In this document: positions 1 to 42,738 of the stretch, in pieces
Position numbering within the stretch: the stretch's first letter is position 1
Layout of the letters: each line of letters starts with the position of its first letter
Virus record (IMG/VR): IMGVR_UViG_3300007725_000008
Location: 1 to 42,738 of that record
DNA from: a virus
Reading direction: 5' to 3' (one strand)
DNA length: 42,738 bases
Position numbers and translations under genes: made by a program
Notes under the pieces: model-generated
The model's input: only the letters and a program-made list of their open reading frames with translations
What the model was told of the DNA's origin: nothing
Databases searched by the model: none

Positions 1-441
1 CGGATTAATAGCTGCTCGAACGCCTGCTTTTCCCGTCATCTTTGCAACATCCGTAATAACATCTGGCGCGACTGCTGCGACGGGGACCGCGGCTGCCGCT
101 CCTTGCAAAAACTTACGACGGCTAGGATCAGCAAGAGTGTCTTCGGCAATATCTTTTGTAGCACCTGTTGGGGTCAGAATGTCCATCAGTACGGCTTTTG
201 CTGGCTGCTTTGCCGCGGCACCCATGCCGATCATTCCAACAGGAAATAAAGTTTCTACACCAGCTTCTATCGCGGCTGCTTTTCTCTCGTCCGCAGGAAG
301 CTCTGTATCAAAGGCCCTGCCTGACGCGGCCATGCCCCGCATTATACCTTGTGCAGGGTCTATTGCGGATAGAAACTCCATGGCACTTTTGCCCATGCGT
401 CTAAATTCTGGGGGAATATAATAGGCAATACCTTCGGCCAT
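1..441 (-). CDS. Virion-type protein, 3' end cut by window edge
   Basis: The frame is open from an ATG at 441 to the window edge (147 codons, C-terminus missing). It starts 2 bases after the stop of the 640-aa gene, so it is the last visible member of the coupled virion block. The N-terminus (MAEGIAYYIPPEFRRMG) is followed by an Ala/Gly/Met-rich helical part. Residues 107-113 read SRRKFLQ and are followed by an Ala-rich hydrophobic stretch (114-126). This looks like a twin-arginine signal but lies more than 100 residues inside the protein. I do not recognise the family. Position suggests an internal virion or DNA-ejection protein; that is inference. Confidence 0.75.
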   Translation of the reverse strand, partial: MAEGIAYYIPPEFRRMGKSAMEFLSAIDPAQGIMRGMAASGRAFDTELPADERKAAAIEAGVETLFPVGMIGMGAAAKQPAKAVLMDILTPTGATKDIAEDTLADPSRRKFLQGAAAAVPVAAVAPDVITDVAKMTGKAGVRAAINP

Positions 442-443
442 AA

Positions 444-2366
444 TTACACCAAAGGCGGTAAGACCGCCGGCTGTATCGCGTCAGGAACCACTGGATCATA
501 CTCACTCGGAACATACGCTTGGTACGATTGAGTGCCCATAGGCGTCAAAGGCAACGAACCGACGCCCTGAGCTAAGTCCGTAACCCCCGTGGCAGCAACC
601 GGCGCAGTGCTTACATAAGGGTTGTAGGCTCCCGGCTGTCCAGAAGAAAACTGAGCAACATACGCCGCCTGCGCATCTGCCTCTTTCTGCGCCCTAACCG
701 CGGCTTCTCGCTCGGCTAATTGTTCCTTCGTCATACGCAGGCCCGGATGAAATCCATAGAAGTCGTATAAGCCGCTGACGCTATAGTCCTCCAACGGGGC
801 TAAATACTGCATGGGGTCCGCGCCAATATCAAAAAGAGACTCTTGCCGCGCTATATTTTGAAAATAATTTATATTACCCCTCGGGTCAAAATTTTCGCCC
901 TCTATCGGACCCTGTGGCAAAAACTCCCTAAACGGCGCTTGTAGAAGACTATATGTTCCACCGGGGCCCTCCTTTACAAAAGGAACACCCACAACTTGCG
1001 ACCTTTCGTCAATATATCGGTCCCCATCGCTGTACTGAACGTTGTGCCTAATGTTTCCATACGAGTCCATAAGTTGATAATGCCCCGGACCGACTTTTGT
1101 ATATCCAGATTTATACGTAGGCGTGAATTCAAAAATGTCCTTTTCAAACTCACGAAGAGGCTCGACCAACTGACCAACCTCTGACGGATCAACGCCGTAA
1201 TAGGCAAGCTGACGTACCGCAGTAGCCGGGTCGTCAAAATCAATAAACTTATTAAGGACTTCGCCTGTTTCTCGGTTTTTCACACCTAAAAGTACACGGT
1301 CTTTCTTATCCCGTATCAAAAGCAAATTGTCCGTCGCCGCCAAAGGTCTATAGCGCGACTTCGACATCATTCCCCCCTTTTCAGGGTCATATATGTTGCT
1401 CGTCAGGATCGCGCCTTGCGTTCCATAATCCCCCGCACCCGTGGCGCCTAACGCATAATTGGCATTGTATAACGCCTCCATCGGGTTTTCGCTCAAAAGA
1501 ATTTTACTAAAATCGCGCAATTCATTGCGTCCCTGACTGTCTGACATATACCGAAGGTGCGACTTGGAGTCCAAAACGCTCAAACCTGTTATGTTCGACA
1601 ATGTTTGAGCATCTGGCCGAACAGACTGAATGTACTCTTGCTGACTAATTTCCCCATTCTGAAACTTCGTTTGCGCGTCCATAGCTTTCAACATATATTC
1701 GCGCTTCGCGTCTAAACTGGCTTTTTGAGGGTCCGCATCGTAAATGTCGACTTTAGCGGCGCTTTCCGCCATACGATCTCTTTGAGTAATAGCCTTTCCG
1801 CCCTTGTACTCTACGATTTGATCTAAATATTTCTCAGGATTTTTTTCGTAAAATTCCTGTAGGGTCATGCCGGGAGGCAAAAAGCTCTTAAAACCAGAGT
1901 AAGGATCAGTGGCCGCATCAAGCCTATTCTTTAAATCCATCGCACTTAGCTTTTCCGCTGCCGACGGACCGCCATCACCTTTGGACATTTCTTTTGCCAT
2001 TTCCTTGGCGCGCTCTCTGGACTCCGCAGTGCGCTTCTCGTAATCGGCAATCTCGGCAGAACTGTAGTTTTTCTCCCGATTTTCTTTTGAGCTAAACCCC
2101 ATCGCTACGTCTTTAGCAAAGTCTTTAGCCTCATTTTTAACCTTATCTACAAAATCAGAAAACTTGCCGTATTGCGGAATACCGCCGGGACCCGGAGTAC
2201 CCATGCCACCCAAACTTTTCAGCAACTCCGCCTCGTCAGGCCGTATGTAAGCAAGCTCATGCGGCTGACCATAAATGCTTGTCTCCATCGGAACCGTAGC
2301 CAAAGACATCAGGCCCCCGCCATTCCTAAACGCTTGAACCTGTTTCGGCATATCGCTGCGCATCAT
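444..2366 (-). CDS. Putative internal virion protein (640 aa)
   Basis: A 640-aa, mostly polar protein of unknown family. The start overlaps the upstream stop by 4 bases (ATGA), which implies translational coupling; a second Met at residue 6 (MPKQVQAFRNGG) could be the true start. Residues 16-21 (GGGLMS) resemble the GGPVM motif found in two neighbouring virion proteins. Residues about 65-200 are rich in Lys/Glu and likely helical, and the C-terminal 80 residues are Pro/Ala/Gln-rich and probably disordered. No enzyme motif is visible. A role in the virion or ejection apparatus is inferred from position. Confidence 0.8.
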   Translation of the reverse strand: MMRSDMPKQVQAFRNGGGLMSLATVPMETSIYGQPHELAYIRPDEAELLKSLGGMGTPGPGGIPQYGKFSDFVDKVKNEAKDFAKDVAMGFSSKENREKNYSSAEIADYEKRTAESRERAKEMAKEMSKGDGGPSAAEKLSAMDLKNRLDAATDPYSGFKSFLPPGMTLQEFYEKNPEKYLDQIVEYKGGKAITQRDRMAESAAKVDIYDADPQKASLDAKREYMLKAMDAQTKFQNGEISQQEYIQSVRPDAQTLSNITGLSVLDSKSHLRYMSDSQGRNELRDFSKILLSENPMEALYNANYALGATGAGDYGTQGAILTSNIYDPEKGGMMSKSRYRPLAATDNLLLIRDKKDRVLLGVKNRETGEVLNKFIDFDDPATAVRQLAYYGVDPSEVGQLVEPLREFEKDIFEFTPTYKSGYTKVGPGHYQLMDSYGNIRHNVQYSDGDRYIDERSQVVGVPFVKEGPGGTYSLLQAPFREFLPQGPIEGENFDPRGNINYFQNIARQESLFDIGADPMQYLAPLEDYSVSGLYDFYGFHPGLRMTKEQLAEREAAVRAQKEADAQAAYVAQFSSGQPGAYNPYVSTAPVAATGVTDLAQGVGSLPLTPMGTQSYQAYVPSEYDPVVPDAIQPAVLPPLV

Positions 2367-5300
2367 AGCAAACTTCCTATTCCTTGTCCTTGTGAAATCA
2401 TACCAGAGATTGGGTCGTTGGGAAACAGTGCAGCATACCTAGACCTTGCCGCAGCCTGCGGTGAAGGTGGGGGTGTCTGAGGGACAGGCGCAGGAACTGC
2501 GGCAGGTCTAGGCTGCGCCACAGGCGGGCTGGTGGGAAGCGCCCGCAGTGATGCTTCGTCGTTGGGGTTTGGCACGGGGGCCGTGGGCGTTGGAGCGGGT
2601 TCCTCGGTAACCGTTTCCTCTTCAAGGCCCACTGGCTCAAAGTCTTGTTCTGGGAACAACAAGGCTCGTAGTGCAATGGCATCGCGTTTAGTAATTTGAT
2701 TTACACCAATGTCTGTAAGCAACTGACCCATGGTTCTTTTCGCTGCTTCGGCTTGTCTTTTATTTTGTATTTCTAAAAGCATTGGGCCAAACTTTTTGGG
2801 GTCATTCATCAAGGCTTGCATTGTCTTAGCGATTGCCATTTCAGGCGCGGTTAACAAAAGGCTTTGTGCGCTTTCAGAACCGGCTTCCGCGGCAATCATA
2901 CCACCACCAATGCCACCACCTGTCGTGCCCATGCCTATTTTATTAAGCATGTTATTAATGGTTTCTTGACCTTTTTGACCAAGAGTAGCACCTAAAATCT
3001 TTACTTGAAGTAACTTAGCCTGCGTAGGCTTTTTAAAGATTACTTCTTCTATGTTACCATTTTGAAAAGCTTCCTCTACGTTAATCATTTCTTTTAAATA
3101 TTGCCGAACGAGTTTTGAATCCTCTTCAGAAATAACGTCGTTCTTTTTCATCCAATTCATTAACGTATTGTTGGAATCTTTTATGTTTGGCGGCTTTATG
3201 AATAATGCATCAAACACGCGCTGCGGACTCATTGCAGCACCTTCGTTACCCCCACGCATCAAAGCGTAGTTCATAATCGCACTGCGCAACCCGTCTTTCG
3301 CATCAGAAACAGAAAACTCTTCTCCGGTTTCTCCATCTAGAATTGTAGTTCTTGGTTTAGAGGTTACCTTCACATCGCCGTTGCGCAAAATGCGTACTTT
3401 TTGCTGATTGTCGATGGTGTTCAACAACATGTTTAAGCCATTGAAAGGGTTTTTGTCCGACATGATTTGAGCTACAAACTTTTGCGGAGTTTCGCCACCC
3501 ATGTCTGCCGCTAAACTTAATGCACGGTATGTTGGGTTTTCTGCAAAAAACTTTTTCGGGTCAATGGATGACAACGCACTTTGTGCCGTTTCAACACTTT
3601 TCATGTGCTTTGCAATATTTGGAAAGGTTTCCAATATTTTTTGGTCCGCAGGGTTTTCTAAAAACTCTGCATATTTTTTAGGATCAACTACCGTTATTAC
3701 TTTATTTGGGTCCCTTGGATCAGTTTTTTTGACCGAAATCTTTTCCATGGTATAACGGTAAGCATTTTCTAAAGCTTGGTTTAAATTGCCCGAGTAATCT
3801 TGAGCCGCGCTGTCAGAAAGGCCCATTTCGTCTTTAACGAACTTGTTAACCATTTCTGCTTCATTCATTCTACGAACAACAGCATCACTGTTACCGCCAA
3901 ACATATAGGATAATGCGTTTTCCGGCGTTATTTTAGCTCGACCTAGCGTGTCTGTGGCGTTCAAGTCTCCAATAAATGTGCGTTCTGTCAAATCTCGTCT
4001 TGCCAAAGTAAAGGCACGAGCTTGGTTATATGCAACGCTGTCTGAGTCCTGACTAATTAGGTCTTGCAATATTGCATTAGAAAGTCGATCTAATTTATTT
4101 GCAGTAGAACTTGTGCCACGCTTACCTAAACCAGTTCTAAGATTTGCGGAAGCATCAAGAAGCAAGGATCGCATTTCGAATAACCGAGCAGCCGTCATCG
4201 GATTTTCCATGTCTGACGGATCAATGGAACCCGCGCGGAAGGCTTCATCTGCGGCATCTCTGTTTTTTACAACTTCGAGATTGGCAAGACGATCTATGGC
4301 TGTTGCAAGATTACGTGCGCCTTGGTTGTCATCAAATTCACGATTGGATGCGCGTTGACGTAAGCTGCTTGCTTGGTCACGTAAATACTGAAGACGCTCT
4401 TCAAAACCAAGCTCCGACGCTCTTTCTTCGTAAGTTGCAAGCAAGCGTTCGTCCGAAGAGCCTCTGATTTTATCTTGAGCGTCCTGATATGCTTTAAAGG
4501 CTTTATTCATTTCCGGTGAAATTGGAGCCGTAGCATTTGCAGCATCCGCGGAATCAATAGGTGATCCGTCTAAGTTTCTACCGAAGTAACGGAAAATAGT
4601 CGTTAAATCCTTACGCAAATCCTTTGGGGCATTTTGCCAAAAACTTGCTATCCCTGTATCTGACGCAAATTTCAAACCGCCTTGACTTGCGGGTAGGTCA
4701 AAAATTGAAATCGTGTTTGGTAAATCTACTAAGTCACCATCTGCATTTCTAAACTCTGTTATTTCAAAGTTAGAAACTCCGTCCCAGAAATCTTTTTCAA
4801 GTCTGCCGCTATCTGATACAAAATCAGCAAGCCTTTTATAGAGAAGCTCACTAACGTTATATTTTTCTAACTTTTTGGCATCGCCCTTTGTTACCTTTTC
4901 CAAAGCGTTGTAAAGGTTATCAATACGACGGGTCATGTCACCCATAAGTGTTTCTTCAAACAACTGCTTAGATAATATTGCAGAAGCCTTAACCAAAGTG
5001 GGGTCGCCGCTATTTGCAAATTCTACGATTTTTTGTTTGGACGCCTGTATCCAAGCTTGTTTACCTTTATCCGACGCGACGGACAATTCATTAAGGGTAC
5101 GCTGTACTGTGTCGTCGATCTTTGACAAAGCAGGACCGATTGGACTTTCTGCTTCGATAGCAGCTAAAGACACACTGCGCGGTTCTATAACACCTTGTTC
5201 TATTAAGGCGGCTTCGGCCAAAAGAACGTTGTTTAAAACTTCTAGTTCGTTTGTGTCTACTTCGCCCGAAGTTTGCTCAAGCGCACCTAAAATACGACGA

Positions 5301-6505
5301 ATAGCCTCTTCTTCTTTGGCCGTTGTTACTGCGCCTTCTTTACCTGTGTAGTATTTTCTGACCGCATCTACGATTGGTCGTGATGCACGGGAACCAAGCC
5401 TCAAAGACCCTTCCACGGCAGGTCCGGGAAGCGCGGCCCCTGTTAATTCAAACAAAAAGCGTGTGCCTTCTGAACCGGGTGCCGCCATTTCAGCACCGTA
5501 AGCACCGCCTGCCGCACCAAAGCCAGAAACTAAATCTAAGCCTACCGTAAGGAAAGGATGTTTGTTGGCATATTCCCGAGCCGCGGGCAAAGCATTTTCA
5601 AAGGCGGACAAAACGCGCATACCAACAGGTCCCTTAGAGGGGTCCGTCAAACGTCGCTCAATTATACTACGGCCCTGCGCCGCATTCTGCGCCATATCAA
5701 AATACTTTGGCGACAGGTTAGCAGATTTAGCTGTAAGCAAAAACGAGTTGCCGTAATTTTTCCAATTGCCTTTGTTTACATTGACAAAGTTTTCTAAAAA
5801 CTGAGAAGCGCCCAACCAGTTTTTATCCGTAGTCCACCGAAAGGGCTGCGATAAGGCCGAAGGGTTTATACTCAAACCCAAGGTTTCACCAAAGTTTTGA
5901 TGCGCTTGCAACGACGGACTGATCGCCTTACGCGGACCAAAGCCTGCCTCTGACACTTCTTCTCCGACATAAGCACCAATCATGGAACCAAGTAAGGTGC
6001 CACCTGTATATACACCCAAACGAGCCAAGGCTCCCTGCGGTGAGGTTACGGGTATTTTGGTCGCAAGTTGTTTTGCCCCTTTTGCACCAAGAAGTAGCCC
6101 TTCCATCATGCCAATACCCGTAGGCAGCTTTCTGGCAAACTCTTCGCTTAGAGCTTCCATACCCGGCGCAGTCCGGCGGCTTGGATCATATTTTCCGTAG
6201 TCTTCAACATTAGATAAAAGGGAAAATACGGCCTCTGGGTTGCTAAAGTAACGTTGACGATCCTCAACACTCATGTCTCTAAAATCAGAAGACTGGTCTA
6301 AAAACTTTGCGGTTCCGCTTTTTAAATCGTCGTAAGTGAACTGATACTCTTCGGGTATCATTGACGACGCTCTTGTGACCAAAGCGTTTGCTAGGTTTTC
6401 AGCACCAAAAGTTTGAAGAGCTTCATTGAAGCTGTCTTCAGTAAACTGGACTTGAATGCCACCTTGCGTTGCTTCTCCGAGGGTAGGTCCAAACTCTTCT
6501 GCCAT
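2363..6505 (-). CDS. Large internal virion / DNA-ejection-type protein (1380 aa)
   Basis: At 1380 residues this is the longest gene of the window. It is dominated by predicted helix, with a hydrophobic Gly-rich segment near residues 159-180, another around 316-370, and a Gly-rich plus hydrophobic patch near the C-terminus before a Pro/Ala-rich tail (about 1300-1360). Large helical proteins with membrane-compatible segments in this position are typical of podovirus ejection proteins such as T7 gp16 or P22 gp16/gp20. I see no lysozyme or transglycosylase catalytic motif. It starts inside the stop of its upstream gene (TAATG) and overlaps the next by 4 bases. Function is inferred from size, composition and place. 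Confidence 0.8.
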   Translation of the reverse strand: MAEEFGPTLGEATQGGIQVQFTEDSFNEALQTFGAENLANALVTRASSMIPEEYQFTYDDLKSGTAKFLDQSSDFRDMSVEDRQRYFSNPEAVFSLLSNVEDYGKYDPSRRTAPGMEALSEEFARKLPTGIGMMEGLLLGAKGAKQLATKIPVTSPQGALARLGVYTGGTLLGSMIGAYVGEEVSEAGFGPRKAISPSLQAHQNFGETLGLSINPSALSQPFRWTTDKNWLGASQFLENFVNVNKGNWKNYGNSFLLTAKSANLSPKYFDMAQNAAQGRSIIERRLTDPSKGPVGMRVLSAFENALPAAREYANKHPFLTVGLDLVSGFGAAGGAYGAEMAAPGSEGTRFLFELTGAALPGPAVEGSLRLGSRASRPIVDAVRKYYTGKEGAVTTAKEEEAIRRILGALEQTSGEVDTNELEVLNNVLLAEAALIEQGVIEPRSVSLAAIEAESPIGPALSKIDDTVQRTLNELSVASDKGKQAWIQASKQKIVEFANSGDPTLVKASAILSKQLFEETLMGDMTRRIDNLYNALEKVTKGDAKKLEKYNVSELLYKRLADFVSDSGRLEKDFWDGVSNFEITEFRNADGDLVDLPNTISIFDLPASQGGLKFASDTGIASFWQNAPKDLRKDLTTIFRYFGRNLDGSPIDSADAANATAPISPEMNKAFKAYQDAQDKIRGSSDERLLATYEERASELGFEERLQYLRDQASSLRQRASNREFDDNQGARNLATAIDRLANLEVVKNRDAADEAFRAGSIDPSDMENPMTAARLFEMRSLLLDASANLRTGLGKRGTSSTANKLDRLSNAILQDLISQDSDSVAYNQARAFTLARRDLTERTFIGDLNATDTLGRAKITPENALSYMFGGNSDAVVRRMNEAEMVNKFVKDEMGLSDSAAQDYSGNLNQALENAYRYTMEKISVKKTDPRDPNKVITVVDPKKYAEFLENPADQKILETFPNIAKHMKSVETAQSALSSIDPKKFFAENPTYRALSLAADMGGETPQKFVAQIMSDKNPFNGLNMLLNTIDNQQKVRILRNGDVKVTSKPRTTILDGETGEEFSVSDAKDGLRSAIMNYALMRGGNEGAAMSPQRVFDALFIKPPNIKDSNNTLMNWMKKNDVISEEDSKLVRQYLKEMINVEEAFQNGNIEEVIFKKPTQAKLLQVKILGATLGQKGQETINNMLNKIGMGTTGGGIGGGMIAAEAGSESAQSLLLTAPEMAIAKTMQALMNDPKKFGPMLLEIQNKRQAEAAKRTMGQLLTDIGVNQITKRDAIALRALLFPEQDFEPVGLEEETVTEEPAPTPTAPVPNPNDEASLRALPTSPPVAQPRPAAVPAPVPQTPPPSPQAAARSRYAALFPNDPISGMISQGQGIGSLL

Positions 6506-9459
6506 TACTGTTGGTCCCCTTGGTTTGTTGGCGGCACTGTTAAGCCTTCTAAAAACTCTACCGCACTTTGCGTAGTGCTTTCATCCAAAGGTCTAGACAA
6601 TGCGCCTGTAGGCGTTTTTGCAAAGGCTCGTTGGAAAGCCAACACTTCATTTAACATTGGAACAATACGCAACATATTTGCTCTGGCGGCTTGTACTTGT
6701 TTTTCGCTAAATAACGAAGCATCGCCACCCGCTTCTGGTACTTTTGACGCTTCCTGCTCAAGAGCCAATGCTAATTGACTTGCAAGTGTTGATAGCGAGG
6801 CCCGAGCATCGGAATCTGTTTTGAAGAATAGTCCGCCGGGTTCTAACTTTTCGGTTTCAAGCATTATCTTTTCTTGAACCATTTTAAGAACGCGATCATC
6901 GGACTCATTCACAATTGTTTGAAGCATCTTGTTAGCAAGTGATTGCAAATCGGTGTTGGCCTGACTTAGGTTTTGCCCTTCCGGACCAGACCCTTGTCCA
7001 ACACCAATTTCTTCTCCAAACTCCGCAAAAGTCTTACCAACTGCGGTTGGAACACGCGAAATACCAATGGCCTTTGGATAATCAATGTCTGGTTTAAACA
7101 AAGTTGTTTTGGCTTGCGTAAATACAGGCGAGTTCAGATCAACTTTTCCGTTTTGCATAATTACTGGAATGATTTTAGTCAAATCTACTTCGGTTGGTGT
7201 AGTGATAACTGCCGCTGCCTCATCAACCGCAGGTGCTGCCACAATATCGCCTGTCTCAGAAGAAGCAGGTGCCGCACCTTTTACAACCTGATTATAGAAG
7301 CTTGGGTCACCCTTTTTGATTGCTTCTACAATACGCGGTGCTAATTCTGGGGCTTGCCCTGATACATAGGCTCCTAACTCCTTGTCCCAAACTTCCCTTG
7401 GCTTGATGTAGTTCAAGATGGTCTGTTCAAACTGTGTTTTGTTATCACCAAGTGTGCCGTTTGCATACGCATTTAGTCGCGCAGGGTCCGTGATATATTT
7501 AAGTAGAGCCGTGTCTGACTTGCTTCCCAAGGACACCGCGTTTGCCGCAGCCTCTTCAAGAGCAAGAGAACCAAGCTTGTACTGTGTATCCAAACCTAGT
7601 CTTGCAGTTTCGATCATAATGCGATCTTCAGTGAAGGCGTTATTAATCATGTTCTGCGCCAAGGCCGCAGCGCGTTGTTTTGCGTTCTCGTCGCCTTGGA
7701 ACTCTTGAGACATAGCCTGCAATTCTTTTTGCAACTCGGCTGTTAGTTCAGCGCGGGTAACGATGTTTTTGCTTTCCGCCAAACGGTTGAGAGCATTTTG
7801 AGAAGCAGTAAAGGCCATTGTTCTATTCTGAGCCAACATTTCAATGTTGGCCTTGTGATCCAGAAGCTCTCTATCAAACTCAAACCCTGCTTCCATCTTC
7901 TCAAGATCATGCGCCGAAGTAATGCCAAACTGTGTTTCAAACTTCTTGAGGTCCTCAATAGTTTGCAACTTAACAAGGTTCTCTTGAGCTTTAGTCCGCA
8001 ACTTCAACAACTCTTTGTCGTTTGTATTCGCAGTCGCCTGTATCTGAATTTGCAACGCGTCTTTTTGATCTTGTAGGCTTTGCTGGAAGGTTTGATTGTC
8101 TTCACGCGCAAGTGCGGCGGCGTCAATCTCTGTCTTCTGCATCTCTACTTTCAACGCGTTGTTCACGTTGTTTAACTCGCGTTGCAACGCGATACGATCA
8201 TTTTGTAGTCGCGTCTGCGCTTCAATATCATTTGCTTGTCTTGCCGCTGCCGCATCCAATTCAATACGTTTCAAGCCTGCGTTCAGTTCAGCCTGCTGTC
8301 CTGCCAACCGTGTTGAGTAACCAAACTTAGTTTCGTCACGTTGCTGATTGTATTCAAAATCTCTGGCCATCTTGGTTAACTCACCCGACAGCCTCACGCC
8401 TTCTAATGCGATAGCACCTTTACGGGCGCGTTCTGATTCAAGTTGACGCTCGGCACTCTCAAGCGCACTCAAATCCATAGCGCGTTGGTCTTGTTTTTGT
8501 GCGTCTTTAACCTGTTGGAATTGCGCTGCCCGCGCACCGATAGTTGGGAACAACTGAGTTGCTGCCGCTGCATTAGCTAGACGTTCCGCAACAGACCTAC
8601 CCTCTGTAGTGCCTGCAAACTGCAATCCCGCTTGCGCAATGTCAAAAAGCATTTGCGCTTGCGTTAAGTTCTTTTGTTCCTGCAACTGTGCCGCTCGTTC
8701 TTCAGGGCTGCCAAGAATTTCACGTCTGATCTGTTGAGCTTCTTGGTAATAAGGTGAGATTGAAAGTGGTGCCGCACTTGGACCCGCAGGCGGTGTCCCG
8801 TCTGAGAAGTTGCGGACCATTACAGGCCCGCCTTGGTTAAAATTTGCGGGTGGAGTGTTGCCCGCCCCCATTGCCATGAGTTCGCCTACGCCTTGGCCCA
8901 TGGCCTCGTTTTCGGACATGTCAACCCCGGCAACAAGTTGCTGCATCAATTCCCCTATGCCGCTGTCGATAGCGCCTTCTTCCGTCATCATTATAGTCGG
9001 CTGAACCATAGCCAAAACACTTTCTGGTGTCTTGTTCGCGTCTTCCTCACCAACGTAGCCCGCAAGCTCCGCGTACCGCGATTCCAGAGGCTTCTCGTTA
9101 CCGCGTAATGCGTCAATCATGCTTTTTGGGTCTTCCGCCGCGTCAATATCCGCAAAAATAGCTTGCGCCGCTTCCATCCCAATTTGCTCACCTTGCGCCA
9201 TAGCTTGGTTTTCGTAATCCTGCACCATCTGTGCTTGCCGTGGATCAACTCCAGCAGGCATGCCCGCGGGCGCTTCAGGCTGCATTAAAAACTCTTGTCC
9301 ACGCGCAACCGCTTCCATGTCCATCATTTCAGCGGGTCCGCCGCTTTGACGAAACAAAGGACGGTTCATAACAGGTCCGCCACCCATGTAACGCTCTGCC
9401 ATTTCTGGATCAATCTTACGCTGAACGTATTCAGGTAACGCTTTAAATCCTTTGTTCAT
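6505..9459 (-). CDS. Coiled-coil virion protein with GGPVM motifs (984 aa)
   Basis: The protein begins MNKGFKALPEYVQRKI and carries two copies of a short motif: GGGPVMNRP at residues 26-34 and GGPVMVR at 210-216. The first 230 residues are rich in Met, Gly, Ala and acidic residues. Residues about 240-640 are Gln/Glu/Ala/Arg-rich with heptad character, which predicts a long coiled coil. The C-terminal third is mixed and ends in a Pro/Asn tail. Start and stop both share a base with neighbours (TAATG). I recognise the style from marine phages but no named domain. An elongated internal virion or ejection-tube component is the best guess. Confidence 0.8.
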   Translation of the reverse strand: MNKGFKALPEYVQRKIDPEMAERYMGGGPVMNRPLFRQSGGPAEMMDMEAVARGQEFLMQPEAPAGMPAGVDPRQAQMVQDYENQAMAQGEQIGMEAAQAIFADIDAAEDPKSMIDALRGNEKPLESRYAELAGYVGEEDANKTPESVLAMVQPTIMMTEEGAIDSGIGELMQQLVAGVDMSENEAMGQGVGELMAMGAGNTPPANFNQGGPVMVRNFSDGTPPAGPSAAPLSISPYYQEAQQIRREILGSPEERAAQLQEQKNLTQAQMLFDIAQAGLQFAGTTEGRSVAERLANAAAATQLFPTIGARAAQFQQVKDAQKQDQRAMDLSALESAERQLESERARKGAIALEGVRLSGELTKMARDFEYNQQRDETKFGYSTRLAGQQAELNAGLKRIELDAAAARQANDIEAQTRLQNDRIALQRELNNVNNALKVEMQKTEIDAAALAREDNQTFQQSLQDQKDALQIQIQATANTNDKELLKLRTKAQENLVKLQTIEDLKKFETQFGITSAHDLEKMEAGFEFDRELLDHKANIEMLAQNRTMAFTASQNALNRLAESKNIVTRAELTAELQKELQAMSQEFQGDENAKQRAAALAQNMINNAFTEDRIMIETARLGLDTQYKLGSLALEEAAANAVSLGSKSDTALLKYITDPARLNAYANGTLGDNKTQFEQTILNYIKPREVWDKELGAYVSGQAPELAPRIVEAIKKGDPSFYNQVVKGAAPASSETGDIVAAPAVDEAAAVITTPTEVDLTKIIPVIMQNGKVDLNSPVFTQAKTTLFKPDIDYPKAIGISRVPTAVGKTFAEFGEEIGVGQGSGPEGQNLSQANTDLQSLANKMLQTIVNESDDRVLKMVQEKIMLETEKLEPGGLFFKTDSDARASLSTLASQLALALEQEASKVPEAGGDASLFSEKQVQAARANMLRIVPMLNEVLAFQRAFAKTPTGALSRPLDESTTQSAVEFLEGLTVPPTNQGDQQ

Positions 9460-10604
9460 TATAAAATCCCCGCTGATTTAGCGCCAGAAGCTGCGGCCAA
9501 TCCTGAAATGCCCAAGCCAACCGCTGTTTGGAACGGTGAAACTTGCGGCGCAGACGAAGCCGTAAGAGTTGATTGAGAAGTTGGTATGCCCGCATAAATA
9601 TCCGACAAGAAGCCATACTGCTGATATGGATATTGCTGTGCTTGAACGTTCGTGAGCCGCGTTGCGTCAAGAACGGCTTGATCGACACCGCGTTGAATGT
9701 TGCCCGCTTGAAGCGCGGCAGCAATTTGGTTCTGACGGATATTTTGCCCGATTTCCCCAATACCCGCTTGTTGAACGCCCAGTTGACCCATGGTGGTTCC
9801 AAACTGACCGTATTGAGCGGCCAACGAGCCAAGGCCCTGACCCAACGCCATTTGGTTTTGAGCGAGTTCTCCAAGCTGACGAACATCCGCCTGACCTAAC
9901 TGACCATACTGAAGCCCTAAGTTGCTCATCAACTGAGCTTCTTGTAAGCGACGGGCCATCGATGCATCGTAGCCCGTTTGCCGCAATTGACCCGAAGTGC
10001 GGCCCATTTGTTCCATCGCATTACGCATTAGCTCTTGTTCTGCAACGGCTTGGCGAGAACCGCCAAAAGCGCCCGCGCCGCGGGCCTGTGCCCTAATTCC
10101 TTGCTGCTGAAGCCCCGCCTGACGGGCAATATCCGCCATAGACTGCTGAACAACTTGTTCCTCAAACGGGTTAAACGCGCCAATACCCGCTGCGGTCTGC
10201 GCCGCCGCTTGCTGATAAGTATAAGGCACAGCACGTTGTGCCGCAGACAGCATTGCCGCTTGGTTAATTAAATTTTGAGAAGCCCCGGTCGTTGTTTCGG
10301 CCTGACGTAAAGCGGGCATTGCGGCACCCGTCAAAATGTTTTGACCGCCTTGGATAGCCGCCTCTCCAGCTTGAAGGAAGGGCTGATATGCGCCAATTCC
10401 GGTTTGTGCGGCGGCAACGGCAGATTGTTCTGCGCCCGTTAGTCCAGCAATTTGATACGCCAATTCGGGCGGCACACCCTGACCGATTTGATCTTTTATA
10501 AACTTCTGTACGTCACCTAAAAGACCAAGACGATAAGCTTCAATTGCAGGGTCTTGCCGACTTATCTGTACGACGGTTTCCTGATTCGGGGTCGTTGTAG
10601 CCAT
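9459..10604 (-). CDS. Gln/Ala/Gly-rich virion protein (381 aa)
   Basis: This 381-aa protein is very rich in Gln, Ala and Gly. A central motif RGAGAFGGSRQA (near residues 170-185) is, as I recall it, a conserved signature of a marine-phage virion protein family. The C-terminus ends in a short Gly/Ala hydrophobic segment. Low complexity and helical propensity fit a small ejection protein comparable in place to T7 gp14 or P22 gp7, though no direct homology can be claimed from reading. The start codon overlaps the stop of the 581-aa gene (TAATG), and its own stop overlaps the start of the coiled-coil gene. Confidence 0.8.
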   Translation of the reverse strand: MATTTPNQETVVQISRQDPAIEAYRLGLLGDVQKFIKDQIGQGVPPELAYQIAGLTGAEQSAVAAAQTGIGAYQPFLQAGEAAIQGGQNILTGAAMPALRQAETTTGASQNLINQAAMLSAAQRAVPYTYQQAAAQTAAGIGAFNPFEEQVVQQSMADIARQAGLQQQGIRAQARGAGAFGGSRQAVAEQELMRNAMEQMGRTSGQLRQTGYDASMARRLQEAQLMSNLGLQYGQLGQADVRQLGELAQNQMALGQGLGSLAAQYGQFGTTMGQLGVQQAGIGEIGQNIRQNQIAAALQAGNIQRGVDQAVLDATRLTNVQAQQYPYQQYGFLSDIYAGIPTSQSTLTASSAPQVSPFQTAVGLGISGLAAASGAKSAGIL

Positions 10605-12349
10605 TACGTTACCGCTCCTCCTTCAAAGGCCCGCATTAAATCGTACATTTTACGGAAACCCTGTTGGCGATCACCATTGCCCGCGCCGCGAACGGCTCTT
10701 GCCGTCATTACAAATTCTCCATCGGATAACATTGCGGGAATGTCGTCAGAAATTTCTGTCCCGGGGCCTTGTATTTGACCCGTGCGCCGCGGAAAGTCCT
10801 CCATTGTCATGTTTCTCTGACCTTGACGATTCATTATTGGACCACCAGTTGCCGCGGCAACAACAGGTTCTTCAGAAACAAATTGAGCAGGCATAATAGG
10901 TTCAACATAAGGCGTGTAAATCGGATTGCCTTGCGCATCAACACCATAAAGAGGAGCGGGCCGCATACCAGTGACGTTAGGGTCATATCCCGGCAGAACG
11001 ACGGGCGCGGGAGGAACGTAAGTAGAAACTCCGCCACCGCTCGGCACCATTGTGCCGGTTTGCGTAGCGCCCCCACCAATTGTGCCAGACGGCACTAGGG
11101 CAGAGTAGGTTCGTGAAGGCTCAATGGGCCGTTTATATTCGCCTTGGCTTGGAGAATATGACGCATCTAGTATCTGTGAAGCAGGGAAGAAAGTCTGACT
11201 TGGGCGGACATACCTTGCCGCTGAAGCAGACCCAGAAGTGGGAACTCCCACAGAATATTTTTCTGGGCTTTCTTCTAAACGTCTTTCAGAGGTGTCGGTT
11301 ACATCCGTGCCGTAGGCCGATAAATCTACGGGTTCCGCGGGTATTTCATCAAAGGCACCACCTGCTGTTCCCGCCGCTAACGCAGCAAGACCGTAAGGCA
11401 ACGCACTTTTCAAAAACGAGCCTGCGGTAGAGGCTTTCGCTGCCGCCGCCGGCGCACCTTCCATCCCCAAATATTTTGAAACAAAGTCTGGCTTTAATCC
11501 GGTTTCTTTACTTATTTCACCAATACGACGTAATTCATCGACCTTAGTTGTTGCGGCAGGAGGAGTAACCGTTGGGTCAGTGGTGCCCGCATCACTAATA
11601 TTTGACGTGCTCAAACGCATCGACGGAGTGCCTTCTGCGGGCAATCCTAATAAATCGCGCGCACCCGGTCTGAAGGTAGTGGGCAAACTTCCCGACAACC
11701 CCTCTTTAAACCCTGTCATAAATCCGGGCCCACCTTCGCCCATCGATTGAACGCCTTTGAAAACACCCGACCCGACGCCTACAAGTACCCCCGCAGTAGC
11801 CGCACTTTTTAAAGCTTCGCCTACACTTTCGCCTTGGATCAAGCCGCCAATACCCGCGCCTAAAGCAGCGGTGCCCGCAGTTCCGAGAGCGGCACCCACA
11901 CCCGGTAGGAAATAATTAATCGCCAACGGCACAATAATTTTAGCCGCTTTTTTGAAAACTTTCTTAATGCCTTTTACAAGCTTCTTTAGGAAAAACTCAC
12001 GCTGCCCCGTCATCGGGTTAATGGAGTTGCGATCAGAACCAACCACATATGCTTCGGGGTCCGCGCCCTCTGCTGCAATTGCTTCTTTAATTTGACCAAC
12101 TAACTCTGGGTTGTTTTCCGCAACTTCACGTGGAACCATTACTTCTTTTTCAGACGCGTGGACCACGAAGTTGTCACCTTCACGCCCCATCCGAGCCATG
12201 CGGTCAGCGACTTCCTTCATTGAGTTAATGCCGCCTGCGCGGCCAAACATCAGGACGTTATCGTCAACCTCATCCAGATTAGATGTGAAAAAGGAGCCAA
12301 GGCCCCCTTCTGGCATTGTAATCGTTTCGTACTGTTGCGCAGCGGCCAT
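10604..12349 (-). CDS. Virion protein with cationic amphipathic/Gly-rich membrane segment (581 aa)
   Basis: I chose the ATG at 12349 because it overlaps the upstream stop (TAATG); an in-frame extension to 12442 has unlike composition. Residues 62-75 (VVHASEKEVMVPRE) and 110-120 precede a Lys-rich amphipathic helix (121-137) and a Gly/Ala hydrophobic stretch (138-171), which could contact or cross a membrane. GGPIMNR at 502-508 is the motif shared with neighbours. Residues near 535-555 (DDIPAMLSDGEFVMTARAV) are a C-terminal signature I have seen in many marine phage virion proteins. The middle is Pro/Ser/Thr-rich. A DNA-ejection or tail-associated role is inferred. Confidence 0.8.
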   Translation of the reverse strand: MAAAQQYETITMPEGGLGSFFTSNLDEVDDNVLMFGRAGGINSMKEVADRMARMGREGDNFVVHASEKEVMVPREVAENNPELVGQIKEAIAAEGADPEAYVVGSDRNSINPMTGQREFFLKKLVKGIKKVFKKAAKIIVPLAINYFLPGVGAALGTAGTAALGAGIGGLIQGESVGEALKSAATAGVLVGVGSGVFKGVQSMGEGGPGFMTGFKEGLSGSLPTTFRPGARDLLGLPAEGTPSMRLSTSNISDAGTTDPTVTPPAATTKVDELRRIGEISKETGLKPDFVSKYLGMEGAPAAAAKASTAGSFLKSALPYGLAALAAGTAGGAFDEIPAEPVDLSAYGTDVTDTSERRLEESPEKYSVGVPTSGSASAARYVRPSQTFFPASQILDASYSPSQGEYKRPIEPSRTYSALVPSGTIGGGATQTGTMVPSGGGVSTYVPPAPVVLPGYDPNVTGMRPAPLYGVDAQGNPIYTPYVEPIMPAQFVSEEPVVAAATGGPIMNRQGQRNMTMEDFPRRTGQIQGPGTEISDDIPAMLSDGEFVMTARAVRGAGNGDRQQGFRKMYDLMRAFEGGAVT

Positions 12350-12576
12350 TATGCTTCTCCTGAAATGGCTTCTGGGGCAGTGACTGTTATAGAGGTACTG
12401 CGTTTCTCTGCGCCGGTCCACGATTCGCCACAATCTGGGCAATTACCATCAGGGTAACTCGCAACCTCTGCGGGGGTGTCAACTGCGTTATCACAGTTTA
12501 CACAATGCACTGTATCAGAACTTGTCGAAGGTTTCCACCTTGAACCATTAGGCATAGTAATAATTGTATCTGTCAT
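12349..12576 (-). CDS. Small zinc-ribbon-like protein (75 aa)
   Basis: This 75-aa protein has two CxxC knuckles, C25-V-N-C28 and C46-P-D-C49, separated by 17 residues. That is the spacing of a zinc ribbon or rubredoxin-like zinc site. The flanks are Ser/Thr-rich. It sits between two virion genes with a 4-base overlap upstream and a TAATG junction downstream, so it is probably co-translated with them. Zinc binding is inferred from the cysteines. It could be a structural zinc-stabilised virion factor or a small regulator. Confidence 0.75.
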   Translation of the reverse strand: MTDTIITMPNGSRWKPSTSSDTVHCVNCDNAVDTPAEVASYPDGNCPDCGESWTGAEKRSTSITVTAPEAISGEA

Positions 12577-12869
12577 GTCGTTGTCACCGTTACTGTTCCT
12601 ACAGAGGCCGTAGAGGACAGTCCTCCCAAATAAGTTCGATAAGCTAAAACTATCTTAACAAAGCCGTCCTCTTGAAACAAGGTTCCCGGTTCAAGTCCTG
12701 TTTCTGAGGAAGGTAAGTCAGTCAGCACTAATTTAGTGTTACGGCCCTCACCCGGGTTATTTTGTTGATTGATAAAAAGAGAAAAAGCCCTTGTTAATTC
12801 TGCAAAGTACCTTTGCTCGTAGCTTTCTGGGGGAATTGGAAAGAAAGGCGGCGTAACGTTTCTTGACAT
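12573..12869 (-). CDS. Small tail/virion-associated protein (98 aa)
   Basis: A 98-aa protein starting MSRNVTPPFFPIPPESYEQRY, with a helical N-terminal half and a beta-prone Thr/Val-rich C-terminus ending in VTVTTT. It overlaps the previous gene by one base and the zinc-ribbon gene by 4 bases. It resembles short proteins encoded next to beta-rich tail proteins in marine phages, but I cannot name a family. The C-terminal VGTVTVTTT resembles the end of the 101-aa gene at 23372-23677. Confidence 0.75.
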   Translation of the reverse strand: MSRNVTPPFFPIPPESYEQRYFAELTRAFSLFINQQNNPGEGRNTKLVLTDLPSSETGLEPGTLFQEDGFVKIVLAYRTYLGGLSSTASVGTVTVTTT

Positions 12870-15070
12870 CAGCGACGCCCATCTGGTCTTAGATCATAAC
12901 GTAGCGATCCAAGCCTCCAAACAACGCCAACGTCATCCGAATCTACGCGTACCGTAAATTGTCGGCCCCGTAAACGAAGGTGAACCTGTTCTGTTGAACT
13001 TTCTACGTTGCTTACCGAAGACTTTGAATAAGTGCCCCCAACAGAATTTTTTATCTCTGTTGTAATGTCCACATTTGGTGTTTCTGCGGTAGAGTCTCTA
13101 AAGCCAACATCGGGCAATAACCTACGGATAAAGGTAAAGTTTTCCCCATCTTGAATGTCTATAGGGCTAGACTTGATGTACGCGGAAATTGCAGATGCAG
13201 GAGAAGTAGAGCCGTCGTCAAAACCTTCTTCATGGTTATAAAGATAATAGTCGCTTGAAGCCGCGATTGGACGTGTGAAAATACCACGATCAACCCAAGC
13301 CGTGCGGTCTAACGTTCCATAATACCAGACTTTTTCAAGGTAATTATAAACGACATAACGATCATTAGTTGCACTTTCAGAGGAAGGATAAAACCACCAT
13401 ACTTCAGAGTTTTCCGCATTTAAACCTGCAAATATTTTTTCCGCCTGCAACTCATTTAAGTCATTAAAAACATAATCTTTAACACTACAGGGCAAACGTG
13501 TAACCGTGCCGCCATACGCATAAAACTCAGAGGAGCCCATCCACAAAATATTGTCATCCACGGCAACCGCAGCCTTTGGACCAATAATTGTAATGTTTTG
13601 CGAAATAAGGTTAACGCCATATGTGAAGGGCGGACCTAAATATTGCATGGCGTACAAAGAAGTATCCGTAAAAATTACGATCTGCTGTTTTGTTTTAACC
13701 GCTTGTATAATTTCAGACCCGCTACTCAAGCGTAATTCACCCGCCGTATTAAGCGCCGTGGACTGCCAATCCGTTAAAGATTCTTGATCTGAAAAACGAA
13801 GAGCAAGAGGGTCTTGTACGCCGGGGTCTGCTTCAGGGTCGCAGCCAAACGCAATAACATGCCGTTCGTCAGCCACCATTACTTGTTTACAGGTAGTCGG
13901 CGTAGTCGTTGCCCCTGTTAAATCCTGTAGCGCAACACAACGATTGTTGTTTACGCCCACGCTTGAATCCCAATAGTATATGTTTCCATCCCGCGGATTC
14001 AAAAGTAAGTCTTCGCCAAAGTTATCTTGGTTCCAAAGTCTTAAATTGTCGGTGCCCGTTACCACAACAACATCAGTGGCACTCCCCCACGTACCGCGTG
14101 ACCACGTTCCAGCGCCCCAACCACTACCGTAAACAACTGTGTCGATACCTGTGTTTAATTGGTATCGCGCAACAGAGGTTACGCCACCGTCGCCTGTATC
14201 TAAATAATTAGCCACAACAGGAGTAAACACTAACTCTCCGTCTACAGTGATAGAGGAAATCGGCGTATCCGCATCTCTGGCAATGAAGGTATAAACTGTA
14301 GGCGACAAAACTTGTTCAATTTCATACTCTTGGTTTAAAACACCCTCAGTAATATTGCCGCCTAACCCATTTACACCGCTAAAAGTAACAAAATCCCCAG
14401 CAATTGCGCCATGAGGTTGGTTTACTGTTACCGTAATTGTAGAGGAACCATCCGTAGCAGAAAAATCTAAATCATCAAAAACACTCACGTCTTTTGTTGT
14501 AATGCCAACACTTCCCACGGACCCCGAAACTTCTAATCCCGTTACAGAAGCACTGGCATCTATGTCTCCGGCGATTGAAACGTCACCAACTGAACCAACA
14601 AGTTCTGGCGAGATTAACAAAACTAATGCATTGTCCCCTGTGCGGGCAAAAGCGGAACCAACGCCGCCTGTTGCCGCAACTCCAGAAAGAGTTGCAACAT
14701 TGTCGTTTTTTGTTATGTCACCGACGCCCGTTGTAGCAAAAATACCGACGATAGAAACACTTATATCTTCATTTAATTCGTTAGAAAAACGTATTGGGGT
14801 AATATCGTAAAAGGCGTTTCCGTAGTTGATATAGTATTTTTTATTTGTACCCACGCCCAAGTATTGATTACGCTGAAGCGTTACCCACGGATGCAAGCTA
14901 CGAGCTACACCAAGATAGGATGCAGTAGATTGCTTTAACCAGCCGCCTATTTTCTCTGGAAAACCAAATCTAAAACGTATCTTATCGCCGTCGAACCATC
15001 CGCCCTCATTAGAGTAAGACGTAATCTCTCTGTTTAGTCCCGGTTTAAATTGAAACTTTGCTAAAGGCAT
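12869..15070 (-). CDS. Beta-rich tail/stabilisation protein, P22 gp10-like role (733 aa)
   Basis: The N-terminus (FKPGLNREITSYSNEGGWFDGDK at 8-30, with IRFRFGFPEKIGGW after it) is a pattern I associate with a large beta-propeller-like virion protein of marine podoviruses, often annotated as stabilisation or tail protein. The rest is beta-strand, aromatic and Gly/Asp rich. Residues about 101-195 look inserted and carry degenerate GxVGxVxV repeats like those of the 254-aa repeat gene at 18630. A good ribosome site (AAAAGGAG) precedes the ATG at 15070. Role as a head-tail or tail-tube stabiliser is from family resemblance, moderate certainty. Confidence 0.75.
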   Translation of the reverse strand: MPLAKFQFKPGLNREITSYSNEGGWFDGDKIRFRFGFPEKIGGWLKQSTASYLGVARSLHPWVTLQRNQYLGVGTNKKYYINYGNAFYDITPIRFSNELNEDISVSIVGIFATTGVGDITKNDNVATLSGVAATGGVGSAFARTGDNALVLLISPELVGSVGDVSIAGDIDASASVTGLEVSGSVGSVGITTKDVSVFDDLDFSATDGSSTITVTVNQPHGAIAGDFVTFSGVNGLGGNITEGVLNQEYEIEQVLSPTVYTFIARDADTPISSITVDGELVFTPVVANYLDTGDGGVTSVARYQLNTGIDTVVYGSGWGAGTWSRGTWGSATDVVVVTGTDNLRLWNQDNFGEDLLLNPRDGNIYYWDSSVGVNNNRCVALQDLTGATTTPTTCKQVMVADERHVIAFGCDPEADPGVQDPLALRFSDQESLTDWQSTALNTAGELRLSSGSEIIQAVKTKQQIVIFTDTSLYAMQYLGPPFTYGVNLISQNITIIGPKAAVAVDDNILWMGSSEFYAYGGTVTRLPCSVKDYVFNDLNELQAEKIFAGLNAENSEVWWFYPSSESATNDRYVVYNYLEKVWYYGTLDRTAWVDRGIFTRPIAASSDYYLYNHEEGFDDGSTSPASAISAYIKSSPIDIQDGENFTFIRRLLPDVGFRDSTAETPNVDITTEIKNSVGGTYSKSSVSNVESSTEQVHLRLRGRQFTVRVDSDDVGVVWRLGSLRYDLRPDGRR

Positions 15071-15124
15071 GGGGCGCTCCTTTTCTTTGCACAGTATACT
15101 TGAAAAACCGAAGTAAAAAAACCC

Positions 15125-15676
15125 TTATCGCCAACGCGGTCCTTCAAACCAAGCAACTAAACTTTTTCTTATACCCGAACTCACTGGAGTTACACGATGA
15201 CGCAAATACGACGGAAAAACTAACACGCTGCCGCGGCTCCTTAATTGTTCAACGGTAGGAACGTCCGCCAACTCAAACTCAAAATTGCCATCCTCGTAAT
15301 CTGTCGAGTCAGACAGTTGTACAGTTACAGACAACTTTCTGTCAAAAGGCGTATCCCGTTCAAATAAGGTATCGTGATGCCATTCATATTTGCCCTTGTT
15401 AACACCGTGATATTCTGTGTATTGAATTTCTGCAATATTTTGCACGTCAAAGCCAAAAGCCATACGATTAGCGTGTAAGACATAATCCCACAAAAAATTT
15501 CTTATTTTTTCATTACCTGTAGCCCATCGTACCTTGCTAATACGAACATTTCTTTTTACTTCAGCTTCGTTTGAGACGGTGGCAGGCACTGCGGGTAATT
15601 TTTCGCAAGTCTCTATTATTTCATCACATGTTTGAGAGGCCACATGAGCAGGCCATAGTTGCCATTGAGGTCGCAT
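15125..15676 (-). CDS. 2OG-Fe(II) oxygenase
   Basis: This 183-aa protein matches the 2-oxoglutarate/Fe(II) dioxygenase core. The HxD iron motif is at H100-x-D102 (in YEWHHDTLF), the distal iron ligand is H160 in LRHRVTPV, and the 2OG-binding Arg is R170 before SLVAWFEGP. This is the arrangement of prolyl-4-hydroxylase/PiuC-type enzymes. The length equals the minimal catalytic domain. An AAGGAG site lies 6 bases before the ATG. It is the last gene of a three-gene cassette between the tail-fibre and tail-hub genes. The substrate is unknown; protein, nucleic acid or glycan hydroxylation are all possible. Confidence 0.85.
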   Translation of the reverse strand: MRPQWQLWPAHVASQTCDEIIETCEKLPAVPATVSNEAEVKRNVRISKVRWATGNEKIRNFLWDYVLHANRMAFGFDVQNIAEIQYTEYHGVNKGKYEWHHDTLFERDTPFDRKLSVTVQLSDSTDYEDGNFEFELADVPTVEQLRSRGSVLVFPSYLRHRVTPVSSGIRKSLVAWFEGPRWR

Positions 15677-15687
15677 TAATAACTCCT

Positions 15688-16320
15688 TTATTGATTAGGG
15701 GGCAGCAACGTAATTCTTGGTTGATACCCCATTGGGTTTTTGTGTGATAAATACGGTCTTCCATCAAACTGCAAAGCAGAGTGCTTACCCTCCTCAAGCA
15801 CATAATGAAAAAATGCTTGAGCATGTTCTTTACCCGCATACTTTTCTCTCCAGTGAACAACCTCAGTGCCAAGGTAAACCAACGCGTCCCCTTCTTCTAA
15901 TTCTACAGCAACTTTAGCAGAGTCTCGCACGACATGGTTTTCTTGATCTTCTTTGCTGGGTTTAAAAACATAAAAGTACCAATTCTCTGTTTTTTTCAAA
16001 CATATAGTCACGCTTATTTCACAAGCGGGACGATCTTGATGCATTTTTAAATCGTCACCATGAGCATATAGTCGCGCATACGAATAGGTCGGTATTACCG
16101 GCTGATGAACAACTTCTTCTACATCATGTTGATAAAATTCCATGTATTCGTCCAACAAAGGCGTGTCTGGAAAGGATAAAGAGTTAGGACACATGTGGTC
16201 GGAGTACCGAAAGCCGCTGTCTCGCATCCACTGTAAGTAGGCATAAACGTCCGCACAATTTTTTTCATTAAAAAAGTTGCGTACAACTACAAAACCTTTT
16301 TCTTGTAACTCTTTATTCAT
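15688..16320 (-). CDS. Second 2OG-Fe(II) oxygenase-like protein
   Basis: A 210-aa protein with a second, divergent dioxygenase signature: H94-Q-D96 inside LKMHQDRPACEIS, beta strands after it, and a distal H156 in VVHWREKYAG followed by the AFFHYV strand. The opening (KGFVVVRNFFNE) resembles the N-terminus of phytanoyl-CoA hydroxylase/JmjC-like phage oxygenases. The start overlaps the upstream gene by 8 bases and the next gene follows after 11 bases, so the two oxygenases are co-expressed. The two proteins are too different to be a recent duplication. The substrate is unknown. Confidence 0.8.
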   Translation of the reverse strand: MNKELQEKGFVVVRNFFNEKNCADVYAYLQWMRDSGFRYSDHMCPNSLSFPDTPLLDEYMEFYQHDVEEVVHQPVIPTYSYARLYAHGDDLKMHQDRPACEISVTICLKKTENWYFYVFKPSKEDQENHVVRDSAKVAVELEEGDALVYLGTEVVHWREKYAGKEHAQAFFHYVLEEGKHSALQFDGRPYLSHKNPMGYQPRITLLPPNQ

Positions 16321-17071
16321 CTATTCTTATCCTTTGCCGTGCAGCGCGAAAAAAAGTTGCGTATGCATTTTGCATTTTTGCGCCGATTTTGTACTTAACC
16401 GTAGAATGATTGACAAAATCCCTCGGCGTGAATGCACTAACTTTGTACGAAAGCTTGTTTCGTTTAAACGGTATTATTTGAGCAATTGGGGTATTTATCG
16501 GCACTTTTCCTTCAAAGTTTGATTTTATAAAAAAAGGAAAATTAATTTCATTAAAATAAGTGTCGGTGTCCACAATAGCCGGTAAAACTTGAACGGGTAT
16601 GTCCGGGCGATGCAAAGGAGCAACGATCAAACAACTATACCCCGGAGTAGTTTTTATGCACCAAGGTGACTTTAGCTTTGCAATGCCTCCGTCAGAGGTC
16701 TGCCCCACGACATTTTTGCCGTATACGCTATTTGTTAATTGCGCTTTATCGTGCACATCTACGGTAAAATATTTTAACATAGAGTGTTCTTCTTGTATTG
16801 TTCCCGTTGGTGGCGATTTGACTAAAATTTCCCCTTTAAAAACGGCAAACTCCATCCACAGGGGAATGCAAAACCCTGTTGTCATGCTGTCAATTACTGG
16901 AAGACACCAATGTATGGATGATGTGGACAAACCCAATTCATCCTTTGGCTTTACTTTCATGGTTTTAGGACACACCTTAACCATAGGTAATGGATGAGGA
17001 ACAGCATTTAACAGGCCCTCGTCCATAATTTTAAAATCAACAATAGATTCTTGTTTACTAAATAATCTCAA
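16313..17071 (-). CDS. DUF6065-like protein of unknown function (252 aa)
   Basis: The open frame begins at a TTG (17071) preceded closely by AGGTGG; an ATG 15 codons in (17026) is the alternative. Key pattern: KTTPGYSCLIVAPLHRPD at 140-157, then an IVDTD strand (167-171) and NTPIAQIIPFKR (193-204). This order of a PGYS loop, a beta strand with Asp and a C-terminal IxQIIPF strand resembles the DUF6065 group and proteins of cyanophages, from memory. It overlaps the oxygenase gene by 8 bases, so it may supply a partner or substrate for it; that is inference. Confidence 0.7.
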   Translation of the reverse strand: MRLFSKQESIVDFKIMDEGLLNAVPHPLPMVKVCPKTMKVKPKDELGLSTSSIHWCLPVIDSMTTGFCIPLWMEFAVFKGEILVKSPPTGTIQEEHSMLKYFTVDVHDKAQLTNSVYGKNVVGQTSDGGIAKLKSPWCIKTTPGYSCLIVAPLHRPDIPVQVLPAIVDTDTYFNEINFPFFIKSNFEGKVPINTPIAQIIPFKRNKLSYKVSAFTPRDFVNHSTVKYKIGAKMQNAYATFFRAARQRIRIDE

Positions 17072-17095
17072 AACCCACCTGTGTGCGCCTTTAGA

Positions 17096-17539
17096 TTATT
17101 CCCCTAACATTGTTTCCACCCAAGACGGCAATTCTGGCCATAATATATTATCTGGCCATCCCGCCGTCGTAGGTAAATCCAAAAGCGACTGTCTATATGT
17201 AGTTAACTGCGTTTGCTGCCCTTCTGTCAAGTCTGCCCACCATAATGGGTTTGACGCTATAGGGTCTACATACGTTCGCAACAATGCGTTACGGTGGTTT
17301 CGTTCTGAAGCCGCGACTTCTTCCGAAGTAGGCGGAACATAAGCTTGAAGCTCGTTATCGTTTAGTAAACGATTATACAATGGCGCGACTTCAATTGCGG
17401 AGCTGGTGCCGTCAGGGGTGCATGAAAACCATATCCACCCGTATTCGGGGTGATTTATTTCGCAATCAATAACAAATAAATCAGGGCCAACATATCGTGG
17501 GTTACGATACTCTATAGTGCTTCCGTCTATTTTTGCCAT
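17096..17539 (-). CDS. Phage tail assembly chaperone-like protein (147 aa)
   Basis: The C-terminal half (about 81-143) shows the pattern of the Phage_tail_APC family: RNALLRTYVDP, LWWADLTEGQQ, YRQSLLDLP and a GWPDNILWPELPSW ending. The N-terminal half is a small beta domain with aromatic residues. The gene starts at the stop of the collagen-like fibre gene (TAATG), the usual place for a fibre or tail assembly factor. It probably assists folding or attachment of the fibre. Family assignment is by motif reading. Confidence 0.75.
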   Translation of the reverse strand: MAKIDGSTIEYRNPRYVGPDLFVIDCEINHPEYGWIWFSCTPDGTSSAIEVAPLYNRLLNDNELQAYVPPTSEEVAASERNHRNALLRTYVDPIASNPLWWADLTEGQQTQLTTYRQSLLDLPTTAGWPDNILWPELPSWVETMLGE

Positions 17540-18621
17540 TACGAAATCCTAACCCAAAGTGATGCGCTGGAGGGTGAAGTTAATGCGCTTGACATGGCTC
17601 TCCATGTTCCCGTGGTGGGAGAAGGACCTGTGTTACAAATACTTGGAGTGTTTGCAGATAATTTTACAGACGCGCCCTGCAAACTTGCGGCGGGCTGTGT
17701 TGAACCCGCTGGTGTAGCCGAACTCGGTGACGCAAAAGTATATGAATCCACGTCCCCGTAAGTAACGCTTATGCCGGGGCCGGGAGGACCGGGAGGACCT
17801 GTCGGTCCGGTAGGGCCCGTAGGACCAGTTGAGCCAGTTGGGCCAGTTGGGCCAGCAGGACCGGGAGGACCCGCAGAACCAGCCGGTCCGGTAGGGCCCG
17901 TAGGACCAGTGGGACCCGTAGGACCAGTAGGCCCCACCACGGCGGCGTTAGCAATCGTTCCCTTTCTAATGGCTCCCGCGGTAACGTCATATACCGCAAT
18001 TAAATCGGTGCTTTCAAAAGAAGTTTCTGTCGTCAGACCGTTTATGTCTAAGTCTAAAGTGCGATCCGCGGCTAAAGTGCCGCCACCGGACAAACCCGTA
18101 CCCGCAATAATTTGTGTTGCAGAAGCCGCGCCTCCGATATTTGAAAGAGCCGTAGAGGCACTATCAACATCCGAAAGATTATTTGCACCAAGAAGAGCAT
18201 CCGTTGCAACAAAAGTAGACGTTACATCAACAACATTTGCTGCCGCTCCGCCGCCATCGGTGTAGACAATCGCACTTTTACCCGTTGTAATCGTAACATT
18301 GTCTCCCGAGCCTTGGCTTAAAATTACGCTTTGTGCCGTAGTGTTTTTTACAAAAAACACGCGTTCCAAGTCATTAGGTTGAATTGTAACCGTGTTTGTA
18401 CCGCTGGGTGTTCCGCTAAACAAAAGTACGGCATACTGTGTATCTGACAACACCCCGTCTGTTGTAGACAGAGTATGCGTTGTCCCACTTAACGTAATTG
18501 TACCAACTCCACTTGTAAGTCTATCGACTATCTGGAGGTTCGTATTTGTTGTGGTGCCCCACGTACCGGACTGCTCGCCCGTTCCGATAAGTTCAATACC
18601 AGTATTTGCAAAGGTGCTCAT
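17539..18621 (-). CDS. Collagen-like tail fibre protein (360 aa)
   Basis: The N-terminus ([20 protein letters not shown] at 9-28) is a virion-attachment type start seen in phage tail fibres. Residues 148-196 contain [19 protein letters not shown] and a [19 protein letters not shown] strand, both common fibre elements. Residues 230-283 are about 18 uninterrupted Gly-X-Y triplets, mainly GPT, forming a collagen-like trimeric rod. A short C-terminal beta head follows (284-360) and would be the receptor-binding tip. The chaperone-like gene follows directly. Fibre identity is strong; receptor unknown. Confidence 0.9.
17773..17934 (-). repeat. Tandem 9-bp collagen-type repeat
   Basis: GC-rich tandem 9-bp units encode the Gly-Pro-Thr triplets of the fibre gene (residues 230-283). 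Such tracts expand and contract by slippage, so rod length may vary between relatives. Confidence 0.9.
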
Positions 18622-18629
18622 TTTAACCT

Positions 18630-19394
18630 CTAAGCCGCTATTTCAACCCAAGTGATTTCTTGGTCAGGTTCGATTTCAGTATAACTTGTTCCGGGGTTTG
18701 GTTCAACATTACTATAACTCGTACCCGGAGCAGGCGTGATTTCCGTAAAACTTGTGCCCGGAGCAGGAATAATGGGCGCGTATGCCGTACCCGGAGCAGG
18801 AATAATATTGCCCCAAACAATAACGCTGCCCACAACGCCTGTAGCCTCTAAGCCCGTGACATTAACAGTCGCAGACGCATTTACCGTTACGCTGCCCACA
18901 TTGCCTGTGGCTTCCAAACCAGTGACTGGAACGTTTGCGTCAGCTTCAACGGTTACAGTGCCAACGGCTCCCGTGGCCTCCAACCCTGTTACAGAAACAA
19001 CAGCACTTCCTGTTACGGATACATCACCAACAGCCCCTGTAGCCTCAAGACCCGTGACATTAACAATAGCATCAGCTACGACAGTTACGTCACCAACAGC
19101 CCCTGTGCCAGCAACGCCAGTAGGAGATACAACAGCCTCCCCAATTACGGTCGCCGTTCCAACACCACCCGTTGCTTCTAAGCCAGTAGGAGATACAACA
19201 GCAGATGCCGCGACAGTAACGCTGCCTACACCACCAGTCGCCTCTAATCCTGTGACGGGTACATTGGCATCAGCTTCAACCGTAACGCTGCCCACGGCTC
19301 CCGTGCCAGCGACACCCGTTACTTCAACAACAACGTTTGGATCAACACCACTATCCGCAAGTGGTGCGGAGGCTAATGGTGTAAAGCCAAGCAT
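18630..19394 (-). CDS. Two-family repeat protein next to the tail fibre (254 aa)
   Basis: After a short N-terminus (1-24) the protein is built almost wholly of repeats. Residues 25-196 hold seven full 22-residue units plus a partial eighth, consensus [21 protein letters not shown]. Residues 197-251 hold five 11-residue units of the type [11 protein letters not shown]. The 22-residue unit has alternating Val and Gly like a beta-solenoid or Ig-like strand pair. The gene lies 8 bases upstream of the fibre gene. A tail-associated elongated adhesin or spacer is the likely role. No enzymatic residue pattern is seen. Confidence 0.85.
18642..18806 (-). repeat. 33-bp tandem repeats (5 copies)
   Basis: Five 33-bp units encode 11-residue blocks ([11 protein letters not shown] type). 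They follow directly on the 66-bp array and become more divergent toward the C-terminus. Confidence 0.8.
18807..19322 (-). repeat. 66-bp tandem repeats (about 7.8 copies)
   Basis: Near-identical 66-bp units encode the 22-residue [15 protein letters not shown] blocks. Several units differ by only a few codons, suggesting recent expansion or gene conversion. Confidence 0.85.
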
Positions 19395-19397
19395 GTG

Positions 19398-19640
19398 TTA
19401 TGACTTCCAGTAAGTGCGGCCTGAAGTAATAGTGCTGTTGATGCGCGTCATGTCTTTGCCGCCATCTGTGTACTTGCTATCTAGCACTTCCATCTCCAAG
19501 TGCATGACCATGTTGCCGACCTGCTTTTTCTTTTCAGCATCGCTTTCATGTTCCATCTTCATGCTATTTTGGATGTTTTCTACCTGATCGCACATATGTA
19601 GTAGCTTTAGGTAATCACGGTCTAATTCATTTACAGCCAT
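19398..19640 (-). CDS. Small helical protein (80 aa)
   Basis: This 80-aa protein is predicted mostly helical, with Met- and Lys/Glu-rich heptad-like segments (residues 5-55) and a polar C-terminus. It fits tightly between the S74 spike gene (2-base gap) and the repeat-protein gene (3-base gap). No family recognised. Position suggests an accessory or assembly factor for the neighbouring receptor-binding proteins. Confidence 0.7.
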   Translation of the reverse strand: MAVNELDRDYLKLLHMCDQVENIQNSMKMEHESDAEKKKQVGNMVMHLEMEVLDSKYTDGGKDMTRINSTITSGRTYWKS

Positions 19641-19642
19641 AT

Positions 19643-21976
19643 TTAGGTTCCTTCTAACTCAGCTATACGCGCCTCAAGCGCATCACATTTTGCCGACAGT
19701 TCTTGTACGGCCTTCACAAGAATAGGATATGAACGAACATAATCCGCCTCTAACTTTTCTGGGTTTGACCAATTCACCAAACGTGTGCGCGAAGAAGATG
19801 AATGATCTAACTCAACATCGTGCAACTCTTGAGCAATAAACCCAATATCTGTCTTTGCACCCAACGATCCATCACGGCGGTTCCAAGTGAACTGCACTGG
19901 ACGCATGTCGTTGATGAAGTCTAGGCCATAGCTAATATCTGCAATCGCAGTCTTGTCGCGCTCGTCTGATAGACTGCTTATAGTCTGAACATTACAACGC
20001 AGTGATGTAATATTATTATCGCCAAGCGTAATTTCGTTTGTTGCGGTTGCACCACTAGGCATGGCTTCATTGCCAACGCAGGTAACATTAGAACCTGTTG
20101 TCAATGCGTTTGTTGTAGAACCGCCTTGGGAATACCCTGCGTTATATCCTAGAAAAGTGTTGTTGGCTCCAGTGTTGACGCTGCGACCTGCATATGCTCC
20201 AAAAGCTGAATTATCATCACCTGAAGTTAAGCTATAGAGAGCTTCATTTCCTAAAGCAGCCGCATATGCCGCTGATGTTAAGCTGTAAAGACTTCTATAA
20301 CCGCTACCTACGTTGTAAGTTCCAGTACCACCACCATACCCACTCTGATAGCCCATAAAGACATTATAATCGCCACCGTCTATGTCGTACCCAGCTTGAT
20401 AACCAATGTTAATATTATAAGCTGATGTGCTAGTGCCACTCGCCATTGCTTGATAGCCAATAGAAACACTCCCTGTAGAGCTATCCGCACCCGCGCCAAT
20501 GGAAACAGCGTATGATCCGGAATTTGAAAGTGTATCTGCATCCCACCCAACGAATACATTGTAATCGCCACTATAGACATTATCACCACTATCATAGCCG
20601 ATTGCGACATTATAATATGGATTACTTGTGGATGATCTACTTAAAGCAAGATAGCCTACAGCTACGGATTGATAATGATTGCCATCGGTCATTGAATTCG
20701 CACCAATAGCCGTACTGTAATCACCAGAACAGTCATTCATAGCATTATAGCCAATAGCGACTTGGTAGTCTTTACTGCTTGAGTTGTAGTTCCCTGCAAA
20801 AGAACCTAAATAAGTGCCGCCTGTTAGAAAAGTGCCATAACCTGAAGCATATCCGATAGCCACAGAATTTGTATCAGTTGCGTTATAATACATAGCGGAA
20901 ACGCCAATAGCGACATTGTTACTCGCTGTAGTTGAGTTGTTAGCTGCTTGATAACCAATACCTACGTTGTTATCGCCAGAGGTTGCACTGGTCAGCGCAT
21001 CCCTTCCTACACCTACGTTTTGGCTGCCTCCTCCCGTCCCGCTTATTGCGTTATATCCGACTGCTACGTTAGAATTTCCCGTGCTATTATCTAAAGCATA
21101 ACTTCCAATAGCGATATTTAAAGAACTTGTGGTTGTGTCAGCACCCGCTTCTCGTCCAATGGCGATATTATGAGTGCCAGAGGTTACGCTTTCACCCGCT
21201 TGCCTTCCTACTGCAACATTATTATCGCCTGAAAAACTGCTGCTAGTTAATGCTTGATAACCAACTGCTACGTTGTCACTACCTGTACTACCACCATCAA
21301 GAGCGGTAGCACCAACCGCAACATTAGAACTTCCTGTAGTCAAAATCTGTCCCGCATTATGACCAACTAATGTATTTGTGGAACCTGAACTAACCAACTG
21401 CCCTGCGGAATAACCAACTGCAACGTTAAAATTTATAGCATTTTGAGAAGTTAGTGCCTGATAACCAACAGCAACATTGTAACTGCCAGTAGTTTCTCCA
21501 TCAAGGGCAAGACCACCAACTGCAACGTTAAAATCGCCTGTCGTTATTGCATTCCCTGCGTCCCCTCCAATACCAATATTTTGATTACCACCGCCCTCAA
21601 GAGATGCCAAAGCACCTTCTCCTATAGGAATATTATCTAACGATCCAGTTGCTGGATCATCAGGCCAAGCACTCTGCCAAGTCATAACATCATTTGACGC
21701 AGCCGTGATAAATACAACCGCGCTGCCAGACAAATTAAGCAATGAGCCTGTGGAGCTTTCAGTCAGTGTGCGTGAAAGCGTTGTGCCTGAAGCGGTATAT
21801 GTACCTGTGCCAATTTCCCAAGCGTCACCATCTTCTATGGTATAACGAACAACATCTCCATCAGACACGCCGCCATCCGCAAACGACTGATAGCCTGTCT
21901 CAGCAGACCCAAGCGTTATCGTGCCTGTGCCAGTGGTTGCCGTAGCGACCTTAACTCTGTTGGCTAATATGACCAT
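19643..21976 (-). CDS. Tail spike/fibre with S74 intramolecular chaperone (777 aa)
   Basis: The N-terminal 100 residues are a small beta domain ([19 protein letters not shown]). Residues about 125-650 are repeats of about 22-27 residues around NVAVGYQAL / NIAIGxxAG, the pattern of YadA-like trimeric head or fibre repeats. The C-terminal 108 residues are a Peptidase_S74 (endosialidase-type) chaperone domain: SDERDK at 670-675, [22 protein letters not shown], then a terminal coiled coil. S670 and K675 have the five-residue spacing of the autocleavage dyad. The chaperone would trimerise the fibre and then be released. Confidence 0.92.
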
Positions 21977-21978
21977 AT

Positions 21979-22428
21979 TTAAGCAATTCTGATAATCGCG
22001 TTAGTCGCATCCGCTGTAGGGAACACAATCTGGAAGTCTCCAGATGTCGAAGATTTATCGGAACCAAAGTCCAAAACAACAACGGTGTCTGTGGTGCTAG
22101 ACCCACCACCTGTTGTGGTGTTGTAAATCAACGCTCCACGCGCAGTGATTGTCGCAGATGTAAACGTTAAATCACCGAAGTCCGTTAGCGCAGTAGTTCC
22201 CGAAGTCGTAGGAGTTACGTTGGTCAACGTACCACCGCCCGCGGAATACGAACCAGAGGCACCTACTTCATCGGTTGCCGTGTAATCCGTGGTTGCTGCC
22301 GTGAAAGACGCATTGTTATCATAAAGAGCCAACTTAAAAGTGTGTCCAGTTGACGCTGTAAAGTCGTGTTTCGCTTGAAGCAGTTCCTGCTTAAACGAGG
22401 TACACATAAAGTTTCCAGTAAAGGCCAT
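21979..22428 (-). CDS. Thr/Ser-rich virion protein (149 aa)
   Basis: A 149-aa beta-rich protein beginning [23 protein letters not shown]. The N-terminal helix is followed by Thr/Gly/Ser-rich strands including [16 protein letters not shown] recall similar proteins beside tail genes in marine phages, without a named function. It starts one base before the stop of the 98-aa gene and ends 2 bases before the spike gene. It may be the platform for the spike; that is inference. Confidence 0.8.
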
Positions 22429-22725
22429 TTAAAGTCTCCTTATAAGTTCAGCCAGTTCGGGATGTCCCGCATCATTAAGTGCATTATACACTGTTGTGCG
22501 GTCGCTGCGAATAGCCTGTCTCATATAATATGCAACAAGCGTTTCAATGTGCTTTTGAAAAGCACGAGCTTGGTCCCGTATGCCGGGGTGGGCATCATCG
22601 GAAACCGAAATAATTTTCTCCACGCATTGCTGCGCAAGTTCTTCAGGTGTAAAACCCCTGTTCTCTGTTGTGCGAACCCCAACAACAGGTACATCGTTTT
22701 GAACATCTAAACCAAACTGAAACAT
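22429..22725 (-). CDS. Conserved small phage protein (98 aa)
   Basis: A 98-aa protein whose core (RGFTPEELAQQCVEKIISVSD, then AYYMRQAIRSDRTT and GHPELAELIRRL) is very common in marine phages as I remember them. Predicted all-helical after residue 25. It overlaps the previous gene by one base (TAATG). Function unknown; constant location between adaptor and tail genes suggests a structural or assembly role. Confidence 0.8.
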   Translation of the reverse strand: MFQFGLDVQNDVPVVGVRTTENRGFTPEELAQQCVEKIISVSDDAHPGIRDQARAFQKHIETLVAYYMRQAIRSDRTTVYNALNDAGHPELAELIRRL

Positions 22726-23375
22726 TATTGTTTAGCCCTTATAACTTTACCCGTGCGGTATTCGTCCGTTGTTTCTTTGGCTTCGCCCAACATTTTCAAC
22801 GGCATCATACTTTCTTGAAATCGTTTATCATAATATTGCATCATGTCCTGCTCGCCTTTCATAAATAGATAAGCTTCTACCAAGGCACCGTACAATAAAG
22901 TTAATTCAGCGTTCTCACTCAACCATGTCGTACCGCCGTCCGCTCCCGCCGTCAGACTGGTAGGACGATAAAAATAATGAAGTTCCGCAGTATACGTCGT
23001 ATCAGGAGTAGGAGCTAAGAAAAAATTATCGACGTCGAACTGAGCATAATATCGGGGCGCCCCCGTCGTAGTAGCGTCTGGAGTGTAAGTTTGCAGAAAA
23101 CTTGGGTCTTTAAACTCCACGAAAAACTTGTCTCCGTCTGCTCCCGCTAAACTTAATGAAAAAGGCGCAAGAAAATCGCTTGGACACGCTAGATATTTGT
23201 TTGATGCTGTCGTGGTCGCTGTCGCATTTTTTCGAAACAAGCTTAATTGAGCCATTTTCAAAATACGCTCTTCCGACAAACGAATAAATAAGGACAAATT
23301 ATTTACAAACGTCGTTTCGTCGTTTTCGGTGTAATCTTGAATGGCTTGCTTTAATTGCGCGTATGTAAAACTCAT
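22725..23375 (-). CDS. Head-tail adaptor-type protein (216 aa)
   Basis: The pattern is a helical N-terminus (FTYAQLKQAIQDYTEND, IRLSEERILKMAQL), then strands (CPSDFLAPFSLSL, PRYYAQFDVDNFFLAPTPD, YTAELHYFYRP) and a C-terminal helix bundle (LLYGALVEAYLFMKGE). This mixed fold is that of P22 gp4/T7 gp11-like adaptors that form the ring below the portal. It overlaps its neighbours by 4 bases and 1 base. The 222-aa gene upstream has a related layout, so either could be the main adaptor. Confidence 0.75.
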   Translation of the reverse strand: MSFTYAQLKQAIQDYTENDETTFVNNLSLFIRLSEERILKMAQLSLFRKNATATTTASNKYLACPSDFLAPFSLSLAGADGDKFFVEFKDPSFLQTYTPDATTTGAPRYYAQFDVDNFFLAPTPDTTYTAELHYFYRPTSLTAGADGGTTWLSENAELTLLYGALVEAYLFMKGEQDMMQYYDKRFQESMMPLKMLGEAKETTDEYRTGKVIRAKQ

Positions 23376-23677
23376 GTTGTCACCACCGTAACTCCACCTA
23401 CTTGACCAAAGCCTTGCGGTGATCTCAAATTTGGGTTCTCAACTGTTGGAACGCCAACATATACCGACATAGTTGCCTTAACATCCGGTCTTGCATCTTT
23501 TAAAGCCTGCGCGTCTATAACCTTTCGAAACGGCCCTAACTGAGGCTGCTTTGGCTCGTATTCATCACGCCCAACTAATGCTCCGGTCCACTCCTTGCGC
23601 ATGTCTTTATACCGATACCGAAAACCGGATCGGTCAGAAATCGCAAAAGCGTGTTTACCGGTTGCAAACTTTGGCAT
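23372..23677 (-). CDS. Conserved small virion/neck protein (101 aa)
   Basis: A 101-aa protein with the pattern KHAFAISDRSGFRYRYKDM, KEWTGALV and EYEPKQPQLGP, which I recognise as conserved in marine phages beside the adaptor genes. The C-terminus ends in GGVTVVTT. It overlaps the gene before by one base and the gene after by 4 bases. Function unknown; a neck component is plausible. Confidence 0.8.
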   Translation of the reverse strand: MPKFATGKHAFAISDRSGFRYRYKDMRKEWTGALVGRDEYEPKQPQLGPFRKVIDAQALKDARPDVKATMSVYVGVPTVENPNLRSPQGFGQVGGVTVVTT

Positions 23678-24345
23678 TAGGTTGTCCTAAAGTATTCGTA
23701 CTGAGGCACGACGTTAAATGATGCACGATCACGGTCTTCCGCCATCGCACGTTCAAACTCTTCTTCGTAAACAGCCTTCAAAAGCTGTATGCGTTGCGGC
23801 GCACGTTTCATAGCAATGTAATACGCCAATCCTGCCGCCAAGCACGGGTAAAACCTAAAGGGCATATCCAACGTATTGGTCTGTGCGTCCGCGTCGTCCA
23901 TACGAGTCAAAGCATCGTAGTAAATTACGTCCGTACTATTTTCAGGGACAGGCCATACTTTCAGATTTGGTGTAATCTGACGATCCAAGAAAAACTGAGA
24001 AGGGCGACCCTGCGTGGTTTTGTTTGGTATAGACAAGTACGAATCCCGACTGATCCGATCCAGCGCATAATCCGTATTACTTCTACGAACAACGACAGAC
24101 AGGATGTCAATTACGTCCGCACCAACGTCGTAATCACCATCACCCTGAGTAAGGGTGACAGTGCGCTGTTTTATCGTCCACTGATTCAGCCCACGGTTGG
24201 CCCACTCTGCAAGCATCAGATTCATTGAACGCTTTGCAGTCTTCAGGTCATACCCTGTACGGACTTCTAAGCCACAACGCTCAAAAGCCTCTTCAATGTA
24301 CTCCGCTACATCAAGCTCAAAATCTTTGCTTCCAGAAGTTGTCAT
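23677..24345 (-). CDS. Head-tail connector/adaptor protein, P22 gp4 / T7 gp11-like (222 aa)
   Basis: The N-terminal helix pair (VAEYIEEAFERCGLEVRTGYDLKTA and NLMLAEWANRGLNQWTI) followed by DYDVGADVIDILSVVVRR, PSQFFLDRQITPNLKVWPVP and a C-terminal helix region (PCLAAGLAYYIAMKRAP) is the pattern of tail-tubular-A/gp4-type connectors. The protein would attach beneath the portal ring. The start is 4 bases past the stop of the tiny 45-aa gene. Assignment is by pattern; confidence is moderate to good. Confidence 0.8.
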   Translation of the reverse strand: MTTSGSKDFELDVAEYIEEAFERCGLEVRTGYDLKTAKRSMNLMLAEWANRGLNQWTIKQRTVTLTQGDGDYDVGADVIDILSVVVRRSNTDYALDRISRDSYLSIPNKTTQGRPSQFFLDRQITPNLKVWPVPENSTDVIYYDALTRMDDADAQTNTLDMPFRFYPCLAAGLAYYIAMKRAPQRIQLLKAVYEEEFERAMAEDRDRASFNVVPQYEYFRTT

Positions 24346-24348
24346 CGC

Positions 24349-24486
24349 TTACTTCTTTTTCTTTACCGCGCCACCAGAACGCATCTTCTTCAACATACCG
24401 CCGCCGCGCATCTTCTTAACCATGCCGCCGCCACGCATCTTCTTCATGGGTCCGCCACGCATCTTTTTCTTAGGTTTCATCGCCAT
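24349..24486 (-). CDS. Tiny Lys/Arg/Gly repeat protein (45 aa)
   Basis: A 45-aa frame preceded by an AGGAGA ribosome site 8 bases before the ATG. It is built of about four copies of an 8-residue unit MKKMRGGG and ends in KKKK. It is extremely basic and Gly-rich with no hydrophobic core, so it is probably disordered and could bind nucleic acid or package DNA. It overlaps the upstream 194-aa gene by 17 bases and ends 3 bases before the connector gene. Codons vary between units, which argues for selection at protein level. Function is inferred only from composition. Confidence 0.65.
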   Translation of the reverse strand: MAMKPKKKMRGGPMKKMRGGGMVKKMRGGGMLKKMRSGGAVKKKK

Positions 24487-25054
24487 CGATTAGTCTCCTA
24501 TAAAGGGTTTCTCTTTGCGCAAAGATAGTCTCTACATCATAATCTTTAGCATATTCTTCATAATATCCCAAGGCTTTGAGTTGTTGCGAAGACTTATACA
24601 CCTTAGACAACCTTTGTATGAAAATCATAGCATACTCGTCCGAAACAAGCTGCTCAAAAGTCGCTTCGTCTAAATAATCGTTTTCATCGTCGTGAGGATG
24701 AAAACCCATGAGCCAAACATCACGATCAATAAAGAACCCACGAGATATAGCCTCATTCATCTGCTCTAGGTAATTGTGAAAGGCATCAGGGTCTTTTTTG
24801 TAAGCCAAATCAACTACAATAACGAGATCAAAGGCATCATCAAACTGCGAAATCGTGCTGTACACGGTCTGAAAGTTGTTTTCATACTTGTACAAAACCG
24901 CAACACTACTCTCCGCCCAAGCTTTTTTGGCATAAGGACATGGCGGCAAATTGTTAAAATACGGATTAGGCTTTTGCAAAGTATGCGCAGACCACGCAAG
25001 AATTTCGGTGTATATGTCTTTCTCTAAGTCTGGTTTATACGCAACTGCACTCAT
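24470..25054 (-). CDS. Conserved protein with LPPCPYA motif (194 aa)
   Basis: A 194-aa soluble protein with the motif NLPPCPYAKKAW at 35-46, a hydrophobic strand LVIVVDL (77-83), and helical segments to the end. The PxCP[FY]A element resembles that of DUF1415-like proteins, but the rest does not clearly match. I recall similar genes in marine phages with no known role. It starts at the stop of the next upstream gene (TAATG-type junction) and does not look like a structural protein, so it may be an auxiliary metabolic or host-modifying gene. Confidence 0.75.
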   Translation of the reverse strand: MSAVAYKPDLEKDIYTEILAWSAHTLQKPNPYFNNLPPCPYAKKAWAESSVAVLYKYENNFQTVYSTISQFDDAFDLVIVVDLAYKKDPDAFHNYLEQMNEAISRGFFIDRDVWLMGFHPHDDENDYLDEATFEQLVSDEYAMIFIQRLSKVYKSSQQLKALGYYEEYAKDYDVETIFAQRETLYRRLIDGDET

Positions 25055-25428
25055 TAGCTTACAGAACCCTTTGTACGTTTACGCCGACCTGACAAAACCT
25101 TACCACAGCCTCGCGCTATGACCCCTTGGGCGTTTTCTTTCGGGGTCGGCCTCTTGGCTTTTTGCTTTTCGATTGCGCCGCCGAGGGCTTTGAATTGGAC
25201 TTCCGCGGCTTTGGTGTTTTTGACGAAGGTTTTGCCTTTTGCGCCTTCTCGCTTCTTTTTACGGGCTGTGGCGGCTCTTTCGGACTTGGAAAGACTATTC
25301 GCTTTAGACCTTGGAAGGCATCTGTCAGGATTCTTTTTATCCTTTGAAGTGCCGCACTTACCTTTAATTTTACCATCGGTTCCTATCCTTACCCAGTCTT
25401 GGTCCCGCCATTTTTTAAGCTCGCCCAC
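25054..25428 (-). CDS. Lys/Arg-rich DUF5872-like protein (124 aa), GTG start
   Basis: I place the start at the GTG at 25428, preceded by AGGGG, because the frame further upstream only copies the neighbouring gene in another frame. The protein opens GELKKWRDQDWVRIGTDGKI and continues with KCGTSKDKKNPDRCLPRSKA, SLSKSERAATARKKK and a C-terminal ARGCGKVLSGRRKRTKG. The WVRI / KxPKCxP / SxxExxAA(T)RKKK order resembles the DUF5872 group from memory. It is strongly basic with three Cys. It overlaps the 64-aa gene by 14 bases. DNA or virion packaging role is only a guess. Confidence 0.75.
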   Translation of the reverse strand: MGELKKWRDQDWVRIGTDGKIKGKCGTSKDKKNPDRCLPRSKANSLSKSERAATARKKKREGAKGKTFVKNTKAAEVQFKALGGAIEKQKAKRPTPKENAQGVIARGCGKVLSGRRKRTKGSVS

Positions 25429-25609
25429 TTTTCTTCCCCTTTGCACCCTTCGCGTAGTTAGGGTCCTTGCAGTATTTAGAGGCCGCCATGTTGGCATAAG
25501 CCGACGGATACGTGTCAAAGGTACGCTCGGCCCAAGCCTTACCCGCAGGACAAATTTTGCTACCCTTACTTTTCTTGGACGCGCCTTTACCTTTGCGTGA
25601 ATAAGCCAT
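25415..25609 (-). CDS. Small basic protein (64 aa)
   Basis: A 64-aa basic protein: a Lys/Gly/Ser-rich N-terminus (1-17), then ICPAGKAWAERTFDTYPSAY and ASKYCKDPNYAKG, ending in a Lys-rich tail. The central CPxGKAWA...YPSAYAN...KYCKDPNYA pattern is conserved in small proteins of marine phages as I remember. The start overlaps the upstream stop (TAATG). Two Cys (19 and 47) could pair or bind metal. Function unknown. Confidence 0.75.
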   Translation of the reverse strand: MAYSRKGKGASKKSKGSKICPAGKAWAERTFDTYPSAYANMAASKYCKDPNYAKGAKGKKSGRA

Positions 25610-25827
25610 TATCTTGCCAACCCTATAATTGCTTCCATTAAAGTTTCACTGTTCATCAAACCAGCTACGACCAAAGCACCCACAATCATCCACTTTGCCT
25701 GAAACAAAGTAACTTTTACTTCTTTCATGTCTCTTTGAAGCGTATCCACGCTTTTCACAAGATGATCCTGTTGGGTCTGAAACTTTACCAATTCCAACTC
25801 CAAATCATGAACACTTTTATCAGCCAT
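25609..25827 (-). CDS. Coiled coil plus C-terminal TM protein, XhlA-like (72 aa)
   Basis: I chose the ATG at 25827 because it overlaps the upstream stop (TAATG); a longer frame to 25923 runs back into the previous gene. Residues 8-38 form a predicted coiled coil and residues about 45-70 (AKWMIVGALVVAGLM and following) a membrane segment. This short coiled coil followed by one TM is the layout of XhlA-type haemolysin/holin-accessory proteins. It sits among tiny basic genes, not in the lysis module, so a virion or membrane-docking role is equally possible. Confidence 0.7.
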   Translation of the reverse strand: MADKSVHDLELELVKFQTQQDHLVKSVDTLQRDMKEVKVTLFQAKWMIVGALVVAGLMNSETLMEAIIGLAR

Positions 25828-26120
25828 TAGCATTTCCACCGCTTTCTCGCTTGTCTTAGGCGTGAATTGGGGTCTTTTGCAGCCTTTGGAAACTTCTTCA
25901 TCTGTCCCGCAGAACGTGCGCAATATGACTTACGACGTTTTGCGTCCTTGCTGCCCTTCTTAACCTTGCCTGTTACAGCCGTTTGTAGTTTAGAACTTGG
26001 GTTTTTCTTGCGATACTCTTTTACACCCTTTTCCGTCATACCCGCGCCAGACTTAGTCTTGCGGTAATTAGCCCCTTTGCCAGAGGTGGTACGACGTATT
26101 GGTTCTTCTTTTTTCGCCAT
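25827..26120 (-). CDS. Lys-rich DUF6321-like protein (97 aa)
   Basis: A 97-aa basic protein with the order GMTEKGVKEYRKKNP, LQTAVTGKVKKGSKDAKRRK, SYCARSAGQM and a C-terminal RLRQARKRWKC. This order (GLTxKGxxxY - LxxxVT - GSKxAKRRKSxCARMxG - RKWxC) is that of DUF6321 as I remember it, a family of unknown function common in phages. The two conserved Cys are near residue 67 and at the C-terminus. The start is one base beyond the stop of the 95-aa gene. Confidence 0.8.
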   Translation of the reverse strand: MAKKEEPIRRTTSGKGANYRKTKSGAGMTEKGVKEYRKKNPSSKLQTAVTGKVKKGSKDAKRRKSYCARSAGQMKKFPKAAKDPNSRLRQARKRWKC

Positions 26121-26121
26121 C

Positions 26122-26409
26122 TTACTTCTGTATAAACACAGTTAGTGTGATATTTGCAGGTAAAGTGGCATACAAACCATTGTAGAACAGTATTCCATCT
26201 CCGGGTAGTTCCATGCCAAACAAGCCTTGAGTTTTTTCGTCAATTTCTAAAACTTCCGATCCAGACGAGGCCGATGCGTTATCGTAAATAGTTACATCAC
26301 CAGATGCACCGGAAGCGTGATTTATTAGAAAACCCATCAATCGACCACGTCCAGTTGCAAAAGAACCTGTCGTGTGTCTGTGTACTGCTACTACCTCATT
26401 CCCTGCCAT
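26122..26409 (-). CDS. Small beta-rich capsid/decoration-like protein A (95 aa)
   Basis: A 95-aa beta-strand protein (GRGRLMGFLINHASGASG, VTIYDNAS, LFGMELPGDGILFYNGL, ANITLTVFIQK). It shares length and the motifs GR.RL, a DxG ILF loop and a terminal TVFI/TIFY strand with the next gene, so the two are paralogues. Position between the capsid genes and adaptors suggests a head decoration or head-tail fitting role; that is inference. Confidence 0.75.
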   Translation of the reverse strand: MAGNEVVAVHRHTTGSFATGRGRLMGFLINHASGASGDVTIYDNASASSGSEVLEIDEKTQGLFGMELPGDGILFYNGLYATLPANITLTVFIQK

Positions 26410-26417
26410 GATTTTAC

Positions 26418-26693
26418 CTAACTATAGAATATTGTCATCGCAGTGACGTTAGTGGCCGTTCCAATGTGGATGTCATCTGTAAACAAAATTCCTTCATCAG
26501 GAATGTTTACAGAGTGAGAATCCGTAGCCAAAAAGTCTATGTCTAGAACTGTTGCGCCGCCATTACCATCAGTCAGGGTAAGACGACCCGCGCCCGCTCC
26601 TGTCAAAACCTGAATCTGACGCAATCTAGCGCGACCAACAGAGGCCGCACCAGTACCCGTCAGACGTTTGGCTTTTACGTCTGAATTAGCCAT
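26418..26693 (-). CDS. Small beta-rich capsid/decoration-like protein B (91 aa)
   Basis: A 91-aa beta-strand protein with GRARLRQIQVLTGAGAG, LTLTDGNGG, IPDEGILFTDDIHI and TAMTIFYS. It aligns with protein A along its length: GR.RL, T-D/Y-D turn, P-D/G-GILF and the final aromatic strand. Its start overlaps the stop of the AT-hook gene (TGATG). Tandem paralogues of this size often make mixed oligomers on the capsid surface, which is inference here. Confidence 0.75.
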   Translation of the reverse strand: MANSDVKAKRLTGTGAASVGRARLRQIQVLTGAGAGRLTLTDGNGGATVLDIDFLATDSHSVNIPDEGILFTDDIHIGTATNVTAMTIFYS

Positions 26694-26854
26694 CAGCTAT
26701 CCTTTTTCTTTGCAGGACGGCCACGCTTTTTCACAGGCTTTTCTTCCCACGCCTCATTTACATCAGGCGTAGAAGGATCGTCTGCTTTAAGTGTGCCGTC
26801 TAAGTTTCGTGCGCGAACCCTCTTTCGAGGGTTCATCATGTGTAGCTTACCCAT
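26693..26854 (-). CDS. Small AT-hook-like protein (53 aa)
   Basis: A 53-aa frame with an AGGTGA ribosome site before the ATG at 26854; its stop overlaps the next ATG (TGATG). Basic N-terminus (MNPRKRVRARNLDG), an acidic centre, and a C-terminal KKRGRPAKKK that matches the AT-hook core (RGRP flanked by Lys), which binds the minor groove of AT-rich DNA. It is very likely real because of start signal, coupling and composition. Possible roles are genome condensation or regulation; neither is shown. Confidence 0.7.
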   Translation of the reverse strand: MGKLHMMNPRKRVRARNLDGTLKADDPSTPDVNEAWEEKPVKKRGRPAKKKDS

Positions 26855-26861
26855 GCATCAC

Positions 26862-27344
26862 CTATGAAACGGCTGCACTAAATGGAGTTGCTTCTGTTCC
26901 TGTTGCTGCTTGATTAATAAGTACGCGAAACTTACCAGACGCAACATCTTGAAGCTCGACCTGTCCACCTAGAATGCCACCAGTTGTAGAGCCATCTAGA
27001 GTAATTGTGTCTGAGTCTGCTGCTGTTTCAAAGATAGATGCTGTGGCATCGCTATCATTAGCAACTACTGCAACGCCAGACATTGTGTCGTCGGCACTTG
27101 CAACTTGAATAATATAATCATTTGATGTCACAGTTGTTTGGACAAAGAAACGATATGTATTTCCAGTTCCTGTTGCTGCTGGAAGAGTTACGGTAGCACC
27201 TGAAGCAATGTTTAGGTTCATTGTGCGACCAGCATGTGACGCTGCTGTCAAAGTAACGTCTGCTGCCACAGAAACGAGAGAATCTGATCCGCTAATAAAG
27301 CCAGCAGTAGATGTCACTGGGCCTGAGAATGTAGTTGAAGCCAT
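26862..27344 (-). CDS. Beta-rich head decoration-like protein (160 aa)
   Basis: A 160-aa Thr/Ala/Ser-rich protein opening ASTTFSGPVTSTAGFISGSDS, then alternating strands up to KFRVLINQAATGT. No Cys and few charges, like a decoration or fibre-head protein. It is the first gene after the capsid terminator and has its own 110-base leader with AAGGGG before the ATG, which suggests separate, possibly high expression. I recall the TFSGPVTS opening from marine phage structural genes. Confidence 0.75.
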   Translation of the reverse strand: MASTTFSGPVTSTAGFISGSDSLVSVAADVTLTAASHAGRTMNLNIASGATVTLPAATGTGNTYRFFVQTTVTSNDYIIQVASADDTMSGVAVVANDSDATASIFETAADSDTITLDGSTTGGILGGQVELQDVASGKFRVLINQAATGTEATPFSAAVS

Positions 27345-27454
27345 ATTAATACCCCTTGCACAAGGTTTTGCCTAGCAGTCTGTGCAACGTCAGGTGGGGC
27401 GGAATCCTGTCTGCAAGGCTAATGTTGCCCCAACAGCAGAATAACACATCTTTT
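27345..27454 (-). promoter_or_regulatory. Structured leader of the decoration-like gene
   Basis: The space between the capsid terminator and the 160-aa gene holds two inverted repeats on the transcribed strand. TGGGGC pairs with a distant GCCCCA, and TTGCACA (27381-27387) pairs with TGTGCAA (27356-27362) directly beside the AAGGGG ribosome site. No convincing -35/-10 pair was found. A processed or translation-controlling 5' leader is possible. Confidence 0.45.
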
Positions 27455-27485
27455 AAAAAAAGAAAGGGCCGCGTAAGCGACCCTT
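27455..27485 (-). terminator. Rho-independent terminator after the major capsid gene
   Basis: On the minus strand AAGGGTCGC and GCGGCCCTT form a 9-bp stem (one G-U pair) with a TTAC loop, followed by TTTCTTTTTTT. It lies 20 bases after the capsid stop and is the clearest terminator of the structural region. Confidence 0.85.
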
Positions 27486-27504
27486 CCCAAAGATTGTAAA
27501 CAGA

Positions 27505-28416
27505 TTACGCTGCGCCCGGAGTACCGAACACTGAACGCCAATCTGAAACACCGAAGCTGTAACGCTCACGCGCTTTAAAGCGCATGTTGCCTGTATCAAA
27601 ATCGCCTTCCATGGCAGTTTTGATTGGCGCACGGTTGAAGTACTTAAACCCGTTAGGCGCGTCTGTCTTGATGAAGAACGCGTCTGTATCCGTTAGGAAG
27701 TGGTTTACAACAGCACCTTCTGGCAACATGCCCATTGAGCGCATTGCGTTGGTGTCGTTGTCCGCTGTTCCCGGACGTAGGTTTGAGTTAAGCACACGCT
27801 CTGCGATAAACTGAAGTTCTTTTGGAATGATTAGTTTCATACCGCGAACCGCAATTTTCAGACCACGCTCGTCTGTGTAACCAGCAATGTCGATCAACGC
27901 TTGCTCAAGAGATGTCTCGTTGAGGTCTGCCGCTGTCGCCAAGATGTTTGTCTGGTTGCCTGACAAGCTTGGGTGTGCGTTTGAACAAAGCGCCGCACCG
28001 TCACCGATAGCATTCGCACCTGTGTTGAACGCGTTGTTCAAGATAGATGCCGCTTTGATCTGCTTTGTTTGCGCCATAGAACGCGCTAGAGCTTTCGTAT
28101 AACGAGATGCCAAGCGGTCATATAGGTTATCCTCAATCGCTTCTTCAGTGATAGAGAATGCCAAAGCAACAGTTTCGTGAGTGTAACGAGCAGTGTATGT
28201 CTCTTGTGCATCGTCAAAACTGATGGCTCCGCCTTCAGATTTTGTTGGTGCTGTCGAGAAGCCACCGAGCATCACTTCTTCTTCGAATGCACGGTCAGAT
28301 GACTCTTCTTCAAAGATTTCAGCATGCTCGTTTTCGTAACGATCATATTCCAGTCCAAACAACGCGTTCAGGCCGGGTTCTAGCTCTTTAGCTAGTTGTG
28401 CGCGTGAAATAGCCAT
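27505..28416 (-). CDS. Major capsid protein (HK97-fold type)
   Basis: A 303-aa protein with the pattern of a common marine phage capsid family: LEPGLNALFGLEYDRYENEH, FEEEVMLGGFSTAPTKSEG, ETYTARYTHETVALAFSITEEA, LASRYTKALARSMAQTK, and a C-terminal RFKARERYSFGVSDWRSVFGT. The N-terminal helix, E-loop-like strand and P-domain-like segments follow HK97-fold order. A strong AAGGAG site precedes the ATG and a terminator follows the stop. Scaffold and decoration-like genes lie directly upstream, as in a capsid operon. Confidence 0.9.
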   Translation of the reverse strand: MAISRAQLAKELEPGLNALFGLEYDRYENEHAEIFEEESSDRAFEEEVMLGGFSTAPTKSEGGAISFDDAQETYTARYTHETVALAFSITEEAIEDNLYDRLASRYTKALARSMAQTKQIKAASILNNAFNTGANAIGDGAALCSNAHPSLSGNQTNILATAADLNETSLEQALIDIAGYTDERGLKIAVRGMKLIIPKELQFIAERVLNSNLRPGTADNDTNAMRSMGMLPEGAVVNHFLTDTDAFFIKTDAPNGFKYFNRAPIKTAMEGDFDTGNMRFKARERYSFGVSDWRSVFGTPGAA

Positions 28417-28430
28417 ATTCTACGCTCTCC

Positions 28431-29081
28431 TTATACGCCTGTTGAGGTCGCTGTGGTTTGAGAATCAAACCGCGACGTAGTTGCGTTGAAATGAGCGTTG
28501 ATACGAACGATCAAAGGAATACCAGCGGCTGTGTAGTCGCTGTTCGCCTCGTCGTCCATGATGCCTACAATACGCAGCGGCAAGGTTGCCGTTGTTGCGA
28601 TTGAAGATACGCTCAATGCTGAGTTCGAACTGCCGTTGTCAGTTGAACCAGTACGTGCTGATGTACCCAAAGATGCGTTAGCAAAAACAGCCGCTTGAGC
28701 AGTGGCGCGATCTGTAAGAGTCGCGTCAGATGCTACTTTAAACAACTGGTTTGGGTTATCGGCAACGAATGCCTTAACAGGGTGGTTAGTGTCAACGCTG
28801 ACTGATCCAGAACCGGGCCAGTAATTAATCCATACTGGTTTTTTTGATACTGAGTCAACGTACTCAACGCCCATCAGAACACCAAGAGCAGGAGTAGTAC
28901 CCCCACTTGTCGCACCTGCATAATCAATAACACCATCTGCTGTTGGTGTTACCAGACCATACTGGTAAATTGCGTTGGTGTTGTCAGAAGCGATCTCATA
29001 CTGGGTTACACCAGTTGAGTTTACACCGTTTCCAACAAGCCCGATAGGACGAAGACCATAGGCAGTGTTTGCATTTGCCAT
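28431..29081 (-). CDS. Head structural/decoration protein (216 aa)
   Basis: A 216-aa protein beginning ANTAYGLRPIGLVGNGVN, then YEIASDNTNAIYQYGLV, ALGVLMGVEYVDS and a beta-rich Ala/Thr C-terminus with RIVGIMDDEANSDYT. This AYGLRPI opening next to the capsid gene is frequent in marine phages, where it is thought to be a capsid decoration or second head protein. It lies 14 bases upstream of the capsid gene in the same operon. Confidence 0.8.
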   Translation of the reverse strand: MANANTAYGLRPIGLVGNGVNSTGVTQYEIASDNTNAIYQYGLVTPTADGVIDYAGATSGGTTPALGVLMGVEYVDSVSKKPVWINYWPGSGSVSVDTNHPVKAFVADNPNQLFKVASDATLTDRATAQAAVFANASLGTSARTGSTDNGSSNSALSVSSIATTATLPLRIVGIMDDEANSDYTAAGIPLIVRINAHFNATTSRFDSQTTATSTGV

Positions 29082-29107
29082 TTTAGTTTTCTCCTAGTGG
29101 GGCGACC

Positions 29108-29587
29108 CTAATTTCTACGAGGGCCACCGAAGGTTACACGAGATTGACGGTCAGCTTTGCTAATCGTCATGGTTGAATGTGCATTCTCACGCATCATGTC
29201 GTAATCGACCGCTTCCATCTGATCCTGAGTCTTTCCTTGGAAATAATCAGTTCTTTCGGCAATAGTCTCTTCCGGAATCCGTGCGAGAATCAATCCGCCT
29301 ACTCCAAAAACACCTTCATATTTACCTGATTCAACTACCGGGGCCTCAAAATCAGGATATTCGTCCTTACGGACCAATTCCCAACCTTCGCGCATCTTGG
29401 CGCTGATGTTCTTAGTATCGTCAAAACCACGCGTTTCCGAGCGAATCCAACGATGCTTAAAACCATCCGGTGCAGGCGGTGCATCTAGCATTGACGGGGG
29501 TGCCCACGGCTTTCGTTGTGCCGTTTTTTCCCTTGTTTGGTTAGCGCGAGCAGTACGCGTGATTGGTCCTGTTTTTTCTTCAGTCAT
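29108..29587 (-). CDS. Conserved protein between scaffold and head genes (159 aa)
   Basis: A 159-aa polar protein: a basic N-terminus (TRTARANQTREKTAQRKPW), then KHRWIRSETRGFDDTKNI, KMREGWELVRKDEYPDF, a Gly-rich strand VFGVGGLILARIPEE, and a helix (ERTDYFQGKTQDQMEAV). I have seen this arrangement beside phage scaffold genes, with no known function. It is 5 bases after the scaffold stop. A head assembly factor is likely by position. Confidence 0.75.
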   Translation of the reverse strand: MTEEKTGPITRTARANQTREKTAQRKPWAPPSMLDAPPAPDGFKHRWIRSETRGFDDTKNISAKMREGWELVRKDEYPDFEAPVVESGKYEGVFGVGGLILARIPEETIAERTDYFQGKTQDQMEAVDYDMMRENAHSTMTISKADRQSRVTFGGPRRN

Positions 29588-29592
29588 CTTGC

Positions 29593-30450
29593 TTACTCCT
29601 TCACGTATTTCGCATATTCTTCTAGCGGCACACCCAATTTTTTCGCTATTGCGACTTGGCTAGGGGTGAGTCTAACCTTTTTCCCACTGCTGCGCCCAGA
29701 GTTTGATCTTGATACACCAGCAACCGTCTGAGCGGGCCGTTTGTTGGCGCTTTTTGCGTTACCCCCGAAGGTATCGGAGATGCGGCGATCAAGTTCAGTA
29801 TAATACTCATCGCTCTGCGGGTCAAACCCTTCGTCTTCGACAAGTTTTTTGTGTATACCAAAAGCTGCAAATGTCTTTGCTTCGTCTTGGCCAAACCACT
29901 CATTGCGTTGCGCCCAATCTTCCGCTTTCGGATCAGGACGACGCACCTGTTGCTGTTGCTGTGGTGCATATTGCTGCTGCTGTGGTTGATTTCGTTGCTG
30001 CTCCGCCTGTTGTTTTTGGCGCTCTTGAGCAATTTTAGCCTGATTTGCCCGCTCCGATTCAGAAGCAAGAGCAATCATCTTCTTATTGGCTTCTACCGCA
30101 GCCGCAGTGTCGCCAATCTCCATAGCACGAGCTAACTCTTTTTCAGTTTGCTCCATTTGAGTCTGCACACGATTGCTGTACTCAGCAACATAATTGCTAT
30201 CTAGGGCACTAAATCTTTGCTTTAGTTGCGTGGCCTCGCTTTGAACCTGCTTTGCGTAGTTCAAAGCCTCTTGCTCACGCCGCTCCGCTTCGCGCATCTT
30301 CTTGGTAAGACGATCAATGCGCTTTTGTGTGGAGTTTTCGGCCTTCTGGAACTGATCCTCGGACTCTTCTTCGACAACTTCTACGTCAGATTCCTGAGAA
30401 TCCACCTCAATTTCCATGTCCATTTCTAATTGTTCTTCCTGCTCTGCCAT
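29593..30450 (-). CDS. Capsid scaffolding protein (285 aa)
   Basis: A 285-aa highly charged protein. An acidic N-terminus (about 1-35) is followed by a long coiled coil (about 38-150), a Gln-rich linker (about 143-170), and a basic C-terminal part ending LTPSQVAIAKKLGVPLEEYAKYVKE, a helix-turn-helix-like capsid-binding tail. Composition and position between the co-chaperonin and capsid genes are typical of tailed-phage scaffolds, which assemble inside the procapsid and leave before packaging. Confidence 0.85.
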   Translation of the reverse strand: MAEQEEQLEMDMEIEVDSQESDVEVVEEESEDQFQKAENSTQKRIDRLTKKMREAERREQEALNYAKQVQSEATQLKQRFSALDSNYVAEYSNRVQTQMEQTEKELARAMEIGDTAAAVEANKKMIALASESERANQAKIAQERQKQQAEQQRNQPQQQQYAPQQQQQVRRPDPKAEDWAQRNEWFGQDEAKTFAAFGIHKKLVEDEGFDPQSDEYYTELDRRISDTFGGNAKSANKRPAQTVAGVSRSNSGRSSGKKVRLTPSQVAIAKKLGVPLEEYAKYVKE

Positions 30451-30459
30451 AATTCACTC

Positions 30460-30903
30460 CTAGTAATGCAAAACGTCTTCTGGATCGTTAATACGAGCCA
30501 AAATCTCATCGTCATTCAAGATTCGAACCTCACCACCGTCGATGTTAAAGCGTGAACCTGAATATCTAGCGAACATCACCCAATCTTTTTCCTCGCACCA
30601 AGCTCCGGAAGGGAATTTTTCGCTATCTTTGTAGGCCAAAGGACCAACTTTAAGCACATAACCCACCTGAGTGGACACCTGTGCCTGTTCTACAACAGTG
30701 TCGGGCATATATAGACCCTTCTCTGTCTTACCCTTACCACGGTAAGGAAGCACAAGTATCCGCCAACCAGTCGGATTAGGCATTCTATCAAGGAGAGAAC
30801 CACCAATGTTTTCAGGATTTAAAACTTTTGGGGCTTCATATGCTTCGGAAAGGCTTGCTACCGCTTCTTTCACTCCGCTCAAGTCAATTTTAGTGTCAGT
30901 CAA
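30460..30903 (-). CDS. GroES-like co-chaperonin (147 aa)
   Basis: The core (about 45-138) reads like a Cpn10/GroES fold. GWRILVLPYRG is the first strand, KTEKGLYMPDTVVEQAQ is the region of the mobile loop that binds GroEL, and GYVLKVGPLAYKD is the next strand. WVMFARYSGSRF and GGEVRILNDDEILARI match the GroES late strands. An N-terminal extension of about 44 residues is extra. It overlaps the 65-aa gene by 8 bases and precedes the scaffold, so it may help host GroEL fold the capsid protein, as T4 gp31 does. Divergence is high, so the family call is good but not certain. Confidence 0.75.
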   Translation of the reverse strand: MTDTKIDLSGVKEAVASLSEAYEAPKVLNPENIGGSLLDRMPNPTGWRILVLPYRGKGKTEKGLYMPDTVVEQAQVSTQVGYVLKVGPLAYKDSEKFPSGAWCEEKDWVMFARYSGSRFNIDGGEVRILNDDEILARINDPEDVLHY

Positions 30904-31093
30904 CGCTGCGCTCCTGTTTATCTAGCAGGCTCTTGAGTTCCTGTTCCACGCGATTCAGACCTTCAAGAAAGCCTATAAGCTCGCGATAATGCTCCATAGA
31001 CTTGACGTTGCCATATTCCATGTGGTCAACAACGCCCTGCCTGTTCTCTTTTATAATGCGAAAAACGGCTTCCGCAATATATATCTCATCCAT
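30896..31093 (-). CDS. Small helical protein, first gene of the capsid operon (65 aa)
   Basis: A 65-aa protein, acidic and helical (MDEIYIAEAVFRIIKENRQG, then MEHYRELIGFLEGLNRVEQEL). It starts about 33 bases after the best promoter in the window and overlaps the co-chaperonin gene by 8 bases. No family recognised. It may be an assembly helper. Confidence 0.7.
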   Translation of the reverse strand: MDEIYIAEAVFRIIKENRQGVVDHMEYGNVKSMEHYRELIGFLEGLNRVEQELKSLLDKQERSVD

Positions 31094-31125
31094 TCGTATA
31101 TTTTCCCACGTTATCTTACACCATC

Positions 31126-31154
31126 AGTATAGGAACGTTTGGGAATATATGCAA
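31126..31154 (-). promoter_or_regulatory. Sigma70-like promoter of the capsid operon
   Basis: On the minus strand TTGCAT (31149-31154) and TATACT (31126-31131) are 17 bases apart, matching -35 and -10 spacing; the -10 fits 5 of 6 positions, the -35 only 3. It lies in the gap between the endolysin stop and the first gene of the capsid operon. Confidence 0.5.
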
Positions 31155-31161
31155 AGGTATA

Positions 31162-31614
31162 TTAGATCATCAGTTCAAAATGTGGTGCATCGATGAATGG
31201 CCGACGGTTCTGTGATCGACGAGTGTCGATGTAGTCGTTCATAGCTGACTCCATGTCGCCATCCCACTGTGCAATATTTGGGATGGTCCACGCGGCACCC
31301 CAACGGATAGGTACGTCGCAAGCACGGGCACCTTCGGCCATTGCATCCGCGATTTCGTCATACAAATTCAACTCCCAACGGCCACCATCCACATAGGCCA
31401 TTAAATCGACAGCAATACCGTCTAAATGCTTACTTTTCATGGTCTGGCTCGCGCCTTTTGCCACCAAAGCACGTTGCTCTTCGATGGTTCTAAGTCCGCA
31501 AATCACTGAAAAGTCCTGTTTTGTCACCGAAATAGCGTGCTTAACAACCGCAACCATGCGTTCGTCCACGCCCTCAAGTTTTTCTACTGATCGTTTTCCT
31601 AGTTTGTATGGCAT
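31162..31614 (-). CDS. Endolysin, M15-type D,L-endopeptidase (150 aa)
   Basis: The zinc peptidase M15 pattern is complete: SKHLDGIAVDLMAY supplies H63 and D70, and DAPHFEL supplies D142 and H145. ICGLRTIEEQRALVAKGAS precedes it as in T5 Lyt and other L-alanyl-D-glutamate peptidases. It would cut peptidoglycan stem peptides during lysis. 150 residues is the length of the bare catalytic domain, with no signal peptide, so it needs a holin. It is preceded by the spanin-like and holin genes. Confidence 0.9.
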   Translation of the reverse strand: MPYKLGKRSVEKLEGVDERMVAVVKHAISVTKQDFSVICGLRTIEEQRALVAKGASQTMKSKHLDGIAVDLMAYVDGGRWELNLYDEIADAMAEGARACDVPIRWGAAWTIPNIAQWDGDMESAMNDYIDTRRSQNRRPFIDAPHFELMI

Positions 31615-31979
31615 TATTTCATGCTCCCTTTCATATCTAACATGCCTTCATGGTCACGAGTAATGTATTTTATTTCGTTTTCAATCAACGCCACACGTTG
31701 TTGTAGTGCAGTTATTGCACCAATAGTCATTGCCAAGCCTTCGTGGTCATCCCACAATTCGTCTATTTCATCCCAGATATATTCAATCTCCATAAAAGCA
31801 TCTTTTACATCACGCTTGAGATTGACGTTATCTTCGATAGCCATCTTAGAACTTAGCTGACTGACGGTTTCTTCTAAATCTGCAATGGTTGCCGCTTGCT
31901 GCGCTGTCCACCAAATAAAGCCACCAATTTGCAAAATGATGACTCCAATTATAGTTATGGGCAGCTTTACGTTTTCCAT
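31614..31979 (-). CDS. Inner-membrane spanin-like protein (121 aa)
   Basis: A 121-aa protein with an N-terminal membrane segment (about 7-25, ITIIGVIILQIGGFIWW) and a periplasmic-type polar, helical, coiled-coil remainder (31-121). That is the layout of Rz-type i-spanins. It lies between holin and endolysin with TAATG-type junctions on both sides. An o-spanin lipoprotein was not identified with confidence, although the 54-aa gene at 32863 is a candidate partner by position only. Confidence 0.7.
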   Translation of the reverse strand: MENVKLPITIIGVIILQIGGFIWWTAQQAATIADLEETVSQLSSKMAIEDNVNLKRDVKDAFMEIEYIWDEIDELWDDHEGLAMTIGAITALQQRVALIENEIKYITRDHEGMLDMKGSMK

Positions 31980-32440
31980 TAGGCAACCTTTTTCACATAT
32001 TTAGAGACTGCTCTGTTGCCAAACCAGAATGACATGATCGCAGCAAACAAACCCGCAGTAGCTTCGTCCCAAATGATACTTAAAGCAACACCCACGTCTT
32101 TTCCGCTATTCATAATAGCAATCACTGCTGTCACTTTAATGGCAACGAAAAGAGCAAAAAAACAATAGGTGATAACAGGGCGGACAGAGCCTCTGAGGGC
32201 ATTGATAAAACCGCCTGCGTCAATGCTGTCATGTTTATACAACCCCTCTGTTTCTTTTATCTCAGCTTCCTTATCCATGATGTTGAGCTTCAATTCCGCT
32301 CGTCGAGACATCATGTCCATTTCCATTTTCATGCGTTCTAAACTGTGCTTATGCTCCTGCCCGGCCTTAAAGTAATTAAGCACCTCTGGCAAAAACGAAG
32401 TGCCAAAGCCCAGAACACTCCCCAGTAACGTGGTAATCAT
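31979..32440 (-). CDS. Holin, GTA_holin_3TM-like (153 aa)
   Basis: A 153-aa membrane protein. An amphipathic N-terminal segment (1-25) and a charged Met/Glu/Lys-rich helix (30-70) are followed by TM segments at about 87-111 (RPVITYCFFALFVAI...) and 120-142 (AGLFAAIMSFWFG), with a Lys-rich tail. The LRGSVRPVITYCFF pattern is that of 3-TM-type holins of gene transfer agents and phages. It would permeabilise the inner membrane for the endolysin. Its start overlaps the 32-aa ORF (ATGA). Confidence 0.8.
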   Translation of the reverse strand: MITTLLGSVLGFGTSFLPEVLNYFKAGQEHKHSLERMKMEMDMMSRRAELKLNIMDKEAEIKETEGLYKHDSIDAGGFINALRGSVRPVITYCFFALFVAIKVTAVIAIMNSGKDVGVALSIIWDEATAGLFAAIMSFWFGNRAVSKYVKKVA

Positions 32441-32535
32441 ACCAAAACACTCCCGTATAAGGTCATTTCTACCCCAAGAATGACTTCAAGAAGCTTTACA
32501 ACGATGTAAGTAAGAAACTCCTCACCGGTTGTCAT
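32437..32535 (-). CDS. Hydrophobic mini-ORF (32 aa) coupled to the holin
   Basis: A 32-aa frame starts 14 bases inside the end of the 86-aa gene and ends in an ATGA overlap with the holin start. The product is hydrophobic (FLTYIVVKLLEVILGVEMT...), long enough for one membrane helix. A purine-rich AAGAAGAGAG lies before the ATG. Both ends are coupled to neighbours, which supports translation. It might be a holin regulator or only a coupling leader. Confidence 0.45.
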   Translation of the reverse strand: MTTGEEFLTYIVVKLLEVILGVEMTLYGSVLV

Positions 32536-32782
32536 AGCTCTCTTCTTTACTAATCGTAGTGGAAGTTGGCGTGTGCTTCACAGTTGTCTTAGACTCCTTG
32601 CCCATCCAGATGCCGAAACACCCTGTTAAAGCCCCCATACAAACGGATACAAGCCCAGATTGCGCCACCGACGGATCAGGCAAAGACATAAACCAATGCA
32701 CCGCTTGATATGTTAAAACAGTAACCGCCAACATCATCAAACGCGGTAGTATTTTCCAGTCGTCAAGAATCGTGTGAGCCAT
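32522..32782 (-). CDS. Two-TM holin-like membrane protein (86 aa)
   Basis: An 86-aa protein with two predicted membrane helices (about 13-33 and 43-61, ending GCFGIWMGKES) and a polar C-terminal tail. The WFMSLPDPSxAQSxLVSxxxGxxTGxFGIWMGKE pattern is common in marine phage lysis regions as I remember. It could be a second holin, a pinholin or an antiholin to the 153-aa holin. Confidence 0.75.
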   Translation of the reverse strand: MAHTILDDWKILPRLMMLAVTVLTYQAVHWFMSLPDPSVAQSGLVSVCMGALTGCFGIWMGKESKTTVKHTPTSTTISKEESYDNR

Positions 32783-32906
32783 CCATAAGCCTTTCCGCTA
32801 CCCTTTTATGCGTCGTGATTATAACAACTTTTCCATTTTTGTATACACACCACACATTTGGCTTAATTTCGACTAACTCCAAAGCAATGGACGGCTTGTC
32901 CGGCAT
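32763..32906 (-). CDS. Mini-gene (47 aa) nested between two genes
   Basis: A 47-aa frame (MPDKPSIALELVEIKPNVWC, then a KNGKVVIITTHKRVAERLMD tail). It overlaps the 54-aa gene by 44 bases and the 86-aa gene by 20. A GGTGAAG lies just before the ATG. The residue pattern, with WCVYKNGKVVIITTHKR, looks like a small folded protein rather than noise. No family recognised. Placement is unusually dense. Confidence 0.5.
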   Translation of the reverse strand: MPDKPSIALELVEIKPNVWCVYKNGKVVIITTHKRVAERLMDGSHDS

Positions 32907-33027
32907 TCTTCACCATAACCTCTGCTTTAACCTTTTCTTTGTTACAGTGCGCCTCTGTTCCGTACACACCAAGCTGATAGTATTGAAACTGCCCGTCTAT
33001 AAAACTTAGCCATACCAAAATCCACAT
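32863..33027 (-). CDS. Small protein with N-terminal hydrophobic segment (54 aa)
   Basis: A 54-aa frame whose ATG overlaps the stop of the 158-aa gene (TGATG). Residues 1-10 (MWILVWLSFI) are hydrophobic, followed by a polar part with two Cys (28 and 48) and the end AVHCFGVSRN. I recall similar MW-L-VWL...A-CN...VHCF proteins in marine phages. It could be an export-targeted or membrane-bound disulfide protein of the lysis module; no lipobox is present. Confidence 0.6.
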   Translation of the reverse strand: MWILVWLSFIDGQFQYYQLGVYGTEAHCNKEKVKAEVMVKNAGQAVHCFGVSRN

Positions 33028-33503
33028 CACCAGCGGCCCCTAGCCTTGCCAACAATCCAAACGGCAATTACTAAAATCATCCCGCCCATAGCGAAACACA
33101 AAAGACCTACGCCCCAATTTATCAAATTATCTATAAATTCTTGCTTGCGATACGCCGCCTCTTTGCGAATACGCCTCTGCTCCGCTTCTATTCTAAGAAC
33201 CTCATCCCATGCCGATGGCCCATATACGAAAGAAATATGATCCTTAATTTCTTTTCGCATCATCTCCATTTTGCGCTTTTGGTTCCAAAGCAAGATTGCG
33301 GTTTCTTCATCAGAACCTTTGAAGGTTTTCTCCCACCAAGGCGGGTTTTTCTGACGTTCTTCTAATCTATTGAAATCGGAAAAGGCTTGGCCCCACGTTG
33401 CAATCGTGTTGCCCATTTCTTGGATGTCTTTACCCGTAGAAATAGCTGCCTTTAGCGTTTTAAACGCGCCAGAGGCTAATGCGACACAACTAATGGGGTC
33501 CAT
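33027..33503 (-). CDS. Helical protein with C-terminal TM, lysis/virion region (158 aa)
   Basis: I take the ATG at 33503; an alternative GTG at 33557 lies inside the upstream small gene. The start MDPISCVALASGAFKTLKAA is typical of a conserved marine phage protein. Residues about 60-120 are basic and helical, and residues about 131-152 (GVGLLCFAMGGMILVIAVWIV) are a membrane segment. It precedes the lysis module. Function unknown; membrane association is clear. Confidence 0.7.
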   Translation of the reverse strand: MDPISCVALASGAFKTLKAAISTGKDIQEMGNTIATWGQAFSDFNRLEERQKNPPWWEKTFKGSDEETAILLWNQKRKMEMMRKEIKDHISFVYGPSAWDEVLRIEAEQRRIRKEAAYRKQEFIDNLINWGVGLLCFAMGGMILVIAVWIVGKARGRW

Positions 33504-33510
33504 AGCGGGT

Positions 33511-33672
33511 TTAGCAACCCATGTGAGAAGTGCCCTTAATCGCGGCACCCGTTCCACGAGTTTTCATCTTCTTCATCTTGTCACCCGCCATCGGGGCCGG
33601 CTTCTCTTTGCCAACCATCTCCGCTTTAGGTGCCTTGCCCGGGGTGTTTGTTACGATCTTAACTTTGGCCAT
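33511..33672 (-). CDS. Small Lys-rich protein (53 aa)
   Basis: A 53-aa basic frame, MAKVKIVTNTPGKAPKAEM at the start and KMKKMKTRGTGAAIKGTSH near the end. The RGTGAA(I)KG ending of small Lys/Met-rich proteins beside portal genes is familiar from marine phages. It overlaps the portal stop by 14 bases, with an AGAGGA site before the ATG. Function unknown; DNA or virion contact is possible from the charge. Confidence 0.7.
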   Translation of the reverse strand: MAKVKIVTNTPGKAPKAEMVGKEKPAPMAGDKMKKMKTRGTGAAIKGTSHMGC

Positions 33673-36076
33673 TGTTACGTCCTCTTAGTTTCAAAAGTTC
33701 TCTTTGCATTGCACTGTCTATACGCGCAGCAGTCTGCTGTTCCTGACTTGCCAAGCGTTTCTCAAACTGCTCGCCACGCATCTGCTGGTTCTGAGCCTCA
33801 AGCTGCAACTTCTGTTGATCCAACTGCGAATCCGCCTGCTCGCTCTGCGCCTTGATCTGCAACTCCTGCTCCTTCAGCTTTACCAATGGGTCCGGCTGAC
33901 CCGCTCCGCTGATCTGTGCCGACATCGCCTTCGCCTGTTGCATGCCCTCTGCCACAAACTGAGCCACCATCGCTTGGAACTGCATCTCCTGCTGATCCGC
34001 ATCCATAGGACCCATCTGCTGCATCTGAGCCATAGCCTGCTCTTCCGCCGCTATCTTTACATGCTCCATGACATGCTTCTGCATAGCAACAGCAACCGGC
34101 GGCATACCACCAACCATCGGACTCGCACCAAACACCAAATGTGACATAATGTGCGCCTGATGGTTCTGACCCTGAAACGCGTACAACGGTATCTGATCCA
34201 ACGCGTTGATGTTTTCCTGTGCAGGGTCCGTGGGCCGCGGGTCTTCTTCCGGCATCGCTTTCATAATGCGATCCGTATCAGTAACACCCAACGCCTCATA
34301 CATATCCCTGAACACTTCATGCATGTTATGCATATCAGGAGCCTGTGCAGCCAACTGCAACTTAGTCTGAGCCAACGCAATCCGCTGTGCCTGACTAAAT
34401 ACATTCGGATTCGATACAGGAACCACGTCCACACGATCATCAAAGTCCTCGGCCATGATCGTCTGATCGTCGCCCGCGACACTATACGGATACTCCTGCG
34501 GCAAGCTCTCGCTCATCACACGAGCAAGTATCTTGAACTCCTGACGCATCGCATAGTGCAACCTCTTATGCACAGCACTCATGACCCGCGAACCCTGTTC
34601 CAACATAGCGATAGTCGTGCCAACAGCAGCTTGCTGATTGCCGTCGCCCACCTTCATGTCAGTAATGGTCGCGAACCTCTGACCCGCCTGAACCACAAAC
34701 CCTAACAGGTTAAACAGTGTCTGGTCGGGTCCCTTAAAGGGCAGCGGCATGAGGCTATCTCGGATAGCCCCACCCGGCGCGTCCACGTCGCGGAACTCAC
34801 CGGGCTGAAGCGGATCGTCGTCATCTCTGATACGAAGTCCTCTGGCTTTAAAGCCAGCAGGGAGATTGGACAACGTACCTGCGTCGATCAACTGCCTCAG
34901 TGCTGCCGTGGCGGTACGGGATAGACCGCCAATCGTGTGAATCAGACCCAATCCATAGAACCCAAAGCCCGGTAGGAACTTGTAATGCACGAAGTAGTTG
35001 ATCTTCTTGCGTATCGGGTCGTCTTCACGATAATTCCGCCGAATAGACAATATCTGCCCGTTATCCTGCGAAATCGTCACCACATAAGGCAATTTAATGC
35101 CCGTTGGCTCGCCATTCTCGTCCATATCCTCATGACCCAACAGGTCCAGATCAACGTGGCACTCCAACAAAGTACAGTCGTAATCTATCTGTGACGGCTC
35201 AAATCCCCCAATTCGGTCCATCTCAGACGTTACTTCGTCTATATCCTGCTGCGAAGGCAATACAGGAATGTCTAAATAAAACCCGCCAACCTGCATTTTA
35301 CGCAGATCGTTCAACGACATCTTCACAACCTGTGTCACATTCGGACATGTCTCCAAATCCGACGTGTCGTAAGGAACCACCAAGTTCTCAGCAGGTACGA
35401 ACTTCGCCACAATGCGGCTCAAGTTCGAATCATAGTACACCTTCTTGAATGTACTGCCCGCCAACGGAAGATAAAACAACATCTGGTCCATGTCAGGCGT
35501 GTACTCTTCCATCACGTTCGTGATGTAGTAGTTCATAAACTGCTTAACACGCGCCGCCTGATCCACCTTGTCACGAGTCTCTTTGCCCAAAACAACAGTG
35601 CGAACAGGACCAGAAGCAGGCAATAACTCATTAAACGCCTGTGCCTGAAACTGTGTAGCCGCCTCGGCCAACAACGGGTGAGTCACGCCAGAGGCTCCAC
35701 GGAAAGGCTGCGTCCGCTCCTCATAGGCAAACCCAAGCAACTCCAACCCGTTAGAATACGTGTCTTCCCACTCCTGACGCGACGCCTTGTTCGACTCAAA
35801 CTCACTTATCAAATCACCAGATATACGAGCTAACTCCATATCAGGCAGCGTTTCCGCCAAGTTCTCTTCAAAACCACCCTCTGGCATTTCCGCCATAGGC
35901 TCAAAATCTACTACAACGTCGCCGTTCTCTTCCTCAATGATCTCTATTTCATCACCAAGGTCCGTGAGCAGCGGTTCTTGGCCAGAGTCAGGTATCTCAA
36001 GCTCTAACTCCGCCGCCATCTCACCCTCGTCAAGCTGAGATGGAACCACTAATCCCGCAATCGGTTCTCTAGCCAT
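33659..36076 (-). CDS. Portal protein, P22-type (805 aa)
   Basis: An 805-aa protein: an acidic N-terminal 90 residues, then the portal core with KASRQEWEDTYSNGLELLGF, RTQPFRGASGVTHPLLAEAA, PAENLVVPYDT, KFLPGFGFYGLGLIHTIGG and a long helical Gln/Met-rich C-terminus (about 640-800), the barrel and tail-interacting part. It is close to P22 gp1 in length (725 aa) and pattern. The dodecameric ring is the DNA gate and head-tail joint. It lies directly downstream of terL, as usual, with GGAG before the ATG. Confidence 0.9.
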   Translation of the reverse strand: MAREPIAGLVVPSQLDEGEMAAELELEIPDSGQEPLLTDLGDEIEIIEEENGDVVVDFEPMAEMPEGGFEENLAETLPDMELARISGDLISEFESNKASRQEWEDTYSNGLELLGFAYEERTQPFRGASGVTHPLLAEAATQFQAQAFNELLPASGPVRTVVLGKETRDKVDQAARVKQFMNYYITNVMEEYTPDMDQMLFYLPLAGSTFKKVYYDSNLSRIVAKFVPAENLVVPYDTSDLETCPNVTQVVKMSLNDLRKMQVGGFYLDIPVLPSQQDIDEVTSEMDRIGGFEPSQIDYDCTLLECHVDLDLLGHEDMDENGEPTGIKLPYVVTISQDNGQILSIRRNYREDDPIRKKINYFVHYKFLPGFGFYGLGLIHTIGGLSRTATAALRQLIDAGTLSNLPAGFKARGLRIRDDDDPLQPGEFRDVDAPGGAIRDSLMPLPFKGPDQTLFNLLGFVVQAGQRFATITDMKVGDGNQQAAVGTTIAMLEQGSRVMSAVHKRLHYAMRQEFKILARVMSESLPQEYPYSVAGDDQTIMAEDFDDRVDVVPVSNPNVFSQAQRIALAQTKLQLAAQAPDMHNMHEVFRDMYEALGVTDTDRIMKAMPEEDPRPTDPAQENINALDQIPLYAFQGQNHQAHIMSHLVFGASPMVGGMPPVAVAMQKHVMEHVKIAAEEQAMAQMQQMGPMDADQQEMQFQAMVAQFVAEGMQQAKAMSAQISGAGQPDPLVKLKEQELQIKAQSEQADSQLDQQKLQLEAQNQQMRGEQFEKRLASQEQQTAARIDSAMQRELLKLRGRNNGQS

Positions 36077-36088
36077 GCGCTACTCCAA

Positions 36089-37549
36089 TCAATAATATGC
36101 CCGTATCCTAGCAGATTCCCCGCCTTCTTGCCAATCATCTGTTGGCAACTGCACAAAATTACCCTGTCGATACCTCATCAAAGCCTGAGTCATGCTGTCA
36201 ACCAAGTCGTCATGCTCACCATTCGGAAACGCCGCAACTTCCTCAATCAACTCATCCGCAAACACCTCATCAGGTGCCCAAACCATACCTGCCTCAAACA
36301 ACGGACTTACACTATGAACACGCGTAACCTTGTCGTTACCCCTACTCGGCGTGAAATTTACAACAGGTATCCCCATGTTCCGCAATTCATGCGTCAAAGG
36401 CATACCACTCGCCTTCGCCTCAATTATCACCGTGTCGGGGTCCCAAAACTGATACTCCTCTAACGCCTTCGCCTTCAACTCAGGAAACTCCCAACGACCC
36501 TTCTTACTATCCAACAATATCAAGTTAGGACCCGAACCACCCTCATTCGGATAAAACACACCCCACGTCGTAATCGCACTATAGTCAGCACTCTCTCGCT
36601 TACTAAACGCAGTATCATAACTCTGAATCACATACTCCAACTGCGGAACAGTCTCCTTCTCCCAAACACGCCACCACTCACGCTTGATAATCGCATTCTC
36701 TTCACCCGTAGGTTGCTGCTGATACTGAGCGTTCCACTTGCTCGGCGGAATAGATGCGCGGACCGCGGTCAAATCCTCAAGACTCCAGAACTCAGGCCAA
36801 CACGGAGTCCCATCATCAAATATAGCCGGCAACTCCACAACTTCCCACTGATCCGCCAACGGGTCTTTAGCCATAGCCCGCAACAACTGACCCGTCATGT
36901 CCTTCTCAGACCAACGCGTCTGAACCAAAACAATACTACCACCCGGCTGTAAACGCTGTCGGGGACCCCCAGTATACCAATCCCAAGCATCATCAAAACC
37001 ACTGTTGCTCATCGCAGTCTGCTCAGAATGAGGGTCATCGATAATCACCAAGTCACCACCACGACCCGCCAAGTTCGAACCAACACCAACAGCATAGTAC
37101 ATCCCACCACGGCTCGTGTCCCACCGACCAGAGGCTTTACTGTCCGCCGCGAGCTTTACGTCAGGGAAAACATCCTTGAACTCGTCACTGTCAATCAGGT
37201 TCTTCGTCTTCCGACCAAAGTTCACTGCAAGCTCCGTAGTGTGCGTCGCCTGAATGATTTTCATGTTAGGATTCTTGCCCATCATCCACGCCGGAAACAA
37301 GAAAGATGCGAACTCACTCTTCGTGTGCCTCGGGGCCATATTGATGATTAATCTCTTCAATTCACCACTAGCTACGCGCTCTAGTTTTTCGGCTATAATC
37401 CGATGGTGCCTACCAGATATAAAGTCTGGCCACATCGCAGACACAAAATCTAGAAAATTTTCACGGCAAGCTTCCTGTTTTTCAATCTGTGCCAGACGCA
37501 ATCTAAGCTTTAATGCTCTGTCTTCTACTGAACTTGTGGTTGCATTCAT
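36089..37549 (-). CDS. terL: Terminase large subunit (packaging motor ATPase/nuclease)
   Basis: A 486-aa protein with a deviant Walker A (72-79, APRHTKSE), Walker B (166-172, DLVIIDD), and a coupling motif (VLVQTRWSEKDMTG, 207-220). The RNase-H-fold nuclease part supplies acidic residues D312 (QSYDTAF), E377 (VIIEAKA) and D447/D448 (HDDLVDS). All elements of a TerL are present, so it should be active. It would drive DNA into the head through the portal. It is separated from the small subunit by a 4-kb module. Confidence 0.95.
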   Translation of the reverse strand: MNATTSSVEDRALKLRLRLAQIEKQEACRENFLDFVSAMWPDFISGRHHRIIAEKLERVASGELKRLIINMAPRHTKSEFASFLFPAWMMGKNPNMKIIQATHTTELAVNFGRKTKNLIDSDEFKDVFPDVKLAADSKASGRWDTSRGGMYYAVGVGSNLAGRGGDLVIIDDPHSEQTAMSNSGFDDAWDWYTGGPRQRLQPGGSIVLVQTRWSEKDMTGQLLRAMAKDPLADQWEVVELPAIFDDGTPCWPEFWSLEDLTAVRASIPPSKWNAQYQQQPTGEENAIIKREWWRVWEKETVPQLEYVIQSYDTAFSKRESADYSAITTWGVFYPNEGGSGPNLILLDSKKGRWEFPELKAKALEEYQFWDPDTVIIEAKASGMPLTHELRNMGIPVVNFTPSRGNDKVTRVHSVSPLFEAGMVWAPDEVFADELIEEVAAFPNGEHDDLVDSMTQALMRYRQGNFVQLPTDDWQEGGESARIRAYY

Positions 37550-38040
37550 GTCGGGGACCCTAAACGATTTTATGCGATATCCAACATATAATGCATATTC
37601 GTTCGTTTTTACAGATAATTATTTGCGAAAAACATGGCCCAAGCCCCCGAGTGGGCGGCGTGGGGGCCGCGCTGCGCGGGCCGCGAAACTTGGTTTCCGG
37701 CCGTTGTTTTGTGACCCGATATGCGGGGGACCCGACGCGTTGCCGGTGCATCGATGACCGCGATCCGCGGGCCAAATTTCACCGGCCATATACAATTAAT
37801 TAATTGCACCGGTCCGATTAATTACATCGACAATTAATTGTAATTGCGATTTTGGGCGCAGTTATTTCCCCGCGGTTTGGGGACCAGTTCGCACGGCCGC
37901 TGCACAGTTTTAATCGGCGGCCGCGTCGCACGTTTGGGGATCGGCGGGGCGGGATCCGATGACCACGGCCCACGGTTCGCGGCGCGTGGTACGTTTGGCA
38001 GGCAGCGCGGGCGGCGGCCGCTGGCTTGTATTAAAGACAA
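37550..38040. other. 490-base non-coding stretch with palindromes
   Basis: No frame here has a ribosome site or recognisable product. The stretch mixes GC-rich blocks with AT-rich palindromes: CAATTAATTAATTG at 37793-37806 and ACAATTAATTGT at 37830-37841. Two GCGGCCGC sites flank it near 37916 and 38014. A TATGCGAT element (near 37573) lies upstream of terL. A promoter or leader for terL, a packaging site or an origin are all possible. Confidence 0.5.
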
Positions 38041-38066
38041 ATAAAAAGGCCCGCACGGGGCGGGCC
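38041..38066 (-). terminator. Rho-independent terminator of the accessory module
   Basis: On the minus strand GGCCCGC pairs with GCGGGCC around a CCCGT loop, followed by TTTTTAT. It lies after the stop of the 84-aa gene and separates the module from the non-coding stretch. Confidence 0.85.
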
Positions 38067-38093
38067 AATCGTTGGTTTGTGTCGGTGCGTTGG

Positions 38094-38348
38094 TTAGCGT
38101 TGCGGCGTTATATCGAATGAATAGGTCAACGTTTCGCAAGCCAAAACGCCAAATTTCGCCGCGTCGTGATACCGCATGAATTGCGGTTCGTCGTCGCAAT
38201 CAATCGGCCAACACTGGTTATATTCCCGCGTCATCCAATTGGTGAACGCGTCCAGTGCGGCGTTGTCGTCGTCATCCAACCCGCTTGGGTCATCATTGAT
38301 TAAGGCGCACGCCCAATGAGCGGGCAATTGGAAATTTTCAATTTTCAT
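38094..38348 (-). CDS. Small DUF6926-like protein (84 aa)
   Basis: I chose the ATG at 38348, just after the upstream stop; a longer frame enters the previous gene. The sequence FQLPAHWACALINDDPSGLDDDD and CDDEPQFMRYHDAAKFG matches a small family common on phages and plasmids (as I recall, DUF6926): an LPxHWACALIN(D)D..GL(D/E)DxD opening and a later DEPxFxxxHDA. Function unknown. It is the last gene of the module. Confidence 0.75.
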   Translation of the reverse strand: MKIENFQLPAHWACALINDDPSGLDDDDNAALDAFTNWMTREYNQCWPIDCDDEPQFMRYHDAAKFGVLACETLTYSFDITPQR

Positions 38349-38349
38349 A

Positions 38350-38580
38350 TCAAAATGCCTCACTGCGGATTGCGCGGCGTTGTTCGTCGTAAAGCTTAAC
38401 CCAACGTTCACAAGCTTTAACGGCCGCTGCGGGCGTTTGGGCCTTGGCATCGCTTATGCGTTCCAAAATGTCCCCGTCGTCGTAACATTCAACTAAGATA
38501 TCCCAACCGTCGATTTCGTAATTGTCCAAGGCATGGCGGCGCACTGCATGTATTAGATCGCTCTCGCTGTAATTTGTCAT
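38350..38580 (-). CDS. Small acidic protein (76 aa)
   Basis: The ATG at 38580 has a GTGAGGAAAAT ribosome region; the frame upstream is leader and hairpin. The product (MTNYSESDLIHAVRRHALDN, then GWDILVECYDDGD and a helix AVKACERWVKLYDEQRR) is helix-strand-helix and acidic. No family recognised. The next gene starts 1 base after its stop. Confidence 0.75.
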   Translation of the reverse strand: MTNYSESDLIHAVRRHALDNYEIDGWDILVECYDDGDILERISDAKAQTPAAAVKACERWVKLYDEQRRAIRSEAF

Positions 38581-38593
38581 ATTTTCCTCACAA

Positions 38594-38620
38594 ATAAAAA
38601 AGGGCGGGATTGCCCCGCCC
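38594..38620 (-). terminator. Intergenic GC hairpin T1
   Basis: GGGCGGG pairs with CCCGCCC around GCAAT, followed by TTTTTTATT and then GTGAGGAAAATATG. It belongs to a repeated hairpin-RBS cassette of the module, and ends transcripts of the 149-aa gene or acts as a leader hairpin of the 76-aa gene. Confidence 0.75.
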
Positions 38621-38624
38621 AATT

Positions 38625-38647
38625 GATCGCATATTATCGCTTATCAG
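38625..38647 (-). promoter_or_regulatory. ATATGCGAT element D
   Basis: Sense strand GATAAGCGATAATATGCGAT, overlapping the 3' end of the 149-aa gene. It aligns with elements at 39557-39579, 40762-40783 and, inverted, 41527-41550. Promoter or operator is inferred from repetition and position. Confidence 0.45.
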
Positions 38648-39093
38648 TCAAACCGTGCGATTTTCGCTTGGTCCAGATTGAATTGACGGTGTCGAATTGC
38701 AACGATTGCACATTCATAAATGAAACATTCAACGTCGTCGGTTTGCAATTTCACGATTGGGTGCATGAATGGATCGCCGTCGTATCCAGAGCGGTAAACG
38801 CCCGCGGGATCGATCACGCCGTTTTTGGACCACGCGTTGGATTGGAACCCGCCGCAACCATAGGCACGGTCCATCCCGTCGGCCACAAATTGCAAAAGAT
38901 AGGCGGGATCGGTGATGTATTCCCGCCCATCGGCGTTGGCCGCTTCCCAAAAAAACATCGGGATAACGCCCGCCATATCGCGCCAATAATCCCGCAACGT
39001 TTCGACGTCGTCGTTTTTGGTTGGGTTCCATTGTGCGCCACATAGGCCCAAAATTATTTCCTGCGGATCGATTGCGAAAATTGGACTGCTCAT
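38644..39093 (-). CDS. Uncharacterised protein of the accessory module (149 aa)
   Basis: The ATG at 39093 has an ATGA overlap with the upstream gene. The product opens MSSPIFAIDPQEIILGLCGA, with a helical segment VETLRDYWRDMAGVIPMFFWE, a GYDGDPFMHPIVKLQTDDV strand and the end IRHRQFNLDQAKIARFD. No family recognised. Codon use is GC-richer than in the structural genes. Confidence 0.75.
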   Translation of the reverse strand: MSSPIFAIDPQEIILGLCGAQWNPTKNDDVETLRDYWRDMAGVIPMFFWEAANADGREYITDPAYLLQFVADGMDRAYGCGGFQSNAWSKNGVIDPAGVYRSGYDGDPFMHPIVKLQTDDVECFIYECAIVAIRHRQFNLDQAKIARFD

Positions 39094-39506
39094 GCCTTCA
39101 CCTCTAACGTTGCCGTGATTGTACCGTCGCGCACCCAATCGCGGATCGTATCGCGCACGGCGTCCGCTATTTCGTCGTCGTTGGTTTGGTATTCCTCGAT
39201 GTTGCTTTCGGTGATGACATCTTGAATATCTAACGCGTCGCGAACGTCGCTTTCATATTCTTTTACAAAATCCATCAACGCATCAGAATTGTCGCGCACA
39301 TAATCTTTGAACGCGCCTTTCAAATAGCGTTCCATTGACGGGATCAAAAGCGCGTCGATCTGGTTGCGCATTGCATCGCGTTCCCGTTCGTAGGTTTCAG
39401 CGTTATTTTGCGCCGCTTCCAATTGGGCGGATAAGTTTTCATTTCGCGCGGTTAATTCTGCATGCGTTAGCATTGGGCCGCGTAGTTCAAGATTAGAATT
39501 TTCCAT
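39090..39506 (-). CDS. Coiled-coil acidic protein (138 aa)
   Basis: A 138-aa acidic protein; residues about 14-55 are a predicted coiled coil (ENLSAQLEAAQNNAETYERE) and the rest helical with many Asp/Glu (KDYVRDNSDALMDFV, IADAVRDTIRDWVRDGTI). TATGAGGTAAAACA precedes the ATG. No family recognised. ATGA overlap couples it to the next gene. Confidence 0.75.
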   Translation of the reverse strand: MENSNLELRGPMLTHAELTARNENLSAQLEAAQNNAETYERERDAMRNQIDALLIPSMERYLKGAFKDYVRDNSDALMDFVKEYESDVRDALDIQDVITESNIEEYQTNDDEIADAVRDTIRDWVRDGTITATLEVKA

Positions 39507-39524
39507 TGTTTTACCTCATAAATA

Positions 39525-39552
39525 GAAAAAGGGGCAGGATTACCCCGCCCCC
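39525..39552 (-). terminator. Intergenic GC hairpin T2
   Basis: GGGGCGGG and CCTGCCCC pair around GTAAT (one G-U), followed by TTTTTCTATTTATGAGGTAAAA and the ATG. The hairpin is the same as at 40737-40757. Confidence 0.8.
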
Positions 39553-39556
39553 AATA

Positions 39557-39579
39557 AATCGCATATTGTCCTATATGTA
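39557..39579 (-). promoter_or_regulatory. ATATGCGAT element A
   Basis: Sense ACATATAGGACAATATGCGA, directly before hairpin T2. It matches elements D and B in the GAYAATATGNGA core. Role inferred. Confidence 0.45.
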
Positions 39580-39592
39580 AAGAATTAAAACT

Positions 39593-40714
39593 TTAAGCGG
39601 CAATCCGCGCCCAATCGCGGTTGGATATGTTGAGCAATTGCCCGCCGCGTTCCTGCCACATGTCGACGTCGTCAATATCCGCCTTATGGGCACAAGCGGT
39701 CACTGCATTAACCAACGTCGCACGGGATAGCGGCCGCCCCTGCTCATATCCAGATTGGCCAATCGTTTGCATCAAACCGTTCAAAACGTCATTATTTTCT
39801 TTTTTCGACAATTTCAAAACGGTTCCCACACTCTCGACAATGTCCACAACCTCGTATTCACCTTCAATTACGTCGTCGGCCGCGCGGCGCATCTGGTCCA
39901 ATACCGCATCAAAACTTTCACGCGACGCATAAGCGGCCGTCAAATCGCGAAGTTTTAATTCCAGTGCGCGGTTGTCAGCGTCTTTGGCCTCGTTAGACAA
40001 AAGGCCATAATCCGATTGGTCCCGTGCGCTCGTAATGTGAGAGCTGCGCGTTTTGTTTTGGGTTTGCATACCGTTCAGACATGCCAAGGTCCAGTTGATC
40101 TGATAAACAGAAACAGAACCCGCGCCAACTTCAGAGTTTTGGAAACCGATGCCATTGGCCATAAGATCACCAACGGCCGCGCCTTCCCCCGTTTGGGTTT
40201 CAGATTTAAGGCGCAAATAAAGGCGCTTGTCTGAAACGTCCGCGTTAACAACCTTCCATTGTGCATCGCTTTCCATCAATTGGGGCAAGCTTGCCTGTAA
40301 CAAATTGACATTGTCGAAAGTTTTAAACTTATCAGAAACAAACGCCCGCGCCGTTCCGCTTGTTTCATCCCCGTCGAGATATGTCCGCACCATGCGGTTA
40401 ACGGGTTCTTTCTGCCAACGCGCATTAATTAGGGCGTCATATTCGGCGGGATAATTGGCTTGCAAACGACGGGCCGTGCGGGTGTCGATTTCGGCGGCCT
40501 GTGCGATTTGGCCCTGCGTAAATTCGTTGATCTTTAAAACGCGCGTTGGTTCGCCCCCGTTTTGTTCAATAACCAATTGCGGATTGCCATCAACGTCAGT
40601 GACCTTGGCAAGGTTATTTGTGGACGTCAGAAAATCCGCGCTGCGGTTGTGACGTTCCTGCACGGTTTGTAGTAATTGTGAAAGTGTGCCTTTTTCGTTT
40701 TCAATGCTATGCAT
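39593..40714 (-). CDS. DUF932-like phage/plasmid protein (373 aa)
   Basis: The central pattern is that of DUF932 (phage/plasmid-like protein): RAFVSDKFKTFDN at 123-135, a RLYLRLKS strand, GIGFQNSEVGAGSVSV (188-203) and INWTLACLNGM (206-216). Earlier residues 60-95 hold a TQGQIAQAAEIDTRTARRL helix-turn-helix-like segment, common in the family. The role of DUF932 is not established. TATGAGGTAAAAAC precedes the ATG. Neighbouring genes have the same leader. Confidence 0.8.
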   Translation of the reverse strand: MHSIENEKGTLSQLLQTVQERHNRSADFLTSTNNLAKVTDVDGNPQLVIEQNGGEPTRVLKINEFTQGQIAQAAEIDTRTARRLQANYPAEYDALINARWQKEPVNRMVRTYLDGDETSGTARAFVSDKFKTFDNVNLLQASLPQLMESDAQWKVVNADVSDKRLYLRLKSETQTGEGAAVGDLMANGIGFQNSEVGAGSVSVYQINWTLACLNGMQTQNKTRSSHITSARDQSDYGLLSNEAKDADNRALELKLRDLTAAYASRESFDAVLDQMRRAADDVIEGEYEVVDIVESVGTVLKLSKKENNDVLNGLMQTIGQSGYEQGRPLSRATLVNAVTACAHKADIDDVDMWQERGGQLLNISNRDWARIAA

Positions 40715-40736
40715 GTTTTTACCTCATAAATGCAAA

Positions 40737-40757
40737 GGGGCAGGATTACCCCGCCCC
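40737..40757 (-). promoter_or_regulatory. Intergenic GC hairpin T3
   Basis: The same 21-base hairpin as T2, between element B and the ribosome site ATTTATGAGGTAAAA. The T-tract is interrupted (TTTGCATTT), so termination would be weak; it may be a leader structure. Confidence 0.6.
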
Positions 40758-40761
40758 GTTT

Positions 40762-40783
40762 GTCTCATATTATCGCATATGAT
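40762..40783 (-). promoter_or_regulatory. ATATGCGAT element B
   Basis: Sense CATATGCGATAATATGAGAC, before hairpin T3. Shares the GAYAATATG core with A and D and ATATGAGACAAA with C. Confidence 0.45.
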
Positions 40784-40806
40784 GCAATACTGAATTTTTA
40801 AAAAGT

Positions 40807-41511
40807 TTATTCCGCGCCAATATCGCCCGCAACATGGTGGCGCACAATTGACCGCGGCGGCAAACCAGAAACAAAACGTTTCAGTTTTTCCCCGTCGGTT
40901 TCATCTTGCGACGCGTTGGCGGTTTCATCCCACCAAATCCGACAGTTTCCCGCATCCGCATAGCATCCGCCGCGAATAGTTGGATCGGCGGCCGCGCGTT
41001 TACTCGGACCGTGCGCAGTAAATCCAACAATAAAATTGCGATTTAGGCGGGCGCACAAGGGTTCCCCGTTCCCACATTGGGCGCAAGATATATCGCGATA
41101 TTCGGCAGGGCAGCGCACAATAGTTTTCCCGTGCGGCGCGGCAGTTTTGCGGCCGTGCCAAAATTCCGCGGGCACAACCAGAACAGAGGGAACGCCGTTA
41201 TAAATCGACGCCGTCGCGGCAAGCGCGCTTTCTGTTGAAAAGTTTACGACGGTTTTCCCCTCTGTTAATTTTTTGCCCCAACCGAAAACATTGGGATCAA
41301 AATGCGAATATGTAAACGAAACGCCTTTGCTAGGCACCGCGTCCAATAACGCGTCAAAATATTCCCAATCAATTGATTTTGTCCCCGTCCCGCTGCAATT
41401 CATTTTGCAATCAATTGGGCAAGTCCCGTATTTGTTCTTTGTGCCCGCCCGATATGTTACAGCGATGCCTTTGGTTTTTTTAGCGCGTGAAATTTCTACT
41501 GTCTTTAGCAT
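40807..41511 (-). CDS. Cys-rich protein with DUF7227/Gp88-like motifs in unusual order (234 aa)
   Basis: I place the start at the ATG at 41511, preceded by ATGAGGTAAACGTT; the frame upstream (to 41586) is leader. Nine Cys occur: C31, C35, C39; C134, C143, C146, C153; C183, C190. In order: CPIDCKMNC (31-39), GVSFTYSHFDPN (63-74), VVNFST, an RCPAEYRDISCAQCGNGEPLC block (133-153), VGFTAHG (162-168), GGCYADAGNCRIWWD (181-195) and LPPRSIVRHHVAGD (217-230). These are elements I associate with DUF7227/Gp88-type Cys proteins, which probably bind metal or an iron-sulfur cluster, but the GCYA and RHxxGD elements normally precede the YTH and AHG ones. Function unknown. Confidence 0.7.
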   Translation of the reverse strand: MLKTVEISRAKKTKGIAVTYRAGTKNKYGTCPIDCKMNCSGTGTKSIDWEYFDALLDAVPSKGVSFTYSHFDPNVFGWGKKLTEGKTVVNFSTESALAATASIYNGVPSVLVVPAEFWHGRKTAAPHGKTIVRCPAEYRDISCAQCGNGEPLCARLNRNFIVGFTAHGPSKRAAADPTIRGGCYADAGNCRIWWDETANASQDETDGEKLKRFVSGLPPRSIVRHHVAGDIGAE

Positions 41512-41526
41512 AACGTTTACCTCATG

Positions 41527-41550
41527 ATATGCGATTTGTCTCATATAAAT
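41527..41550 (-). promoter_or_regulatory. ATCGCATAT element C (inverted copy)
   Basis: Sense ATTTATATGAGACAAATCGC followed by ATAT. It sits between the terminator and the ribosome site, so it must contain or overlap the promoter of the Cys-rich gene if that gene has its own start of transcription. Confidence 0.45.
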
Positions 41551-41554
41551 GGCA

Positions 41555-41583
41555 AATAAAAAACCCCGCGTCAATAGCGGGGT
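41555..41583 (-). terminator. Terminator after the 29-aa ORF
   Basis: ACCCCGC and GCGGGGT pair around TATTGAC, followed by TTTTTATTTG. It follows the stop of the 29-aa ORF by about 8 bases and isolates the downstream module. Confidence 0.85.
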
Positions 41584-41590
41584 CAAATTT

Positions 41591-41680
41591 TTATCGGCGT
41601 CGCCTTTTATTCGTTCGCCTACTCAATTCCTCGTAATCCGCGCCATAAAGCAATCGCCCGATCAGATTAAATATAAACAT
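41591..41680 (-). CDS. Mini-ORF with hydrophobic N-terminus and Arg tail (29 aa)
   Basis: A 29-aa frame with GAGGTGATG just before the ATG and a terminator directly after the stop. Residues 1-13 (MFIFNLIGRLLYG) are hydrophobic and amphipathic, 14-19 acidic (DYEELS), and 20-29 end in KRRRR. The tidy start and stop signals suggest real translation. Such a layout fits a membrane-active or nucleic-acid-binding micro-protein. Confidence 0.45.
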   Translation of the reverse strand: MFIFNLIGRLLYGADYEELSRRTNKRRRR

Positions 41681-41720
41681 CATCACCTCGTTTGTTAAAC
41701 ATATAAGCGAGTCTATGGGA

Positions 41721-42128
41721 TCATGTGGGACATATCAAGTTAAAAACGGAATCCCAATCGAACTTTTTCTCCGATACAAAAACGGCCTCTGTTTTGAGGC
41801 CGTCCGTTTTTACATCTATCGCTTGCCGTGCATGATACAAAAATAACTTCGGCACCGACGTAGCCTTGGATTGCTGTTTAACCAATATCCAACTGCTACT
41901 GTGTTTATGCTTGGTAAGCCATGCCACCTGATGCGGGCTAAGGTTTACCGCGTTCGCTTTACAAAACTTTAGCTCGACAAAATGAAACGCGCCACGCTCA
42001 TCACAAAGCATAAGATCAGGTATGCCACGCCCAACAGAGTTTTCAATTCTGGTGAGAATCAAACTCCGCGTCTTCGATCTCTGCGCTGCTGCCTTCAATT
42101 GCTGATAAAGGCCCGCTTCGGTCTTCAT
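41721..42128 (-). CDS. VRR-NUC-type PD-(D/E)xK nuclease (135 aa)
   Basis: The VRR-NUC pattern is present: LTRIENSVGRGIPDLML, then FHFVELKFCKA, LSPHQVAWLTKH and WILVKQ. The catalytic set is the PD of GIPDL, the E and K of VELK, and the Q of HQVAW. Such nucleases act on branched or replicating DNA, or serve packaging and host-DNA degradation in phages. The ATG at 42128 is chosen from family start patterns; 42161 is the other ATG. Either overlaps the terminase gene by 86-119 bases in another frame. No strong ribosome site is visible. Confidence 0.8.
   Translation of the reverse strand: MKTEAGLYQQLKAAAQRSKTRSLILTRIENSVGRGIPDLMLCDERGAFHFVELKFCKANAVNLSPHQVAWLTKHKHSSSWILVKQQSKATSVPKLFLYHARQAIDVKTDGLKTEAVFVSEKKFDWDSVFNLICPT
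41778..41803 (-). terminator. Terminator-like hairpin inside the nuclease gene
   Basis: On the minus strand ACGGCCTC and GAGGCCGT form a perfect 8-bp stem around AAAACA, followed by TTTTTG. It lies about 57 bases before the nuclease stop. Confidence 0.6.
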
Positions 42129-42705
42129 CTTGATTTGGGGTAATATCGATTGCGTCGCCATAGGTTGTCTTCAATTCGTTCAAAGCTTTCAAAACGTCTT
42201 CTTTGCTCATGCTGTCAATGCTGCCGTGCCTGATCTCAGATTTCGAAACATAGATATCGCCCTGCGCCATGCCTCGACGGTACTCCGCCTGAACTGCGGC
42301 AGAGTATGCCCCGTTCTCCATTGCCAGATCACGGATGCGCTGCAAATCCCTAACGTGCCGTTGATAGGTCACGCCAAACTTTGCGTCCAACTCATCCTTA
42401 TACTCTTTAATCATCTTGCAAACGTGCGGGCTGATATATGGGTTTGTCATTTGCGACGCTCGGACAGGGGCAGACTTCTCAGAGTATCCTGCCCGCAATG
42501 CTGCCTCGGTTGCTGTGATTGTCCCGTCGTTGGAAACCAACTCTTTAACAAAAATTTCCTGCATGCGTGTCAGGGGGCTATTCTCATTCACCCGCTTACG
42601 GCCGCGCAACTCATCAGGGTTTTGTTTGTTATATTTCTTGGCGGTCGGTTTCTTCTTTGGTCGGATAACCAAACCTGCGTCCAAGATGTTCTTTTTCTTT
42701 GCCAT
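42043..42705 (-). CDS. terS: Terminase small subunit (220 aa)
   Basis: The ATG at 42705 has GAGG 6 bases before it; the Met four codons earlier overlaps that site. After a Lys-rich N-terminus (1-40) the HTH part reads SPLTRMQEIFVKELVSND, TATEAALRAGYSEKSAPVRASQ and ISPHVCKMIKEY (about 43-102), the pattern of Terminase_2-like small subunits that bind the packaging site. Helices follow (105-175), and the C-terminus is acidic. It is the first gene in the window; no promoter is evident in the 33 bases upstream. Confidence 0.85.
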   Translation of the reverse strand: MAKKKNILDAGLVIRPKKKPTAKKYNKQNPDELRGRKRVNENSPLTRMQEIFVKELVSNDGTITATEAALRAGYSEKSAPVRASQMTNPYISPHVCKMIKEYKDELDAKFGVTYQRHVRDLQRIRDLAMENGAYSAAVQAEYRRGMAQGDIYVSKSEIRHGSIDSMSKEDVLKALNELKTTYGDAIDITPNQDEDRSGPLSAIEGSSAEIEDAEFDSHQN

Positions 42706-42738
42706 GTCATGCCTCATAACTATTCAGCTATAATAACA

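Follow-up and report, generated by a model that had tools for sequence, protein, structure and literature searches.

The window analysed here, a virus sequence of 42,738 nucleotides (IMG/VR record IMGVR_UViG_3300007725_000008), contains a gene whose product carries the cysteine motifs of the DUF7227 family in an order that differs from that of its relatives. How this order arose, and how such a chain could still build a site from its cysteines, are the questions raised by the locus. An earlier note on this DNA had read the protein as a natural circular permutation in which the N-terminal third had moved, or as a member of a separate sister family.

Motif content and family assignment

The window protein shows CPIDC at residues 31-35, FTYSH at 66-70, CPAEYRDISCAQC at 134-146, GFTAHG at 163-168, GGCYADAGN at 181-189 and RHHVAGD at 224-230. 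All the motifs named in the earlier note are present in the order that it described, and the same order was found in 216 further related genes. The assignment as a DUF7227 relative also stands: Pfam PF23872 matches with 98.3 bits (E 6.3e-28; gathering cut-off of 27 bits). The match consists of two pieces in inverted order, residues 46-175 against profile positions 91-218 and residues ~181-232 against positions 35-85, which bears out that GCY and RHxxGD, placed behind CPxxC in standard members, now lie at the C-terminus; the native protein does not give a single colinear match to the model. P0002, the relative from phage DSL-LC04, matches PF23872 in three separate stretches. The window protein shows no match to GP88 (PF17338) in Pfam at E 1 or better, nor to any radical-SAM Pfam family; NCBIfam gave no match and PADLOC no defence-system match. 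The window gene product and protein P0003 match phrog_2554, a profile 529 positions long in which DUF7227 occupies only positions ~311-524, and some phrog_2554 members may carry a fused N-terminal domain.

Table 1. Coordinates of the rearranged DUF7227 gene, its segments and neighbouring genes in the window
Feature	Position	Strand	Remarks
A-C-B order DUF7227 gene, 234 aa	40807..41511	minus	ATG start; Pfam match; dN/dS ~0.11-0.22
Segment A, residues 1-44: strand beta-1, CPxxC loop (C31, C35)	41380..41511	minus	Counterpart of the standard N-terminal segment; Ap vs As by hhalign 97.1%, E 6e-11; after reordering, the alignment begins at profile position 7
Segment C, residues 45-178: helix alpha-2, YSH strand, CPAE, CxxC-x6-C, AHG	40978..41379	minus	Counterpart of the C-terminal half of the standard chain; Cp vs Cs by hhalign 99.9%, E 9e-33; Pfam 46-175 = 91-218
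Segment B, residues 179-234: GGCY (C183), helix alpha-1, RHHVAGD strand	40810..40977	minus	Transposed piece, mid-chain in standard members; hhalign Bp vs Bs 98.7%, E 2e-16; Pfam fragment match 35-85, E 8e-7
VRR_NUC-like nuclease gene	41721..42161	minus	Directly upstream, conserved cassette; Pfam VRR_NUC 8e-5, 23.1 bits, just below the 23.8 cut-off; phrog_2165/phrog_93; 199/217 A-C-B loci
Terminase small subunit gene	42043..42717	minus	Upstream end of cassette; Pfam Terminase_2 5.6e-7; 195/217 A-C-B loci
Terminase large subunit gene	36089..37549	minus	Downstream; Pfam Terminase_6C 6e-9; 101/217 A-C-B loci, mostly downstream
373-aa neighbour	39593..40714		No Pfam match; phrog_1362 matched over full length; near 46/217 A-C-B genes

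Segment order and type of rearrangement

The domain was divided into three segments: A (KTGPIPV..CPxxC), B (GCYA..RHxxGD) and C (YTH..CPA..CxxC..AHG). Standard members, among them the proteins of PAK_P1, CRP-345, P-GSP1, P-SSP7 and DSL-LC05, show the order A-B-C, with a helix, YTH, NxS, CPA, CxxCxxC and AHG in segment C, and the window protein shows A-C-B. The moved segment B is about 55 residues long and carries putative key active-site residues. Comparison of segment profiles across the two orders with hhalign gave 97.1% for A against A, 98.7% for B against B and 99.9% for C against C, and the six mismatched pairings gave at most 1.1%; by these profile matches, all three segments are homologous between A-C-B and A-B-C proteins.

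Three segments allow two cyclic classes of order, ABC/BCA/CAB and ACB/CBA/BAC. All six orders of the window protein and a head-to-tail duplicate were scored against PF23872. The native A-C-B order reached 98.3 bits in two stretches, and its rotations B-A-C and C-B-A reached 99.1 and 99.3 bits, both split. The C-A-B order (106.9 bits) was also split, and B-C-A gave 111.8 bits in one stretch, 36-218, that left segment A out. The A-B-C reorder reached 120.3 bits in one stretch, 7-217, and was the only one of the six orders with a single near-full-length match. The head-to-tail duplicate, a search which the earlier note had suggested, gave four separate stretches and did not restore a full-length colinear match.

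Since the segments match diagonally and only the A-B-C reorder restores the full PF23872 match, the rearrangement is best described as a non-cyclic transposition of B, from A-B-C to A-C-B. A circular permutant has an order that is a rotation of its parent, which A-C-B is not, whereas the segment-wise profile matches are those of a non-cyclic permutant, with homologous segments in an order that rotation cannot reach. The circular permutation proposed earlier does not hold, and neither does the shift of the N-terminal third: segment A with CPxxC remains N-terminal and only B has moved. Because the artificial A-B-C reorder alone is colinear over the whole PF23872 model, we class the window protein, on the basis of its sequence, as a rearranged variant of DUF7227 and not as an ordinary member.

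At the junctions, the C-B linker corresponds to the ordinary C-terminal tail of the standard proteins (consensus AHGPSKRKAADP, compared with AHGSSKRKANSV), and GGCY comes almost immediately after it; the A-C linker retains the short stretch that normally lies ahead of helix alpha-2. The stop comes at most a few residues after GDIG. The segments look intact at the junctions of A-C-B proteins, which show no trace of a second A.

Distribution and genomic context

Viral contigs, phages, plasmids and genomes were scanned and yielded 217 A-C-B and 171 A-B-C genes, together with a few additional incomplete genes at contig ends; the A-C-B figure counts loci, not distinct contigs, a few contigs being present twice under different locus ids. 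No intermediate order was found among the 388 genes, and no locus carries both forms. The A-C-B genes come from viral contigs, one complete phage genome (DSL-LC04) and a few MAG contigs, which may themselves be viral. A DUF7227 protein of a Tunturiibacter phage (L370:4992-5684) bears the product name DNA methyltransferase, a name that is unsupported in Pfam. On a Variovorax paradoxus plasmid, a standard-order DUF7227 gene (L371:2740-3420) lies near genes for a YqaJ recombinase and a DUF932 protein.

The genes for the terminase small subunit and the VRR_NUC-like nuclease precede the A-C-B gene in ~90% of loci, and the terminase large subunit gene is usually downstream where the locus extends far enough (Table 1). 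This position beside terminase and VRR_NUC genes hints weakly at a nucleic-acid-related role. The 373-aa neighbour may, by its look, be a DUF932-type protein. In seven loci (L072, L082, L085, L086, L087, L109 and L118), a standard-order gene occupies the same terminase-VRR_NUC slot, with similar terminase and VRR genes. Because L072 clusters with the main body of standard genes in the tree and not beside the A-C-B clade, gene replacement is more likely at these seven loci than retention of an ancestral locus.

Both gaps flanking the window gene contain an exact copy of the 12-mer ATATGAGACAAA on the minus strand (40759-40770 and 41535-41546), each near GC-rich hairpin-like stretches. Allowing up to two mismatches, ATATGAGACAAA shows nine sites against 3.75 expected; it is perhaps a phage promoter or a regulatory repeat. 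No Rfam element was found near the gene.

Phylogeny and selection

In a tree built from reordered sequences, with L374 added and the long-branch rows L049 and L370 left out, the A-C-B genes form one clade (support 100/99), whose sister is the standard-order pair L289/L374 (support 98/87). In the gene trees the A-C-B genes are a clade within DUF7227, contrary to the idea of a separate sister family, and the A-C-B order appears to have a single origin. An earlier tree, with a single L289 row and with L049 and L370 included, placed L289 with the standard group, and a tree of segment B only, which has few columns, needed two order changes. The placement of L289/L374 as sister is good but not final, and rests on these two close sequences and a shared loop: CxxC-x6-C (once x7) is found in every scorable A-C-B gene and in L289/L374, and CxxC-x2-C in all 171 other standard-order genes.

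The Pfam GP88 model (PF17338) scores some standard DUF7227 members above its cut-off and is colinear with them over almost their full length; because this match is colinear, it supports A-B-C as the ancestral order. A profile built here recovered GP88 as a relative at 46% only, with the reordered alignment, although the Pfam model does match standard members. DUF5131 (Gp37/Gp68) was rejected as a sequence relative (hhalign under 1%).

Whole-gene dN/dS, calculated for pairs with unsaturated dS, was 0.11-0.22, and that of segment B lay between 0.06 and 0.24, one near-identical pair excepted. Seven cysteines are 100% invariant in both orders (69 representatives, 23 A-C-B and 46 A-B-C). This invariance, together with the low dN/dS, indicates purifying selection and hence a functional protein.

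Cysteine sites and predicted structure

Four of the invariant cysteines, C134, C143, C146 and C153, lie wholly inside segment C. GP88 has exactly three invariant cysteines, near its N-terminus. Given the seven cysteines conserved across both orders and the three of GP88, the three-Cys set may be a cluster site, accompanied by a four-Cys site specific to DUF7227, a reading that we consider just short of an even bet. If it is right, the three-Cys site of the window protein would be formed by residues 31, 35 and 183, and cysteines from both chain ends would have to meet, as the earlier note had pointed out. The spacing of the window protein, C31-x3-C35 with the third cysteine at 183, is not a contiguous CX3CX2C.

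AlphaFold2 predicted a confident alpha/beta fold for both orders (pLDDT 90, pTM 0.89), with corresponding strands and helices in the two models and with the strand of the moved segment, 222-227, formed. Foldseek against PDB returned nothing at E 0.001 for either order, and a sequence search of solved structures with the standard profile found nothing. VIA-align of the standard-order model placed radical-SAM enzymes on top: PFL-AE with Z 6.3 (rmsd 4.1, 165 aligned), a value within the range that such models reach by chance, and EpeE (Z 6.1) and QueE (Z 5.4) among CutC and other TIM barrels. The A-C-B model matched TIM barrels at Z 3.2 only and anSMEcpe at Z 2.4 only. Radical-SAM enzymes carry CX3CX2C after beta-1 and GGE after beta-2; in the standard-order model, the CPxxC..GCY cysteines follow beta-1 and AGD follows beta-2. 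Covariation of B with the other segments, compared between A-C-B and A-B-C proteins, showed a correlation slightly above chance, with top pairs no better than the null.

Judging from these models, the fold could be a radical-SAM-like partial (beta-alpha) barrel, in which the three-Cys site would hold a [4Fe-4S] cluster with SAM, AGD would take the place of GGE and the four-Cys site would hold an auxiliary cluster or zinc; we propose this tentatively, at slightly less than even odds. Membership in the radical-SAM enzymes is weakly indicated, with Z 6.3, no radical-SAM Pfam match, a non-canonical cysteine spacing, DUF5131 unmatched and Z 3.2 for the A-C-B model. The fullest reading would be a radical-SAM-like enzyme in which one natural, non-cyclic transposition divided the cluster-binding cysteine triad and the SAM-binding glycine motif between the two termini, with a sister lineage that escaped the move still extant and both forms in the same gene slot of related phages; we regard it as speculative, with the odds tilted against it.

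Origin of the A-C-B order

The best explanation, to which we give a probability of about 0.7, is that B moved once from between A and C to the C-terminus and that the three-Cys site is rebuilt from both chain ends. A single alpha/beta module, comprising the GCY loop, helix alpha-1 and strand beta-2 with RHxxGD, would have been relocated in one event. In the models, B would begin after the loop following beta-1 and end just past beta-2, and would form one helix-strand unit; by the DSSP order, both of its ends probably lie on the same face. With the CPxxC pair (C31, C35) contributed by the N-terminal end and GCY (C183) by the C-terminal end, the chain would then rebuild the three-Cys site that standard members are expected to assemble from adjacent sequence.

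The route to this order may have been a tandem fusion, A1B1C1-A2B2C2, from which B1, A2 and C2 were then lost, instead of cut-and-paste of B; this concerns the origin of the order and does not conflict with the best explanation. For circular permutations, duplication with subsequent loss is the accepted route (PMC2096629), and it can also yield A-C-B, but duplicated or partly deleted intermediates are absent among the 388 genes and the C-B linker is a normal C tail (SKRKAADP, like SKRKANSV) without an A2 remnant, and we consider the fusion route plausible though somewhat less probable than its opposite.

It is unlikely that the A-C-B chain does not rebuild the site within one molecule, with B completing a neighbouring subunit in a domain-swapped dimer or with the sites being structural zinc without cluster chemistry. 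The four cysteines of segment C do form a zinc-like CxxC-rich cluster and no catalytic family is matched; however, the monomer model is confident throughout (pLDDT 90, pTM 0.89), and the three-Cys site, with its invariant GD past the following strand, and the three invariant cysteines of GP88 fit a cluster site better than structural zinc.

A true circular permutation, with the old termini joined and new ones opened elsewhere, would place GCY and RHxxGD at the C-terminus as observed, but it is very improbable: segment A (KTxGIAVTY..CPxxC), a homologue of the N-terminus in standard proteins (hhalign 97.1%, E 6e-11), is still N-terminal, and neither the rotations nor the duplication gave a full-length colinear match. 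An assembly chimera or broken gene, conceivable for a metagenomic virus contig, has a negligible chance, with the same order at 217 loci, one of them in the complete DSL-LC04 phage genome, and whole-gene dN/dS of 0.11-0.22.

Comparison with known systems

Standard DUF7227 proteins (PF23872; Pseudomonas phage PAK_P1, Roseobacter phage CRP-345, Prochlorococcus phage P-SSP7) share with the window protein the three segments, the seven invariant cysteines, RHxxGD, YTH/YSH, AHG and a length of ~230 aa; they differ in having B mid-chain and CxxC-x2-C, whereas the window protein has B at the end and CxxC-x6-C. The L289/L374-type proteins, from a MAG and a viral contig, share the CxxC-x6-C loop (GGGRPLCARxxRD) and are sister to the A-C-B clade, but keep the A-B-C order. 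Of two further relatives, WJZ48072.1 of phage DSL-LC04 has the A-C-B order and 45% identity to the window protein, and the BFVD model A0A6J5N836 (uncultured Caudovirales phage) can be superposed in sequence order along the full length (TM-score 0.92, 41% identity); both are entered as hypothetical or DUF7227 only, and no mention of the rearrangement was found for them. GP88 (PF17338) aligns colinearly with standard DUF7227 across almost all of the domain and has three invariant cysteines near the N-terminus, in the standard order and without the four-Cys site. With radical-SAM enzymes (PFL-AE 3cb8, EpeE 8ai3, QueE 5th5), the predicted likeness lies in the partial (beta-alpha) barrel, the cysteines in the loop after beta-1 and the glycine-acidic motif after beta-2; these enzymes have a contiguous canonical CX3CX2C, and no sequence similarity was detected.

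Both orders of DUF7227 are recognisable in sequence, the event is apparently single, an outgroup sets its direction and an untransposed sister is extant; because all of these are available, the tolerance of a fold to re-wiring can be tested on natural proteins. The analysis also offers a testable cofactor hypothesis for a large phage protein family without an assigned function; no mention of DUF7227 was found in the literature searched.

Non-sequential structural alignments were found to be widespread (PMC2213659), and a survey of 2007 listed one possible natural non-cyclic protein case, between two different structures (PMC2096629). Non-circular permutations of proteins have been described as rarer still than circular ones; DNA methyltransferases are a known example (PMC10085705). 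The motif-order classes of these methyltransferases and the hammerhead ribozyme type SGC resemble the present case in that the blocks of one fold occur in orders that are not rotations (PMC10085705), although the molecules are unrelated to DUF7227. The kind of rearrangement is known, and a non-circular one within a domain is seldom seen in sequence alongside its closest relatives of unchanged order; judged from sequence, DUF7227 is a clear new case of it.
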